NCBI RefSeq assembly: GCF_964199755.1 | Contig: NC_133903.1 | Coordinates: forward strand, 5,535,001 to 5,599,000 | Source of the DNA: Larus michahellis | Taxonomy: Eukaryota > Chordata > Aves > Charadriiformes > Laridae | Reading direction: 5' to 3' | DNA: 64,000 nucleotides | Shown: positions 1 to 64,000 of the stretch, one piece after another | Position numbering within the stretch: position 1 is the stretch's first letter | How the letters are laid out: each line of letters begins with the position of its first letter | Position numbers and translations under genes: made by a program | Notes under the pieces: generated by a model | What the model was told of the DNA's origin: nothing | The model's database searches: none | What the model saw: the letters and a program-made list of their open reading frames with translations, nothing else

Positions 1-60
1 ACCCCCCTCCGATCCGTGTCCCCCCCCCCCCGATCCGTGTCCGTCCCCCCCCACCCCGGG
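1..60. repeat. C-rich repeat at the left edge
   Basis: Three copies of ccgatccgtgtccc with C-runs of varying length. It continues past the edge. Confidence 0.6.
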
Positions 61-2619
61 GAGGCTGAGCGGCTGCTGCCGGCTGTGCCGTGCTGGAGGA
101 GGAGATGTGCGGCTCAAACCCCCCCCCCGGGAGCCGGGGAGGGGGGGGGGACAGGCTGCAGTCTGGCTGCGGGTGACTCTCGTCCTCGCAGGACCCCTGG
201 GCTGCGGGACGGATCCTGCCCGGCGTGACGCGCGGGGACGGCTGGCGGTGAGGGTGCGAAGCAGGGCTTGTGCCTCCTGCCTGGGCTCGCTGCAGGGTGC
301 CGTGGGGTGCTGTGGGGTGCCGTGGGGCGCCACGGGCTGCCACGAGCCCACACGGTGCAGAGGGTACAATGCAGCCCCACCGCCACGGCTCTTGTGTCCC
401 GTGGGGGTTCAGGGTGGCTCTCTGCAGCCAGAGTGTCACCTGGAGGGGACAGGCGTTGTGCCAAAGCCGCGTGGACCTTGGGTATAGAACAGGACATGGC
501 AGCCGAGCTGACAGGACCTGTGCTGGGCAGGAGAGATGAATTTCCCCCCTCTCCTGCCTTTGCCGTTGCCCAGCAATTCGGGACAGGGAAGGGCAGGGGT
601 CTGGCAGATGGGGCTCCCTCCCAGGGGGGGTCTCATCACCCCCACTCCCGCTCACAGGCCCCTTTGTGTGGTAAGTGTCTCTGTGACCACATGGAGGTGG
701 TGGCTGTCCCCAAGCCCCGTGTCCCCACGTGGTCCCACAGCGATGCTGTGCGTGGCAGTGGGCTGCTTTGGTGCAGCCGAAAGCTGCTGGGGAGCAGGTC
801 CCTACTGCCCCCATGTCCCTCTCCCAACCCTGGACACCTTTTGGAGCTGCACTTGAGCTCTACATGGATGAAAACAAGAACCACGAGCCCTGGGGACGCT
901 CTCGGTGGCATTTGGTGGCTGTGGGGCTGAGTCTGGCCGGGGAAGAGGATGTGTGAGCAGGACAGGGCTCCACCAGCCCATCGGTTTAGCGCGGAGGCAA
1001 AGCAGTTAACCTGGACATCAGATCTCCCCGAGAATTGTGTATTGACCCCGACGGCGATGCATCAGGAGCGACAGACTCTCCATCATCGATTCCTCTCCTC
1101 CCATCACCAGGTGTCGACACTAACGGTTGTGGAGCCGGCTTTAATTTCAGGCCTCTGGCTCCAAAGCATAACACTTAGCTGTGGTCCCAAGGTGCTGCCA
1201 GGCTTTGCAAACGCCTCCGCGGGCAGGTTGCCATCCTTATTTTGTGGCAGGTATGGCCGGGGGTGGCCGGCTGAGCCAGGGATGGGGCTCGTGGAGGACC
1301 CACGAGCCCTGGGCTCCCCAGCGCCATCGGGCAGGGTGGCCTCCCGAGGTGGCCTTTGGTGGAGGACCCAGGGGGGCACCTGGAGCTCCTGTTTTGCCAG
1401 TCTTTGCTAGGAAAACCCTCTGGTCTGGTCCCCCCGTGCTGTTGGTGCTGAGCAGCAGAGGATGCACCGGGGCTGGGGAGTCCCAGTCCTCCTGCAGCCT
1501 TTGCTGGGTGACCTCGTCTGACCGGGGTGCCTCTTGCCCTCCCCACCTCCGAAATGGCCACGACCAAATCCGATGGGCCACGTGTATGTGTGCCACCCCA
1601 CGGAGACCCGGTGGGGAGGGTGGTGTTTTTCTTGGGTGCCTTGATTTTGGGCAGGATGAAGCTGCCGGCGGGGGCCGGCTGGCACGCCGCCTCTCCTCCT
1701 TCCCAGCATCTTGAGATTTCCGAGACGCACGCAACCAGGCTGAGGCTGAAAAAGCTGCTTGTGGTTCAAGAGCATCTCCTCGACGGAGGAGAGAGGAAGG
1801 CTTTTCATTCCTCCCTTTCTTTTGGAGCTAGCTGAGCTCCCCTCGCCGGTGCAGGGGCTCTTCCCGCTCCCCCCTGCAAGGGAACGTTAAAAGCCAGGGG
1901 CAGCGGATATCTTGACACCCCGTCAATCCGAGCCTTTTACAGCAGCAGTCTCTGAAGGCTGGCACTCTGCTGCACAGAAGAAAACAAGTGAGAAGAGGGG
2001 GGGAGGCGAGAGCAAGCCTTTGCAGCCGGCAATCGATAATTGTAGTGTCAGTCACTGCCTAGGAAGTTCCCACATCCCCACTGTCGCTGGCGGGGGGTGG
2101 GAGTAGGGGAGGGCGAGAGCTCGGCTCTGCCCCGCGCAGCATCGGGCACGGGGCAGGGAGCGATCATGGAGGGCGAGAGCCCGGCCCCGAGCAGGAGCCT
2201 CCCGCTGCATTACTCACCACTTGATGTAGCTTGAACCTTTCAACTCCCTCCCCTTGGGGATGGAGCGGGCTGGGCAGAAGGTGTCGATGGAAAACGCTCT
2301 GCTTTCCGAGGTTTGAGGGTTGGCTGGGGGTTTTTTTCCCCCTTTCCTTCTTTTTTTTTTTTTTTTTTTCCCCTTCCCCACCCCGCTCTGTGTACATTTG
2401 GGGCTCTAATATTCTCCAAAAAAATACAAAAGGAACCCCAAAAAAATACCCAACCCCGCTCCCCCTCGTGTGTGTCTCCGTCTTAGCAAAAGCCGAGGTA
2501 AAAGATCAGGGAATTCTTCCTTTTGTGCGGCTTTCAAGACCAAAGATGCGCCGGTGAAAAGGGGAGGCTCAGAGTACCAGGCACACACAAGTGTTAAAGG
2601 AGAGGCTTCCCTTTTGTCT

Positions 2620-3015
2620 CCAAGGCGATCAGCCGGCGAAGGGATCCACAAATTAATTAAAAATTGCTCTGTCTTGATTGAGTTATTCCTGCTCTCATCC
2701 CACCTGCCTATCAAAAGACTGGGAATGGCAGGAGGAAATTCCTAGTTCTTTCCCAAACAGCTCAGACACGTACTACGGACCGTCTCACTCGCCTTTTATC
2801 CCAGGCAGCAAAGGAAATAAAAAAAGGAAGGGCTGGCGCGGTATCCAAAGAGATCTCTCCCGGAGGATGCGTCCCTCTCCTGCGCTAACAAATGCTGCGG
2901 TGTTTGGACAATTCGGCAGAAAAATGAACAGATTTACATGTCACGCATGGGCCAAATTGTGGTTGTAACTCCATGAAGTTGATGGAGATCCATCGGAGAT
3001 TAATTTGGCCCAAGG
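2620..3015. other. AT-richer block, possible conserved non-coding element
   Basis: Contains homeobox-like AT motifs (attaattaaaaatt) and a perfect 10-bp inverted repeat, gggccaaatt at 2949-2958 and aatttggccc at 3002-3011. Its composition contrasts with the GC-rich surroundings. Confidence 0.3.
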
Positions 3016-4049
3016 TCTGGCGCTCGCTCCGCGGGGAATAGGCTGGATCTCTGCCTTGGTTGAAACAAGAGGTATTCAAATGGGTTTGTTGTGGCTGCAC
3101 TATGCCCAAGTGGCAGAGCCGAGCAAAACTCCCAACCGGTTGTGTCCCTTGTGCCAAAGCGCCATAAATACGCCTCGATCTGTCAAGTCGTGCATGGTCT
3201 CTACCGCGTTTACCGCCGAGAACGTGTTAAGGGCGTAGATTTATACGTAGGGGCTGTACAGAAGTCTCCCTGTGTGCTTTGCTGGGAGGCTTGAACTCCG
3301 TCCCGGCGTCCTGACGCGGGGAATCCTTTCTCCCCACCCATTTATGGGATTTCCACCCAAAACGAGCCTGTGCCAGGACCAAGCTCAACCCCAGCCCAGT
3401 TGAGCCCGGCTCCCAGTCCCAGGGCTCGGGCTCTTTTCTGGTTTGGGGGAGCATCGTCAGTCAGCGCCTCCGAGCTGGGTTCGGGGGGTTGGTTTGCTGC
3501 TTTGCAGTCAGACCTTGCTGCCTCCGCTTTATTGTCATCTCCGCTCTTAGTCACCGCTCGATGCCTCACCAGGGGACACCGCTCCTGCTGCATTTATGGC
3601 AGCCACTAAAATTGGCGCTCGGTGCTTGTGCTCCGGTGGGGAGGGACACTGAGCATCAGGGAGGCTCTGCCCAGCTCCGTTACGGTCCTCGACGTTGCGT
3701 GGGGCGTGCGGAGGAGCTGCAGGGCACGTCGGTCACCGGATGGGTCCCCTGTGCCAGGGACAGACCTCCGGCTCCCCTGGATCCCATCCGGCTCATGCCG
3801 GGAGGGGATATCGGAGCAGTGCTGGAAAGGAGCAGCACCGGCCACATTCTCAGGTGGAGATGGCCAGCGCGTAAATGAAAATTAGATGCTCGATAAAGTA
3901 GGAAAGAATAATTAAAAACGTTCATGGCTGCTGGCTCGCAAAGGCGTGGGCACTCACTGATCTGGCGAGGCACGGCTGTTGTGTGTCCCCCCCCACAAAC
4001 ACCACGTCCTTCAGCTTGGCTGTCGCCGGCTAAACCTCCCGCACCGCCT

Positions 4050-4262
4050 CGTCCTGTGATAGCGTGTCCTTCACCGTGCCTGTCGCTATATGATCTATAG
4101 AACAGGGCTGGCCTGTTCATACCACTGCCTTTCACCAGGCCGGCGACTGGATTCTCCGGAGGAGGCTCTAGTCCTATCATAGCATGTCCTTCACCGTGAC
4201 TGCTGCTGCGCGAGAGGCACGGCGGCGCGGGGCTCTAATACCTTGTAATTCACTGTGACTGC
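4050..4262. repeat. Degenerate repeat built on tccttcaccgtg
   Basis: Copies near 4065, 4185 and 4245 (the last as attcactgtgactgctg), with related flanks such as tagcgtg/tagcatg. Three diverged copies about 60-120 bases apart. Confidence 0.45.
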
Positions 4263-6600
4263 TGTGGCAGGACCTGCACCGCGCTGCGCTGCGGCAGCCC
4301 TTCAAACCCTTTGGCTTCTGCGTCTGCTGCCTGGCTTCGGAGCAAGGACACGCGGTGGGGGGACCTTGGAGGTGCCCCGGGCTCGGAGCCTGCTCCCCGG
4401 CTCCCAGTGGGTGCGGGGAGAGTGCGGAGCATCCCTGGGACACGGTCCCATGCTGGCTCCTGGGTGGTTTGCAGGGTGAGATCCCCGTGAGGAGGGGGTG
4501 CTGGGGGCCAGACCCTGCCCAGGCAGTGGAGAAATCCCCGTCCGAGTGTGGCAGGGTGAGAAATGGCCCTTAGATGCAAGAAAAGCATCCTTCCTCTGGG
4601 TGGTTCTCGGGCAGCATAATAAATGTCAAAAGCCCAGCGCGCACAAAGGAGAAAGGGACGTTTGGCTACCGAGCGCGTTTGTTCCGGGAGCTGATTTACT
4701 TTGAAGACTTAAAGGGTTCTTCGCTGCTTCCCTCTTCGCTGGTTAACCCTGTTCCTTTGCCAGTTAAATAGAAATGTGGCCGCCATCAATAAAGTCCTTT
4801 TGGAGGCTCCGCTGTGGACGTTTGCCATGCCGTTCTCCTTCCCGTAGAGGTGCCGTGCCGGACATCTCTCCCTCTTCCACTGATCCGGTTTAGCTCCTCC
4901 GTGGGCAGACGGCGGCTGTACCTGTGAGCTTTTGCTGCCGTGATAAAGTGAGGGTCCCACAAGGGGCCAGGGTTTGCCAGCCAGGCGATGGAGATCCCCA
5001 GTTCCCACCGCTTCCCCTCCGTGCACACAGGAGCCAGGAGCCGCGGTGTCGGGGACCGGATTCGGGGCTGGTGCTTTGTGTTGCTGGGTTTTCTTTGCAG
5101 GGGAGGCGATGCAAAGCCACGCCGGGATGCTGGAGCCTGCAGGAAGAGTGAGGATGAAGGAGAATATCCTCAGAGGGCTCCCGGGCTGGGAGAAGGGCAT
5201 GTTCAGGGCAAGACGGGTGAGGGGGCAGATTTTCGGAGCTAGCACGATGCTGGAACCGGCCGGGGTGCGGCGTTGCCGGAGGAGCTGGCACCCTGCTGAC
5301 AGGAGCCCCATTTTTCCAAAAGGCGGGGGTTGGCGTCTCCCATTTTGCTCCCGTGCAAATTGGCAGCGACGCCGCTGCTCCTGCTTGGACCGGGGAAAGA
5401 GAAATTTGGCCCGGTGGCTTTTCTTCCTCCCGCTTCCCCCCGCAGCCTGGGCTACAGATCTGCAAACAGCTGTAAGAAGCGCAGAGATCATTAGCTGGAA
5501 GGATCAGATGAGATAGTTTCTTAAAAGGATTGTCTGATTTCTCTATTGATCAGCCTGATTTAAAAGGGGGAGTTGGGTCAGGGGGCATAAATTATCATTG
5601 AAGGAGGGGTGAAGGCCTCAAAGGCTGCGCTGCACTTAGCTGCAGTGCTGAGGAATGTGTCTCTCGGTAGGGACGTGCATAGCTGAGCGCCGTGGCTGCT
5701 GGCCAAGTTGGGTCTCCTCTACACTGAACTGGGAACCGAGTCAAGGGAAGTGCATTTAAACTTGGTTAAAGAGCCTCTCTCCGCCAAACTGGTTTCTGCA
5801 GCCCCCACCGGTATTGCGGGGGGGGATGTTTGTTTGGGGTCGTAGGGGGGCAGGGGGTTGCAATGCACGGCCCTGCTTGAAGTTTGGGGGGCGGCGATGG
5901 GTTGGGGGAGCCGTGGGGTCCCGCTGACTGCGAGCGAGCGAGCTCCCTCCCCAGGGAGAGGATGCTCTCGCCCCGCGGGGACCTGCGACCTCTCCCTGGC
6001 TTTCCCCAGGCTCCCTGTGTGGTCTCCGGCGAGATGTCGAACCACGGGAGGTTTCTGCCTCCCTGGCTATAAAATGAAGCTAATCTGCAACCTGAGGTTG
6101 CTGCTTTCCCCGTTCTTGTGATCCCTGCCCGGGGCTCCCCCATCTCCTGCCACCAGAGTCATGGGACTCGCAGCCTTCACTGCAGCCCCCCCGGCCCTCC
6201 GGCTTGTGGGAAATGGAAGGGGAAAACATCCAGAGAAAATAAGACGCCATCCCCACTGATTGCAGAGGGTCTGGTTTGGGGGACGCCCCATGTCACCTGC
6301 ACCGGCTTGCTGGGCCGCAGCGTATTTGTATCTCTTGGGGTGTGGGAAGCACCCATTTCCCCAGGGAGTCTCACTGTCGCCGCCTTCTCGCTCCTGGAGC
6401 TCCGTCTCGGCCCCCACCGCCCAAACATGGCATCTCCCCGAGCAGAGTCCTGCACGAGCCGGTCGGTGCTTCTTGCTGGTTTGGCGCCTGGTGGGGGTTT
6501 TGGCTGGAGCAGGAGGGGCTCGAGCCTGGGGTGATATGTGCGGCTGGGAGCCGCAGCCCTGCCAGGTGCATGAAAGCCAAGGCCAGCCCTGTGCATCATG

Positions 6601-6655
6601 CTTCTCCTCATCCTCATCCTCGTCCTCATCTTCGTCCTCATCCTCATCCTCATGA
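6601..6655. repeat. TCATCC-type hexanucleotide microsatellite
   Basis: About nine copies of tcctca/tcctcg with point changes. Confidence 0.85.
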
Positions 6656-8039
6656 TGGTGGAGCCTCCTGTGCCTGCATCAGCGCCCATCTCTGCCTTCT
6701 CTTGGGGTTTGCATCTTGCACCTCCGGGGACAGACCACGGGGATCTGTGACAGGGTGATGGCACCCCGACGGGGCTGATCGGGAGCCGGGACAGGCTGGC
6801 TGGCGAGGAGAAGCTGGAGGGACAGTTGCAGGATGCTGCGGCATCCTCTGAAGCGGGTTTGTGCCCTCTCCAGCGCCAATGGGCTTTTTTTTCCTCTTTT
6901 ACTTCGGGCTGTGCTAAAATAAAACGATGCAAGAAACGTGGTTTCTGGCACATCATCATCGGGGTGAACACAAGCAGAGCCGTTCCCGGGAGCTGTGGGC
7001 AGGCACGAGGTGCCCCGGTGAGCGCGGGGTTGGGGCATCTGCCCAGAGCCGGGTGTCCCCAAGCTGGGGACATCTCCCAAAGCTGGGTCCATCTGCCCTT
7101 CCCCAGTGCTGCCCCACACGCCAGCAGTGCCACCAGTGCAGCCGAGGCTGCTGCCCGCCCCGGTGCTGCCCGTCCTCTCGTTCCTGCCCTCCCGTGCACC
7201 CCGTCCCCGTGCATGGAGCCTGTCAGGGATGGCAGCACCATGGTTCCCCGCGGCGTGTGGCTCGGGGCTGGGAGGAGGTGAGGCAGGGCATTACCATGGG
7301 TCACCTCTGCCAAGCAGAGAGCAGGGGGCCGGGACCCCAGCCTGGGGCATGGCCGGGTGCAGGCAGCGTCGGGCAGAGGGTTCAGACCCGGCACAAGGTT
7401 GCGCCAGGGCGGCGGGGGCTCATGGCGTCCCTGTTCTCACCGAGGACGCGAGCATCTCTTCCAAGCATCTGCGCGGCATTGGCCTCCCGGCACGGCTGCG
7501 GTTGTGGCCACCGGCGAGCAGCGGCTGGGCCAGCATTATCCTGGAAATGTCAGCCGAACGCCAGCCCGCCAGCAAGCGCCAGGACGCGGCGGGTGGCGGT
7601 GACTCGGCTTGCTGGCATTGGCTACCATTTTAGAGGAAATGTGGAGCGGCGGGTAATTATTTCTCTTTCTTAATTGAAATTTCAGCCTCAGTGGTTTGCG
7701 AGAGCGGGCGGGAGAAGGAGCACAGGCGAGCGTGGCAGGAACGCGGGGCTCGTCGTGGGCCGAGGGGGAGCATGAGCGTGCCGAGCCCACAGGGTGGCAA
7801 AGCATCCCACGGCTCGCCTGGGGTCCGGCACCGCCGGGAAGGGATTCCCACAGCCCATGGCACGGCCTGCTCACGGTCGCAAAATAAAATCAACCCCAAA
7901 AGGGCAGAGATTTTGCATGTTTTTTAGCGGGGGGGGGGAGGGGGGAGAATGCTTTATTGTTTCTTTATTCCTCTATTTCTGTTTTGCTTCGGATGGAGGG
8001 CCAATTAAATGAAATTACGCGCTGCAGTCTGGCACCCCG

Positions 8040-8250
8040 CACCGGCTCGGAGCAATCAGGTGTAACGCAGCATGGCTGATGAGAGCCAATCAAGATGTAT
8101 AAATGAGGTGTTGACATTCAAACAGCAGGTACCCGCGCCGCCCAGCCGCAGCCGCGCTCGCGGGCTGTCGGGCCCGCGCCACGTCTTCGGGCGCGGGGGC
8201 TGTGACAGGCGGCAGAAAGGGCCGGTGCCCGACGGGGCAGCCGGGCTCCG
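8040..8250 (+). promoter_or_regulatory. CCAAT/TATA-like block next to a CpG-rich stretch
   Basis: CCAAT at 8086-8090 and TATAAAT at 8098-8104 lie just upstream of a CpG-dense segment (8125-8250). The CCAAT-TATA spacing is shorter than usual. It could be a promoter of an upstream RAI1 exon or simply a conserved element. Confidence 0.25.
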
Positions 8251-10534
8251 CTTCGTCTCCATAGCATTTCGTATGAAGCGTGATGGCGGGGAGATGACGA
8301 GCAGCGGGGGGCGGCGGGCACAGGAGCGGGTGGTAGGCATCCCCACCGGGGTCTTTTTGTTGGCAGCCCCCGTGCCCGCTGCCAGTGCATCCCGTGGTTG
8401 AGGAGATGATGCAGCCGCCGAGCCCTTAGCACCGCAGCGGGGTGGGCAGTGAAAATGCTGTTGCATTGGGGAAACTGAGGCACGGGGCAAGCTGGTGGCA
8501 TGCGGGCAGCCCTCCTGGCTCTCAGGCGTGCCGTAGCTGCCGCCGCAGGATGCGATCCCCTCGCTGGGAGGTGGGGACCGGCGGCCTGGCAGCACCGCGC
8601 AGATCGGAGGAGCTCGGAGGCCATCCGGGGAGGAGAAAGCAGCTCCGTGGCGAACAACCTCATCAGCGTTTCCTGTCTCACGATGGAGAAATCGCATGTG
8701 GTGAGAGGCTCTAAAAATAGGCTCAGGCAAACTTTTAACCACATTTGCAGATGTTAAAGGTAAAGCCGGAGCAGCCCTGGGGGAGAAAACATCCCCGGTT
8801 GTGCCTCCCCGGCGTTAACCCTCGGCGCTGCTGGCCCCAGCGCAGCTACGGGGGGAGCCGGACCGGAGGCCAGCAACCCCCGGATGGGCAGCGGGGCCGA
8901 GCCGCCGTCTCGCCGCGCCGCTCTCCTCCGCGTCCCCATTAAGCGTGCCGGGGAGGACATTAGGAGCAGGAGCACGTAGCGGCAGGCTCTGTCTAACAGC
9001 GCTGCCGCCTGACCCTGATTTGTAGCAGGGCTGAGCGGGGAGGTTTGCTGTAGCGTTACAGCTCTTCCTGTGGTAATAGCCCGGCCAGGCGTCACACGCA
9101 CGGCGCTGCCGGTGGCACGGGGAGGCCGCAGCCGCCGGGGCGGATGGGGTGGAAAGGAGAAGCCGCCGTAGCTGGGTCGCGGCACGCTTGCTTGCGAGGG
9201 GAGGGAGGGGGCAGGCTGGGACGCACGCTGCCATGGCGCAAGCGGTGATGCCGCTGGGGTTGCTTCTCCCCGCGGCGGCGGTGCTGGTGACCGGCATGGT
9301 GGCAGGGAACTGTCTGGATGTGCCTGTCTCTGTCCCTGTCCCCACCAGCCCCATGGCCCCGTGTCCAGTGGCTTGTCCTGCACGCAGCAGCCGGGGCGTG
9401 CCGGTGGTGCTGCCATCCCCTCGCTGCCTGCTGGGGCTGGAGTCACTTGGGGACAGTGGCCAGGGCTGCCACGTCCTCTCCCAGCCACCGCATCAGCTCC
9501 CCGATGGCACCCAGGGGACGTTGTTTCACCTCCCCAGTGTCCACCAGGACAAGGGTGACACACTGTCAGCGGGTGCTGGCCCCACACCTGCCAGCGTGGT
9601 GGTCACGGCGAGGTCCCCATCCGCCACCTCTGGGCCATGGTGATCTCTGCGTGGGGACGGATGCATCCCGCTGCCGTTCATCCCCAGGGACTTGCAGCGG
9701 CAGAACTGACCCTGGCAAAGGAAATATGGACCCCAGAGGGTCGAGCCAGGTCCTGGCGTTGCTGCCCTCGGGCTGGCGAGGGTGTTCTGCCCGTGAAAGA
9801 TGGAAGAGGCAGCACTGCCTGCGAGCATCGCTCCACGGTGCCGCGGTCCCCTGTGCCGGCCCTGCAAGCCTGAGCAGGAGAGACCGAGGAACCTTTAACC
9901 TCGCAAACCTGGAAAGTTGACTCAGTCCATCGGAAAGATGAAAAAGCCAGAGCGAGTGAATGATTAAAGGGAAGAAAATGAGATTCCTCAGGTTACCTTA
10001 GCTACCCGCTGGCTGGTGCTGGCAGCTCGCAGGTCCTCGGCACCTCTTGCACGCAGCTGGGTGCCGGCGCATGGCGGGGGGGACACGGCTTTCGCTTCGG
10101 GAGGGGGCTCCCCGGGAGGTTTTTAATAGTTGCTCTTTGTGCAATGGCTGGGGGGGAATCCATCGCTTTCTGTCCGCCATCACCTGGCGTCACCTCTCCT
10201 CCTGCCTGCGACGGCTGCATCCTCACGGCTGGGTTTGGGGTGATGGTTTGTATCGTCATCAGCCTTTACCTGCAACCCCGGAGAAAAACTGCCCTTCTGA
10301 GTTTTATTTAGATTAAAAAAAAGCCCAAAGCCAACCCTCAAACAGGCACGAGCTGCATGGGGCCTTGTGGCCTGATGGCCAGGGTGCCAGGGACCAGCGC
10401 TGGTCCCCAGAGGTCTCCGTGGGCGAGAGCCAGCTGCATCGGGATCGGTGTTTTGGCAAAAGGCATCACCTTGCCGGTAGGGATAATAACCAGGAGGGGG
10501 AGGGGGCCGGGGCAGGCAGACAAGCAAATCCGTT

Positions 10535-10685
10535 TTATCAGACGCCGCATATTTTATGAAAGCACATTTCAGCTCTTCAGCTTTGGAAAGCTTTTCATAC
10601 CCTTTAATTTTCTAATAAAAAGGAATTACGTTTGCTGAAAAGCCAGTAACAAGATTCACTGTCATTGTCTTTTGTACAGACCATA
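10535..10685. other. AT-rich block, possible conserved non-coding element
   Basis: About 150 bases of AT-rich, non-repetitive sequence (from cagacgccgcatattttatg to cattgtcttttgtac) isolated in GC-rich DNA. Confidence 0.3.
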
Positions 10686-12194
10686 ATTCCTGGCTTGGGC
10701 TCCTGCCTGCAGCCCCGTTGTGTGGTCCTAAGGTGTGGGTCCGGTGTGCTGGCAGGGGGGGACAGGGGACAACGGCCGTGCCGGCAGCGGGCAGGGGACA
10801 GCTTTGCCGGCAGGAGCTTGTGGCAGGCGTCCGGGGATGCCGGGGTGAAGAGGAGCACCATGTTCGGTTCTGTGTGTTGACCAGCCGCGCAGGGGCGGCT
10901 CTGGGGCACCTGGACCCGCCGGGCCAGGAGGGCATTTTGTGTCCCCCCCCACCGCAGGACGGGGATTCGGGAGGATGCGAAGGACAGGGCGCAGAGGGGA
11001 GCGGTGCTCGCTGCACCCACACGGCAGCAGGCGCTGGATCAGGCCCCGCTGCTGTGCCTCCCCCTGTGCCATCCTGCCCAGTTTTACACCGGTTTTACAC
11101 CGGTTCCCCTTTATGGGCAGCCTGATGGCGGGGAGGAAGGCTGCTGGTCCCCCCGCTGACCCACCCAGGGTTTTACTCCAGTGGGGAATTGGCTTTATCC
11201 CGGTGGGGAATTGGCACGGTGCCAGCCGGCACTGATCCCTCCTTTGGGTGCAGCAAATCTGTGCGCGCAGGGAGGTGGATCCTCCTCACGTGCTCCTTGC
11301 ATCAGACGGGGTACGGCTGGAGCAGGGACCTGGTGTCTCCCAGCCGGGAACTGCGGGCACTTCCCAAGGGCCCAGGTGCGATGGAGCGGCTGCTCCCCAC
11401 TGCGCCCCGCACTGGCTCCTCTCCAGGGACACCGGCTCCCGCCGATGGCCTTGCCGGGACATCCCTCCCTGGCAGGGGCTGGCTGTGTTTGATGCAGGGA
11501 GGCCATCCCGGTCCTGTCCCCTATGGGAAAAGCCGTCCCCAAAACCCCAGCGACCCGGCGGCCGCTCGCGGGGTGGTGGGGAAGGGTGAGCACTGGCGCA
11601 GGCTTGATTCCCGACGGCTTCGCCTTGGCGAGGGGCACGCTGCTGGTGCGGCGGGTGGGATGGCTCTTGAACCAAAAAACAGGGAATTTAATTGCCTGGT
11701 CGTTGGCCTTGTAATCCCAAGCTCCAGAACCCATGGCACCCCCAAGATCCCGCCGACCACAGGCTGTGCCCGCAGGCAGCATGGCTGGGGCCGGCACCGA
11801 GATCCACCAGCTCCTCCCGGCTCCCCGCAAAGCCCCCGGCACATCCTGGCAGCGCCCGCGGCGGCGGAAGCCCTTCGCGGGCTCGCTCGCTCCCCACGTC
11901 CCTCCCGGGGAGCATCTCTCTCCGAGCGCTCGAGCCGTGGCTCTGCCGCTGCCGCGCGGTCTCCCGGCCGGCTGCCACGTGGCGCCGGAGCCACGATGCC
12001 GCAGCCGCTGGCGCTCCGTCTCCCTCCGAGCTGCTCATTTGAAGTTTCAGCTCGCCGGCTGGTTTCGCGCGGGGGGCGGAGGCGGGGGGGGGATGCAAAA
12101 CCAGCCCGCAAACACCAATAAATATCTTCTACATCCTCTCCCCCCCCTCCCGCCCCCCTCCAATTCTCGTTTTCATTCTTACTTCCCAGCTGGT

Positions 12195-12415
12195 TTTGGG
12201 GGGAGAAACGGGTTTTCAAAGCGTTCCATAAACGTGTGTGTAACAATAGGAAGCGTTGCCTTTTAGCCTGCGGCCGGCACAGTTTTAAATGAGGTCCCAG
12301 GTAGTCATGGTTACCTCTCCTCTTCAGTAAGAGATGACTTTTATTTCCTGCCTTTTGTATTTGCACATCTCAGATATACATTCTCCTAAACCATAATTGG
12401 TATTCACGGATAGAC
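12195..12415. other. AT-richer block, possible conserved non-coding element
   Basis: Non-repetitive sequence with low CpG between two GC-rich stretches. It has no coding potential. Confidence 0.28.
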
Positions 12416-13077
12416 GGGGACGCGGGAGCGAGCCGCCGCGAGAGGGGAAGAGCCAGATGGACGCAGGGGGTGTCAAGGTCTCCAAGCCCCCAAACATCAG
12501 GAAATCTTAATTTCAAGTCATTTTTCCTCCCCTGGCAAGGGCGGGGAGGCAGCCCTGCCTCTCTGCAGCCTCAGGGCTTGTCCTGATCCCACCTCCCTGC
12601 CAGCATCCCGCTTAGCCTGGATGCTGCCCCGGGATTCGGGATTCACCTTGCCTATGAGCAGCCTCTCCTTCTGGAAGGGCTCCCCGGCATCCCGCATCCC
12701 CTCCCGAGCATCCCTCGATCATGCTGAGCTGGGAGGGTGGCAGAGGGGCCGCACCGTGTCCCCCCAGCCCCGAGCAGGGTCCTGCCTTCACGGGCAATGG
12801 GGTTGGGGGGGGTGTGTGTGCGAACCCCGCACCCTTTGGATTTTGGAGGCGAGGAGGGGAAGCGGAGACGCGGGGCCGTACGCTCGCAGCGGGCACAGCC
12901 CGGGGAGCGGGCGCGGGAGGGAGAAGCGCTCGGCGATGATTGATGAAAGATCATAGCCTCATTCCACAGGATCATTGCTCAGAGTGTGGGCAAAGCTGCG
13001 CCTCCCAGGGGGACCATCGCCGGGATGCGTGCGAGCCTGTGTTTCAGGGCAGAGGGGATGGAAAGCTACATATTTTA

Positions 13078-13080
<3 letters not shown>

Positions 13081-13112
<32 letters not shown>

Positions 13113-13126
13113 CTCTCTCTCTCTCT
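13081..13126. repeat. Poly-T then CT microsatellite
   Basis: Two long T-runs split by a C, followed by (CT)7-8. Possibly a retroposon tail remnant, but no body is visible. Confidence 0.8.
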
Positions 13127-13499
13127 AAAGCACCAGGAAAACAAAAACCCAAGCTGTCTAATCAGAGACAAGCAGATTCCACCCACTTCCTTGGAAAACT
13201 TGCATTTGCTAGGAAATCATCTAGCTGCATTTACAGCAAGCAGAGTGCCCCAGCGGTAGCTCGTGCCTTTCTGGCAGGATGATAACCAGCGCTGAACAAT
13301 TATTGCGCTGGAGCGGGAGCAGCAGACATATTGGCTTTTCTCAGCCAGCAGGAAAGAATTTGCAAAACTAAGCAGGCGACTGGAGCAGCTCGGATTTGCA
13401 GCGCTGGATGCGCGGTGCCGGGGATTCGCAGCTCACCAGATTTGCTGGTGGCAGCATATCAGGGACTTGCACACCGCATGCACCTGGGCTCCTATTTAC

Positions 13500-13548
13500 T
13501 TTTTTTTTTTTTTTACTTTTTTTTTTTTTTTCTTTTTTTTTCTTTTGC
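13500..13548. repeat. Interrupted poly-T tract
   Basis: T-runs broken by single A or C residues. A C14-type run and a (CA)n stretch follow at 13670-13700. Confidence 0.8.
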
Positions 13549-14344
13549 AAGGGAAGGGCCCGGTTTCGCTGCCTGAAAAATGCCTCCGGTTGCCAGCTTC
13601 CCCCGCAGACACTCAGCCCCCCAGGTGTGTGCTGGGGCTGGTGGGGAGAAGTTGTTTGCTTCTTTATTTCCCCCCCCCCCCCCCCCGACACACACACCCC
13701 CTTTAATGAGAAAAATGTGTTCTTGTCAAGGAGGTTGTCCTTAAAAAATACAGCGCTGGGAAGAAAGGCACTTGGCTCCATGACATTTACCTCCATGGGG
13801 CCGCGATTGATGCGCAGCACCCGGGAGCCTGCCCTGTGCCAGCCCGGCTGCCCGCGGCATCGCCGGCAGGCGTAGGGTCGGTCCTGGGGTTCCCAGGAGA
13901 AACCCCCCCCCAGGGCACAACCCCAAATCCCCACTGAGCTCCTTCGCTCAGTTTTCACTTCAGGCTGGGATGCACGGGATTGCTGGAGCAACTCCCATCC
14001 CGCAGAGGTTTTTGGTTCGTCCCGGGGCAAAACTCTCCCTGGTGGCAGGTCCCACGTCCGCCCTGGGCTGCTGCACCGGGGAAGCAAAGAAATCCCCTCT
14101 ACAGCCTCACCGGGTTTGGAACCGGGGTTTGGCCCCGTTCCCCCTCTGCCCGCTCACAGCAATTCCCTTTCCCAGCCTGGAGCGTTTCCGAACAGGATGC
14201 TCCGATGCGGAAAAGTGGCACGGCAGGGTTTCGGCGCGGATCCTCACCATGCTCCCACCGCGGGTGCTGCCCGGCAAGGACGGCGGGGCAGAGCCTGGCC
14301 CGGGATACGCAACCCGGCCCCGCTTTGGATGCAAACTGCACATC

Positions 14345-14585
14345 AGTTGCAACAGCAGCTGATGGAGACTCCAGTATATTAGCAGCATTAATTAAGTTAC
14401 AAAAATTATGCATGTTATCAGTTATGAGACGACCTTTCATAAACTCAGTTATTAAAGCAATAAAGCATGACCCGCTGGTCCTAACCAGTTTAATGGCTGG
14501 CTAAGAGTGCGGTTTTTCACATAATACTTTTAGCAGGTCATTAGCTGAGCAATAAGATAACACGGAGAGCCTAAGTGATGCGCGC
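14345..14585. other. AT-rich block, strongest candidate enhancer-like element upstream of RAI1
   Basis: 240 bases of complex AT-rich sequence with homeobox-type (attaattaag), POU-like (atgcatgttatc) and GATA-type (agataac) motifs, abruptly bounded by GC-rich DNA. It is not a known repeat by eye. Confidence 0.35.
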
Positions 14586-15813
14586 GAATGGCAGCAGAGG
14601 CAGACGCGCCGCTCAAGGGGGGGACGCGGGGATGGGGGTCACCCGTCCTCCTGCGCCGCTTGCGCGGGCTCCGGTGGGTGGCTGGAGCGGGTGATGGTGG
14701 CGGATGCTGCCAGGGATGCTTCCAGCCTGGCTGTGCCGTGCCGAAATCCCGACGTCGTGGGGTAAACCCATCCCTGGGCAGGTTTGGGGCAGGCGTCGGT
14801 CCCCCTGCAGCCCCGGCGTCGCTCCCCAAGCCCATGCTGCAGAAGGGAGATGGGATGTGGTGACATGGCCACCCCGGGGCTCCTGGCTGTGGCCCCGGTG
14901 CCGCTGAAGGACGGGAGACCCCAAATCTCCGTGGGGCTGGGGGAGGGATGGAGGGGCCTGGGTTCCCCGCACCTGGCCGGTCTCGGCTTATGGATGGTGC
15001 TGGTCTCGGCTAACGAACGGTGCTGGTCTCTCTAGGCTGAGACCCCCCATTTGGGGGTGGCTGGGTTGGTCCCTGCATCCCCGATGTGCCCGTTGCAGCA
15101 CCCGTGGGGACGCGCCACGTGTCCAGGGCCATCGGGAGGAAGCAGCCGAGCCCTGGCCACCAGGTCCTGCTCCCTCCACGCACCGTTGCCATCACCAAGC
15201 GCATCCCAGCTGGGTGCCGATGCCCTCCCTACCCGCAGCCACACCGCGGTACCCGGACCTGCCGAGAGCCGCACCGTGCCACCGACACCCCCAAAGCGCC
15301 TTTCCCCCTCCCCGCCAGCCGTTTCCAAGCACTGACCCTCTCCATAAACAAAGGAGAGGGAGAGGGAGGGTGGCTGGCATGTTAATATACTCTCCCCCCC
15401 TCTTTTCCTCCCTTCATCCCTCTGGGAAAGGCCTTTGCAGATATAAGCAAACCTTGATTAAAAGCTGCCTGACAGGCAACGGCAGCAGCAAGCAGCAGGC
15501 AAGGAAGCTCTCCAAGTCCAAAGGGAGCTGCTTCTGCTGCTGCCGCTGCTGCCTCCATTCTCAGATGTCCCTGATCCTTTAATCAATCACAGCCGCGGAA
15601 GAGAAGAGCAAACACCCGTGCCGGGGCAGAGGTATGTGCATGCATTCGTTCCAGCCGCAGCCGAGGCAGCAGGGCGGCCTCACGTCTTCGGCTGGAGGCA
15701 TGGAGCCGTCCCCGAGCTTGGAGCTGCCCTTTCATCTCCCAGAGACAGGGACTGTGTCCCCGCTGGTCCCTCCGATGTCCCCACGGGACCCGGCCCGGAG
15801 GATGGGACCCCGC

Positions 15814-15864
15814 GGGGTGCAGGCAGCGGGATGGGTGCAGGCAGCGGGATGGGTGCAGGCAGCC
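15814..15864. repeat. Three 18-bp direct repeats
   Basis: Unit gggtgcaggcagcgggat, three near-perfect copies in tandem. Confidence 0.85.
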
Positions 15865-18599
15865 TCTTGCCCGTGTCTGCCCCTTCCTCGGGTGCTGCGG
15901 TGCAAAATGCATCCCCGGGGGAGAGATGCTCCCAGCTCCCATCCCGTGGGCTGCGCCGCGCCGGTGCTCACCTGCCCGGGTAGCAGCGAGCGGGGAACAG
16001 GGGGTGTTTGCAGATGGGTATACGCTGCTGGGGAGCTGCCGGGATGGGGACGGCCACGGGGCACCCTCCTGGGCATTGGGTAACACAGGGCTGGCCAAAA
16101 CCCAGCCATCCTTCGACGGCAAACCGTGGCTGGGCACGTGGTGCTGCGCCCGTGGCTCCCGGCTCCGTAGCCCCAGGGATGGCCCTGATGGGGAGCAGAG
16201 CCCCATCTTTGGCTGCATGGGGTGGGCGAGGGGTCCGTTCTTGCCCTGAACCACCAGCGTGTGGAGAAATACCCTCCCCTTCCCCCGGGATGATTTGTCA
16301 CCAAGTCCTGTGTGTCACCGCAGGGCTCGCTCCCTGGGTGAGGCTGCGGACGGGGGTGGAGGGAAGGGAAAAAGGCGTCGTTTTAGTAAAACCCAGCAAA
16401 ATCCTCTCTTTTCCTGACGTGCTTCCCCAGCTCGCGTGTGGCGACGGGGGCTCTACCCGCGCGAGGCCGGCAGGGGCAGGCAGGGACTGCGATTTCCTTG
16501 CTTATTTTTTGCCATTGCTTATTTTTAGCGCCGCGTCTTAATATATTGTGACAGTGCCCTGGGACGTACTGCGCCTCCGGTCGTATGAGAAGGTGTCTGG
16601 GGCAGAGCCGCTTGACGCCGCAAACGAGTTTCAGCCAATCGCCGGCACGGCGCTGGCTAACGAGGCACCCGCCGCTAACGGGGGGTCCCCGGAGGGGGCC
16701 AAAGGAGGGGGGAGTGGCAGGGAGGAACCGGTGCACCGAATTTGTCGGGGCTCTGCAAGGAGGGACTTGCTCTTGGGGGAGTCCCGGGTTTTAAAGCCCT
16801 TTTATGTTTTTTTGATAAGGGGGTTGTGGTAATGACGGGCTGATGGCTGGCAGCCGCGGCGGTGGCTGAGCCTGTGCCCGGCAGGAGCAGTGTCTTCGGT
16901 CAGGGCCGTGGTGGAGAGCGGGTTCCGGCACGGTGGGGGTCATCCAGGGGTTTGGTGTTCCAAGCAGGGACCTCGTGGGTACCAGGGGATGCTGGAGCTG
17001 CTCTGGCCTCAATCTCCTTTTGTGGAGCTGCTTTTTGGGAAGGGTTGAATGGTTTCCACGCCAAGACGTGCCGTGCGGTTGCGTTTTTCGACCTGCAAGC
17101 GGTTTTATCGCGGAGAGGCAGCCGGCAGAGACATGGGAACATCGGGATCTTACCGGGAGCCCGGTGGGAGCCCACCAAGCTGGAGGTCGCCAGCACCGGC
17201 TCAGCGGCGGGTGCGAATCCGGTGGGGACCGCGTGGCTGGGGGAGAGCGGGGTGCATCGCGGGGCTGGTTCTGGCAGCAGGCGTCTGCCCACGGGTGCTG
17301 CCGGCCCTGAGCCCGTTAGTAACAGATCTTTGTGGAATAACCCTCCTCGTTAGGGTGAGCTACCCCATGTATCAAAGCAGCTTTGTAAAGAAATTGTTGT
17401 CAGCTCCGGCCAGGCTGCGTGTACGTGAATGGGGCGATGCACAAGCCCTGATTGAGACATCATGGGGCGGCTCGGCCCAGGACCCCAGGAATCCCCAATC
17501 CTGGGGGAAAACGGCGGGCCTCAGAGGGGCTGGATGGTGCTGGTGGTGGGGGGTGTACCCCAGCCACCTCCTGGGATCCGGCAGCCCCCGTGTCCACCTG
17601 GGGCCTTGGTGGGAGTCATGGAATGGTTAGGACTGGGATGTCTCTGGGTGTGCGAGGGGGATGCTCCAGCCGCCCAGCTCTAGCCCCCTCATCCTCCCCG
17701 CTTTGAGTCGTCCCGGCAGCATCGCGACGCAGCTCCTGGCACCGCGGCACCTCTCTTGGTCTGGGGGAGCAGAGGGAAAACCCCTCTCATCCCGCCCCCC
17801 TCATTGTCAAGACATCCCTGCGTGCCCAGCGCTGGTAGCAGAGATGTTGGGTCCTTCTCTCCTCTGAAAGAGAGCTGGGCTGGGATTAAATCCTCCTGAT
17901 CACACACGTTTGGGATGTTGGGATGCTCCAGGATTTGGGAGAAGCTGGAGCAAGGTATCAGAGCTGCAACCATCCCAAGCACTGGGCTGCTTTGGAGCCC
18001 ATCAAGGGACATTGAGGGACACCAAGGCACACCGAGATCCCTCACGTGCTGCCCGGTGCTCGCTGCTGCCTTCCAGAATGGAGAGCTGAGGCCCGGAGCA
18101 GACACGGCAGCGGCTCGGTGGGGAAATAAGACCCTTCTTTTTTTTTTGGCAGCGTGTTGCTAATCAGCACAACCCAGCGCGCACCGCCGCGGGCGCGCGG
18201 CTCGCTGCTATTTAAGGAGCCTACTTGAAATACACCTGCAAGAAGGGGAGAGGAGTGCCAGCAAGTAAATAACCCAGCAACCCGCCGGAATAAAAACACC
18301 GGTGGGGGCGCGCGGGCAGAATGAGAAGAGATGCAGCGATTTAAGGGGAAAGGAAAAAAAAAAAAAAAGAAAAATGAAGTGCAAGCTGGTGATTGAGGGG
18401 CTCGGTCCTAATCGCGTCCCGGTTTTCCGCAGGGATGCTCCCTGGTCTCGGTGCTTGGTGGGGAGGCCCTGTCCCGATGGCCGTGGTGGGGGGTCTCCCC
18501 ATGGATGGAGCCCCCGCCCGCCTCCCCGCTCGGCGTCTTTACCACGCGCTGCCGTTTGGCTCCTGCCTTTCCCCCCGCCCCCCAACCTCTCCCCTCCTT

Positions 18600-18760
18600 T
18601 TCTGAAACATTATAAATCAAACGGCTTAAAATGTAAAGCATCAAAAATTCTAAAACCTTCATCTATTATTAACCGTGACAGTAAATTCCACCTCTGAATG
18701 TTTCACATAGCAACTGTTACCAGGACTCGGCATCCGAAGCTGATGTTCCAGCAACTTTCC
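18600..18760. other. AT-rich block, possible conserved non-coding element
   Basis: Unique AT-rich sequence beginning gaaacattataaatcaaacg, ending before a CCG trinucleotide run (18767-18780). Confidence 0.3.
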
Positions 18761-18830
18761 ATCACGCCGCCGCCGCCGCCGCTCCGGCGATGCCGAGACC
18801 GGCCCGGTGAGACGCGGTATCGGTCCCGAC

Positions 18831-18907
18831 GCCTTTCCATGGGATTGGGATGCCAGTAGAGAAACTCCCGATGCCTTTCCACTGGATTGGGATGCCAGCA
18901 GAGAAAC
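18831..18907. repeat. Tandem duplication of about 42 bp
   Basis: Two copies beginning gcctttcca and containing ggattgggatgccag, with a few substitutions. Confidence 0.8.
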
Positions 18908-19130
18908 CCAGCTGGGATTTAGTGAGCGCAGCCCGGCCGCGCTGCTGGGATAGGCGAGGAGCTCGGCACCTGCGTGTTGGCGGGCAGGAGCCGATGAGGG
19001 GGGGTGTCCCCCATTATGGTCCTCCCTCCGTGATGGTGATGCAACCCCCAGACTTCATGACTTTTGTCATCATGTTAGGGAGCACCGTAAATAACGAGGA
19101 TGGGAACGGGGTAGTTAAAATAAATGGCTG

Positions 19131-19246
19131 GAGAGATGTGGTGTTAGGGGATATGGTGTAGGGGAGAACTTTGTAGAGTGGGGTTGATGGTTGGGCTCGA
19201 TGATCCCAAGGGTCTTTTCCAACCTAAATGATTCTGTGATTCTATG
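19131..19246 (+). mobile_element. CR1 LINE 3' fragment, copy 1
   Basis: Ends with the CR1 3' signature (ttgatggttgggctcgatga, then ggtcttttccaacctaaatg and the attctatg-type tail). Severely 5'-truncated, as is typical of bird CR1 copies. No ORF remains. Confidence 0.85.
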
Positions 19247-19453
19247 TTTTTGGAAGAAATTCTTTCCTGTGAGGATGGTGAACCCCTGGCCCAGGTTGCC
19301 CAGAGAAGCTGTGGCTGCCCCATCCCTGGAGGGGTTCAAGGCCAGGTTGGAGGGGGCTTGGAGCAACCTGGGCTGGTGGGAGGTGTCCCTGCCCAGGGCA
19401 GGGGGTGGAACGAGATGATCTTTAAGGTCCCTTCCAACCTGAACCATTCTATG
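19247..19453 (+). mobile_element. CR1 LINE 3' fragment, copy 2
   Basis: Starts within the CR1 3' region (ttggaagaaattctttcctg) and runs through ggttgcccagagaagctgtg to the tail aaccattctatg. It begins exactly at the tail of copy 1 in the same orientation, so one element inserted at the tail of the other. Truncated, non-coding. Confidence 0.88.
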
Positions 19454-20099
19454 TTTTTGCAGAGGATGCTTTTCTACCGCCGCTTTGCCCCGGTGCTCGT
19501 TGTAGTTGTGTCCCCCAGGTGGTGACCCCCGGGACAGGCACTGGGTCTCGCTGTCCTGAGCATCGGGTTCATGGTGAGCTCAGGGACCAGGAGGCAGGTG
19601 TTCGCCGCCGGTGCTTGTTCGCCTTCCCCGTGCGGCATCGCGGCTCTGCTCTGCGTTGTGCCCTGTGCCTGGAGGCCGGGATGGCTCTGGTGGAGCCAGG
19701 TTGGGGTAGTTTGGGTTGGATTTGGCTGCGTGGCAGCACCGGGAGCTTGGTTGGAGGCAGGGAGAGTCCCAGCTCTCAGGATGCTGAGCCTGGTCCGGTG
19801 GGAGCCCAACCGGCATACAGGCATCCCCAGTGCTGAGCCGTGACCACGGCGAGGCTCACACCTACATCCCGAGCACCCAAACCCACCCAAACCCCTCCAG
19901 CAGCTCCTGCCAAGCCATGCCCTGTGTCCCGGTGCCCCAGCACAGGCATCCCGGTCTCGCCATCGCCCCGGCTGTGCCGCCTTCCCACAAATCCCGGTGG
20001 CTGTCCCCGTGCCACCGGCAGCTCTGCTGCGCCGTGCCGGCTGCGGGGCCGGGCGGCAGCGGCTGCTCCGCCGCCTCCCCGGGGACAGGCAGCAATTTT

Positions 20100-20330
20100 C
20101 CTGCTCTGAAGAAGCTTGTGAAGGTTTGAGTGAATCTGGGAAGCAAATCTAATTGGCAACCTGGTAATTCCTCGGGGGGACATGTACTTTGGTCATATCT
20201 AAGTACATTCCAGCCAGTGTTTAAGACACACTGAATCCAAACTTGGACAGTCAAATACCAGCGGCTCTAAGCTCCTTATCTATTTCAGGCAGATTAACTC
20301 CTTAATCATCCCTTTTGGAAGTTCCCTGCC
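20100..20330. other. AT-richer block, possible conserved non-coding element
   Basis: Unique sequence with a TEAD-like acattcc and several ATTA motifs. Flanked by GC-rich DNA. Confidence 0.3.
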
Positions 20331-22710
20331 CCAAATTCCTCTCCCCTCCCCTTTCCCCCCCTCCCTGTTTTTTTCGGCAGGAACAAAAGGAGCAGGCAGA
20401 TTTTGCGGGGTGCGAAAGGTTGGGATGGCGCCCGCGGTGATTGACAGAGTCAATAACCGGGAACCAGGAGAAGGCCTTTGGAAATCTGCTTCCCCAGCTC
20501 ACCTGCCCCAGTATTTGTCTTCAGGTTTTGGAGACGGTTGAATGTATAATACCGAAATAATTTATCGCACGACATCGAACCTCGATTTATTTTTTTCAGA
20601 CCCCTTTTATTCTATTTTTTTTACCTCGATTTATCTTTTTCCAGCCCTTTTTATTCTTTTTTTTTGATTTTTCCCGGGGGATTCCTGCGCGGCATCTCCT
20701 AGCAGAGGTCCAGCCGGGGATGCCGGCTGGGAGATGTGCTGCTGCTCCGCAGCCTCCAGCCCTGCTCGTGGCAAGGGGCTGCTCATTTTTCCCCCTTCTC
20801 TTTGCCCCCCCAGCAGGCGGAGGAGGCCGTGCCGAGCCGCCGGGACGCAGCCGGTGCTGGCCACTGTCACTCAGGGGAGTGTCGGAGCATTACGCTTCAT
20901 TACCGAGCTGTCTGCTGCTGGCGGGAGATGACTTAGAGGGCAGAGCCTGGCAGCGATGCAGCCAAATTCATCTCCGTTGGACAGACCTGTCTGCAGGCAG
21001 ACGCCAAAGCGCAGCATCCACGGGGTGCCCGTGACCGGAGTGGGGGGCGGGGGGAGGTTTGCCGTGCCGGCGGTGGGGAGCCAGTGGTCGCTGCGTCCCC
21101 GACTTGGGCGGTTGATTCCGCACGACGGAGCGGCTGCCGCAAAAGCAAAGGCAGGAGATGCCGCGAAACCTGACCTCAGGAAGGCAAAGGGGGGATGGGG
21201 TGATGCCCCCCGTAACCGTCCGTCCCAGCAAAGGGGTCTCAATGGGGCTGGGACCACTGGTAATATTTAATAATGCTCATCTAAACCATGGGCATAAATG
21301 TCCCCATGTGCCCATCAGCACGGAGGGGACATGGCAGGGACACGGTAGCACTGGTGGCAAAGCCCCATTGCCTCCCAGAGAGGGAGCAGGAGCCTGGGAG
21401 GGAGCCGGGATGCAGCTGGGTGCCAGGATCCATCCCTTGCCGGTCAACGGCCATCCTGCGGCAGCTGGTGTCGGCCTCCACAGTGTGAATTTCCTGAAAG
21501 TTTTTGGGGAGAAACTGGCTGTGGCCGGGGCAGAGCCCAACCTGCTGAAGCCAGAGGGGATGGACTCTGGGAGAGCTGGCGATGTCCTGGGCGTGACGGC
21601 CACCTGTCACCCTGGGGGTCTCCAGGCCTGCTGGGAATGGAGACACCTGCCAGGGCAGGAGGTCTGAGACCCTGGCACGAGCCGGCTCTGTCCCCATGAT
21701 CCCGATCCAGCATTTCCCAGCCCGGTGGTGCTGGCTGGGAACGGGAGTCCCGACACCGCACACAGAGCCAGGCCATCCCGGAGGTGGGGACACTGAGGCA
21801 CGGCTGGAGAACGGTCCCACCCCAGCCAGGTTGCCCATGGGGGTACAGCCCAGCTCCGAGCTGCGGTGCTGGGCAGGTGCCAGGTCCCGCCACCGCGTTT
21901 GGCGTGGTGTTGCTGGGCCAGGGGGCTCGGTGGGCGCCCGTGGGCCAGCACAGTGCGGGGACCGTGAGCCATCCCCATTGCGTTCCCCAGGGAGCGCAGC
22001 CTTGCGGTTCAACTGCATCCCCTTGCAGCATCCATGAGCAACCAGCTCACAAGACAGCCCTGTGCAGGGCGGATCCGGGACCCGGACGAGGGTCTATTCG
22101 CTCTCCCGTCCTTGGGAGAGCTTTTATTTGCTTTTATTTTTGTTACAAGAGGCATGAACCCCGCGGGGCCTCAGCATCACCAGGGAGGATGCCGTGGAGC
22201 ATCCTGCTTTCCTGGCCCAGCGAGGGAGGTCCCGCAGTGCCCCGGGGGTCCGGCACTCGCTCCCCTCCCCGTAACGAACCAGCATCTTCTTTATACGGGC
22301 TGAACGAAGCAGCTTGTCCGGCGGCCGTGCCAATGAGCGAGCGGTTGGGCGTCTGCTCCGCGGGGAGGGTCTCGCCAGCGATTTGCATACAAGCAATGCA
22401 CAAAATATTGCCAGCAATCAGCCGGCGTCGGCCCCGGGTGGCACGGCCGACGGGCCGCATCCGGAGTGCCGCAGAGCCACGCTTCATCACCGGCAGCGAT
22501 TGCCAGCATCGCTCCGGTTGCGCCGTTCCCCCCCGGTTTCCTTGCAGGGATGAGGTTTCTGTCTGGCTTCAAGGGGAAACTGAGGCAGGGGGCAAAGGGG
22601 CGTGGGAGAGGGAGGGGGGGTGATATTAGTGGTCGCAATAATGATTGGAGTGGTTAATTATTATCGGAATTGAAGGGAGTCAGGCTGAGAGTGGGAGGGG
22701 AGGGAGGGGG

Positions 22711-22733
22711 GAAGGAAGGAAGGAAGGAAGAAG
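22711..22733. repeat. GGAA microsatellite
   Basis: About five copies of ggaa in a purine-rich stretch. Confidence 0.85.
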
Positions 22734-23270
22734 GATCCCGACCCGTCCGGCAGAAAATGAGTAGAGAAGAAAAACGGGAGCGTGCGGAGACCCGGCCAGG
22801 CTGTCGCCTCGCGCCGGCACCGCGTCGGCACCGCACCGCTCGCTTGTTTGGAGGCTGGAGGGTTGGCTGAAGGTCACCATGGCGGTGAGTGGCTGCCCCA
22901 TGGCTGCCCCACTGCCGCGGTGTGTCCCTCGCTGCCACCGGAACAGGCTCGTTTTGCCCGTCCTTGCCGCCGTCTGCCCGCGCCGGCAGCTGCAGGCGGG
23001 TGTGCGGCAGGATTTAGGAGGGAAGGCTGGGAGAGCCGGGGCCCTCCTTAACCTCAGCCGTATTTCCAGCCTCACGACGGGCTTGTTTTCCTCCCCCCGC
23101 CAGTGCCTCAAGGTTGATGTCAATCCCCGTGCCGGGGAGCGGGAACACGCGGCACCCTCCCTCCATGTTATCTCCAGTGAAGAATTCTACTCCGGAGCCC
23201 GCTTCCCTGCCGAAAAGGGAATTTAACCAGGAAGGCTCAGGCTGAGCATCTGCTTTGCTGTGAGCCTCCA

Positions 23271-23572
23271 GCCTTTTTTTCTCTTTTTCTTTCTTTTTTT
23301 TTTCCTTTTTTCTCTGCTTTTTTCTTTTTTTTCTCCCTTTTTTCTTTTCTTTCCTTTTTTCTTTTTCCTTGTTTTTTTGTTTTTCTTTTTTCCTTGTTTT
23401 TTCTTTTTTCCTTTTTTCTTGTGTTTTCTTTTTTCTTTTTTCTTTTCCTTTTTTTCTCTCTTTTTCTCTTTTTTCTTGTTTTTTTCTTTTTTGTTTTTCT
23501 TTTTTCCTTTCTTTTCTTTTTTTCCCTTTTTCCTCTTCTTTTTCTTCTTTTCCTTTTTTTTTTTTTTTTTTT
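23271..23572. repeat. 300-bp polypyrimidine (T-rich) tract
   Basis: Almost pure T with scattered C and rare G, in ttttttc-type units. On the opposite strand it generates a long lysine-rich shadow ORF. It could form triplex (H-DNA) structures. Confidence 0.9.
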
Positions 23573-24520
23573 AACCTCCCTTGCTTTTCAAATCCTTTCC
23601 TGCCAGCTGGCATTTTCCAGCAGCGAGAAAAAACACAGCAACTCCCGCTGACTCTCAGAGCCTCCCCATCCTCCCCAGCCCAACCCTCTGCCAACCTCCC
23701 AGCCCTGACATCAGGGACCCAACCCACCCCCCAACCTCCACCTCCCCCCCTCCAAAATAAAGGAAGAAAAACCAAGGGGAGAGAGGATGGAGCTGGCGGA
23801 TGAGCCGGATTTCCATGCGAGGAGATGAGGTTGAGGAGGCCACGGGCTTCCCCTGGCAAGCGCCGGAGGAACCGGGGCCAGCAGAAACGTTGAGTCATGA
23901 GTGCGGTTCGCAGGCGATGTGTTGGGTTTTTTTTTTCCCTGAGTAAAATTCCTTGCTGGGGAGGAGCTGGTGGAGGGGCCAGGGATGGAGGACTGTGCCC
24001 CCGAAATGGGGCATTGACCAGATGGGGTTGCACCCCATTGCAATGGGATACAACCACCCCATTGCCATGGGAATTGCAATGGGAACCCCCTTTGGGAGGG
24101 TTTGGAGCGGGGGTGGGGGGACCTGCCCAGGGAATTCCCCAGCAGCTGGATGGGAGGAGCAGCGTGATCTGGGGTGGGGGGGGGGGCGCTGCAGGGGATG
24201 GGGACCCCATCCCTCCTCCTCCTCGCTACCCGCATCCGCCCACCCCCGCGCAATGGGCGGCGCAGCCCCAGCTCCATTTATCATCATCTGCGGGCAAGTG
24301 AAGTGTGCAGGGAACAGCTGCTCCGGTCGGCTGAGCGCCGAAATGGGGGGGGGGGGACGGGACGGACACGCGGTGATGGGGGAAAGCAGTGGGTTGGGGT
24401 CTGCCCTGTGGGTACCATATCGCCCCCCGGCCCCCCACGTCGCTGCACTGGGATGGAGCGTTGGTGGTGTGGGAGATGGTGGTGCTGGGGGCGGGGGGGG
24501 GGATGGATTGGGGAGAGGGT

Positions 24521-25095
24521 GTTTTAATGGGGTGTATTGGAAAGAGGGTGTATTAAGGGGGGGGGATGGAGAGAGAGCGTATTAAAGGGGTTCGCTGGGG
24601 AGAGGGTGGGTTAGTGGGGTGCATTGGAGAGAGAGTGTGTTAAAGGGGTTCATTAGGGGAAGGATGTATTAACGAGGTGCACTGGAGAGAGGGGGAATTA
24701 AAGGGGTTCGTTAGGGAGAGGGTATATGAAAGGGGTTCGCTGGGGGAAGGATGCATCAACGGGGTGCATTGGAGAGTGAATGTATGAAAGGGGTTCATTG
24801 GAGGGAAGGTGCATTAACGGGGTTCGCTGGAGAGAGGGTGCATTAAGGGGGGGTGCAGTGAAGATGCATCAAAGGGGTTCGTTGGGGGAGGGAGCATTAT
24901 CGGGGTGCATGGGACAGAGGGTGCATCAAGGGGGGGGAGAGAGCGTTAAGAGGGTGCATTGGAGAAAGGGGGCAATGGCGGCGTACGTTGGAGAGAGGGT
25001 GCATTGAAGGGGCTCATTGGAGGGAGGGTGCGTTAACGGGGTGCACTGGAGAGAGGGGGCATTAACGGGGGGCACTAGAGGGTGCATTGGGGGGA
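24521..25095. repeat. G-rich minisatellite with a unit of about 30 bp
   Basis: Roughly 19 diverged copies of a unit like ggttcgttggagagagggtg followed by cattaaagg. Unit length varies slightly. It creates spurious ORFs on both strands. Confidence 0.9.
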
Positions 25096-26210
25096 GGCAT
25101 TGATGCGCCCAACCAGGGGTGCCCACCCCCTCCGAGCTGGGTGCCATCGCCCGGTGCCGGGCACCGCAGGGGCGTCTGTGGGGTGCAGGGACAGACGGAC
25201 GGACAGTGGCAGCTCCACAACCCCCTGTAGGGTTTGACCTGCCCCAGGCCAGCCCCACGGGTCCCTCTGCACTGCCGGGGGGTCTGTCTGTCCATCCGTC
25301 CCCCCAGCTCCTCTCATTCCCAGCTCCTGGGGCAGGATGCCCTTTCCTGGGCTGTCCCACAGACCCTGACCCCCGCTCCTGCTCCCTTCCAACCTCTCCT
25401 TTTCTCTCCTCCCTTAATAATCAAATTCTCCGGAGCAGTTTGCGGTGTGGCAGCCGGCCAGAAAGGGTTTCTTTAAACTCCACCAGCTCGCAATTAAACA
25501 AATCTGGAGCTGACGCTCCTTGATAGGCGGTTACTCCCCCCGCACTGAGAGCCACCAACTGGGGCCAGGGGGGAGGGTGTGTGTCCATCTCTTTGCCCCC
25601 CACCCCGATGCCACCTCACTGCACCCCTGGGTGGGGGGGCAAGGGCTGGGAGAGGGTTTGTTGCAGGGGTTTTGGGGTGGTCCGCGGTGCCAGCGCTGCT
25701 CCGCTGGCAAAGCATCCCCCTGCGAGAGCACGCTGCTATTTTTAGTCGCTTGAGTCCTTGTTGATGGCGCAGCAGCAAAGGCGAGGAGGGAGCAGCCGGA
25801 GGAGCAGCAGGGCTGGGGGCCCTTGGATCAGGCCCCGCCGGATGAGCAGCAGCTGGGAAGCGAGGCCGGGATGCGGGGGGTCGGGGGATGCTTGCTGCCC
25901 CCAGGGCGGAGGCGTTGGGGGTCTTGGGTGCTTACCGAGGGTCCTCTGCCATGGAAAGTCCTGGGCTGCCTTCAGAGGGCTCCGGATCCAGCCCTGACGT
26001 GTCCCTGCCAGCCAAAGGGAAGGGGGAGGAAAGGGGAAAAGGCAGAGAAGGAAGGAGGGATGGCGGGGGGAGGAAAATAACACCAAACCCAGCCACGCAG
26101 CACAAATCCTCCTGAGCAGCAGGCAGGCTGTGAGCCACTGCGCAGGCAGGCGCCTGCAGCTGCAGGGCTGCGCTGGCCTGGCAGCGCCGCGCGGTGCCCC
26201 GGCTCAGATC

Positions 26211-26575
26211 CCAGCACCAGCCCCAGGCACCACGGCAGCCCCGTGCACCGCTTCAGCCCCAGGCACCATGTCAGCCCCATGCACTGCGTCAGCCCCATGC
26301 ACCATGTCAGCCCCATGCACTGCATCAGCCCCATGCACTGCGTCAGCCCCATGCACTGCGTCAGCCCCATGCACCATGTCAGCCCCATCTACCGCGTCAG
26401 CCCCATGCACTGCGTCAGCCCCATGCACCATGTCAGCCCCATCTACCGCGTCAGCCCCATGCATTGCGTCAACCCCATGCACCATGTCAGCCCCATGCAC
26501 CATGTCAGCCCTATCTACCGCGTCAGCCCCATGCACCATGTCAGCCCCATCTACCGCGTCAGACCCATGCAGTGC
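26211..26575. repeat. 18-bp minisatellite, about 20 copies
   Basis: Unit tcagccccatgcaccatg, with variants ending actgcg and tctaccgcg that recur in a regular order. Because 18 is a multiple of three, several frames on both strands stay open, but this is not a gene. Confidence 0.95.
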
Positions 26576-27704
26576 AGCATGTCGTCTATGCACTACAGCA
26601 TGGCCCCGGGTCATGCGCCGCCTCTGGGAGGTGCAGGGGGGGTTCTGCGTGTCCCCAAAGGGTGACACTGGGGCTGTGCTGGGATCTGTGGGGACAGCTG
26701 GGCTGTCAATGTGTCCCTGGGGATCAAAGGATGCTTGGTCAAAGGATGCTCCAGGGTGGCAGTAGCCAGAGGTGAGCACGGCTCCTTGCGTTGCAGGGAC
26801 AGGATCACACTGGCTCTGGTCACTGCGATGGCCCAAGTCCCTGTCTCCTCCCACGGATGCCCTGGGGACCCCTTCCCGGGGACCCACGCCGTGAGCCCCG
26901 GCTGCAGCCGTGGTGGCTTTGCTGGGCCAAGGGCAGGCATCCGGCTGCAGCCGTGCGCCAACGGCCCCGTATCGATTCCCACCACAGGGCCAGCAGGAGC
27001 CGGGCTGGAAACTTCTTCAGGGCCGGGAGAGCACGTCTGGCAGGGACGTGGCGGGGGGAGCGAGTGTGCAGGGCCCCCCGGACGTGGCTGCGGCCGCCTC
27101 CCCCTCCCGGGAAGGGCCGTAACCTTGCTGCTGTCGACAGCTTGATTTGATGCCATTAAAGCGTTTGCTCGGAAACAGCCTACATCAGGCGGCAACATCT
27201 GTTACGGCCTTTCTCCGGCAAAGCTGCGGCAGAGCTGAGGGAAGAGCTGGCCTCCCGCTCTGCCGATGGGTCCGGGTGCTGCTGGTGATGAGTGTGTCCC
27301 CTCCTGGCCCCAAATGGCAGCATCCCACCCCCGGCACAGCCCGGTGCCCCGGTGGTCTGCAGGGAGATGGGGCCATGGCTCCGGTGCGGGATTTTGGCTC
27401 ATCTCGGATGGGGAGGCAACGGGCAGCCCCAGCCGCATCTCCTCCCTGGCAGGGCTCATCCAGCCCAGTAAGAAGATGCCCAGGGGTTCTGGAGGAGCCA
27501 CAGGCCTTGCTAGGCACTGGGACGTGGCCGAGACTGGCTGTCCCCATGGCCTGATCCTGCCAGGGGCTTCCTCCCACCCACACCCTGCACAACCCCACAC
27601 GTGCTCCCTCTGCGCATCCCCTCCTCTGCGTGCCGGTGGGCGACCCATCCCCTTGCAACCAGCTGCTTTTGCTCAGCCTGGCATGGCCCCAGCTGTTTGA
27701 AAAA

Positions 27705-27741
27705 GTAATAATAATTAATTAATAATAATAATTAATAATAA
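27705..27741. repeat. AAT/ATTA microsatellite
   Basis: aataataattaattaataat and related units, imperfect. Confidence 0.85.
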
Positions 27742-29479
27742 AACAGAAAGAGGGGGGAAAACGCTCCCCTTAAAGCAGGGTCCTCAAGCCGATTTCATTT
27801 TGCAAACCTGCTTCCACGTCGAGCGTGAGGGGCCCTTTTCTCCCTTTAATTTTCTTGCCGCCGCCCGGGGCTGCCCCAGAGGCCTGGCTTTGATTTTGCT
27901 GCCTTTGTTCCAGCAGCCCCGGTGCAGGCCAGGGCAGCGCCGCGGTAGGGGCTTTCGCGCCGGCCACACCGGATTTTTAATTGACCCGTCTTTTCCCTGG
28001 GATTTAGGCTGTAACCGCATCCAGTTGCCCGTGCAGCCTGCGCGATGCAGCTGCCGTACTGGGGAGTGACATGGAAAGCATCCAAAAAGAGGAGGGGGGG
28101 ACGGGGTGCCAGGCTGCTGTGGGTGGCACCGAGTGGTGCCGGAGGGCGCCATGCGATCAGTGCCTCCCTGAGCCGCCGGCAGTTATGGAAGTATAACTAC
28201 GTAAAGCTCAGTGTGTGTACGTAGACCCTGAAAAGGTGCCGAGACATTACCGGTGTCCGCAGGGCGCCGCGAGGAAAGCGGGGGGCCAAGCTGGGACTGT
28301 TGAAACCAGCGCTGTGATTTGTGTGGCTACGGCAGAGCCACCGAGAAAGGGACCGACCGGAGCCACGCGCCGTTTGGCACGTTGTGGCGGTGACACGAGG
28401 GTGGTGGGGGGACGCACGTGGCCCCCTCCCCAGCTTGGGGCTGCCCGACATGACTGGCACTGCGGGGAGGCGCGACAGGGACCAGGGCTGGGCTTAGCTC
28501 TGACGGCAGGTGCTGGGTGCCAGAGACCTCCAACACCCTGTTCCCCACCTCATTACACTCATCATCTTAATGAAGGCAGAGAGGACGGCATCAGGGTCAC
28601 CGCTACGGCACGGTGCCGAGGGAGCAGCACCAGGGAAGTCCTTACGGAGCTGCAGACCCTTGGGGCTGCCCTAACGCAGGCTCCCAACTCTCAATCCGCT
28701 GCCGAAACAGGCTCGTATTCATCCCAGTGCCTCCGGCCCACTGGTGCTGCGGATGGGCAGGATGTGCCACCCCTGCCCCCCACCCCCCCCCCACCCCGAG
28801 CCCTTCATTAGCCCCTGCAAGCCACTCGGCTGCCCCTGAGATCAAACCGGTGACCCAGGTGCTTCCCTGCACCTAACGCAAGCCGGGCTAGGAAATGGGG
28901 AGGTTTAATGACAACGGTGGCAAGGCGCTCGGCTAATAGACGTCTGCTGGCGGGAGCAGACAGCTTCCAGATGGTATCGCGCCGGGGCAGGGGGTATCGG
29001 CTGGGGCCGGGGGGGCTGTGGGAGGCAGCAGCAGGCGGAGATGGGCAGAGCCAGCAAGTTGAAATGACTTTTTTGCAGCAGAGCCTGCAGTTCTGGCCCT
29101 CCACGCTGCTGCTTCCAGTAATTAGCCCAATAATTAAAAAGAATGGCGACAAGCAGGGTGTTCGGAGGGGCTCGCAGGATCCTGGCATCCCCAGGGAGGG
29201 CGTGCAAGGAGCAGGGGTAAGTGATTTGCAGAGGTGAGGGGCAACGGGCACGTGAAATGCAGAGCACGGGGGCTGGGGGACCCCAACACGGTGCAGGGTG
29301 TCACTGCATCACACGGGGCGTGCAGGGAGGGAGTTTGTTCACCCTGCAAAGCCGGGGTAGGCAGCAGAGATGTGGAAGGCTCCCAGCAGAAGGGTGAGGA
29401 GGGCTGGTGGGCACACTGCAGGCTGGGAGGAGGCAGCCGGACCCCAGCCACCCCCCAGCTCGCAGGCACCGTGCTGCGA

Positions 29480-29940
29480 AGCGGGGCGATGCAGCATGGA
29501 GCCATGCAAGATGTGATAGAGGATGGTGCAGGGCAATGCAAGGTGACGCGACGCCAAACGACGTGATGTGGGGGCGACACGATGCGATGCAGAGTGATGC
29601 GAGGTGATGCGCAGCCAGCTGCTGCTGCGATCTAGGGCAATGCAGGGCGGTGCAACGCAAGGGGATGTGACGCAGGGTGATACAATGCACGACGACACGG
29701 TGCAGGGCGATGCAATGCAGGGCAATGCAAGGCAAAGCAATGCAATACAGGGCGATCTAATGCAGGGGGATACCATGCAAGGCGATGCGATGAAGGGCCA
29801 TGCGATAAGATGTGACGCAGGGCGATGCGAGGCAATGCAGGGCCATGCGATAGGATGCGACGCAGGGCCGTGCGATGCACTGCAGGGTGATGCAAGGCGA
29901 TGCAGGACAATGCGAAGCCACGGATTGCCAGGTGCTGCGC
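29480..29940. repeat. Degenerate minisatellite just upstream of the RAI1 start exon
   Basis: Units of 10-15 bp around gcgatgcaatgcaggg, strongly enriched in gatgc and tgca, over 460 bases. It ends about 170 bases before the RAI1 exon acceptor. Confidence 0.85.
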
Positions 29941-30111
29941 TCCAGGGTGCCGGCGAGGCGATGCAGCACCAGCGGGGCGACGCCACGGCGGGCGAGGCGA
30001 TGCTCCCATCGCACACGCACGCCATGCTGCCCCTCGCCGTGCGCGGCCGCGCTCCCCGGCCCGCCACGCTGGCGATGCTTCATTTGAATTCTCGCCTCTC
30101 TCTCTTCGCAG

Positions 30112-30593
30112 ATAACGAGCCCGCGCCATGCAGTCCTTTCGAGAAAGGTGTGGTTTCCATGGCAACCAGCAGAGCTACCAGCCGACTTCACAAGATACAT
30201 CACGCCTGGAGAATTACAGGCATCAAAGTCAGGCAGGGCCGAACTGCGAGCGGCAGAGGCTGGTGGCGAAGGAGTACTACAGTCAGCAGCAACTGCCGTA
30301 CTCGGGCTATGAGAACAGCGCCGTGGAGAAATACCACCGGGGAAACAAGCAATTAGCAGGGCAGCATCTGCAAGGCAGGCCGGCCTTTTCCAATTACGCC
30401 GTGCAGGAGAACAGCCCCTACCCGGCCCGTTATTCAGGGGACGAGAGCTTGCAGGCCTGGGGTGGCCAGCCGCAGGCGCTGCCCGGTGGCGTGGCCAAGT
30501 ATGAGGACAGCCTGATGAAGAAGACGGCGACGTTGGCGGGCGGGCGGGCATACCATGAGCCGGCGGCCGCCCCGCTGCCCTTCCGGACTCACT

Positions 30594-30642
<49 letters not shown>

Positions 30643-33600
30643 GCAGCAGCAGCAGCCCGCGCTCCCCTACCCCAAGCTGCAGCGACAGAAGCTGCCAAAT
30701 GACGTCTCCTCGCCCATGCCCTTCTCGCAGAGCCCCCACTTCGGGCAGCACTCACAGTCCTTCCCCGCCTCCTCCACCTACTCCTCGGTGCCGGGGGGCA
30801 GCCAGCCGGCACACTCCTACAAGAGCTGCACGGCACCCTCGGGGCAGCCACCGCTGGAGCGGCCCCTGGGCAGCGCTGCCAGCCTGGCCCCCGGCCCCCG
30901 CGTGCCCAACCTGCATGGCTACCAGCCCAACCGAATCGGCTACGAGCAGCCCCCGCAGCCCCCGCCGCAGCCCCCGCAGCCGCCGCCACCGCAGCCACCG
31001 CAGCCGCCGCAGCCCCCGCAGCCGCCGCAGCCCTTGCAAGGGCGGCATCATGCCCCAGAGACCCTCCACTACCAAAACCTGGCCAAGTACCAACATTACA
31101 ACCAGCCAGGCCAGACCTACTGCCAGGGCGACGCGCCGCCCGTCCGGACGCCGGAGCAGTACTACCAGACCTTCAGCCCCAGCGCCAGCCACTCACCGGC
31201 TCGTTCCGTTGGCAGGTCCCCATCCTACAGCTCCACTCCCTCCCCACTGATGCCCAACCTGGAGAACTTCCAGTACAGCCAGCAGCCGCTGAGCGCTGGC
31301 TCCTTCCCGGCCGGCATCGCCGACCACAGCCATTTCATGCCACTGCTGAACCCTTCTCCCACCGATGGGACGAGCCCAGATGCTCAATCCGGGAACTGCA
31401 AGAACTTGCAGAAGGAGAAGCTGCCCGAAAACCTGCTGTCGGACCTGAGCTTGCAGAGCCTGACGGCGCTCACCTCCCAGGTGGAGAACATCTCCAACAC
31501 CGTCCAGCAGCTGCTGCTCTCCAAAGCGGCTGTGCCCCAGAAAAAGGGCATCAAAAACCCGGCGAGGACCCCCGAGCAGCTCAAGGGGCAGCACTGCAGC
31601 CCTGAGAGCAGCACCTACTCAGCAGAGCAGGTGGGGACCCCCCTGTCCGACCCACTCAGCACCCCCCAGTCCGTCCACGCCGAGACGCAGGACGCCGACT
31701 ATCTCAGCGGGTCAGAGGACCAGCTGGAGAGGAGTTTCCTGTACTGCAACCAGAACCGCAGCCCTGCCCGCGTCAACAGCAACTCCAAGGCGAAGCCTGA
31801 GTCGGTGTCCACCTGCTCTGTGACCTCCCCAGATGACATGTCCACCAAATCGGACGACTCCTTCCAGAGCATTCACGCCAGCCTGCCCCTGGAGACCTTC
31901 ACCAAATACGTGACCAACGAACGGGACTGTCCCCGGCTGCTCCTCAGCGCCCTGTCCCAGGAGGAGCTGGCTTCTGAGATCATTGTCCTGCAGGATGCCA
32001 TCAGTGAGAAGGCAGACAAAGCCTGGGCCAACTCTCCCATGCTGAGCAAGGAAGCCACCAAGTCCCCGTTCCAGCTGGAGAACCACCGGCCCTGCCTAGA
32101 CTCCATGGTGAAGGGCACCTGGCCCAGCCAGGGTGACTCCAGCACGCTCACCGAGCCCCTCAAGCTGGACAAGGCTTCGGGGGCCAGCGCGGGGAAGGAC
32201 TTTGGTGAGGAGGTTTACGAGGGTCCCCAGGTGGAGTTCACAGCCGCTGAGACCAAGGATGCGCTGAAGGAGACTGCCCCGCTGGCCTTCAATTCCAAGC
32301 CCAGCATCCCAGCGGCGACATCGAGCGCAGGGGCCGCCAGCTACAGCTGCTACTCAAACACCACCGCCAACTCGGTGGGGTCTGAGAACGCCATGGAGCA
32401 CTTCGAGTGGCCGGAGGAGAGCCTGGGTGAGGCATGCCTGAGGTGGAAGGATCTGCAAGCCACCGACCTCCCCAAGGGCTTGTTCCCCAGCAAATTGGTG
32501 GGCTCCTGCAAGGAGAAAAAAAATGCCTGTGGCTTGGATCTGTGCGATGGTGAGCAGCCGGCCAAGAGTGAGCCGGCCCGGGACTTTGGCCAGCAGGCGA
32601 TGGAGGAGGAGGAGGAAACGCTGACCTACGATGAAGCAGCAAAGGCAGACAGCGAGAGGTGGCTGCAGGACACCCGGCATTGCTGCTCGACAGGGGACTT
32701 CAGCGAGATCCCCATCATCTCCTCGCCAGAGCTGAAGGAGTCGGACCTGGAGGCGGAGGAGTACTCCTCGCTCTGCGAGCTGGCCGGCTCGGAGCAGAAG
32801 TCGGTGACATATGACGCCTCGCCGCCCAAGCCCCCGGAGATGCCCGCCGTGCTGTCCTCCAGCGAGGTGCCCGTGTCCGCCGAGGAGACTGTCAGCACAG
32901 TAGAAAAGGAAAGCTCAGCTCCAGCCTCGCGCCTCTCCGGCCAGTCCGTCATCCTGCTGGGCCCTGCCGTGGGCACAGAGACCAAGGTGAAAAGCTGGTT
33001 CAAGTCCTCCCTGCCCCACATCCAGCCTGAGGAGGAGAGTGGTGGAGGGGAGACGTCCCACACGGAGGTGGCCAATGCTGAATCCGCCCCGTCAGTCACA
33101 GTGAAGCAGCAACTCACCCCCGAAAACACGCTGGGGAACACGGAGCCTATCTCACGGGGCAAGAGCCTCCGCAACAAGAGGGTCCACTGCCGGCTGCCGG
33201 AGGGAGACGGCCCTGGCAGCGCCGTGCCAAGTCCTTTCGATGACCTGCCGGCAGCCGGCGGCGTGGCCAGCGTCTGCCTCGGGCCAGACGGCCAGGCGGA
33301 GATACAGAGCAAGAACGCCCACAGCCAAACGCCCCGTTTTCCAGCTGAGGGTCTGCCGGCACGCATGTGCACCCGCTCCTTCACTGCCCTCGCCGAGCCC
33401 CGTGCCCCGGCCCCGCTGGAGGGGCTGAAGGCCCCCGCGCACCAGGAGAAGCTGGGGAAGAAGCCCGCTTGCGGCGTGAAGCAGCGGGTGGCTTTCAAAG
33501 CCAGGAAGCGCAGCAGTCGGCCGGCCCCCAAGGTGGTCCAAAACGCCAGCGATGCCACCCTCCTGGTGCCGAGCTTGGTGGCGGCAGAGGAGGTGGTGGG

Positions 33601-35749
33601 GCCAACACCGACGGAGGGGGACGTGGTGGAGGCTGGGGAGAGGGACCAGCGGTCGATGATCCTGCGCTCCCGGACAAAGACACAGGAGGTTTTCTATACC
33701 AAGAGGCGGCGGGGCAAGCGGGCGGCCGATGTCCGGCTGAAGAACTGCAAGGCGCCCAAGAAGCTCATCTCCAACAACCATCTCCCACCCGCCTTCAAGC
33801 TGGCAGCCCCGGGCAGCCCCCACAAGGAGGGCAAGGTGGGCGCTCGGATGAAGCTGCCCAAAGCAGCGCCGGGCATGGGTGGCAAGATGTCCGAGCGGCC
33901 CCTGCACTCGCTGAAGAGGAAGTCCACCTTCATGTCCCCCATCCCTGCCAAGAAGAGGAACCTGGTCCTGCGGAGCAACAGTGGTGGCGTGAAGGAGGAG
34001 AAGCCAGAGGGCCCCCCCAGTCTCTTCAAGAAGATGCCTGTGGCCAAGAAGGTGAAAGCCAAGCTGCCCCCCAAGAGCTCCGGCGAAGCCGTCCCCAAGC
34101 CCCCCCCGCCAAAGGAGGCCCCTGATGTCTGCATCAAGATCACCTCCCGGGCGGCCTTCCAGGAGGCCACCAAGACCAAAGTGCTGCCTCCCCGCAAAGG
34201 CCGCGGCCTCAAGCTGGAGGCCATCGTCCAGAAGATCACCTCACCCAACCTGAAGAAGTTTGCCTGCAAACCGGCAGCCACGGCAGCAGTGGCGGCCACG
34301 GTGGCTGCCTATAGCACCTCCCTGAGCCCGGTGGGGGCGGAGAGGGAGCGGGCGGTGAAGCACAGCGGGGTGGCCCCAGTGGTGGGTGACGTGAGGCTGC
34401 CCAAGCCGGCGGCGGCACAGAAGGTGCCCGCCATGCCGACGGCCGAGCAGCTCTGCCGAAACCCCAACGGCCGAGCACCGAAGGGCAAGCTGGGCGGTGG
34501 GAAGAAGCTCTCCATCGATGGCTGCCAGGGGGAGGCCTGTGCACTGGCCCCTGGGGCACAGCCCAGCTCCACTATGGTGGCCAAGAACCTGGGGCTCCTG
34601 CCCAAGAAGAGGAACCGTAAGGGCAAAGCGGCGGCGCTGGGCATGGCCAAGGCACCCCTGGGCCCCGCGCCGCCACCACCGCACCCCCGGGAGCGTGCGG
34701 CCGGCCCGGGCGGCGGGGAGGAGGCGCCGCGGGAGGGCAAGAAACCAAAGACCGAGGAGAAGGAGGTGGGGGGCAGCGATGGCCCCCCTGAGGGACGCCC
34801 CACTACCGGGACGGCGCGGGGGCCTAAGCCGCGGGCCAACCACTCCAACTACAATGGCTACTCCAAGCGGCAGCGGAAGCGTCTGGCCCACGGCAAGGCC
34901 AAGGCGGTGCCGGCGCGGTGCAAGAGCCGCGGCAAGCGGCGGCGGCAGGCCCAGCAGGCCCCGCTGCTGCATCCCGCCGAGCCCGAGATCCGCCTCAAGT
35001 ACATCTCCTGCAAGCGGCTGCGGGCGGACAGCCGGGGACCCCCCTTCGTCCCCTACGTCCGCGTGGAGCGGCGCGGCGAGTTCACCACCGCCTGCACCGT
35101 CGTCAACTCACCCGGCGAGGAGGCCAGGCTGCAACGGGGACCGGCTGGGCCCGCGCCGCGACCGCGGGCAGCCCTGCCCGCCTCCTCCACCATGCACATG
35201 GGGCCGGTGGTGTCGAAGGCGCTGAGTGCCGCCTGCCTGGTCTGCTGCCTGTGCCGCAACCCCGCCAACTACAAGGACCTGGGGGACCTCTGCGGGCCCT
35301 ACTACCCCGAGGACTGCCTGCCCAAGAAGAAGTCGCGGCTGAAGGAGAAGGCGCGGGCAGAGGGGCCGGGCGAGGACGCCATCCCGCCCGCCGCGGCCGA
35401 GCGGGCTCCGCGAGGGGCAGAGGGCGGCTGTGGCGCCGGCAGCAAGGCGACGCGGCCGGAGGTTGCCGCCGAGGCGGCCAAGCAGAGCTCGCTGCGTTCC
35501 AGCCCGCGGGGCATGTTCCGTAGGCTGCAGAGCTGCTACTGCTGTGACGAGAGGACAGAGGGCGAGGAGGCGGCCGAAAAGCCCCGGCGGCATGAATGTC
35601 ACAAGGCCGAGTCCCCGCCGCAGGAGCCGGCGGGTGACACGCAGGAGCACTGGCTGCACGAGGCCTGTGCCGTATGGACCGCTGGGGTTTTCCTGGTGGC
35701 GGGGAAGCTCTACGGGCTGCAGGAGGCTGTCAAGGCGGCTGCCGACCTG
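30112..35749 (+). CDS. RAI1: RAI1 large coding exon (about 97% of the protein)
   Basis: A single exon of 1874 codons starts after a polypyrimidine acceptor ending in cgcag at 30111 and closes at a GTAAGA donor after the Leu codon at 35749. The order is: Q/Y/P-rich N-terminus; a CAG-encoded glutamine tract at codons 157-176 (Q14-P-Q5); a Pro/Gln repeat at codons 274-302; a Ser/Pro-rich middle; basic regions; and the first half of the extended PHD finger from about codon 1703 (C-x2-C-C-x-C, then CGPYYPEDC and [10 protein letters not shown]). The apparent open frame continues to 35875, but those last codons are intron. The exon is strongly GC-biased at third positions, which produces many long antisense shadow ORFs. 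Confidence 0.96.
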
Positions 35750-37873
35750 GTAAGAGCTCGGCTGCCCGCCCGACACGGCATGGCACAGCATCACACTCCG
35801 AGGCGGCATCTCCCGCCAGCCTCCTTCAGCCAAAGCCGATCCTGCGGCTGCACCTCTGTCCGGGATGAAAATTAATAGGGTCGGCCCCGACGAGTCGCCC
35901 TGGGAGAGTGGGACGGGTGTTCGGGCACCATCCGCCCTGCTGGCTTCCCGCGAGATTTGTGCTGCCGCGTCTCTGATAACACCGAAAAACCTCCCTCTTA
36001 GGCGTAGAAGCATATTTGTGTTGTTATGCTTTGGGAGGGCGGCAGGGCCCCCCCCCGCCGGGACCATGAGGATGCTGAGCCCAGTGGGTCACATCCCCTG
36101 GCCCAGCTGTGTGTCGCAGGGGTCGGCTCGGAGCGGGACAGATGCAGCCTGGTGAAGGCAGGATGGGAGATGAAAATGGGCACGATGTGGCCTGATGCCA
36201 CAATGATGGGCAGCAGGGGAAGGGGAGACGGAGGGAGGGGATGGCCCTGCCCTGCTCCTCTCCCAGAGCGAGAGGAGCACGGACACATCGAGTGAGCAAA
36301 ATAGGGAGGATGCTGCTGGGAGACAGCCAAGGGGACATAGGGCGTTTGTGCTGGGGAGAGGGAGGGGACAGCCACCTGGCAGAGGCCAGGCAAGGGGTCT
36401 CCAGCAAGCCCCCCCGGTACCAGGTTTGGGGCTGGCCGTATTCCCAGGCGTGCGTGCTCGCGGCATGGCTGGCTGAAGGCTGCTGCCCTCTCCCTGGCCA
36501 CACTGCGGGGCCAGGTGCTCCCATCCCTGCAGCACCCATTGGGGATGGGGCAGGAGATGGGGAACACCGCCGTCCTCCATCACCACTGCCACACGAGCCA
36601 TGGCACGGCCCAGGCCATGTCCCTTCACCTCTGCTCCTCCTGCCACATGGAGAATGGCTGTGGGCTCAGGTGCCATCCAGAGGAGCAGTACAGTGGGCAG
36701 AACCCTCGTGTGTGGCTGCAGATGACCAAGCGAGAGGCACAGCGTCACCTGCGGTGCACCGGTGCGGGAGGAAGGATGCTGCCCAGGGGGAGGCAGCGTG
36801 GGGCTGGAGAGGCACAGGGACGCCAGTGCGTTCCCCTCGCAGTGGGGGCCGTGGGGATGCTTTGCTCCTACGCTGGGCTCTGACGGGGTCTCTCTGTCTT
36901 TCCACATCTCTGCTTCCCTGCTCTGAATTCCCGGGTGCGTTTAAAGAAGTGCTCGAGCTGCCAGCAAGCGGGAGCCACCGTGGGCTGCTGCCAGAAGGGG
37001 TGTCCCCACACCTACCACTACGCGTGTGCCGTCGACACAGGTGAGCCCGGCTGTGGGGACAGGGGTGTGGGGACCCCCTGGCACCCTCTGACCCAGGGGA
37101 CCGGCCACTTTGCAACACTCCAGCCCACCCAAGGCCAGGGTGGGCTCATGGCTCCCTGCCAGCCGGGATGGCGATGCCCCCTGCACCAGCAGTGCTGGCT
37201 GGTGTCCTGAGTTTAGCTGGCCTCAGCTGAACCCTTCATGCAAATGGTGCTGCTTGTCCGGATGGTGGTGGGAGGCCGTGGAGGACACTGTGTCCCCACT
37301 GCTCGGGGACAGCCATCCTGCAGCGCAGGGACTTCCCTGACACGGCTTTCTCCTCTCCTCGCAGGTTGCTTATTAACCGAAGAGAGCTTCTCTCTGAAAT
37401 GTCCCAAACATAAGGTAAGTCCAGAGCCCCCCGCGCACCCCGCAATGCCCTGCAGCCCCCTGGGGTAGGGGGACCCGCCTTCGGACCGTGTCCCCATGGG
37501 GACACCCACAGCACACCCACCCTGGGTGCTCAGCCCTGTGTGGCATGGGGCATCGTGTCCCTGGGGGACACCAGGCTTCCCAGAAGCGCTCCACTGTGGG
37601 GGCAGATGTGTGGGTGCTGGGTCTGGGACCCCCAACCGGGCTACGGGGGTTTTAACCCCTTCCCCTGGGTGATGATGGGGTGGGGTGGGGGGGACGATAA
37701 TTGAACCCGTGCTAAAAGCACTGCATCTCGGGTGGGCACCCGGTTCTTCACGGGTGGGCAGGGTGGCTGCTGATGGGGACACCCCCGCCAGCCCGGGGAC
37801 CGAACGCCGCAGCGGGACCACCGGGCTGACACCCCCCCCCCCTCGCTTTTCCCTGCAGAGGCAGCCGGTGTAG
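30128..37873 (+). CDS. RAI1: RAI1, retinoic acid induced 1, complete coding sequence in four exons
   Basis: The coding exons are 30128-35749, 36947-37040, 37365-37414 and 37859-37873, spliced in frame with GT-AG sites to 1926 residues (human RAI1 is 1906). The protein starts [12 protein letters not shown] and keeps blocks shared with mammalian RAI1, such as [44 protein letters not shown] and [21 protein letters not shown]1 is a nuclear chromatin-associated regulator of transcription, dosage-sensitive in humans (Smith-Magenis and Potocki-Lupski syndromes). Several Lys/Arg clusters between about residues 1200 and 1650 are compatible with nuclear localisation. The acceptor of the start exon is at 30110-30111, so only 16 bases of 5' UTR lie in this exon and upstream non-coding exons must exist. 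The second exon could instead begin at 36950, losing one Lys, because two AGs lie side by side. Confidence 0.97.
35750..36946 (+). other. RAI1 intron between the large exon and the ePHD exon
   Basis: 1.2 kb of GC-rich intron. I see no repeats or RNA genes. ORFs across it on both strands are short and lack homology that I recognise. Confidence 0.8.
36947..37873 (+). CDS. RAI1: RAI1 C-terminal exons completing the extended PHD zinc finger
   Basis: Three short exons (36947-37040, 37365-37414, 37859-37873) complete the zinc-binding fold begun in the large exon. They encode [22 protein letters not shown] and CPKHK, the Cys/His ligands of an ePHD/ADD-like nucleosome-binding module. The last exon encodes only RQPV before the TAG at 37871. 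Phases are 0, 1 and 0 across the three introns (35750-36946, 37041-37364, 37415-37858), all consistent. Donors are GTAAGA, GTGAGC and GTAAGT. Confidence 0.93.
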
Positions 37874-38359
37874 CCCCCCTCCCCGCCGCGGGCACCCAGC
37901 GAGCGACCGGCGGAGGAGGCAGCGCCCCGGGAGCGGAGCGGGGCCGGGCCGGGCCGTAGCGGCAGCCGCCCCCGCCGCAGGTGGGCGCAGCGCTGCCGCC
38001 CCGTCCCCGTGTGTCGTTCCCTCCCCCCCAACCCCGAGCCCGATCCGGGCGGGCAGAGCCAGCGCCGGGTTTTCCCCCCAACTCGCCGGACCCCGGCAAA
38101 ACCCGACCTGGCTTTAAGGGAGACGGAACGGGATCCCCCGGCCCGGGATCGCTGCACAGGGGGGAAGGGGGTGGGAGGGGCGGGCGGGGGGGGGGGGGAC
38201 CGTGTACAAGGGGGGGGTCCCGGCGATGTTGTCTTACTGTGGGGCCGCCGGACCCCCCTGCGGGTCCCGGCTCTCCATATCTCACACTGATCTGATCTGA
38301 GATGTTGCCTTCAGCAAACCTCACGGTGTCTGTCTGTATATACGTGCGGCGGAGAAAAG

Positions 38360-38439
38360 GAAAAAAAAAAAAAACAAAAAGGACAAAAAAGACAAAAAAA
38401 AGCTTAAAAAAAAAAAAGGAGAAAAAAAAAAAAAAAAAG
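38360..38439 (+). repeat. A-rich stretch in RAI1 3' UTR
   Basis: Several A-runs of 7-18 bases interrupted by G, C or T. Confidence 0.85.
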
Positions 38440-39655
38440 ACAAACAACGGCCTGCTGTTTGAAACACCACTCTGCTTTTTTCCGTTTCGTCCTTCCATCT
38501 CCTGTTTGTCCCCACCCGCACCCACCCTGTCTGCTCCAGGGTGCCAGCCCCTGCGCCGGGCACCCACCGGGGCGAAGGGCACTTGGCTGGGCTGCTGGGT
38601 GCCCACCGGGCTGCCCCAGCCCCGCTCCCTCCCTCTGGCCCATTGCACCCACCACCTTCCCGTTCCATGGGGCGCTGGCGCTGCTGGGCCGGGGACACCT
38701 GGTCCTGCTGTTTGGGACCCCCAAAACCTCCTCCTTCTGCTCGGCCTCACCAGCACCCCCTCTGCGGCTTCTCTTGCTGGGGACGGGCTTTGCTCCCCGC
38801 ACTTGTGCAACCCCCATGGCTCTGGGTGCTGAACCCCGATCTCTGGGTGCTGAACCCCATGGCTCTGGGTGCAAACCCCAGGGTTTTATCCTGGAGCAAG
38901 AGGGTGCCAGCAGCCCAGAAATGGCTTCCAGCCAACAGTAGGGTCCTTGCTAGAGGAGGAGGAGGAGGCACTTGCTTCCTCCCTCTGCGTGGCCCTGGCT
39001 TACCCCTGGGTGCTGGGTTCGCTCAGCTCCCTCGGTTTTCGCTTCCCTTCCCAGCCCCCTGGCTGGAGCTGGGGGGCTGCCCAGCACTGGGATCGCCCCC
39101 CACCCGTGTCCCAGCGGGGTGCCCTGCATGACACCCCCAATCTCCGCACCCTTGCACCACCCGCACCCCGGCGCAGGTAGCAAATAACCAACCCAGGGTG
39201 AATCAAATCCCATCCTAAAAACAGAGCCGCCAGCTGACCCCCCCCCACCCCGACCTGCGAAGCGTCCTGCAAAGGTAGGGCACAGTGCTGGCCCCATCCG
39301 TGTCCCCCACCCCGACCCCGCAGAACCAGCGTCCTGTGTCCCTGCCGGCTGTCGTGTCCCCTCCGTCCCACCCAGCCCTCACCCTCAAGGTTTGCTGGCC
39401 ACAAAATGTCTGTCATTTCAGCAGCTTGCCTCGGACACGGGAATGAAAAACACAAAAAAGGAGGGGGGGGGGAAAAAAAAAAAAGAAAAAATGGAAAAAA
39501 AAAAGAAGAGAGAAAGAATAATAAAAATAATTAATTTAATGAAAAAAAAAAAGTGGTAAAAATCCTGGTGTCCCTGGCAGTGTTGCCTGAAATCTGGCTA
39601 TTTTTAGTGACATCTTGTACATATGACTGTAAAATGGTAAACCGTGTGTATTATA

Positions 39656-39713
39656 TATTGCCTCATTATATAGTGTATATATATGTATACATATACATAT
39701 ATATAATATATAT
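39656..39713 (+). repeat. TA-rich alternating tract in RAI1 3' UTR
   Basis: tatata/gtatac-type alternating sequence with self-complementary segments. It lies about 150 bases upstream of the poly(A) signal. Confidence 0.85.
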
Positions 39714-39847
39714 GAAGACTGTAAATGTTAAGACTAGTGTTCTTATTAGTATATTGCTTCACACTGAAGATTGTGTGTAACAAGCTGTTTCTAAAAGATG
39801 TTTATTTTCCTTAAGAGTAAAAAACAGGTCATTGCATTCAGAGCGTC

Positions 39848-39853
39848 AATAAA
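39848..39853 (+). terminator. RAI1: RAI1 polyadenylation signal AATAAA
   Basis: Canonical hexamer in AT-rich sequence, followed about 20 bases later by a T/G-rich stretch (cgattgttttgg). It is the last such signal on the + strand before the convergent SREBF1 3' end. Confidence 0.8.
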
Positions 39854-39870
39854 GATACAACGATTGTTTT

Positions 39871-40344
39871 GGAAGTACGTGGCGCCCTGTTCGTGGCCTC
39901 TCTTTCTCCGAGGGGAGGGACTTCTGGGGGTGTCCCCCCCAGGCCATGCCAGCCCCTGGCTGGCCCTTCGTCCCCGGGTGTCACCTGCACCGAGGGTCTT
40001 GCTCGTAGGGCTGGGCTGGGAGGGGACACTGCAGTGGGGCTGGGGTATGGAGTGTGGGGGGGAGCGTACCAGCACCCCTGGCGTACCTTAGGGCAAGAAG
40101 GGTGTGTTTGGGGTCCCTTCGCACCCGCTGTCCCCATCCCTGCCACCCTTGGCACCCCCCATCCTGTGCAGTCCGCGGGGGCAAGGCAGGACCCACAGAC
40201 GGGGCTGCCCAGCTGAAGGGGATGCCCAGCCGGAGGGAGGGATGCCCAGCCGGAGAGGGGGATGCCGGGGAGGGTCCCTTGCCCCAGCCAGGTTCTGTGT
40301 ACCCCCCAAGTCCAGTGTCTGTCCCCAACCCGCACTCCAGCACA
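39871..40344. other. Gap between convergent RAI1 and SREBF1 3' ends
   Basis: Less than 0.5 kb of GC-rich sequence separates the two inferred cleavage sites. It contains short direct repeats of ggatgcccagccgga near 40219-40262 and nothing else I can support. Confidence 0.65.
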
Positions 40345-41248
40345 CACCGGTATAAATAATCAGCTTTAATTTGTCTGTACAAAACTCTCCAACTATGAAA
40401 ATACCGTTTAAAAAGGCAAGGCGGGGGGGGGTGGGGGGCTGGGGTAGGGTGGGGGGCTATGTACAAGAGGGGGTGAAGCAAAGGGACAGGGGCACCCCCC
40501 AGCCCCCTGTGGCACCCTGCCATCCCTTCTCCGAAAGCGCTCAGGCCCAGCTGTGCCTGGGGGGGGTGGTCGTGGCAGCTCCTAACTGGGGGGACTGGTC
40601 AGGGCTGGGGGAAGGTGGGGGCCGAGGCGTAGGCTGGGGGTCCCCTCTTGCCTACCATGGGCATGGTTGGGGAAAGGACCCTTAGCCACCACCATGGGGG
40701 CAAACCTCCTCCCCACCATAACGGGGGCAAAGCCGAGGCGCCCCAAGCCCCCCCTGCGGCAGCGGGACCCACGGCGGGGGGGGGGCACCGGGCAGGGGCA
40801 CCAGGAGAAGGAGGGGGTGAGGATGGACCTCCCCACACCCTGTGCCAGGGCACGGGGGAGTACAGGTGGCACTGGGTCCAGGCTGGCCGAGCATCCCGGT
40901 GCCATGCAATACTGTGACAGTGTCACTAGAGGTCCCCACGTCCCACCACCCGAGCGGGCTGGGGAGAAGGACAGAGCCCTGGGGTGGCCGAGGCCACCCG
41001 GGATGCCCCACGCGTGGCTGTCCCACGCCAGGAACCTCCACAGCCGCCGCCGGTGGCACTGGGCATCACCCTGTCCCTCGCCACCCGCCCCCTCACCTTA
41101 AAACCTGCTCCCTAACACCGTCCCGCAGAAGGGGGAAACTGAGGCACGCACCTCCCCGCCGCCCCCGGCCACCCGGCTTCCCCACATCCCCGATGCAGAG
41201 GGGCTGGCAGCCTGCGTGTGCCCCCTGACCCCCGGTCCTCCTCCTGGG
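40345..41248 (-). other. SREBF1: SREBF1 3' untranslated region
   Basis: Runs from the TAG at 41249-41251 to the ATTAAA signal. GC-rich with C/G homopolymer runs. It carries no credible ORF. Confidence 0.7.
40365..40370 (-). terminator. SREBF1: SREBF1 polyadenylation signal ATTAAA
   Basis: Read on the - strand, ATTAAA is followed by an AT-rich stretch and then a GT-rich stretch (ggtgtgtgctgg), as expected for a cleavage site near 40345. It closes a 3' UTR of about 0.9 kb (40345-41248). Confidence 0.7.
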
Positions 41249-44200
41249 CTAGCCCGACGTGACGGTGGTGCCGCTGCCCAGCTTGATGATCATCTGCTGG
41301 CAGTCGTGCAGCGTCCGTTTGTCACCCAGCTTCTCCAGCGTGCGGGCGGCCTCGGCCAGCATGCCCACGCGCTGGCCCGGGCCCGAGAGGAAGCTGGGCG
41401 GGAGGTAGCAGCAGGCCAGCAGCAGGGCCTCGGCATGCTCCCGCGGCGTCGGGTGACTCTCCGGCTCACCGGCTGCAATGGGGGGAAAAGTGGGGGTCAG
41501 TCCCAAGGGGTGTCCAGAGAAGCCACCCGCCCTCCCTTGGGTGCTCCGGCACGACCATGGAGCCATCCACCCGCCCCAGGGCAGATGCCACCACCAAAGC
41601 GTGGTCAGGAAGCCCCTGGACCCCACCACCCAACTCTGCTGGGGTGCTGCGGGTGGGAAAGGGGGTGGGAAGAGGGGTGGGAAGAGGGGTGGGAAGAGGG
41701 GTGGGAAGAGGGGTGGGCTCCCACCCTGTATCCCACCTGGTGGGGGGTCTCCCACCCCGTGTCCCACGTGTGTGGGGGGGTCTCCCACCCCGTGTCCCAC
41801 CTGTTTTGTTGCCCTGCACCCCTCTCCTCCGCAGGCTGCGGTCCAGCAGCTGGTGGGTGCGCGTGGGGCTGGCCCGGGCCATGAGCCTGGCGGTGGCTTC
41901 GTGCAGGAACACCTGGAGGTGGCGGGGAGAGGGGGGGGGGGGACAGTGAGCATGACAGGGCGCAGGGGACGAGGGGACCTGCTGGGACAAGGGGTGGGGG
42001 GCTCACCCGGCGCATGGCGGGGCGGAGGGTCTGGGCCAGGCGCCGCAGGCTGCTGAGGTCCTGCTGGAAGCCGCGGAGCTCGATGGCGGACGCCTGGTAG
42101 AGGCAGCTGCGCTGCTGGCTGGCACTCATCTGCTGCTGCCACAGGTTGGTGCGGGTGACGAGGAGCAGGTCGCACAGCAGGAGCTGCACCGCCTGTAGCG
42201 GGGAGGGGGGGGGGGGTGGCAAGGGGAGCTGGGTGAGCAGGGAGACGGAGGGACGGAGGGACGGGGGGGCCGAGGAGGTCCCAGCGGGCAGGCGCTGCTG
42301 CGCGGGACCCCCGCCGGGCTGCATGGCAGGGGCATTGCACTCCCAGTCTGACACATGCAATGCAACTACAATGCACCCCCGCGAGGGCCGGGGGCACCTC
42401 CCGCCAGGGCCGGGGGCTCCCCCCCAGGGCGGGTGCCCACCTTACCCGTCCCCCTGCCCTCCCCCACCCCCCCAACCCCGGCTCACCTTGTCGATGGTGC
42501 CCTTGGGGGGGCTGCCGAGCTCCAGGCTCTCCCGCAGGCAGCTGCTGGCCTTCTCGCAGTGGCTGAGGCTGGCCTGGCTCCCGTCCTGCTTGCTCAGCAT
42601 GGCGCGCACGGCCCTGAAGGAGTGCAGGGCGGCGCGGGGCAGGGGCTTCCTGCAAGGTGGGGGACGACACAGTCACCGCTGGCTCCTCGCTGGGCATGGC
42701 CGTGCCCCCCCCTTCAGTAGACACCGGCCACCACAGCCTCGGTGCTCTGACTGCGCTTGCACGGGCTGTGCCGACCCGAAGAGGAGGGAAGGCGTGCGAT
42801 GAGCTGTCACCCCCCCTCCCCATGGCCCTCTCCCCGTCCCCGATGTCCCCAGCACTCACTCAGAGCTCTGCAGCGCCCGGGGCATGGTTTCCACAAGCGG
42901 GTAGAGGCGCTCGGCCCCCTCCTCATCTCCCTGAAGCCAGTGAATAACTGTGCCAATGATGGACGCCCACCACTTGGACACGGGGTCGGTACCTGTGGGG
43001 CGGGAGGGAGACGGGAGCGGGGCATCCACCAGCCCCATGGCCCGCCCCACACAAGTGTCCCTGGTTGGGGGGGGACACGTCGGCCTCACCTGTGACGGCC
43101 GCCAAGCTGGAGCTGATGGAGGGCGCAGGGCCGGGCACGCCGCTGGCATCGGAGCAGCCGTTGAGGAGCTGGAGGTATTCCAGAGCATTGGAAAAGCGCC
43201 TGCCGGGAGAGGGGCAGTGAGTGGGGACAGCCCCACGCTGGGCGGAGGGAGCGGGGTGCCCACCCTGGCGCTTACCCCTCTCCCTGGGCAGTGGGGCGGC
43301 CGGGCTCGGGCATGGCCACGCAGCACAGCGCCTTCTCCAGGAGGTGCTCGCGGAAAAGCTGGGTCACCTGCGCCAGCGGGTCCACTGCGGCACAGAGGGG
43401 CGGTGAGACGGTGACAGAGGTGGGGTGAGACCCCCGAAATGGGGGGCTGGGGGTGCTGGGTTGGGGGCGTTACCTGGGTTGCCGGCGGAGCTGTAGATGG
43501 TCTCCCTCGGGACGCCCTTGACAGCCCAGTCCCCGTCGACGAAGAAGCGGTGGCCCAAGGGGTGGCAGAGCCACTGCATGGCGGGGGGCACGGCCCCGCC
43601 GTGGGACAGGGCCACCCGCCGGGCGCTGCAGAGGAAGGGGCGCTGCGGGGAGAGCGGGGAGTCAGGGGGGGACGACCCAAGACTGGGTCACACATGACCC
43701 CCTCCCCAGCCCCACACGGAGGGGGCTGCCCCGCACTCACGGCCAAGAAGTGGAAGCAGCGGTGCAGGCTGGCCTTGACCCGCAGGGCGGCTGCCACGTA
43801 GATCTCGGCCAGGGCGGCCACGGAGACGGCGTCACCGGCGCACTCGGCAAGGTTGACGGCGCTCAGCGCCAGGTTGATGGCCAGCAGGTGCCCCCCCGCC
43901 TGCTTCCCTGCGGGGACAGGGACGGGGGGCTCAGGGAGGGGGTATCACGGGCATCCCATCCCCCAGCCCGTCCCCACGGTGCGGGGCCGTACCGGCGAGG
44001 TGGAGCTGGTGCAGGCGGTGGTAGGTCATGGCGGCGTCGCGGGCGCTCTGACGGACGTGGGCGGGGGGCGGGGGGTCGGGACGCAGCCCCCCGGCGCGGG
44101 CGGCCAGCCAGCGTCCCACCCAGAGGCGCTGGAGCAGGTGGCGCAGCAGGGTCCAGAGCAGGCTGCAGGCCAGGTCCCCGTGGGAGGCGGGCAGCGGCCG

Positions 44201-44254
44201 CCCCAGTGCCCCCAGCGCCGTCCGCAGGTGCTGGGCGCCCTGGGCGAAGTCCCC
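41249..44254 (-). CDS. SREBF1: SREBF1 exons 10-19: C-terminal regulatory (SCAP-binding) domain
   Basis: Ten exons encode the cytosolic helical C-terminus. Conserved landmarks include LACSLLW and [12 protein letters not shown] (exon 10), [19 protein letters not shown] (exon 11), [20 protein letters not shown] (exon 12), [14 protein letters not shown] (exon 15), [17 protein letters not shown] (exon 17), [14 protein letters not shown] (exon 18) and [20 protein letters not shown] with the terminal TTVTSG (exon 19). Introns are very short (about 75 to 330 bases), typical of an avian microchromosome gene. Confidence 0.95.
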
Positions 44255-47200
44255 CTGTGTGTGCGTCCCCACGCAGGGAGAAGGGGGTCAGCGAGGCAGG
44301 GGGGTGGGTGGGGCGGGTGACATCACGTGGGGTGTGGCAAGGGCGGGGTGCGGGGCTCACCCGGTCGAGGTCCAGGTCGGCCTGCCGGCGGTGCCGCCAG
44401 AAGAGGACGGAGGGCTCGGAGTGGGGGCGGGTGACGGGCTCCCCGCAGACGAAGAGCCGCACCACCGCCCCCAGCACCAGCGCCGCGTTCAGCGCCCAGA
44501 AGGCCAGCGTGGGCCACAGCCACTGCGACCACCCCCACGGCTCCTCTGTGCGGGGAGGGGGTCAGCACTGCCTCCGCCCTGCGCCCACCCCAGGGTCTCC
44601 CAGCCCGGCGACCTTCGCCCCGCGCCTGCCCCGAGAGCCTCCACTCCAATGGTGCCCACCCCAACAGCCTCCACCCAATGGCCTCTGCCTTGCGTCCACC
44701 CCAGCACCCTCCACCCCGGTCGTCCCCCATCTTGGACCTACCCTGAGACCTGAGATCCCCCTCCTGATGGCCTTCACCCCATGCCCATCACGACTAGCTC
44801 CACTCTGGTGGCCTCCAGCCCATGCCCACCGTGATGGCCTCCACCCCAACAGCCTCTACCCAAGTGGCTCCTACCACAAACCCACCCCAACGTCCTGCAC
44901 CCTAATGGCCTTCACCTCAACAGCCTCTAGCCCATGCCCACCCTGACAGCCTCCACCCCACACCTATCCCAGTGGCCCCCGCTCTGCGCCCACCCCAACC
45001 ACCACCACGTTGACAGCCTCCATCCCAATGTCCTCCACCCCAAGAACCCCCACCCCATGCCAGAACTTACCCATAGTGCCGGACTCAGCCATGATGCTCC
45101 TGCGGGGACCAGCGGTGTCCGGGCTCCCCACAGGGGCTGGGGCACCAGAGCCGCGGAGGAGGGAGGCCAGGGGGTTGAAGGAGAGGCAGAGGAAGACGAA
45201 AGCGCAGAGGGCCATGCGGGAGCGGTCCAGCATGCCCTGACTGCTGGGCGAGGGCGGCGGGTGCTCCTGCTTCACCTGGGCGGGCAGAGCTGCTGTGAGC
45301 CCCAGGGCATGGACACGGTGATGGGGAACAGGCATGGGACATAGGGCATGGGACATAAGGCATGGGGCATGGTGACGGGGTGCAGTGATGGGGCAGAGGC
45401 ATGGCATATAAGGAATGGGCATGGGGCACAGGGCACGGCGATGAGGCACAAGTATGGGAAACAGGGCATGGGCATGGACTGCAGGGTATAGGGATGGGGC
45501 ACAGGGCACATTTTGGGGTACAGAGCATGTGGTGTGGGCACGGGGCAGGGCTGCAGCAGCCCACTGCAGCCCAGAATGCCCCCACACCCCTCCCTCCAGC
45601 CCCAATTCGGGTGAGGAGCAGCCTCAGAGAGCAAGATCAGGGCTCTCGGCTCCTTTCCCCGCGCACCCGCCACGCTTTGCTCTCGGCACCCCCGGCGTGA
45701 TGCACCGGATCCCCTGCCCCACTCAAGGCGGGGACATCCCTCCCACAGCCCCCCCCACACACACCTTGCCGTGGTCGCAGAGGGGGCTGTCGGGCTCCGA
45801 GTCGCTGCTGCTGTTGCTGCTGCCCCCACTGAGCGAGAGCGGGCTGCTGTGGGATGGCGAGCCCACGTCCGAGGGCGGCGGCGTCAGCATCTCCATCACC
45901 TCTGCCTTCACCACCTCCATGGGGGCCTCCGCCTTAGCCCCGCCGCTGCAGGAGGCCACCAGGTCCTTCAGGGACTCTGTGGGGAGCAGAGCGGGCTGAG
46001 GGACACTGGGGGGTACGGCAGCCCCAGGGCCGAGCCCCGCCAAAGACCTGCCCTTCCACTCACGATTCTTCTGCATGGCCATCTTCAGGGCGAGGTTCTC
46101 CTGCTTCAGCTTCTGGTTGCTCTGCTGCAGGAAGCGGATGTATTCGATCGCCTTCCTCAGGATGGCCGACTTGTTGAGCTGCCAGTGGGCAGGGACAGTT
46201 CAGCCCAAATGCCAGGCAAAGCCCCCTCCTTGCCCACCCCATCCCCACCACCCCCAGGCTCCCACCTTGGCCTCGGTGCCCACCACCAGGTCCTTGAGCT
46301 CCACAATCTTGTCGTTGATGGAGGAGCGGTAGCGTTTCTCGATGGCGTTGTGCGCCGTGCGCTTCTCCCCCCTGCTCTGCACCAGCGCCGGCTTCCCACT
46401 GGGCGCCAGCCGGTTGATGGGCAGCTTCTCCGCATCCACAACCAGCGGCACCGTTGCCAGGATGGTCCCTCCGCTCACCAGTGCCTGTGGGGACACAGGG
46501 TGGCATCGGTGGCACTTCCCCGAGCATCCGCCCACCCCGGAGCTCCCCAGCGGTGGGACCTACCGGCACCTGCAGCGAGGTGGCAGAGCCGCTGGCGCTG
46601 GTGGCCAGGGAGGCCATGCTGGAGGTCTTGGCACCGCCAGCGTCCGTCTTGACGGCCGTCAGCAGCAGGGAGTCAGCCTTGATGAAATGGGGCTGCAGCA
46701 GGACCTAGGGGGCAGGGGGGGGAGGTCAGGGGGCTGGGGGGGACCACCGGGACCCCCCTCCCCTGGCCCTCGGCTTACCGGCACCTGCTGGATCTGGGGT
46801 GAGACAGGCTGGCTGGCGGGGGCGGCGGGGGCCAGGAGCTGCTGGGCTGCCACGCTTTGCACGGGGCCAGGTAGTGCCACGGGGGGGCCCGGCTGCGGGG
46901 TGGGCAGGGGGCTCGGCAGGGCCTGCCCCGCACTCCCGGGCTGCACAGCTGGGCATGGAGCAGAGGACAGGGTTACCAGACCCCCCGGGACCAGCCCACC
47001 CCAGGCAGCCCCATCCCACAGGGACGCATCCCCCTCTCCAGCAAGAGCCCCCCCGCAACAAGCCCTCAACCCAGGGTGTCCCGACACCCCCCCCCCTGTG
47101 GCCCCCCCCAAATCCTCACCGGAGAAGCCGTGCTGGTTCTGGTAGCCCACTAAAGGCTGGGGGTTGAACTGGCCAGAGGACGCGGGGACGAAGCTGGGGG

Positions 47201-50049
47201 CCAGCATCACGCCGGGCTGGGGCTGGCTGCTGGGCACGGCCGCCAGCTCCTCCTTGACACCCGGGGTCGGTGCCGGCAGGAGTGGGGCTGGGGGCTGCGG
47301 GGCGAAGGCTGCCATCCCGGGGGGCCCCGGGTAGTTGCTGCCGGTGGGGGCGGCGGGGGGAGTCTTGCTGGGCCCCAGGTAGGTGCCGAGGGTGGCCGGT
47401 GGTGGGGGGAGCCCCGGGGGCACGGCGCTGTCAGGGGCACCGAACGGTGAATCAAACAGTCCCGAGAAGTCATTGTCCGGCGTGTTGATCAGCTGGAGCA
47501 TGTCTGCAAAACAGCCCCGCCCCCCCCACGCCGTCAGCAGCTGCCCCGGCCCCGCACCTCCCAAGGGGCCCCCAAAGCCCCAGGGGTCCCCGGGCTGGCC
47601 CCATGCTGCCCACCCCAACTCAGCACTTTGGGGACAAATTCCCCATAACCCAGAGGCAAAACTTCCCCGAGAGCCCAGGAATCCGCTGTGCTCTGCTCCT
47701 GGCAGCCTCCCGGCCACCCTGCCGGTGGGGAAACTGAGGCACGGCGCTCGCAACCGGGGGTGTTGTGGCCTGGCCACCAGCATTCAGAGGTTTCCAGACC
47801 GGTCTGGGGGTGGCAGGGTGAATCTCAGCCTGTTTCTGAGGTCAAGGGGGGCAGAGAGGGGCTTGTGCCAGCTCGTTCATTTATCCCCTGATGGAAACCC
47901 CGACAACCCCCGAAGCAGGGGGTGCTCAGGCAGGGACAGAGGGGTGGCCCACCCGGGATGTCCCAGCCCCCCCGTGCCAGACGTGCCTGCCCATGGCACC
48001 CCCCGGGGAGAGACGTGGGTGCCCCGCGATGTCCCAGCGCCGGGCAGGGAGGAGGCACCGGGATATTTTAAAGCCATGTTCTCGCCTCCTCCCCGCCGCT
48101 GCCCGCGCCAGGCCTGGAGCGAGGCCGGCGATGGGGTGATGCGACTCCGCCAATCGCCGCCCGCCGCCCCCAGACAGCCCCGCGGCCGAGCCAAGGTGAG
48201 CCCGGCAGCCGGTTACTCGCGGGCACCCTGCCGTAACCCGCCCGCGGTTACTCGGGGTCAGCCACCGTTAACCCCTTCGCCCGGTGTCCCCTCGTCCCCC
48301 CTGCCCAGCCCCACATCCGTCCAGCCCGCTGTGATGCGCCACACTCGATGTCCAGCGTCCGGAGGGGACACCCTGCAAGGACCGGGGTCTTCGCGCAGCC
48401 CCGTTTCCCCCCAAAGACATCCAGCCCCTCCCTGCGCTTGGGGGTTTCCTCCTGGGGGGCTCTAAACCTAACCCCCTCCCTGCTCAAGAGACCCCCAGGC
48501 TCCCCCGTGATCCAGGGGCAAGAGAACAAAGTCTGGGGGTGCAGAGAGGGGGTGCTCCCTCCTGGCCCCCCCTTCCTGCTGCCCAGCCCCGGGGGTGGGT
48601 ACGGCTCCTCCAGCCGCCCGTATCCACCAGATATTTCTGTCCTGTGGCACCTGCTGCCACCTGTGCCATCAGCACAACAGGGGCACCCAACGGTGCCACG
48701 GCTGCCCCCACTCTGCTGCTCTGGGACGTGGGAGCCCGTGGGGCAGAGCCACACGGCTGTGGGTCCCGGCAGGTCCCAGCACCCACACCCCTGGATGTGC
48801 ATCCCACAGTCACCCCCCCGGGTGGGCAGAAGGACAAGGGACGGCTGTAGGCACCCGGGGACCAGTGGCAAACCCACAGCACGTGGATTGTCAGGCTACG
48901 TGGGGGAGCCGTGGGGCACGGGGTGGCACAGATGGCCGTGACGCAAAGGAGCGTGGCAAAACCCCACGGCGGGACACCCTCACCCCTGGCCGAGGGCCAG
49001 GGAACCCGATTTTTGGCTAAAACCGCGGCAACGCTGCACCCAGCGCCGCCAAGACCTCGGTGGCACGGTGGTGGGGAGCGGGTCCCCTTGGGGAGCGGGT
49101 CCCCCCGGTGGCATCCGCGCCCCCCGGACCCCCAGCTCGGCGGGGAGGTGGGTGCTGAGGGGTCCCACCCCCAGGGACGCTCCGTTCGGCCGCGGGGCCG
49201 GTGTGGAGCCTCCCCCCCCCCTCCCCGCCCCCATGCCGGTTGGGCGGCTCGGGGAACCCAGGCGTCCTGGAGGGAATGACCGGGAGTAACCCCGCCGGTG
49301 ACGTCACTAAGGGGGTGGGGCTACAGACGACACGATGCTGCCGCCGGCGGGGGCCCCGTCGGGGCTGTCCCGGCACCAGCACCTCCAGCCCGGGGTCCCG
49401 CTGTCCTGCTCCCCCTCGGGACCCTGCTTGTCCCCGAGCCCCCCCCCGCCACGAACCGGCCCCCGGTAACGGAGCAAGCCCGAACGGCCCGGCCCTGCCC
49501 CGACTCCGCGCTCCAGAGCAGCTCGGTGTTCCCCCCACGCCGGGTCCGGCACCGAGCCCGGTGTCTCTCCGGTTGTGCCCCGGCCGCGCACCGAGCCCGC
49601 ACCGAGCCCGTTCCTCCGGCCATGCACCGAGCCCGGCTGTGCACCGAGCCCCGGCTATGCACCGAACCCGCTCCCGCCGGCCATATACCGAGCCCCGGTT
49701 GCGCATTGAGCTCGCCGCCCCGGCCGTGTCCCGGTCCCCGGTTCCCTGACCGTGCACCGAGCCTGATCTCCCCAGCTCCGGCCATGCACCGAGCCCGGTC
49801 CTGGCCATGCACCGAGCCCGGCTACCGCACCGAGCCCGGTCCCCCGGCCACGCACCGAGCGCCGGTTCTGCCCCCAGCCCGGCCCCGGCCATGCACCGAG
49901 CCCCGGTTCTGCCCCGCTCGCCGCTGCCCGGGTCGGGACGCACCGTCGATGTCGCTGAGCAGGGCCGTGTCGATGTCGCTGGCCCCGGAGAGGCCGAGGG
50001 ACGGCGCCAGCCCCTCCAGGGCCGCGTCGTCGAAGGCGAGGGAGCTCAT
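41249..50049 (-). CDS. SREBF1: SREBF1, sterol regulatory element-binding protein 1 (1a-type start), complete in 19 exons
   Basis: The exons in transcription order are 50049-49944, 47503-47120, 46948-46779, 46704-46564, 46484-46266, 46178-46064, 45976-45765, 45275-45071, 44545-44361, 44254-43993, 43907-43741, 43642-43474, 43384-43276, 43199-43090, 42992-42860, 42649-42487, 42192-42007, 41912-41801 and 41472-41249. All have GT-AG sites and compatible phases, giving 1123 residues (human SREBP-1a is 1147). The product is an ER membrane protein with a cytosolic bHLH-zipper activator at the N-terminus, a two-helix membrane hairpin and a C-terminal SCAP-binding domain. After transport to the Golgi it is cut by S1P and S2P, and the N-terminus activates fatty-acid and sterol synthesis genes. 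The first exon encodes an acidic start ([14 protein letters not shown], then LLSDID), matching the 1a isoform. Confidence 0.97.
41645..41720. repeat. 12-bp tandem repeat in SREBF1 intron 18
   Basis: About six copies of ggggtgggaaga, followed by two longer copies of a ggggtctcccaccccgtgtc-type unit up to about 41800. Confidence 0.85.
42316..42337 (-). ncRNA. Predicted miR-33-3p arm
   Basis: A 22-base arm opposite the 5p. Its 3' end ATGCAGCCC resembles miR-33b-3p (GTGCAGCCC) rather than miR-33a-3p. Confidence 0.75.
42356..42376 (-). ncRNA. Mature miR-33-5p sequence
   Basis: Identical over 21 bases to vertebrate miR-33a-5p. It differs from mammalian miR-33b-5p at the two bases just after the seed (TA here, CT there). 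Confidence 0.92.
44361..45976 (-). CDS. SREBF1: SREBF1 exons 7-9: phosphodegron and membrane hairpin with protease sites
   Basis: Exon 7 (45765-45976) carries [11 protein letters not shown], the FBW7 phosphodegron conserved in SREBPs, and a Ser-rich acidic stretch. Exon 8 (45071-45275) encodes the first transmembrane helix (about residues 470-490) preceded by DRSR, the S2P-type juxtamembrane signal, and then a short lumenal loop with RRSIM at 507-511, the likely S1P site. Exon 9 (44361-44545) encodes the second helix (about 526-550) and the start of the regulatory domain, [18 protein letters not shown]. Confidence 0.93.
44560..45060. repeat. Degenerate tandem repeat in SREBF1 intron 8
   Basis: Imperfect C/A-rich units of about 20-30 bp around caccccaacagcctccaccc fill nearly the whole intron. 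Confidence 0.65.
45300..45545. repeat. Degenerate tandem repeat in SREBF1 intron 7
   Basis: Short units of the ggcatggggcacaggg type, repeated with variation. Confidence 0.6.
46064..46484 (-). CDS. SREBF1: SREBF1 exons 5-6: bHLH leucine-zipper DNA-binding domain
   Basis: Exon 5 (46266-46484) encodes the basic region and helix-loop-helix (about residues 305-340: [20 protein letters not shown] and onward). Its tyrosine at residue 319, in EKRYR, is the SREBP-specific replacement that allows binding to SRE as well as E-box sites. Exon 6 (46064-46178) encodes the second helix and zipper ([32 protein letters not shown]). Confidence 0.97.
46564..50049 (-). CDS. SREBF1: SREBF1 exons 1-4: acidic activation domain and Pro/Ser/Gln-rich linker
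   Basis: Exon 1 (49944-50049) gives the acidic helix ending DTALLSDID. Exon 2 (47120-47503) continues [20 protein letters not shown] and then becomes Pro/Ala/Ser rich. Exons 3 and 4 (46779-46948, 46564-46704) include PQIQQVP and [20 protein letters not shown], close to mammalian SREBP-1. The junction codon of exons 1 and 2 is G|AC, so any alternative first exon must also end in phase 1 with a G. Exon 1 is separated from exon 2 by a 2.4-kb intron that holds a candidate internal promoter. Confidence 0.95.
48059..48077 (-). CDS. SREBF1: Candidate SREBP-1c-type alternative first exon (six codons plus one base)
   Basis: On the - strand, an ATG at 48077-48075 sits in an excellent start context (AACATGG). 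Six codons (MALKYP) are followed by a G and then GT at 48058-48057. Splicing to exon 2 at 47503 would give MALKYP-DMLQLIN, the same length and phase as the human 1c start MDCTFE-DMLQL. The first residues differ from mammals and the donor (G|GTGCCT) is weak, so this is an inference supported mainly by the promoter-like sites just upstream and the matching phase. Confidence 0.45.
48131..48140 (-). promoter_or_regulatory. Sterol regulatory element of a candidate SREBP-1c promoter
   Basis: On the - strand this reads ATCACCCCAT, differing at one end base from the classic SRE ATCACCCCAC. It is 54 bases upstream of the candidate 1c ATG and 10 bases downstream of a CCAAT box, as in SREBP-responsive promoters. 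Confidence 0.7.
48150..48154 (+). promoter_or_regulatory. CCAAT (NF-Y) box next to the SRE
   Basis: CCAAT on the + strand (ATTGG in the SREBF1 sense). NF-Y is the usual co-activator at SREBP sites, and a GC-rich Sp1-like stretch lies beside it. Confidence 0.6.
48211..48225 (+). promoter_or_regulatory. DR4-type LXR response element, copy 1
   Basis: GGTTAC-tcgc-GGGCA: two nuclear-receptor half sites with a 4-base spacer. In the SREBF1 sense it reads TGCCCGCGAGTAACC, similar to one of the paired LXREs of the mammalian SREBP-1c promoter. Confidence 0.6.
48246..48260 (+). promoter_or_regulatory. DR4-type LXR response element, copy 2
   Basis: GGTTAC-tcgg-GGTCA. In the SREBF1 sense it reads TGACCCCGAGTAACC, very close to the mammalian SREBP-1c LXRE (TGACCnnnAGTAACC). 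It lies 35 bases from the first copy. Confidence 0.7.
49541..49910. repeat. Minisatellite in SREBF1 intron 1 next to exon 1
   Basis: About 15-18 degenerate copies of a roughly 20-bp unit built on ccatgcaccgagcccggt. It ends about 35 bases from the exon 1 donor. Confidence 0.8.
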
Positions 50050-50420
50050 CCCGGCGGCGGCGGCGGCTCCCGGGCTGCGGCGGCTCTAGGAGCGGCGAGG
50101 CCGCCCGCCCGCGCCCGCCATGGCCGCGCTGGCCCGGGCAGAGGGGAGGAAGGGGACGAGCCGCCAAGTTGCTCCCGCGAACCGTGCCCAGACCTGCTAC
50201 CGGGCAGGGGAGGGAGGGAGGGGACGGAGGCGGACCCGCCGCCGCGTCCCGCCCCGCCGCCGCCGCCGCCTCCCCGCCCCGCGGCGCCGGGACCTGCCGC
50301 CCCGCTGCACCGCGCCGGGACCCCCGGCCGGGCCGGCAAGGGACCCCCCGCGGCAGCGGGCAAGGACCTGGTGCAGCAGGAGCGGGGCGGGGAGCAAGGC
50401 AGGCTGCAGCCCCCGAGCAG
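49800..50420 (-). promoter_or_regulatory. SREBF1: CpG-rich promoter region of the SREBP-1a start
   Basis: Dense CpG and GC-box-like sequence surrounds and precedes exon 1. No TATA box is seen. The ATG at 50049-50047 has the context GGGATGA. The transcription start cannot be fixed from sequence. Confidence 0.55.
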
Positions 50421-53400
50421 GGCACCAGTCCCCTGGGGAAGTCGCCGACCCCTGGGGGAGTCATCGACCCCTGGGGATGTCACCGGGCCCTGGGGAGGTC
50501 ACAGAGCCTTGGGGACAGTCACCAACCCTTGGGCACAGGCACCAAATACCTGGGCTGGGCATTAAATACCACTTAGCCCTGGACTGGGGCACACATGGGA
50601 GCAGGCAGGAGGGCTGGTGTGGGGACAAGGTGGTGGCCGTGGCTGCAGAAGTCCCCAGCACCTCGTGGAGGCCACATGCCGGGGTGAGCTTGGGCCACCA
50701 TGTCACCTCTGGAAGCTCCTACGGTTCCTGGCACAGGGGCAGGCTGTGGACATCTGCCTTCCCCCTCCCCGCTCCAGAGCACATCCCAGCACCGCTGCCC
50801 AACCACGGCATGGCCCAGGGTGGGAGAAGTCCCTGTGGTCCCAGTTAGGGGATGCCAAAGGGTCGATGCTGCCCTGTGAGCCCCAGCTCAGCCCACGCAC
50901 CCTCCCAAGTGCTGTGAGCTGTGGGAACCAGGAAAACCACTGGTGCCATTGGGGTCAGCCCCATGGCTGCTCTCGGATGGTGGGTCTCAGCCTGGGGGGG
51001 GGGTCTCTCACCTATGCCCCACAGCGCTGCGTGGTTTGTTTCACCGCTGGGAATAATTTAGCAAAAGAAAATGCGCTGCAACATCATCCCCCTGAAAGTT
51101 CACCCTCTCCTCTTCTGCGCCACCGAGCACAATCTGAGGCTACCTGTGAATTAATTAAACCTGTCTGCCCCATAAAAACATCTCCCCCAGACTCACTGGC
51201 TTCCACGTGGTGGCACGGCGGGCACCCCTGTGCAATATGGGGATCCTCTGCATGGCACAGGGCACCCCGCTGTGACACGGGACTCACCGGGGACCATGCA
51301 GAGCACCCCGTGCCTGCACATGGCGGTGGCAGAGCTGCGGGTGCACAGCCCTGACGGTCCCTCTGCACCCTTGTGCTCACTCGAGCCTCCTCCAGCTGGG
51401 GACATTAACCTATGCCCAAGCTGGGGACGAGCCCAGGGAGTCCTGGCTCAGCTCCGTGCCCATGGCCGGGGCAGCATCACCCGCATGCAGGCCACTGGCA
51501 GCCACACGGATATCTCTCACCCACAGCAAACGCTACTAAAGAAAAACCCTCGAGAGATCCATGACCTGCCGTGGGGTGACGCAGGGGGGCCATGCACTGC
51601 CCCCCACTTTTTTATTCCGGTCACCGGGGAGAAGCCAGGCTCTGTGGCGGTGGGAGGTTTCCCTTCGCTTCCAGGAAAGCCCTTGCAGCAGCCCATGTGC
51701 TGCAGGAGGAGAGGGCAGGTTTCCAGGGCTGGGGAGAAGGATGTGCCCCACGAGGCTTTAGGACAAACGCTGTCACCCACCTTTAACAAGCCACGCGAGA
51801 TCTGGGATACAGCCTTCCCCGTGAGACACGGAGGGGGGAAAACCGCACGCACAAACATGGCTTTATTTTCACACAAGGTGCAGGCAAAGCCAGATTTTGC
51901 AGAGCCCCTTCCCCGATCCCAAGCCTCCCCCCGAGCCGGAGGGTCCGCGTGCCTCGGGGACCCGCACACGATGCTTTCCCCTGCTCCGGGGGGAACCAAA
52001 GCAAACCAGCAGCATCTTCTGTGCGAGGGGGAAGAATCGAGCACCCCGGCAGCTCCGTGGGCCGGAGGTGGGTTTGGAGGCCGATGGATGCCAGGCGGGG
52101 TGGGGCTCCCCGGGGTAAGCTTGGTTGCGGGGTAGGGAAAACCCCGCCTGTAGGACCAGGGCCACGCAGCCAATAAGCGCGGCGGCCCGGAGTGGAGTGA
52201 TTCTGCATCACGGCTCAGGGCCCGCGATTACATCATGTCGGTCCTGCGGGGATGGCAGCGGGGCCACGTGGTTGCTCCGGAGTCGCTGAGACGTTTTTCC
52301 TGAGCCCAGGCTGGGAGGAAACCGCAGGGATGAGAAAGAAAACAAACCGGCCCCGAGATGGTTGGGTTCTGGCCACCGAGCCGGCTGGGCAGGCTCGCGC
52401 GGCTGCAGCGGGTTCGGGCGGGCTGCGTAGGGTTTGCCGGCGGCGTGGAGCATCGCCCCGAGCCGCAGGGGACGTGCCATGCTTCAGCTGCAGAGCCCAG
52501 ACGCGGCAGCCTGCATGGAGCATCCCCCATCCTGCTGCCCCCTCGCTCAGCCGGGTGGGCCCCCCACGAAACGCCGTGCCCAGCCAGACCGCGAGCCCCC
52601 GGGTGTTTCCACTTGCCAGCGCACCTGAACCCTGCGCTGAAAGCAGCCCTGCTTGCCCAGGGCTTCGCTGACATGCCCCGCTCCCGGCCCTCGGCATCCC
52701 TTGTGCTCCGGGGGTTTGTTTTGCTATGGCAGGGCGCGGCGTTAATCATTAATTCGTGTTGCAAACAGATTCAAAGCCTCTTCTCTCCTTCACTACCTGT
52801 GACTTTGTATTGTCAACTGTCCCTTCCTGAGATACAGCCTGGGTAAACACGCAGCAGGGCCCGCTGGCACTCCAGCGTGCTGCGCAGCCCCCGCTCGGGG
52901 TTTATTTACCCCGAGGTGAAATGGGAAAGGCAAACACACGTGGGGTCACTTCCCATTCGCACTGGGATCCAAACTCGGTGCCCGACGCTGACAAGCGGTG
53001 ACAGGCAGCCGGGCCAAGGCTCGGCCCTGCGCCGGGGCTCAGCAGCCGGCGGTGGGGGGCAGCGATCTGCGGAAGCCCCAGCCCGCGCCGGGAGCTTGCA
53101 CGGTCTCTGCGGGAGCCCGGGCAGGTTTGGAGAAGCCCATCAGGGGTCACAAACCCGGGGAAGCCATGCTCGGTTTGGGGATTCAGGTGTCACCAGCAGC
53201 TGGAGGCTGGGGGGGGCACCACTGTGAAATGACCCCCGCGTGCTTGTCCTGCTCTTACACTGTCCCCTTTGGCCCCTGTTGGAGACAGGATTTGGGGTTA
53301 GAGGGATCTTTGCCTCATGCGTTTAACCATGGGGCTGCAGAAGGAGACAATGGCGCAGCCCCCCGGGGAGGCAGCAGACCCCGCTCTGGCAGCCTTCCTC

Positions 53401-54369
53401 CTGCACAGCGCTGGAAATTTATGACCCAGTGCTTTTTGTGTGATTTCTGCTCTTTTTTCCTCACCATTCTCAACAGAGGCAGGCCATGAACCTCCCCGAA
53501 TACATCCAACACAGAGTCAGGCACATGATGAGTGCGATGGTAAACAAGCCGGGGCAAAGCTGGATTTAATGCATGCTAATCTGCAGCTCCAAGGAGGGGA
53601 AACCCATTTTTCAAGCTGTTCCACACACACCCCTTCCCCCAAAGCAGCTTTTAAACCACAGGCCATTAGTTGTGATCTCCACGTGCAAGACGGAGGGCAC
53701 CATTTTGAAAAATCGGTTCGTTTTTGGCCGAAGTAGTGCCACGTCACTTCTCCAGCGTTCCTAGATGGCCGCTCTTCCTTCTCCTCTGCCCATCACAACC
53801 AGCCTCATAAATGAGAACGTTGGGAGTAAATTCCTGGACGATGAGTCAGGAAAAGTCACCCATTGCACGGGCTGGGGACATCACCTGCATTGCAGTGCAC
53901 AACAGCTCCTTACCCGTCACTTTCTAGGTCACCCGGGCAGGTGATCCAAAGTTACTCCCTGAGGACCATCTGGCAAACCCTGCAAGGTGGGCAGGTGTCC
54001 CACCACGCACCAAGGTTGTCACCCGTGTGCCTGTCCGAGGTCAGCCACAAAAGATGCGCCAAAGATTGAGCAGGGAACGAATTTACCAGCAGTGGCAGCA
54101 CCCCACAGTGCACAGCCGAGACCCACGTAAAGACACAAAGAGCGCCTTCCGCTGGGGACAGCCCTTCTCCCGGTGAGAATACCTGGGCCTCTGTCATTTG
54201 GAGGAGACATAGAGGATTCCCAAAAGCCTGCGTCGTGTTTTGATATGCGACCGGCACCCACGGGCAGCCGCAGGCCGTGCGTGTCTCCCTGCTCACTCGT
54301 ACGGCGTGTTCAGGCCGGGCAGTGACGCAGCGAGATGCCACCCGAGAGACAGACGGATGCCACCCTCCA
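50421..54369. other. Intergenic region between SREBF1 and TOM1L2
   Basis: About 4 kb without a gene I recognise. It contains short AT-richer blocks (51040-51180, 52735-52850, 53540-53830) that might be regulatory, an isolated - strand AATAAA at 51862-51867, and a 63-base open segment flanked by splice-like sites at 53477-53539. Confidence 0.6.
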
Positions 54370-57300
54370 GGTCACACTAGTAGTGTATTTATTGGAGTAT
54401 CTCACATGCAGGAACCAAAGTAGAGATGATTTCTGGAGCAAGTTAAACAATGGCAGATTAATACAGTTGTATCGTCCTCAACGTAAACACTTTCTATGTG
54501 AATACAGCAACATTTTAGTGTTGGGTTGCTTTGCTTGTTGTGTATTTTGTTTCTCTTTACATAGTCAATCTCTTTAAACAGTTATGTCCCGCTTCTCCCC
54601 CTACCCCATTCCCAAACAAAAAAATATCCAGTATCTTCAGTAAATAAATATTATCCACTTTTATCTGGAAAGCCTACAGCTGTAATATACAGAGAAGCTA
54701 TTACACAGGTTACATTTGTAGGGTTAACAATAGCTCATAATAACATGTACAGAATGAGGAGCTCGTACTCATAAAAACACAGAGCAGGGTGGGCAGTTTG
54801 GTGTAGGTTTGCCATGGGCTAAAGAGATCCAGCACCCGAGCTCGGCGCGGCTGGAAAGCCACCCGGCTCTTGGTGAAAACGCAACCTCACCTCTCTCCGG
54901 GACGGAGGGTCAACCTCGGCAGGGTGCGGGAGGCTGGGGCTGGCAGCTTGGGGATGGAGCAGGCAGGGACAGCCCGCTCCGGAGGCTGCAGTTTGGGAGG
55001 GATGAGTGGAAGGTGCTGCGTGGGCACCAGCAATGCCCCATGGCGCCTGGCATGGGGATTCCTGTCTCCTCTCCTCTGCTGGTGGGCGAGGGCAGGTGGG
55101 TGCCCCCGGCAGCTGAAGGGTTACCTCCAAGAAGGCTATAAATCCACTCACTGATTGCCTGCTTCATTATTTCCATAAAAATAACTGTTCCGAGCTGTTT
55201 TTTTTTTTTTCCAGGCTCCACAAGCCTTGTGGTTAGCATTGAGGAGGTAAACAATGACTGAGCTGGATGAGGCTGGCCTGGGGATGGAGATAGCACAAGC
55301 AGTTCCCACTCCACAGGACTCCCGGCAGCCGCAAGAGACTTGACAACTCATTGGCTGAAAAAAACTGTTGAAAACGCTGCTGTGTTTGCTCTCCTGGTCT
55401 GCATGTCCTGTCCCCATGGGTGACAGCAGGAGAGCATTGAATACAGAGGAACGGGAACAGGCTGCGTTGGTCGGGGTGCCGGGGAAGCGCGGGCCCAGCT
55501 CCTGCAGCAGCTTACGGAGGGGGACCATCACCCCTGCCCTGGGTCTGGCACCACCGCCCGGATCTGTTCTTCCACCACTGGAGGGAAACATCTCGCCACC
55601 ACAGCCAGCTCTGCCGAGCCCTCCATTTAAAAGTGGAAAACAGCCAACGTATTCCATGAAAAAAGAGCCGAATGAAGTCAAACAAATGGAAACCCCCACT
55701 AAAATCCTTCTTCAGCTTGGAGGTGTAAAAACAGCCCTGGAAATGGCAGGGCTGATTTGATCAGCACATTTCAGAGATGGAGGCTGTGATAATCAGAAGG
55801 GGAAGGGTATGTTGGAGGCTACGAGAAGGTCCTGGTGAGGACCAGTCCCTGCATTTTTGCTGTTGCTTTTAAGAGACACCGTGCTACGTTTTTATGAGCA
55901 ATTCTCCTATGAGCCTTACCTACATACTAAACACCCTAAATGTCTGTACAGCACATTGTTATCTATTACACCTGCCAAAGATGCAGCTGAAATCTACACA
56001 TAACAATTAAAAAACCCGAAAGAATATATTTAAATAGAAACCATTCATTTCTTACATCTCAGCACATGAAGGGTTAACAGAAGAGGTTAAAAAACACACT
56101 GGAAAGAAAATATATCAACAAAATAAATATTTTAACCTAAAATAGGGTATGATTAGAACTTACAAAGGTCCCCAATAATAATTTAGTGTCATTGCATCTC
56201 AAGCTGTGATTCCTAATATGCCTAGAAAGCGTTGGGATGTTATTTCTTAGGGAAAGCGGATCAGGCTGCAGCTCCATCCCCTCTTCTCACAAGCGTCGGA
56301 GCCACACACGTCCTCTGCCCACTTGCACAGGGGAAGCACTCAGAGTGAAAGCGAAGGAAGAATAAATGGAGATGGCGGTCTTCTGAAGTGAAAAACCCCT
56401 TCCCTTTCCCCCAAACAGTTTCCACCGCTCAGGTTTTCTGCAGACCACAAAAGGATGAGGAAGATGAGAGATCCTGATACAGGACATTAGGGAAGCTCTA
56501 GCGTAGCTCTTATATGTGTTAAAGAAGGTTTGGGCCAAACCACCCGTTCTGCCACTCGCTCTGTCCCCTTCGGTGCTTCCAGCCCCTGTGTGCTCAGCCC
56601 GCGAGAGCCATATCTGGTGGATCTGGGGTACAAATTTAATGCGTGGCAGGGCTGCGCTTTCTCCACACCCACCAAGGGTCCCACCAGAAGGACGTTTAGC
56701 CATTGCCAGGCTGAGCACACGCCTCCCAAGGACGGCATCTCCCGAGTGCTGCCCTACTTCCAGCAAAGCCACTGCTTGTGCCGACAGCAACTGCCACCCC
56801 CTGCAAACCGTGCCCTTGCTTTCCAGAGGATAACGCGGGGTGTCAGTGGGGACCACGGAGTGCCTGAGGTTGCAAGCACAGAGGACAGTCCCTTGAGCCG
56901 TGCCAACACACGCTCCTTATCTCCCCTCAGCCCCAGCCTTCTTGTTTCATCTCTTTTCCTCCCCGGCCGGAGGAGCAGTCACTGACAGCTCTGCACGATC
57001 TTCCTGAAAGGGACCAGATTCTCTCTAAAGCAACAACTTGGAAGTCCCAGGAGAGCTTTAGCACGACAGAAAGAAGCAGCTTTAACAGCACACTCCTCCC
57101 CCATCCCCCCTTTTTTGCTGAGGGGTGGGGGAAAAAGGGCCAGCAAATCCACAGCAGTGGGACTCTGCAGGGGGGCTCGGTGACAGCACCGGTGATATCC
57201 TTGCCACTCAGCATCATTTGACAATGTCCCCATGCTTGAGCAATGCGATTATCTCCTCCGGCTTGGCAGGGAAGCTGGATTAACATGCTTAGAATCACCT

Positions 57301-59925
57301 GATGTGGCCATTTACAGGGTCAATGTGTTTCAAGGATTTAGAAGAGAAAATACACACTTAAAACACCCACGGAGCTTTTTGCATTGACAGGAATACTAAC
57401 AATTCATTCTGTGCTGGCAAGACTGCTCAGGCAATCACCAGACACTGTCTGAAATCAAATCAGCATCGCAACAGAAGTTTCCTCAGGTTTCTGGGAGCTG
57501 GTGGCCACATCTGACGTGTTGCAGCAAGGCAGGGTCTGGCAGGAGCTGGCAGCGGGGTGTCTGGCAGCCAGTCTCCGAGCATTGGGCTCACCTTGTGTCA
57601 AGCAGCGAGGGCAGCGGGCGAGAGCAGCAGTGCGTACGTGCAACCTGTCCTGGCACTTCCCATTAACCACAGAGAAGACAAAATAGAGAGAAACCCTCTG
57701 CAGACCCACACAGAAGGGCTACAACTGGGGAAAGGGCCAGCAAGTGGGGAAAAGAGGCAGCTTGATCCCCAAGTTATCTCCATCCTTACACCGATTTTCC
57801 CCTTCCGCTTGAAGCCATGCCATTTTCTGCACAGCACAGAGCTTAGAGGGAGCAGCAAGCTAAGGAGCAGCGACAAGGTGCTGGGGGTGGCAGGACAGCC
57901 TTGCCTGGGCCCAGCTACATACGGAGGGATCCTGGAAGAGGATGCAGGCAGGGCAGGACAGAGGAGAGGATGAGCAGGGACAGCACAGAGTGACATCTGA
58001 CCTGGGATGGCCTGGAAATCCTGCACCAAACACTTCCCTCGGAAGATTAATGCGGCTGCTCTCAAAGACCATCAGCGCTGCAATCGGGCCATTTGGTAAA
58101 AGGTTTTATGTGTCACAACCTACCAAAGCATGATGTACCCTAGAGAGTATGTTATGAGCCAAAATAACTACGCTCAGATAAAAGCTTCTATCGCTTTCAT
58201 ATCAGCCGTTTATAGCACGGCTTCTTGGTCTAGAACAACTTCTGAGAGAGCTCGACACACATCAGCACCCCGAGAAGCTCAGACGTGCCAAGTCAGAACA
58301 AAGTGGCTGGTTGCCTAAAACAACGAGCACCCCGAGGAAGAGGGGCTGGAGCGCTGCTGCCTGCATGGGCGTTCATCTGATAAAAGTTCCCTTCTGTCAG
58401 GACTGGAGATTCTCCCTCCCTGCCACCCAGCGTTCAGCTCTCTCTTTGATCCTGCCATCTCGCGCCACTGGCTTCCTACCAAGGAACATGCTGGGGGATG
58501 CAGCCATGGCTGGAGCTGCCTGCTCCAGCTCCGCTTGTCAGCCCAGCAAGGCAGGCACACATGCTGGAATCCCTTCTGGCGGCTCCAGGAAGAGCAGCAC
58601 TCTCGGCCGTGCCTCTGGCAAGCAAGGGAATATGCTTGTTTGCACAGACAGGAGGGAGACTGCAGCCCTGTAGGAGCCGGGAGGCAATAAAGGGGCAGAG
58701 GTTATCAAAGGACACCCTAAAAATTACAAACAGCACGGCCACAATCATCCAACACTTTTTCAGGCCCAAACCTAGAAGGAAATGAGGAGTTTCACCTCCA
58801 GCGCAGGCAGGAATGGCTAATCCCTCCACAGCAACCATCTCCCTCAGCATTTTTGTACAAGCCTCTGTGAGGTTTGCCTCTTTTTCTCATACCTACCACC
58901 AAGAACCAGCATGTCTATCCTACCAGGCATGGCAGGGAATCCGGGAACCTCAGTTGACACCCAGTCCATGAGCAAGTCCCATCCATCTGCATGGATGTCA
59001 TCTACAACTGCTGAGACAAACGCAGAGCTCTACAGTCACTGAAGGAGGAATCTAAGGTAAGGAAAAAATAACCTAGCTATTTTAAAAGGCAAACCCACTA
59101 GAAAAAATCCTCATGTGAGAATGCTCTCCCAAAGAGCAAAATGCTTCATGCGCTAACGTTATGGCATCCATTTAGCTCAGCGTTTTTCATTCTTGTCAAC
59201 TGCCAGAGCTACTGGACATGGCCAACAGACTGCTTTCAAATTAGAGCAAGCCCAGATAAAACACAAGGAAAAAATACCCTGTGAGATTTAGAATATGAAA
59301 TGCCGCACAAAGTGGGGAAAAGCGACCACCATATGGTACCGGGAGATGTGTGAGTGGGAGAGTAAAGGATTTTAACTTGTGAAGCACACGTTGAAAGGGG
59401 AACAGTTGTTCCTTGCTGTCGAATCCAACACGAAAGCCAATACATTAACATTTTATCTAAAAATAAAGACACACTCCTCCTGAACATTCCAGCTCAGTCA
59501 ATTACATGCTGATCGACAGAGCAGTCTACTTGGCAGGACCTGCCTACAGAAGAGGATGATCCCTACAAAAATTGAAGGGCAAGGCTGCTCTCTCCCCTCC
59601 GGGCTTTTGTTTCAACACAGTGTGACGTACTCATGCATTCTAAAGGGGTTTTCAGCATCAAGAGCTGGTTTTGTGCAGCTGGGATAGGAAGGAGGGGATT
59701 AAGCGAGTGCTGGAGAATTGTGGTCTGGCAGGAATAGTGTTGGACTTAAATAGAAAGAGTCAGCTTGTGGGGGTGGATTGTTTCGGGAGGGGGGGAAGAA
59801 GAAGCAATCTATGAAATGGGGGGGAAGGGGGTCGTTGTTAGCCAAGTACTGCGAGAGGACGAAGTGGCCGTACAGCGACATTCGCCTGCAGAACACGGGG
59901 GTGGGAGGGCGGCTAAGAGCAATCT
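54370..59925 (-). other. TOM1L2: TOM1L2 3' untranslated region (inferred)
   Basis: From the TGA at 59926-59928 to the AATAAA near 54388, about 5.5 kb lacks a good ORF, is clearly lower in GC than the SREBF1 side, and shows no other strong poly(A) signal on the - strand. The long single-exon 3' UTR is an inference, and an earlier cleavage site cannot be excluded. Confidence 0.55.
54388..54393 (-). terminator. Candidate TOM1L2 polyadenylation signal AATAAA
   Basis: AATAAA on the - strand, followed by a TG-rich stretch (actagtgtgacc). It marks the change from AT-richer to GC-rich sequence. Confidence 0.6.
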
Positions 59926-62900
59926 TCACAGTGCAAAGAGGGCATCCTCCGAGCGCTCTTGCTTTTTCCTGCTGGAAGGATTTGTCGGAGGGGTGGGGGC
60001 TTCCAGGGGAGGGGATGGCAGATTGGGAACCATCTCCGCCGCTTTGGCTCGCTCTTCTAAAAATTTGTCAAACTCTGCAATGCAAAAAAACAAGGAAGAC
60101 AGGTAAGAACTGGGGCTGTACGTTTAGCCCCGGGGACAGAGGTTAGCAGGGGTTGAAATTCCAGCGCCTGGTGTCCCGTCGGGCTGTGTTCGCAGGCACA
60201 TGTACTTGTACAGCCCGAGTTCCTCAGGAAAGGGTACAGATGTCCTTTGAGACACCCTAGCTCAGGCAGCAGAGGGAATCAAACCCACGCTACGCCATCG
60301 GCTGCGACAGAAGCAGGGAAACATCATTCCGAAGGGCTGAGCAGCTTGGGGACACATTCCTGCTGGCACAAACACAGTGCACAGCCAAGAAGATGGCAGG
60401 AAAGCACTTACAGCTGGGAAGGCTCCTCACACCATAAATACTACCTTTTTGCTCTAAAATGCTCTCTTCCCGCCTTTCCGAGCGCAGAAGCATTTGCTGG
60501 GGAACATCAGGCTGGGAGAAGTCAGCATCTCAGCAGGGATCAAAGCAGATAATTCAGTCTGCGCACTAACCTGAGAACGGCTCATAGCCACAGGCATCTC
60601 TGCTTACCTTCACTGGTCACTCCTTCTTCCAGTTCGTCTCCTTTCTGCAATTGGAACAAAAAGGCGGGTGAACACACAGGCAGCGCTTCACCTTCACTAT
60701 TATCCTCTACACACGTTTAATGCAACTGGACAGTTGCCACCACTTGCTTCCACACGTTAACTATTTGAGCAGGGCGACCTGGGGAAATGGTACGGCTGCC
60801 ACGTCGGGAGGCCAGTGGTGACTGACATTTCACCGCGCTGCAGAGCAAGAGGACGAGCACTAGAGATGCCTCTGAAGATTGCTGGTGGATACCTAAACTT
60901 TCCCCGTTGGACCTGAATGGCAGCCCAGCGCTGTTTCCACTTCAGACAGTAGGCCTAGTCAAAAACTGAGCTGTGTAAGTCACACAAACACTGTACAAGA
61001 TGCCACCTTTTGTCACACAGTCCTTTAAAAAGTCAGGACTGCGGTTTGCATTGTGTCTTCAAATAAAATGCACTTTTAGCTGACAAAGGACATATGTCGC
61101 AAAATAGTCTGGGGCCAGCGTTCCTCCTGTGGGAGTTCATTTTAGACTTCATACAAAAATATAGCAGCTTTCCTGGCGTCCACGCTGTACAAAGACAAGA
61201 CAGGGTGGGCTGGATGAAGGATACTGATGGGCAGTTAGCATCCATCCATGACATACGAAGGCTGGGATGCCAGAGGGTCAGTGCATTTCTACCAGCTGTG
61301 TGCATTTCAACAATCGAATTTCCAACAGTGCTTTAATAAGGAAATTAAAAGTCCACGGATGTGGCATCCTTGTCAATCTATCAGGATGTTAAAAATGGAC
61401 AAAAATACTACTTGAAAACCTCATGTTGAACCTCCTTTGAAAAAGAAAAGTGTTTGTCCATACCCTGGCTTCTTTACCAGGAGAGCGGGAACACGCCGAT
61501 TGGCCTCACAAAGGTTTTTAATGCCTAAGAATTAATGCCACCTAGCACCTGCTAGCTTTCTACTTCACATGCAGAGGCACTGTTTGTTCCAATGTACCCC
61601 AAAAAGGGTAAGGGAATAAATAACAATTAGCTAAGCTAATCTGTAACTTCCTCAGCTGGGAAGCAGAGAACTGAAATGAAGCATTAACAGAACAAGGAGG
61701 GGGGGAACTCAGAGTGAAAAACAAAAATCCATCCCAAACTGTCTCAGAGGGCATCTCTCTGCTGCACGCACATACGGTCAGGATGGGGACCCAGGTACCC
61801 GGGAGAAGGGAAGCCCCAACAGTCACAGTCACAGCGCGTGTGATCCCCAGGCTTGTTCGGGCATTTACAGGGCACTTCTCGGCTTTGCTCTCTTTGAGCA
61901 AGACTATCTAGGGGATGAAAGATGTACAGAGCTACCTCCATATCTCTCCGTAACATCTTCTCTCCTGCTAAATTAATCTAAATGGCAAAGAGAAAAGTTT
62001 ATTGCTTAAGCAGAGTGGACGTGCTACATTTACTATATTTCTTTAACAAAATGGGGCTAGTTTGTAATTAAATTTGAAAATAACTGCCTGTACCAAGGCC
62101 TGAAAAAACTATCTGCAGCTGAAAACCAGTGACATTTCAAAGACAGCCAGTCAGTCTGCCAAACTCCAACACCGAAACCCAGAATCTGTTTAAGTGCTTC
62201 TTGGGCTTTGGAGAGCAGGAGCATTTTCTCCCTTTGAGTGCAGTCAGCTCCTCCGGTGCCGGAGCGGACATGCCAGAGCGTGCCTGCAGCACTGCTGCCA
62301 GAGCCAGGCAGCGGAGCCTGAACCCCGCAGCTCCCAGCTAGGAGCCGAGCAGGCAATAGCCAAGGGCTGGGGGAGACCTTAAGGAGTAGGGAGTTATCTA
62401 GGGACAAAATCTGAAGTCATAAGAAGTAATGGAAGGAGACGATCCTTAGGGATACGGTGACCACAGGGAACCAGTTCAGTTCACTGAAACCATGTTTAAA
62501 AGAACAGTCTGAAACGCAACCCACCACCCGTCCCCAAAATGCACTTGGTTAATTTGAGTCAGACGCTTACATTAAAAAAAGAGACTGGAATAAATGCGTA
62601 CTAGCTGTACCACAGCTTAAACCCAAGGTGTATTGGTACAGCAAAACAAACTTCAGAGTGAAGGAAAAGCTACTTTTAGTTCTGTCTTTTGTTTGTTTGT
62701 TTAATAATTATCAGACAATAATCATTTAGGAGAAACTGAGTTATAAACATTGAAGAGAGACGTTGTAAATTTTTATTATTGCTCTTATGAAACGTGTCAA
62801 GATTGCTTGCCATTTTAACAATGGCAACTTGATTTGCAAGGAGTCTAAGCCCCGATCCAGCATCTCTTAAAAGCATGCCTCAGCCTCAGCGTGTACTTGG

Positions 62901-63335
62901 ATCCTGTCAAAGCTAATGCAGCTTTAAACAGGTGCTTTAAGCCCAGTGGAGAACACAGGTAAACTTCAGCACGTGTTTAAATGCTTCCCTGTACGGGGAC
63001 CAGAAACACACGATTTCTGGAATGCATGCTATTCCGTGCTGTAAACATGGAGAAGGGAAAATAAAACAACTCAGAAAAAACTGTTTTGATTGAATTGCTG
63101 AACACGACCCTATCTCCTCCTGCTTAGGTAGTTCCTTCCAAGGGAAATAAGCCACAATATTTGGAAGTTTCACTGCCTCCCGTTACGAGAAGTACCAGTA
63201 ACTCAGGAATGCATTGAAAGTTACCCGTACAAGTGCTATTGCCCATGTGAAAAATGAAAATATAAAGAGTCTCACCAAGTCGGTACTGAGCCACTCCTCA
63301 ATGTCATCCATGACAGAGGACTGTGCAACAGGGAT
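59926..63335 (-). CDS. TOM1L2: TOM1L2, target of myb1-like 2, last three coding exons (gene continues beyond the right edge)
   Basis: The exons are 63335-63276, 60644-60608 and 60074-59926, in phase, encoding the last 81 residues. They read [20 protein letters not shown], then [12 protein letters not shown] and [20 protein letters not shown], ending RSEDALFAL and TGA. This matches the C-terminus of vertebrate TOM1L2, a VHS-GAT endosomal adaptor that binds ubiquitin, Tollip, clathrin and myosin VI. The IExWL element within DDIEEWL is the core of the TOM1-family myosin VI-binding motif. The VHS and GAT domains are not in the window. Confidence 0.95.
60075..60607 (-). other. TOM1L2 last intron
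   Basis: About 0.5 kb between GTAAGC and a TTGCATTGCAG acceptor. Nothing else is seen. Confidence 0.8.
60645..63275 (-). other. TOM1L2 intron
   Basis: 2.6 kb of AT-richer intron. Short ORFs only. I recognise no repeat or RNA gene. Confidence 0.75.
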
Positions 63336-64000
63336 CTAGGGAGTGCAGCAAGAGAACAGCAAGGCAGGCAAAACCCAAAACACATCCACAATCATGGCCA
63401 CAGAGCGATGGAAAACGCCAGAAATAAAGATTAAAAAACAAAACAAAAACAAAGATGTAAGATGTGCTGGAAAAAAAAAAAAAGGCAACAAAATATAAAT
63501 GGCATTTCAAATAAAGAAACACTTGGAAAGGAAATTATGAACAACAAGGCTAAAAAAAACCAAGAGAAAGATTATGGGGAATGACGTGACTGGATGCCAG
63601 TGTAAGACGGGTAACTTCTCGACCACATATTAAAACCATCAAGATGCACTGATGATTCTAATCTTGATCGTGAAAAGCTTTTAAGGGTAGAATACTGGAT
63701 ATATCGGTTAGGTTTTGAAATGTTAAATTTACACCTTTTGTTTTTTAAAATGGGTATTAGCCACAGTGAAGGGTTAGCAAAAAGAGGGGCTCAAAGTCTT
63801 CAGGCAACACGCCTATGAAAACAACGTGATTTTCTCCGCGAGTGGAGGCAGTCAGAGCCCTGGGTACACAGTCATGTTTCCTTCCAGATCCTCCTTCCCA
63901 CCACACCACCCAGCCTTGGCAAGCCTCGGCACACCGGTTTAAAGCAAAACACAGTCCCAGCTCCTTTTCCCCAGTCCTCTGCCAAAGGTGTCCCTCTCGC
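63336..64000 (-). other. TOM1L2 intron running off the window
   Basis: AT-rich with A-runs near 63470. I find no further TOM1L2 exon before the edge. Confidence 0.7.

Follow-up and report, generated by a model that had tools for sequence, protein, structure and literature searches.

A mir-33 hairpin with a miR-33a-type 5p sequence in an SREBF1 intron of Larus michahellis

The SREBF1 gene and the hairpin in its intron 16

The window analysed here, a stretch of 64,000 nucleotides from contig NC_133903.1 of Larus michahellis, carries the SREBF1 gene on its minus strand (positions without a contig label refer to the window). Exon 1 ends at 49944, and our gene model covers coding exons 2-19 (18 modelled exons, 47503 to 41249), which join into an uninterrupted reading frame of 1087 aa. 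These exons have AG acceptors throughout and GT donors, except for the last exon. The identity of the gene was established by its bHLH domain, for which the best PDB match was SREBP-1a (119.6 bits, versus 83.8 for SREBP-2), and a Pfam scan of the gene found HLH. Counting exon 1, exon 16 (42487-42649, -), part of the 1087-aa frame, and exon 17 (42007-42192, -) flank intron 16 (42486-42193, -), a phase 0, GT-AG intron of 294 bp and 75.5% GC. This intron contains, on the sense strand of the gene, the hairpin described below, as had been stated in a preliminary description of this DNA that placed it between these two exons. Outside the hairpin the intron reaches 81% GC.

Two features of the plus strand lie beside the gene. 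An uninterrupted frame of 1915 aa with glutamine and proline runs (30128-35875, +) converges on SREBF1. Its start resembles that of RAI1, the neighbour of SREBF1 in human, where the two genes also converge; a Pfam scan of the frame found no family. An AATAAA at 39848-39853 (+) is probably the 3' end of the gene that converges on SREBF1.

The core of the hairpin (42381-42314, -) is a full-length match to the Rfam mir-33 covariance model RF00667 (model positions 1-69), with 57.6 bits and an E value of 8e-11, the curated gathering cut-off being 50. The 5p sequence, GTGCATTGTAGTTGCATTGCA, lies at 42376-42356 (-) and includes the seed TGCATTG. It is followed by the terminal loop and upper stem (42355-42338, -) and by the 3p arm (42337-42316, -), whose predicted ends were placed by analogy with miR-33b-3p. 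In agreement with the preliminary description, all 21 bases of the 5p are those of miR-33a-5p. This was the only site with three or fewer mismatches to the 5p in the window, and none of 100 shuffled windows contained one. As expected, no exact match to the 5p was found in collections of viral, bacterial and archaeal contigs.

The existence of a pairing 3p arm was also borne out, since 21 of the 23 Rfam consensus pairs are formed (two are broken), compared with 23/23 in the hairpin of SREBF2, and the minimum free energy (MFE) folds show one long stem. Thus, when the hairpin region (42290-42410, - strand) was folded, much as the preliminary description had proposed for 42290-42400, we obtained a single stem from 42389 to 42306, consisting of the core and 8 further basal pairs. 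The basal helix has 9 pairs (42389-42381 with 42314-42306), one of which already belongs to the core as its last pair. The arms also pair when the whole 294-nt intron is folded, with 14.9 expected pairs (16.0 in the SREBF2 intron). The 68-nt core has an MFE of -33.0 kcal/mol (z -2.72; 7/500 shuffles equally good) and a 93-nt stretch one of -53.9 (z -3.74; 1/500), while the 121-nt stretch was weaker (z -1.67; 14/200). Note that folding energy alone is unconvincing in DNA so rich in GC; it is the sequence and covariance matches that are convincing. Regarding processing motifs, the hairpin has TGT at its apex and CNNC at +16, the latter easily found by chance at this GC content; a basal UG is absent at -14, the nearest being at -20. 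A mirtron was rejected: in this 294-bp intron, 105 bases separate the core from the donor and another 121 lie between it and the acceptor.

The SREBF2 copy and the comparison of the arms

A search for mir-33 in the 1.405-Gb genome (616 contigs), in which scoring covered 67 of the 201811 first-look candidates, gave two matches above the cut-off among those scored: the window locus and C1:55082954-55083022, with 79.1 bits. A match below the cut-off (38.1 bits) lies on the opposite strand of the latter place, and a third copy in the genome is unlikely. The C1 gene matches our SREBF1 model in 14 tblastn pieces (residues 185-1086); its bHLH scores highest with SREBP-2 (113.9 bits, versus 105.1 for SREBP-1a). 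A shorter, one-exon piece of this gene scored higher with SREBP-1a (56.8) than with SREBP-2 (33.7); the probable cause is that the SREBP-2 entry does not cover all of that piece. In addition, the reverse complement of the reverse cloning primer from a paper on the miR-33 of chicken SREBF2 matched the C1 intron at 20/20 positions. As a side observation, the nuclear genome also contains a cytochrome b copy of mitochondrial origin (C38:16886248-16886805), which, read with the standard code, has 7 TGA and 3 TAA. Its best PDB match is 1bcc, a chicken entry (233.1 bits, versus 196.9 for the next).

The two mir-33 introns are both of phase 0 and interrupt the protein at the identical position; in SREBF2 the residues VLNS precede the intron and MIQLLACDLLLSLRTSLWQ follows it. 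The SREBF2 intron is much longer (1229 bp versus 294 bp), and comparison of the two detected 24/24 identical bases at the 5p region (E 7e-9) and no other significant similarity, the next best having an E value of 0.44. The hairpins therefore share their 5p region and their place in the gene, but differ in loop, 3p arm and flanks, and the SREBF2 copy has the higher Rfam score. The 5p region has been kept in SREBF1 in an intron that is 81% GC outside the hairpin, a pattern to be expected if the mature RNA is under selection. Taken together, a shared phase 0 position and a clear likeness confined to the 5p fit descent from one ancestral SREBP intron, with selection on the mature RNA.

Since the preliminary description had combined a miR-33a-type 5p with a miR-33b-type 3p, both arms were compared with human miR-33b, using the primer and oligo sequences published in PMC8595470; miR-33b-3p is given there, and our 20-nt miR-33b-5p reference consists of two printed parts that we joined. 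The 5p agrees with this reference at 18/20 positions and differs only at nucleotides 9 and 10, where the SREBF1 copy has TA, as in miR-33a, in place of the CT of mammalian miR-33b. The claim that it lacks the post-seed CT is thus correct. The claim on the 3p held only in part: its last 8 bases are those of miR-33b-3p, but over 22 bases it agrees at 17, exactly as the SREBF2 3p of this bird does (17/22), so that the arm is not specifically of miR-33b type and this label is a weak one. The two 3p arms of the bird agree with each other at 16/22 positions. Because the 3p matches are equal for both copies, orthology with mir-33b rests on the host gene and the intron. The bird locus shares with the mammalian SREBF1 mir-33b its host gene, sense strand, seed and the last 8 bases of the 3p, and differs from it in the two 5p nucleotides and elsewhere in the 3p. 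The mammalian host intron is numbered 17 in human SREBF1 and 16 in pig. In short, the SREBF1 locus of this bird is orthologous to the mir-33b locus, and it is not a source of miR-33b-5p.

Origin of the SREBF1-hosted copy

Our results make it highly probable, judging from the sequences compared, that this is an SREBF1-hosted member of the mir-33 family, the orthologue of mammalian mir-33b, inherited with its intron from a single SREBP gene that preceded the duplication, and that it is a working locus with a miR-33a-type product. According to this model, the ancestral SREBP gene with its mir-33 intron would have given rise, by the vertebrate duplication, to SREBF1 and SREBF2, each with a mir-33. 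The hairpin would be transcribed as part of the SREBF1 pre-mRNA and then cut by Drosha and Dicer, whose action and motifs are an established mechanism. The 5p strand would be the one loaded, and it would be identical to the product of SREBF2.

The view that the SREBF1 copy is older than mammals, put forward in the preliminary description, was supported by the matching phase 0 introns and by the published rabbitfish srebp1. In the passages of PMC5027541 that deal with fish, intron 16 of rabbitfish srebp1 hosts a miR-33 confirmed by small RNAs, with a miR-33a-like product, and in salmon both precursors, pre-miR-33a and pre-miR-33b, yield a single product with the sequence of miR-33a. The rabbitfish locus resembles the bird one in its host gene, in the intron number as counted there and in its miR-33a-like mature product; expression was shown in the fish, while the bird locus is known from its sequence and the fish one is likened to it by description. 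As regards the change in miR-33b-5p, the preliminary description had proposed that it is derived and arose in mammals. The letters of this bird, rabbitfish and salmon favour the first part. The second was not shown, since the same source, on the basis of miRBase, has distinct mature miR-33a and b from amphibians on, and thus the CT change cannot be placed on the mammalian branch from these data.

The presence of miR-33 varies among vertebrates, and we count this against our explanation. Thus, rodents lack miR-33b (PMC8103095), and zebrafish and carp are said in the passages of PMC5027541 to be without miR-33. For trout, the passages on the subject place miR-33a in two srebp-2 genes and are silent on miR-33 in srebp-1. 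Since loss is tolerated, as the rodents indicate, the SREBF1 hairpin might be a decaying remnant of the ancestral mir-33, inefficiently processed, with SREBF2 supplying all the mature miR-33. Its Rfam score below that of the SREBF2 copy (57.6 versus 79.1), the two broken stem pairs and the missing basal UG would all agree with this. We consider decay improbable, however, because the stem still folds within the whole intron and the 24 bases of the 5p region are retained exactly as in SREBF2, which is not expected in an intron that is otherwise unrecognisable.

The identity of the 5p regions could also be read as the trace of a recent copy of, or gene conversion from, SREBF2, instead of inheritance from the ancestral SREBP gene. 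This was rejected and must be regarded as very improbable: beyond the 24 nt of the 5p region the identity is lost, with diverged 3p arms and no significant similarity in the remaining introns, and the miR-33 in intron 16 of rabbitfish srebp1 (PMC5027541, in the passages cited above) also argues against it. Finally, a chance hairpin or an annotation artefact could be suspected, as GC-rich DNA folds readily and the z-score of the 121-nt stretch is just -1.67. The covariance-model match and the shuffle test with the 5p refute this possibility, and the matching intron position in the paralogue SREBF2 speaks against it as well, so that its probability is negligible. We therefore retain inheritance of the hairpin together with its intron.

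Avian miR-33 in the literature and its possible meaning

The avian SREBF1-hosted copy of miR-33, a microRNA that regulates lipids, corresponds as expected to a locus that is already known and had been described for both birds and fish. The passages of the 2016 paper PMC5027541 place avian pre-miR-33b in srebp1 introns, with a single chicken accession that may correspond to the SREBF2 locus. In chicken, gga-mir-33-1 is assigned to chr1 in the relevant part of PMC2777939, and by 2010 a second locus had been named, gga-mir-33-2, with both arms, gga-miR-33 and gga-miR-33* (PMC3005926, in the part that deals with it). We infer that gga-mir-33-2 is the SREBF1 locus; what it has in common with the gull locus is being a second avian mir-33 besides gga-mir-33-1. 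A literature search for names of MirGeneDB style for mir-33 found none, and one for other avian mir-33 names led to cli-miR-338b in a pigeon paper, a false match, and to a review that denies miR-33b in chicken.

Other sources speak against an SREBF1-hosted copy in chicken. Passages of reviews from 2021 (PMC8002044) and 2026 (PMC12837823) deny miR-33b in chicken, and nonetheless the table of the former lists Gga-miR-33b and that of the latter miR-33-2-5p in chick embryos. Shao et al. 2014 (PMC3953336) aligned chicken SREBF1 and SREBF2, and the passages on this alignment report miR-33 from SREBF2 only. The same work, in its passage on expression, found no correlation between chicken miR-33 and SREBF2 in a set of 10 tissues (R -0.268, P>0.05). 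In the results excerpted from PMC6523616, liver miR-33 of delayed-fed chicks was about two-fold lower from D1 to D3, and SREBF1 was 2.8-fold lower on D1 and 6.7-fold lower on D2.

We tentatively propose, as a possibility of less than even chance, that much of the miR-33 in bird liver comes from the SREBF1-hosted copy, and that avian miR-33 measurements partly report SREBF1-driven lipogenesis. This presumes that chicken has the same SREBF1 locus. If true, it would explain both why chicken miR-33 does not follow SREBF2 over the 10 tissues and why it falls alongside SREBF1 in the delayed-fed chicks. Note that these two observations fit the proposal and prove nothing, as an SREBF2-driven change or turnover fits them equally. 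An assay of the 5p cannot separate the two loci, and the avian miR-33 measurements that the chicken papers cited here assign to SREBF2 may combine the output of two loci whose nutritional control differs. What the finding offers is a correction of the review statement on chicken miR-33b and a reason to re-read the avian miR-33 data. SREBF1 and miR-33 are also physically coupled in this bird, as in humans and unlike in rodents.

Finally, we looked at the target ABCA1, which was located with a 31-residue ABCA1 end (match at C41:55708097-55708186, 87%). The stretch after the stop codon, which ends at 55708091 (-) within C41:55702000-55708300, was assumed to be the transcribed 3' UTR. Sites found here cannot tell the SREBF1 from the SREBF2 locus, because the 5p is identical. 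The sequence CAATGCAA, a full miR-33 seed site with its A, occurs three times, 115, 120 and 130 nt downstream of the stop codon, the first two sites overlapping. As many CAATGCA were present in just 3/2000 mononucleotide shuffles of the 3.5 kb that follow the stop, and these sites suggest that the link from miR-33 to ABCA1 has likely been kept in this bird.
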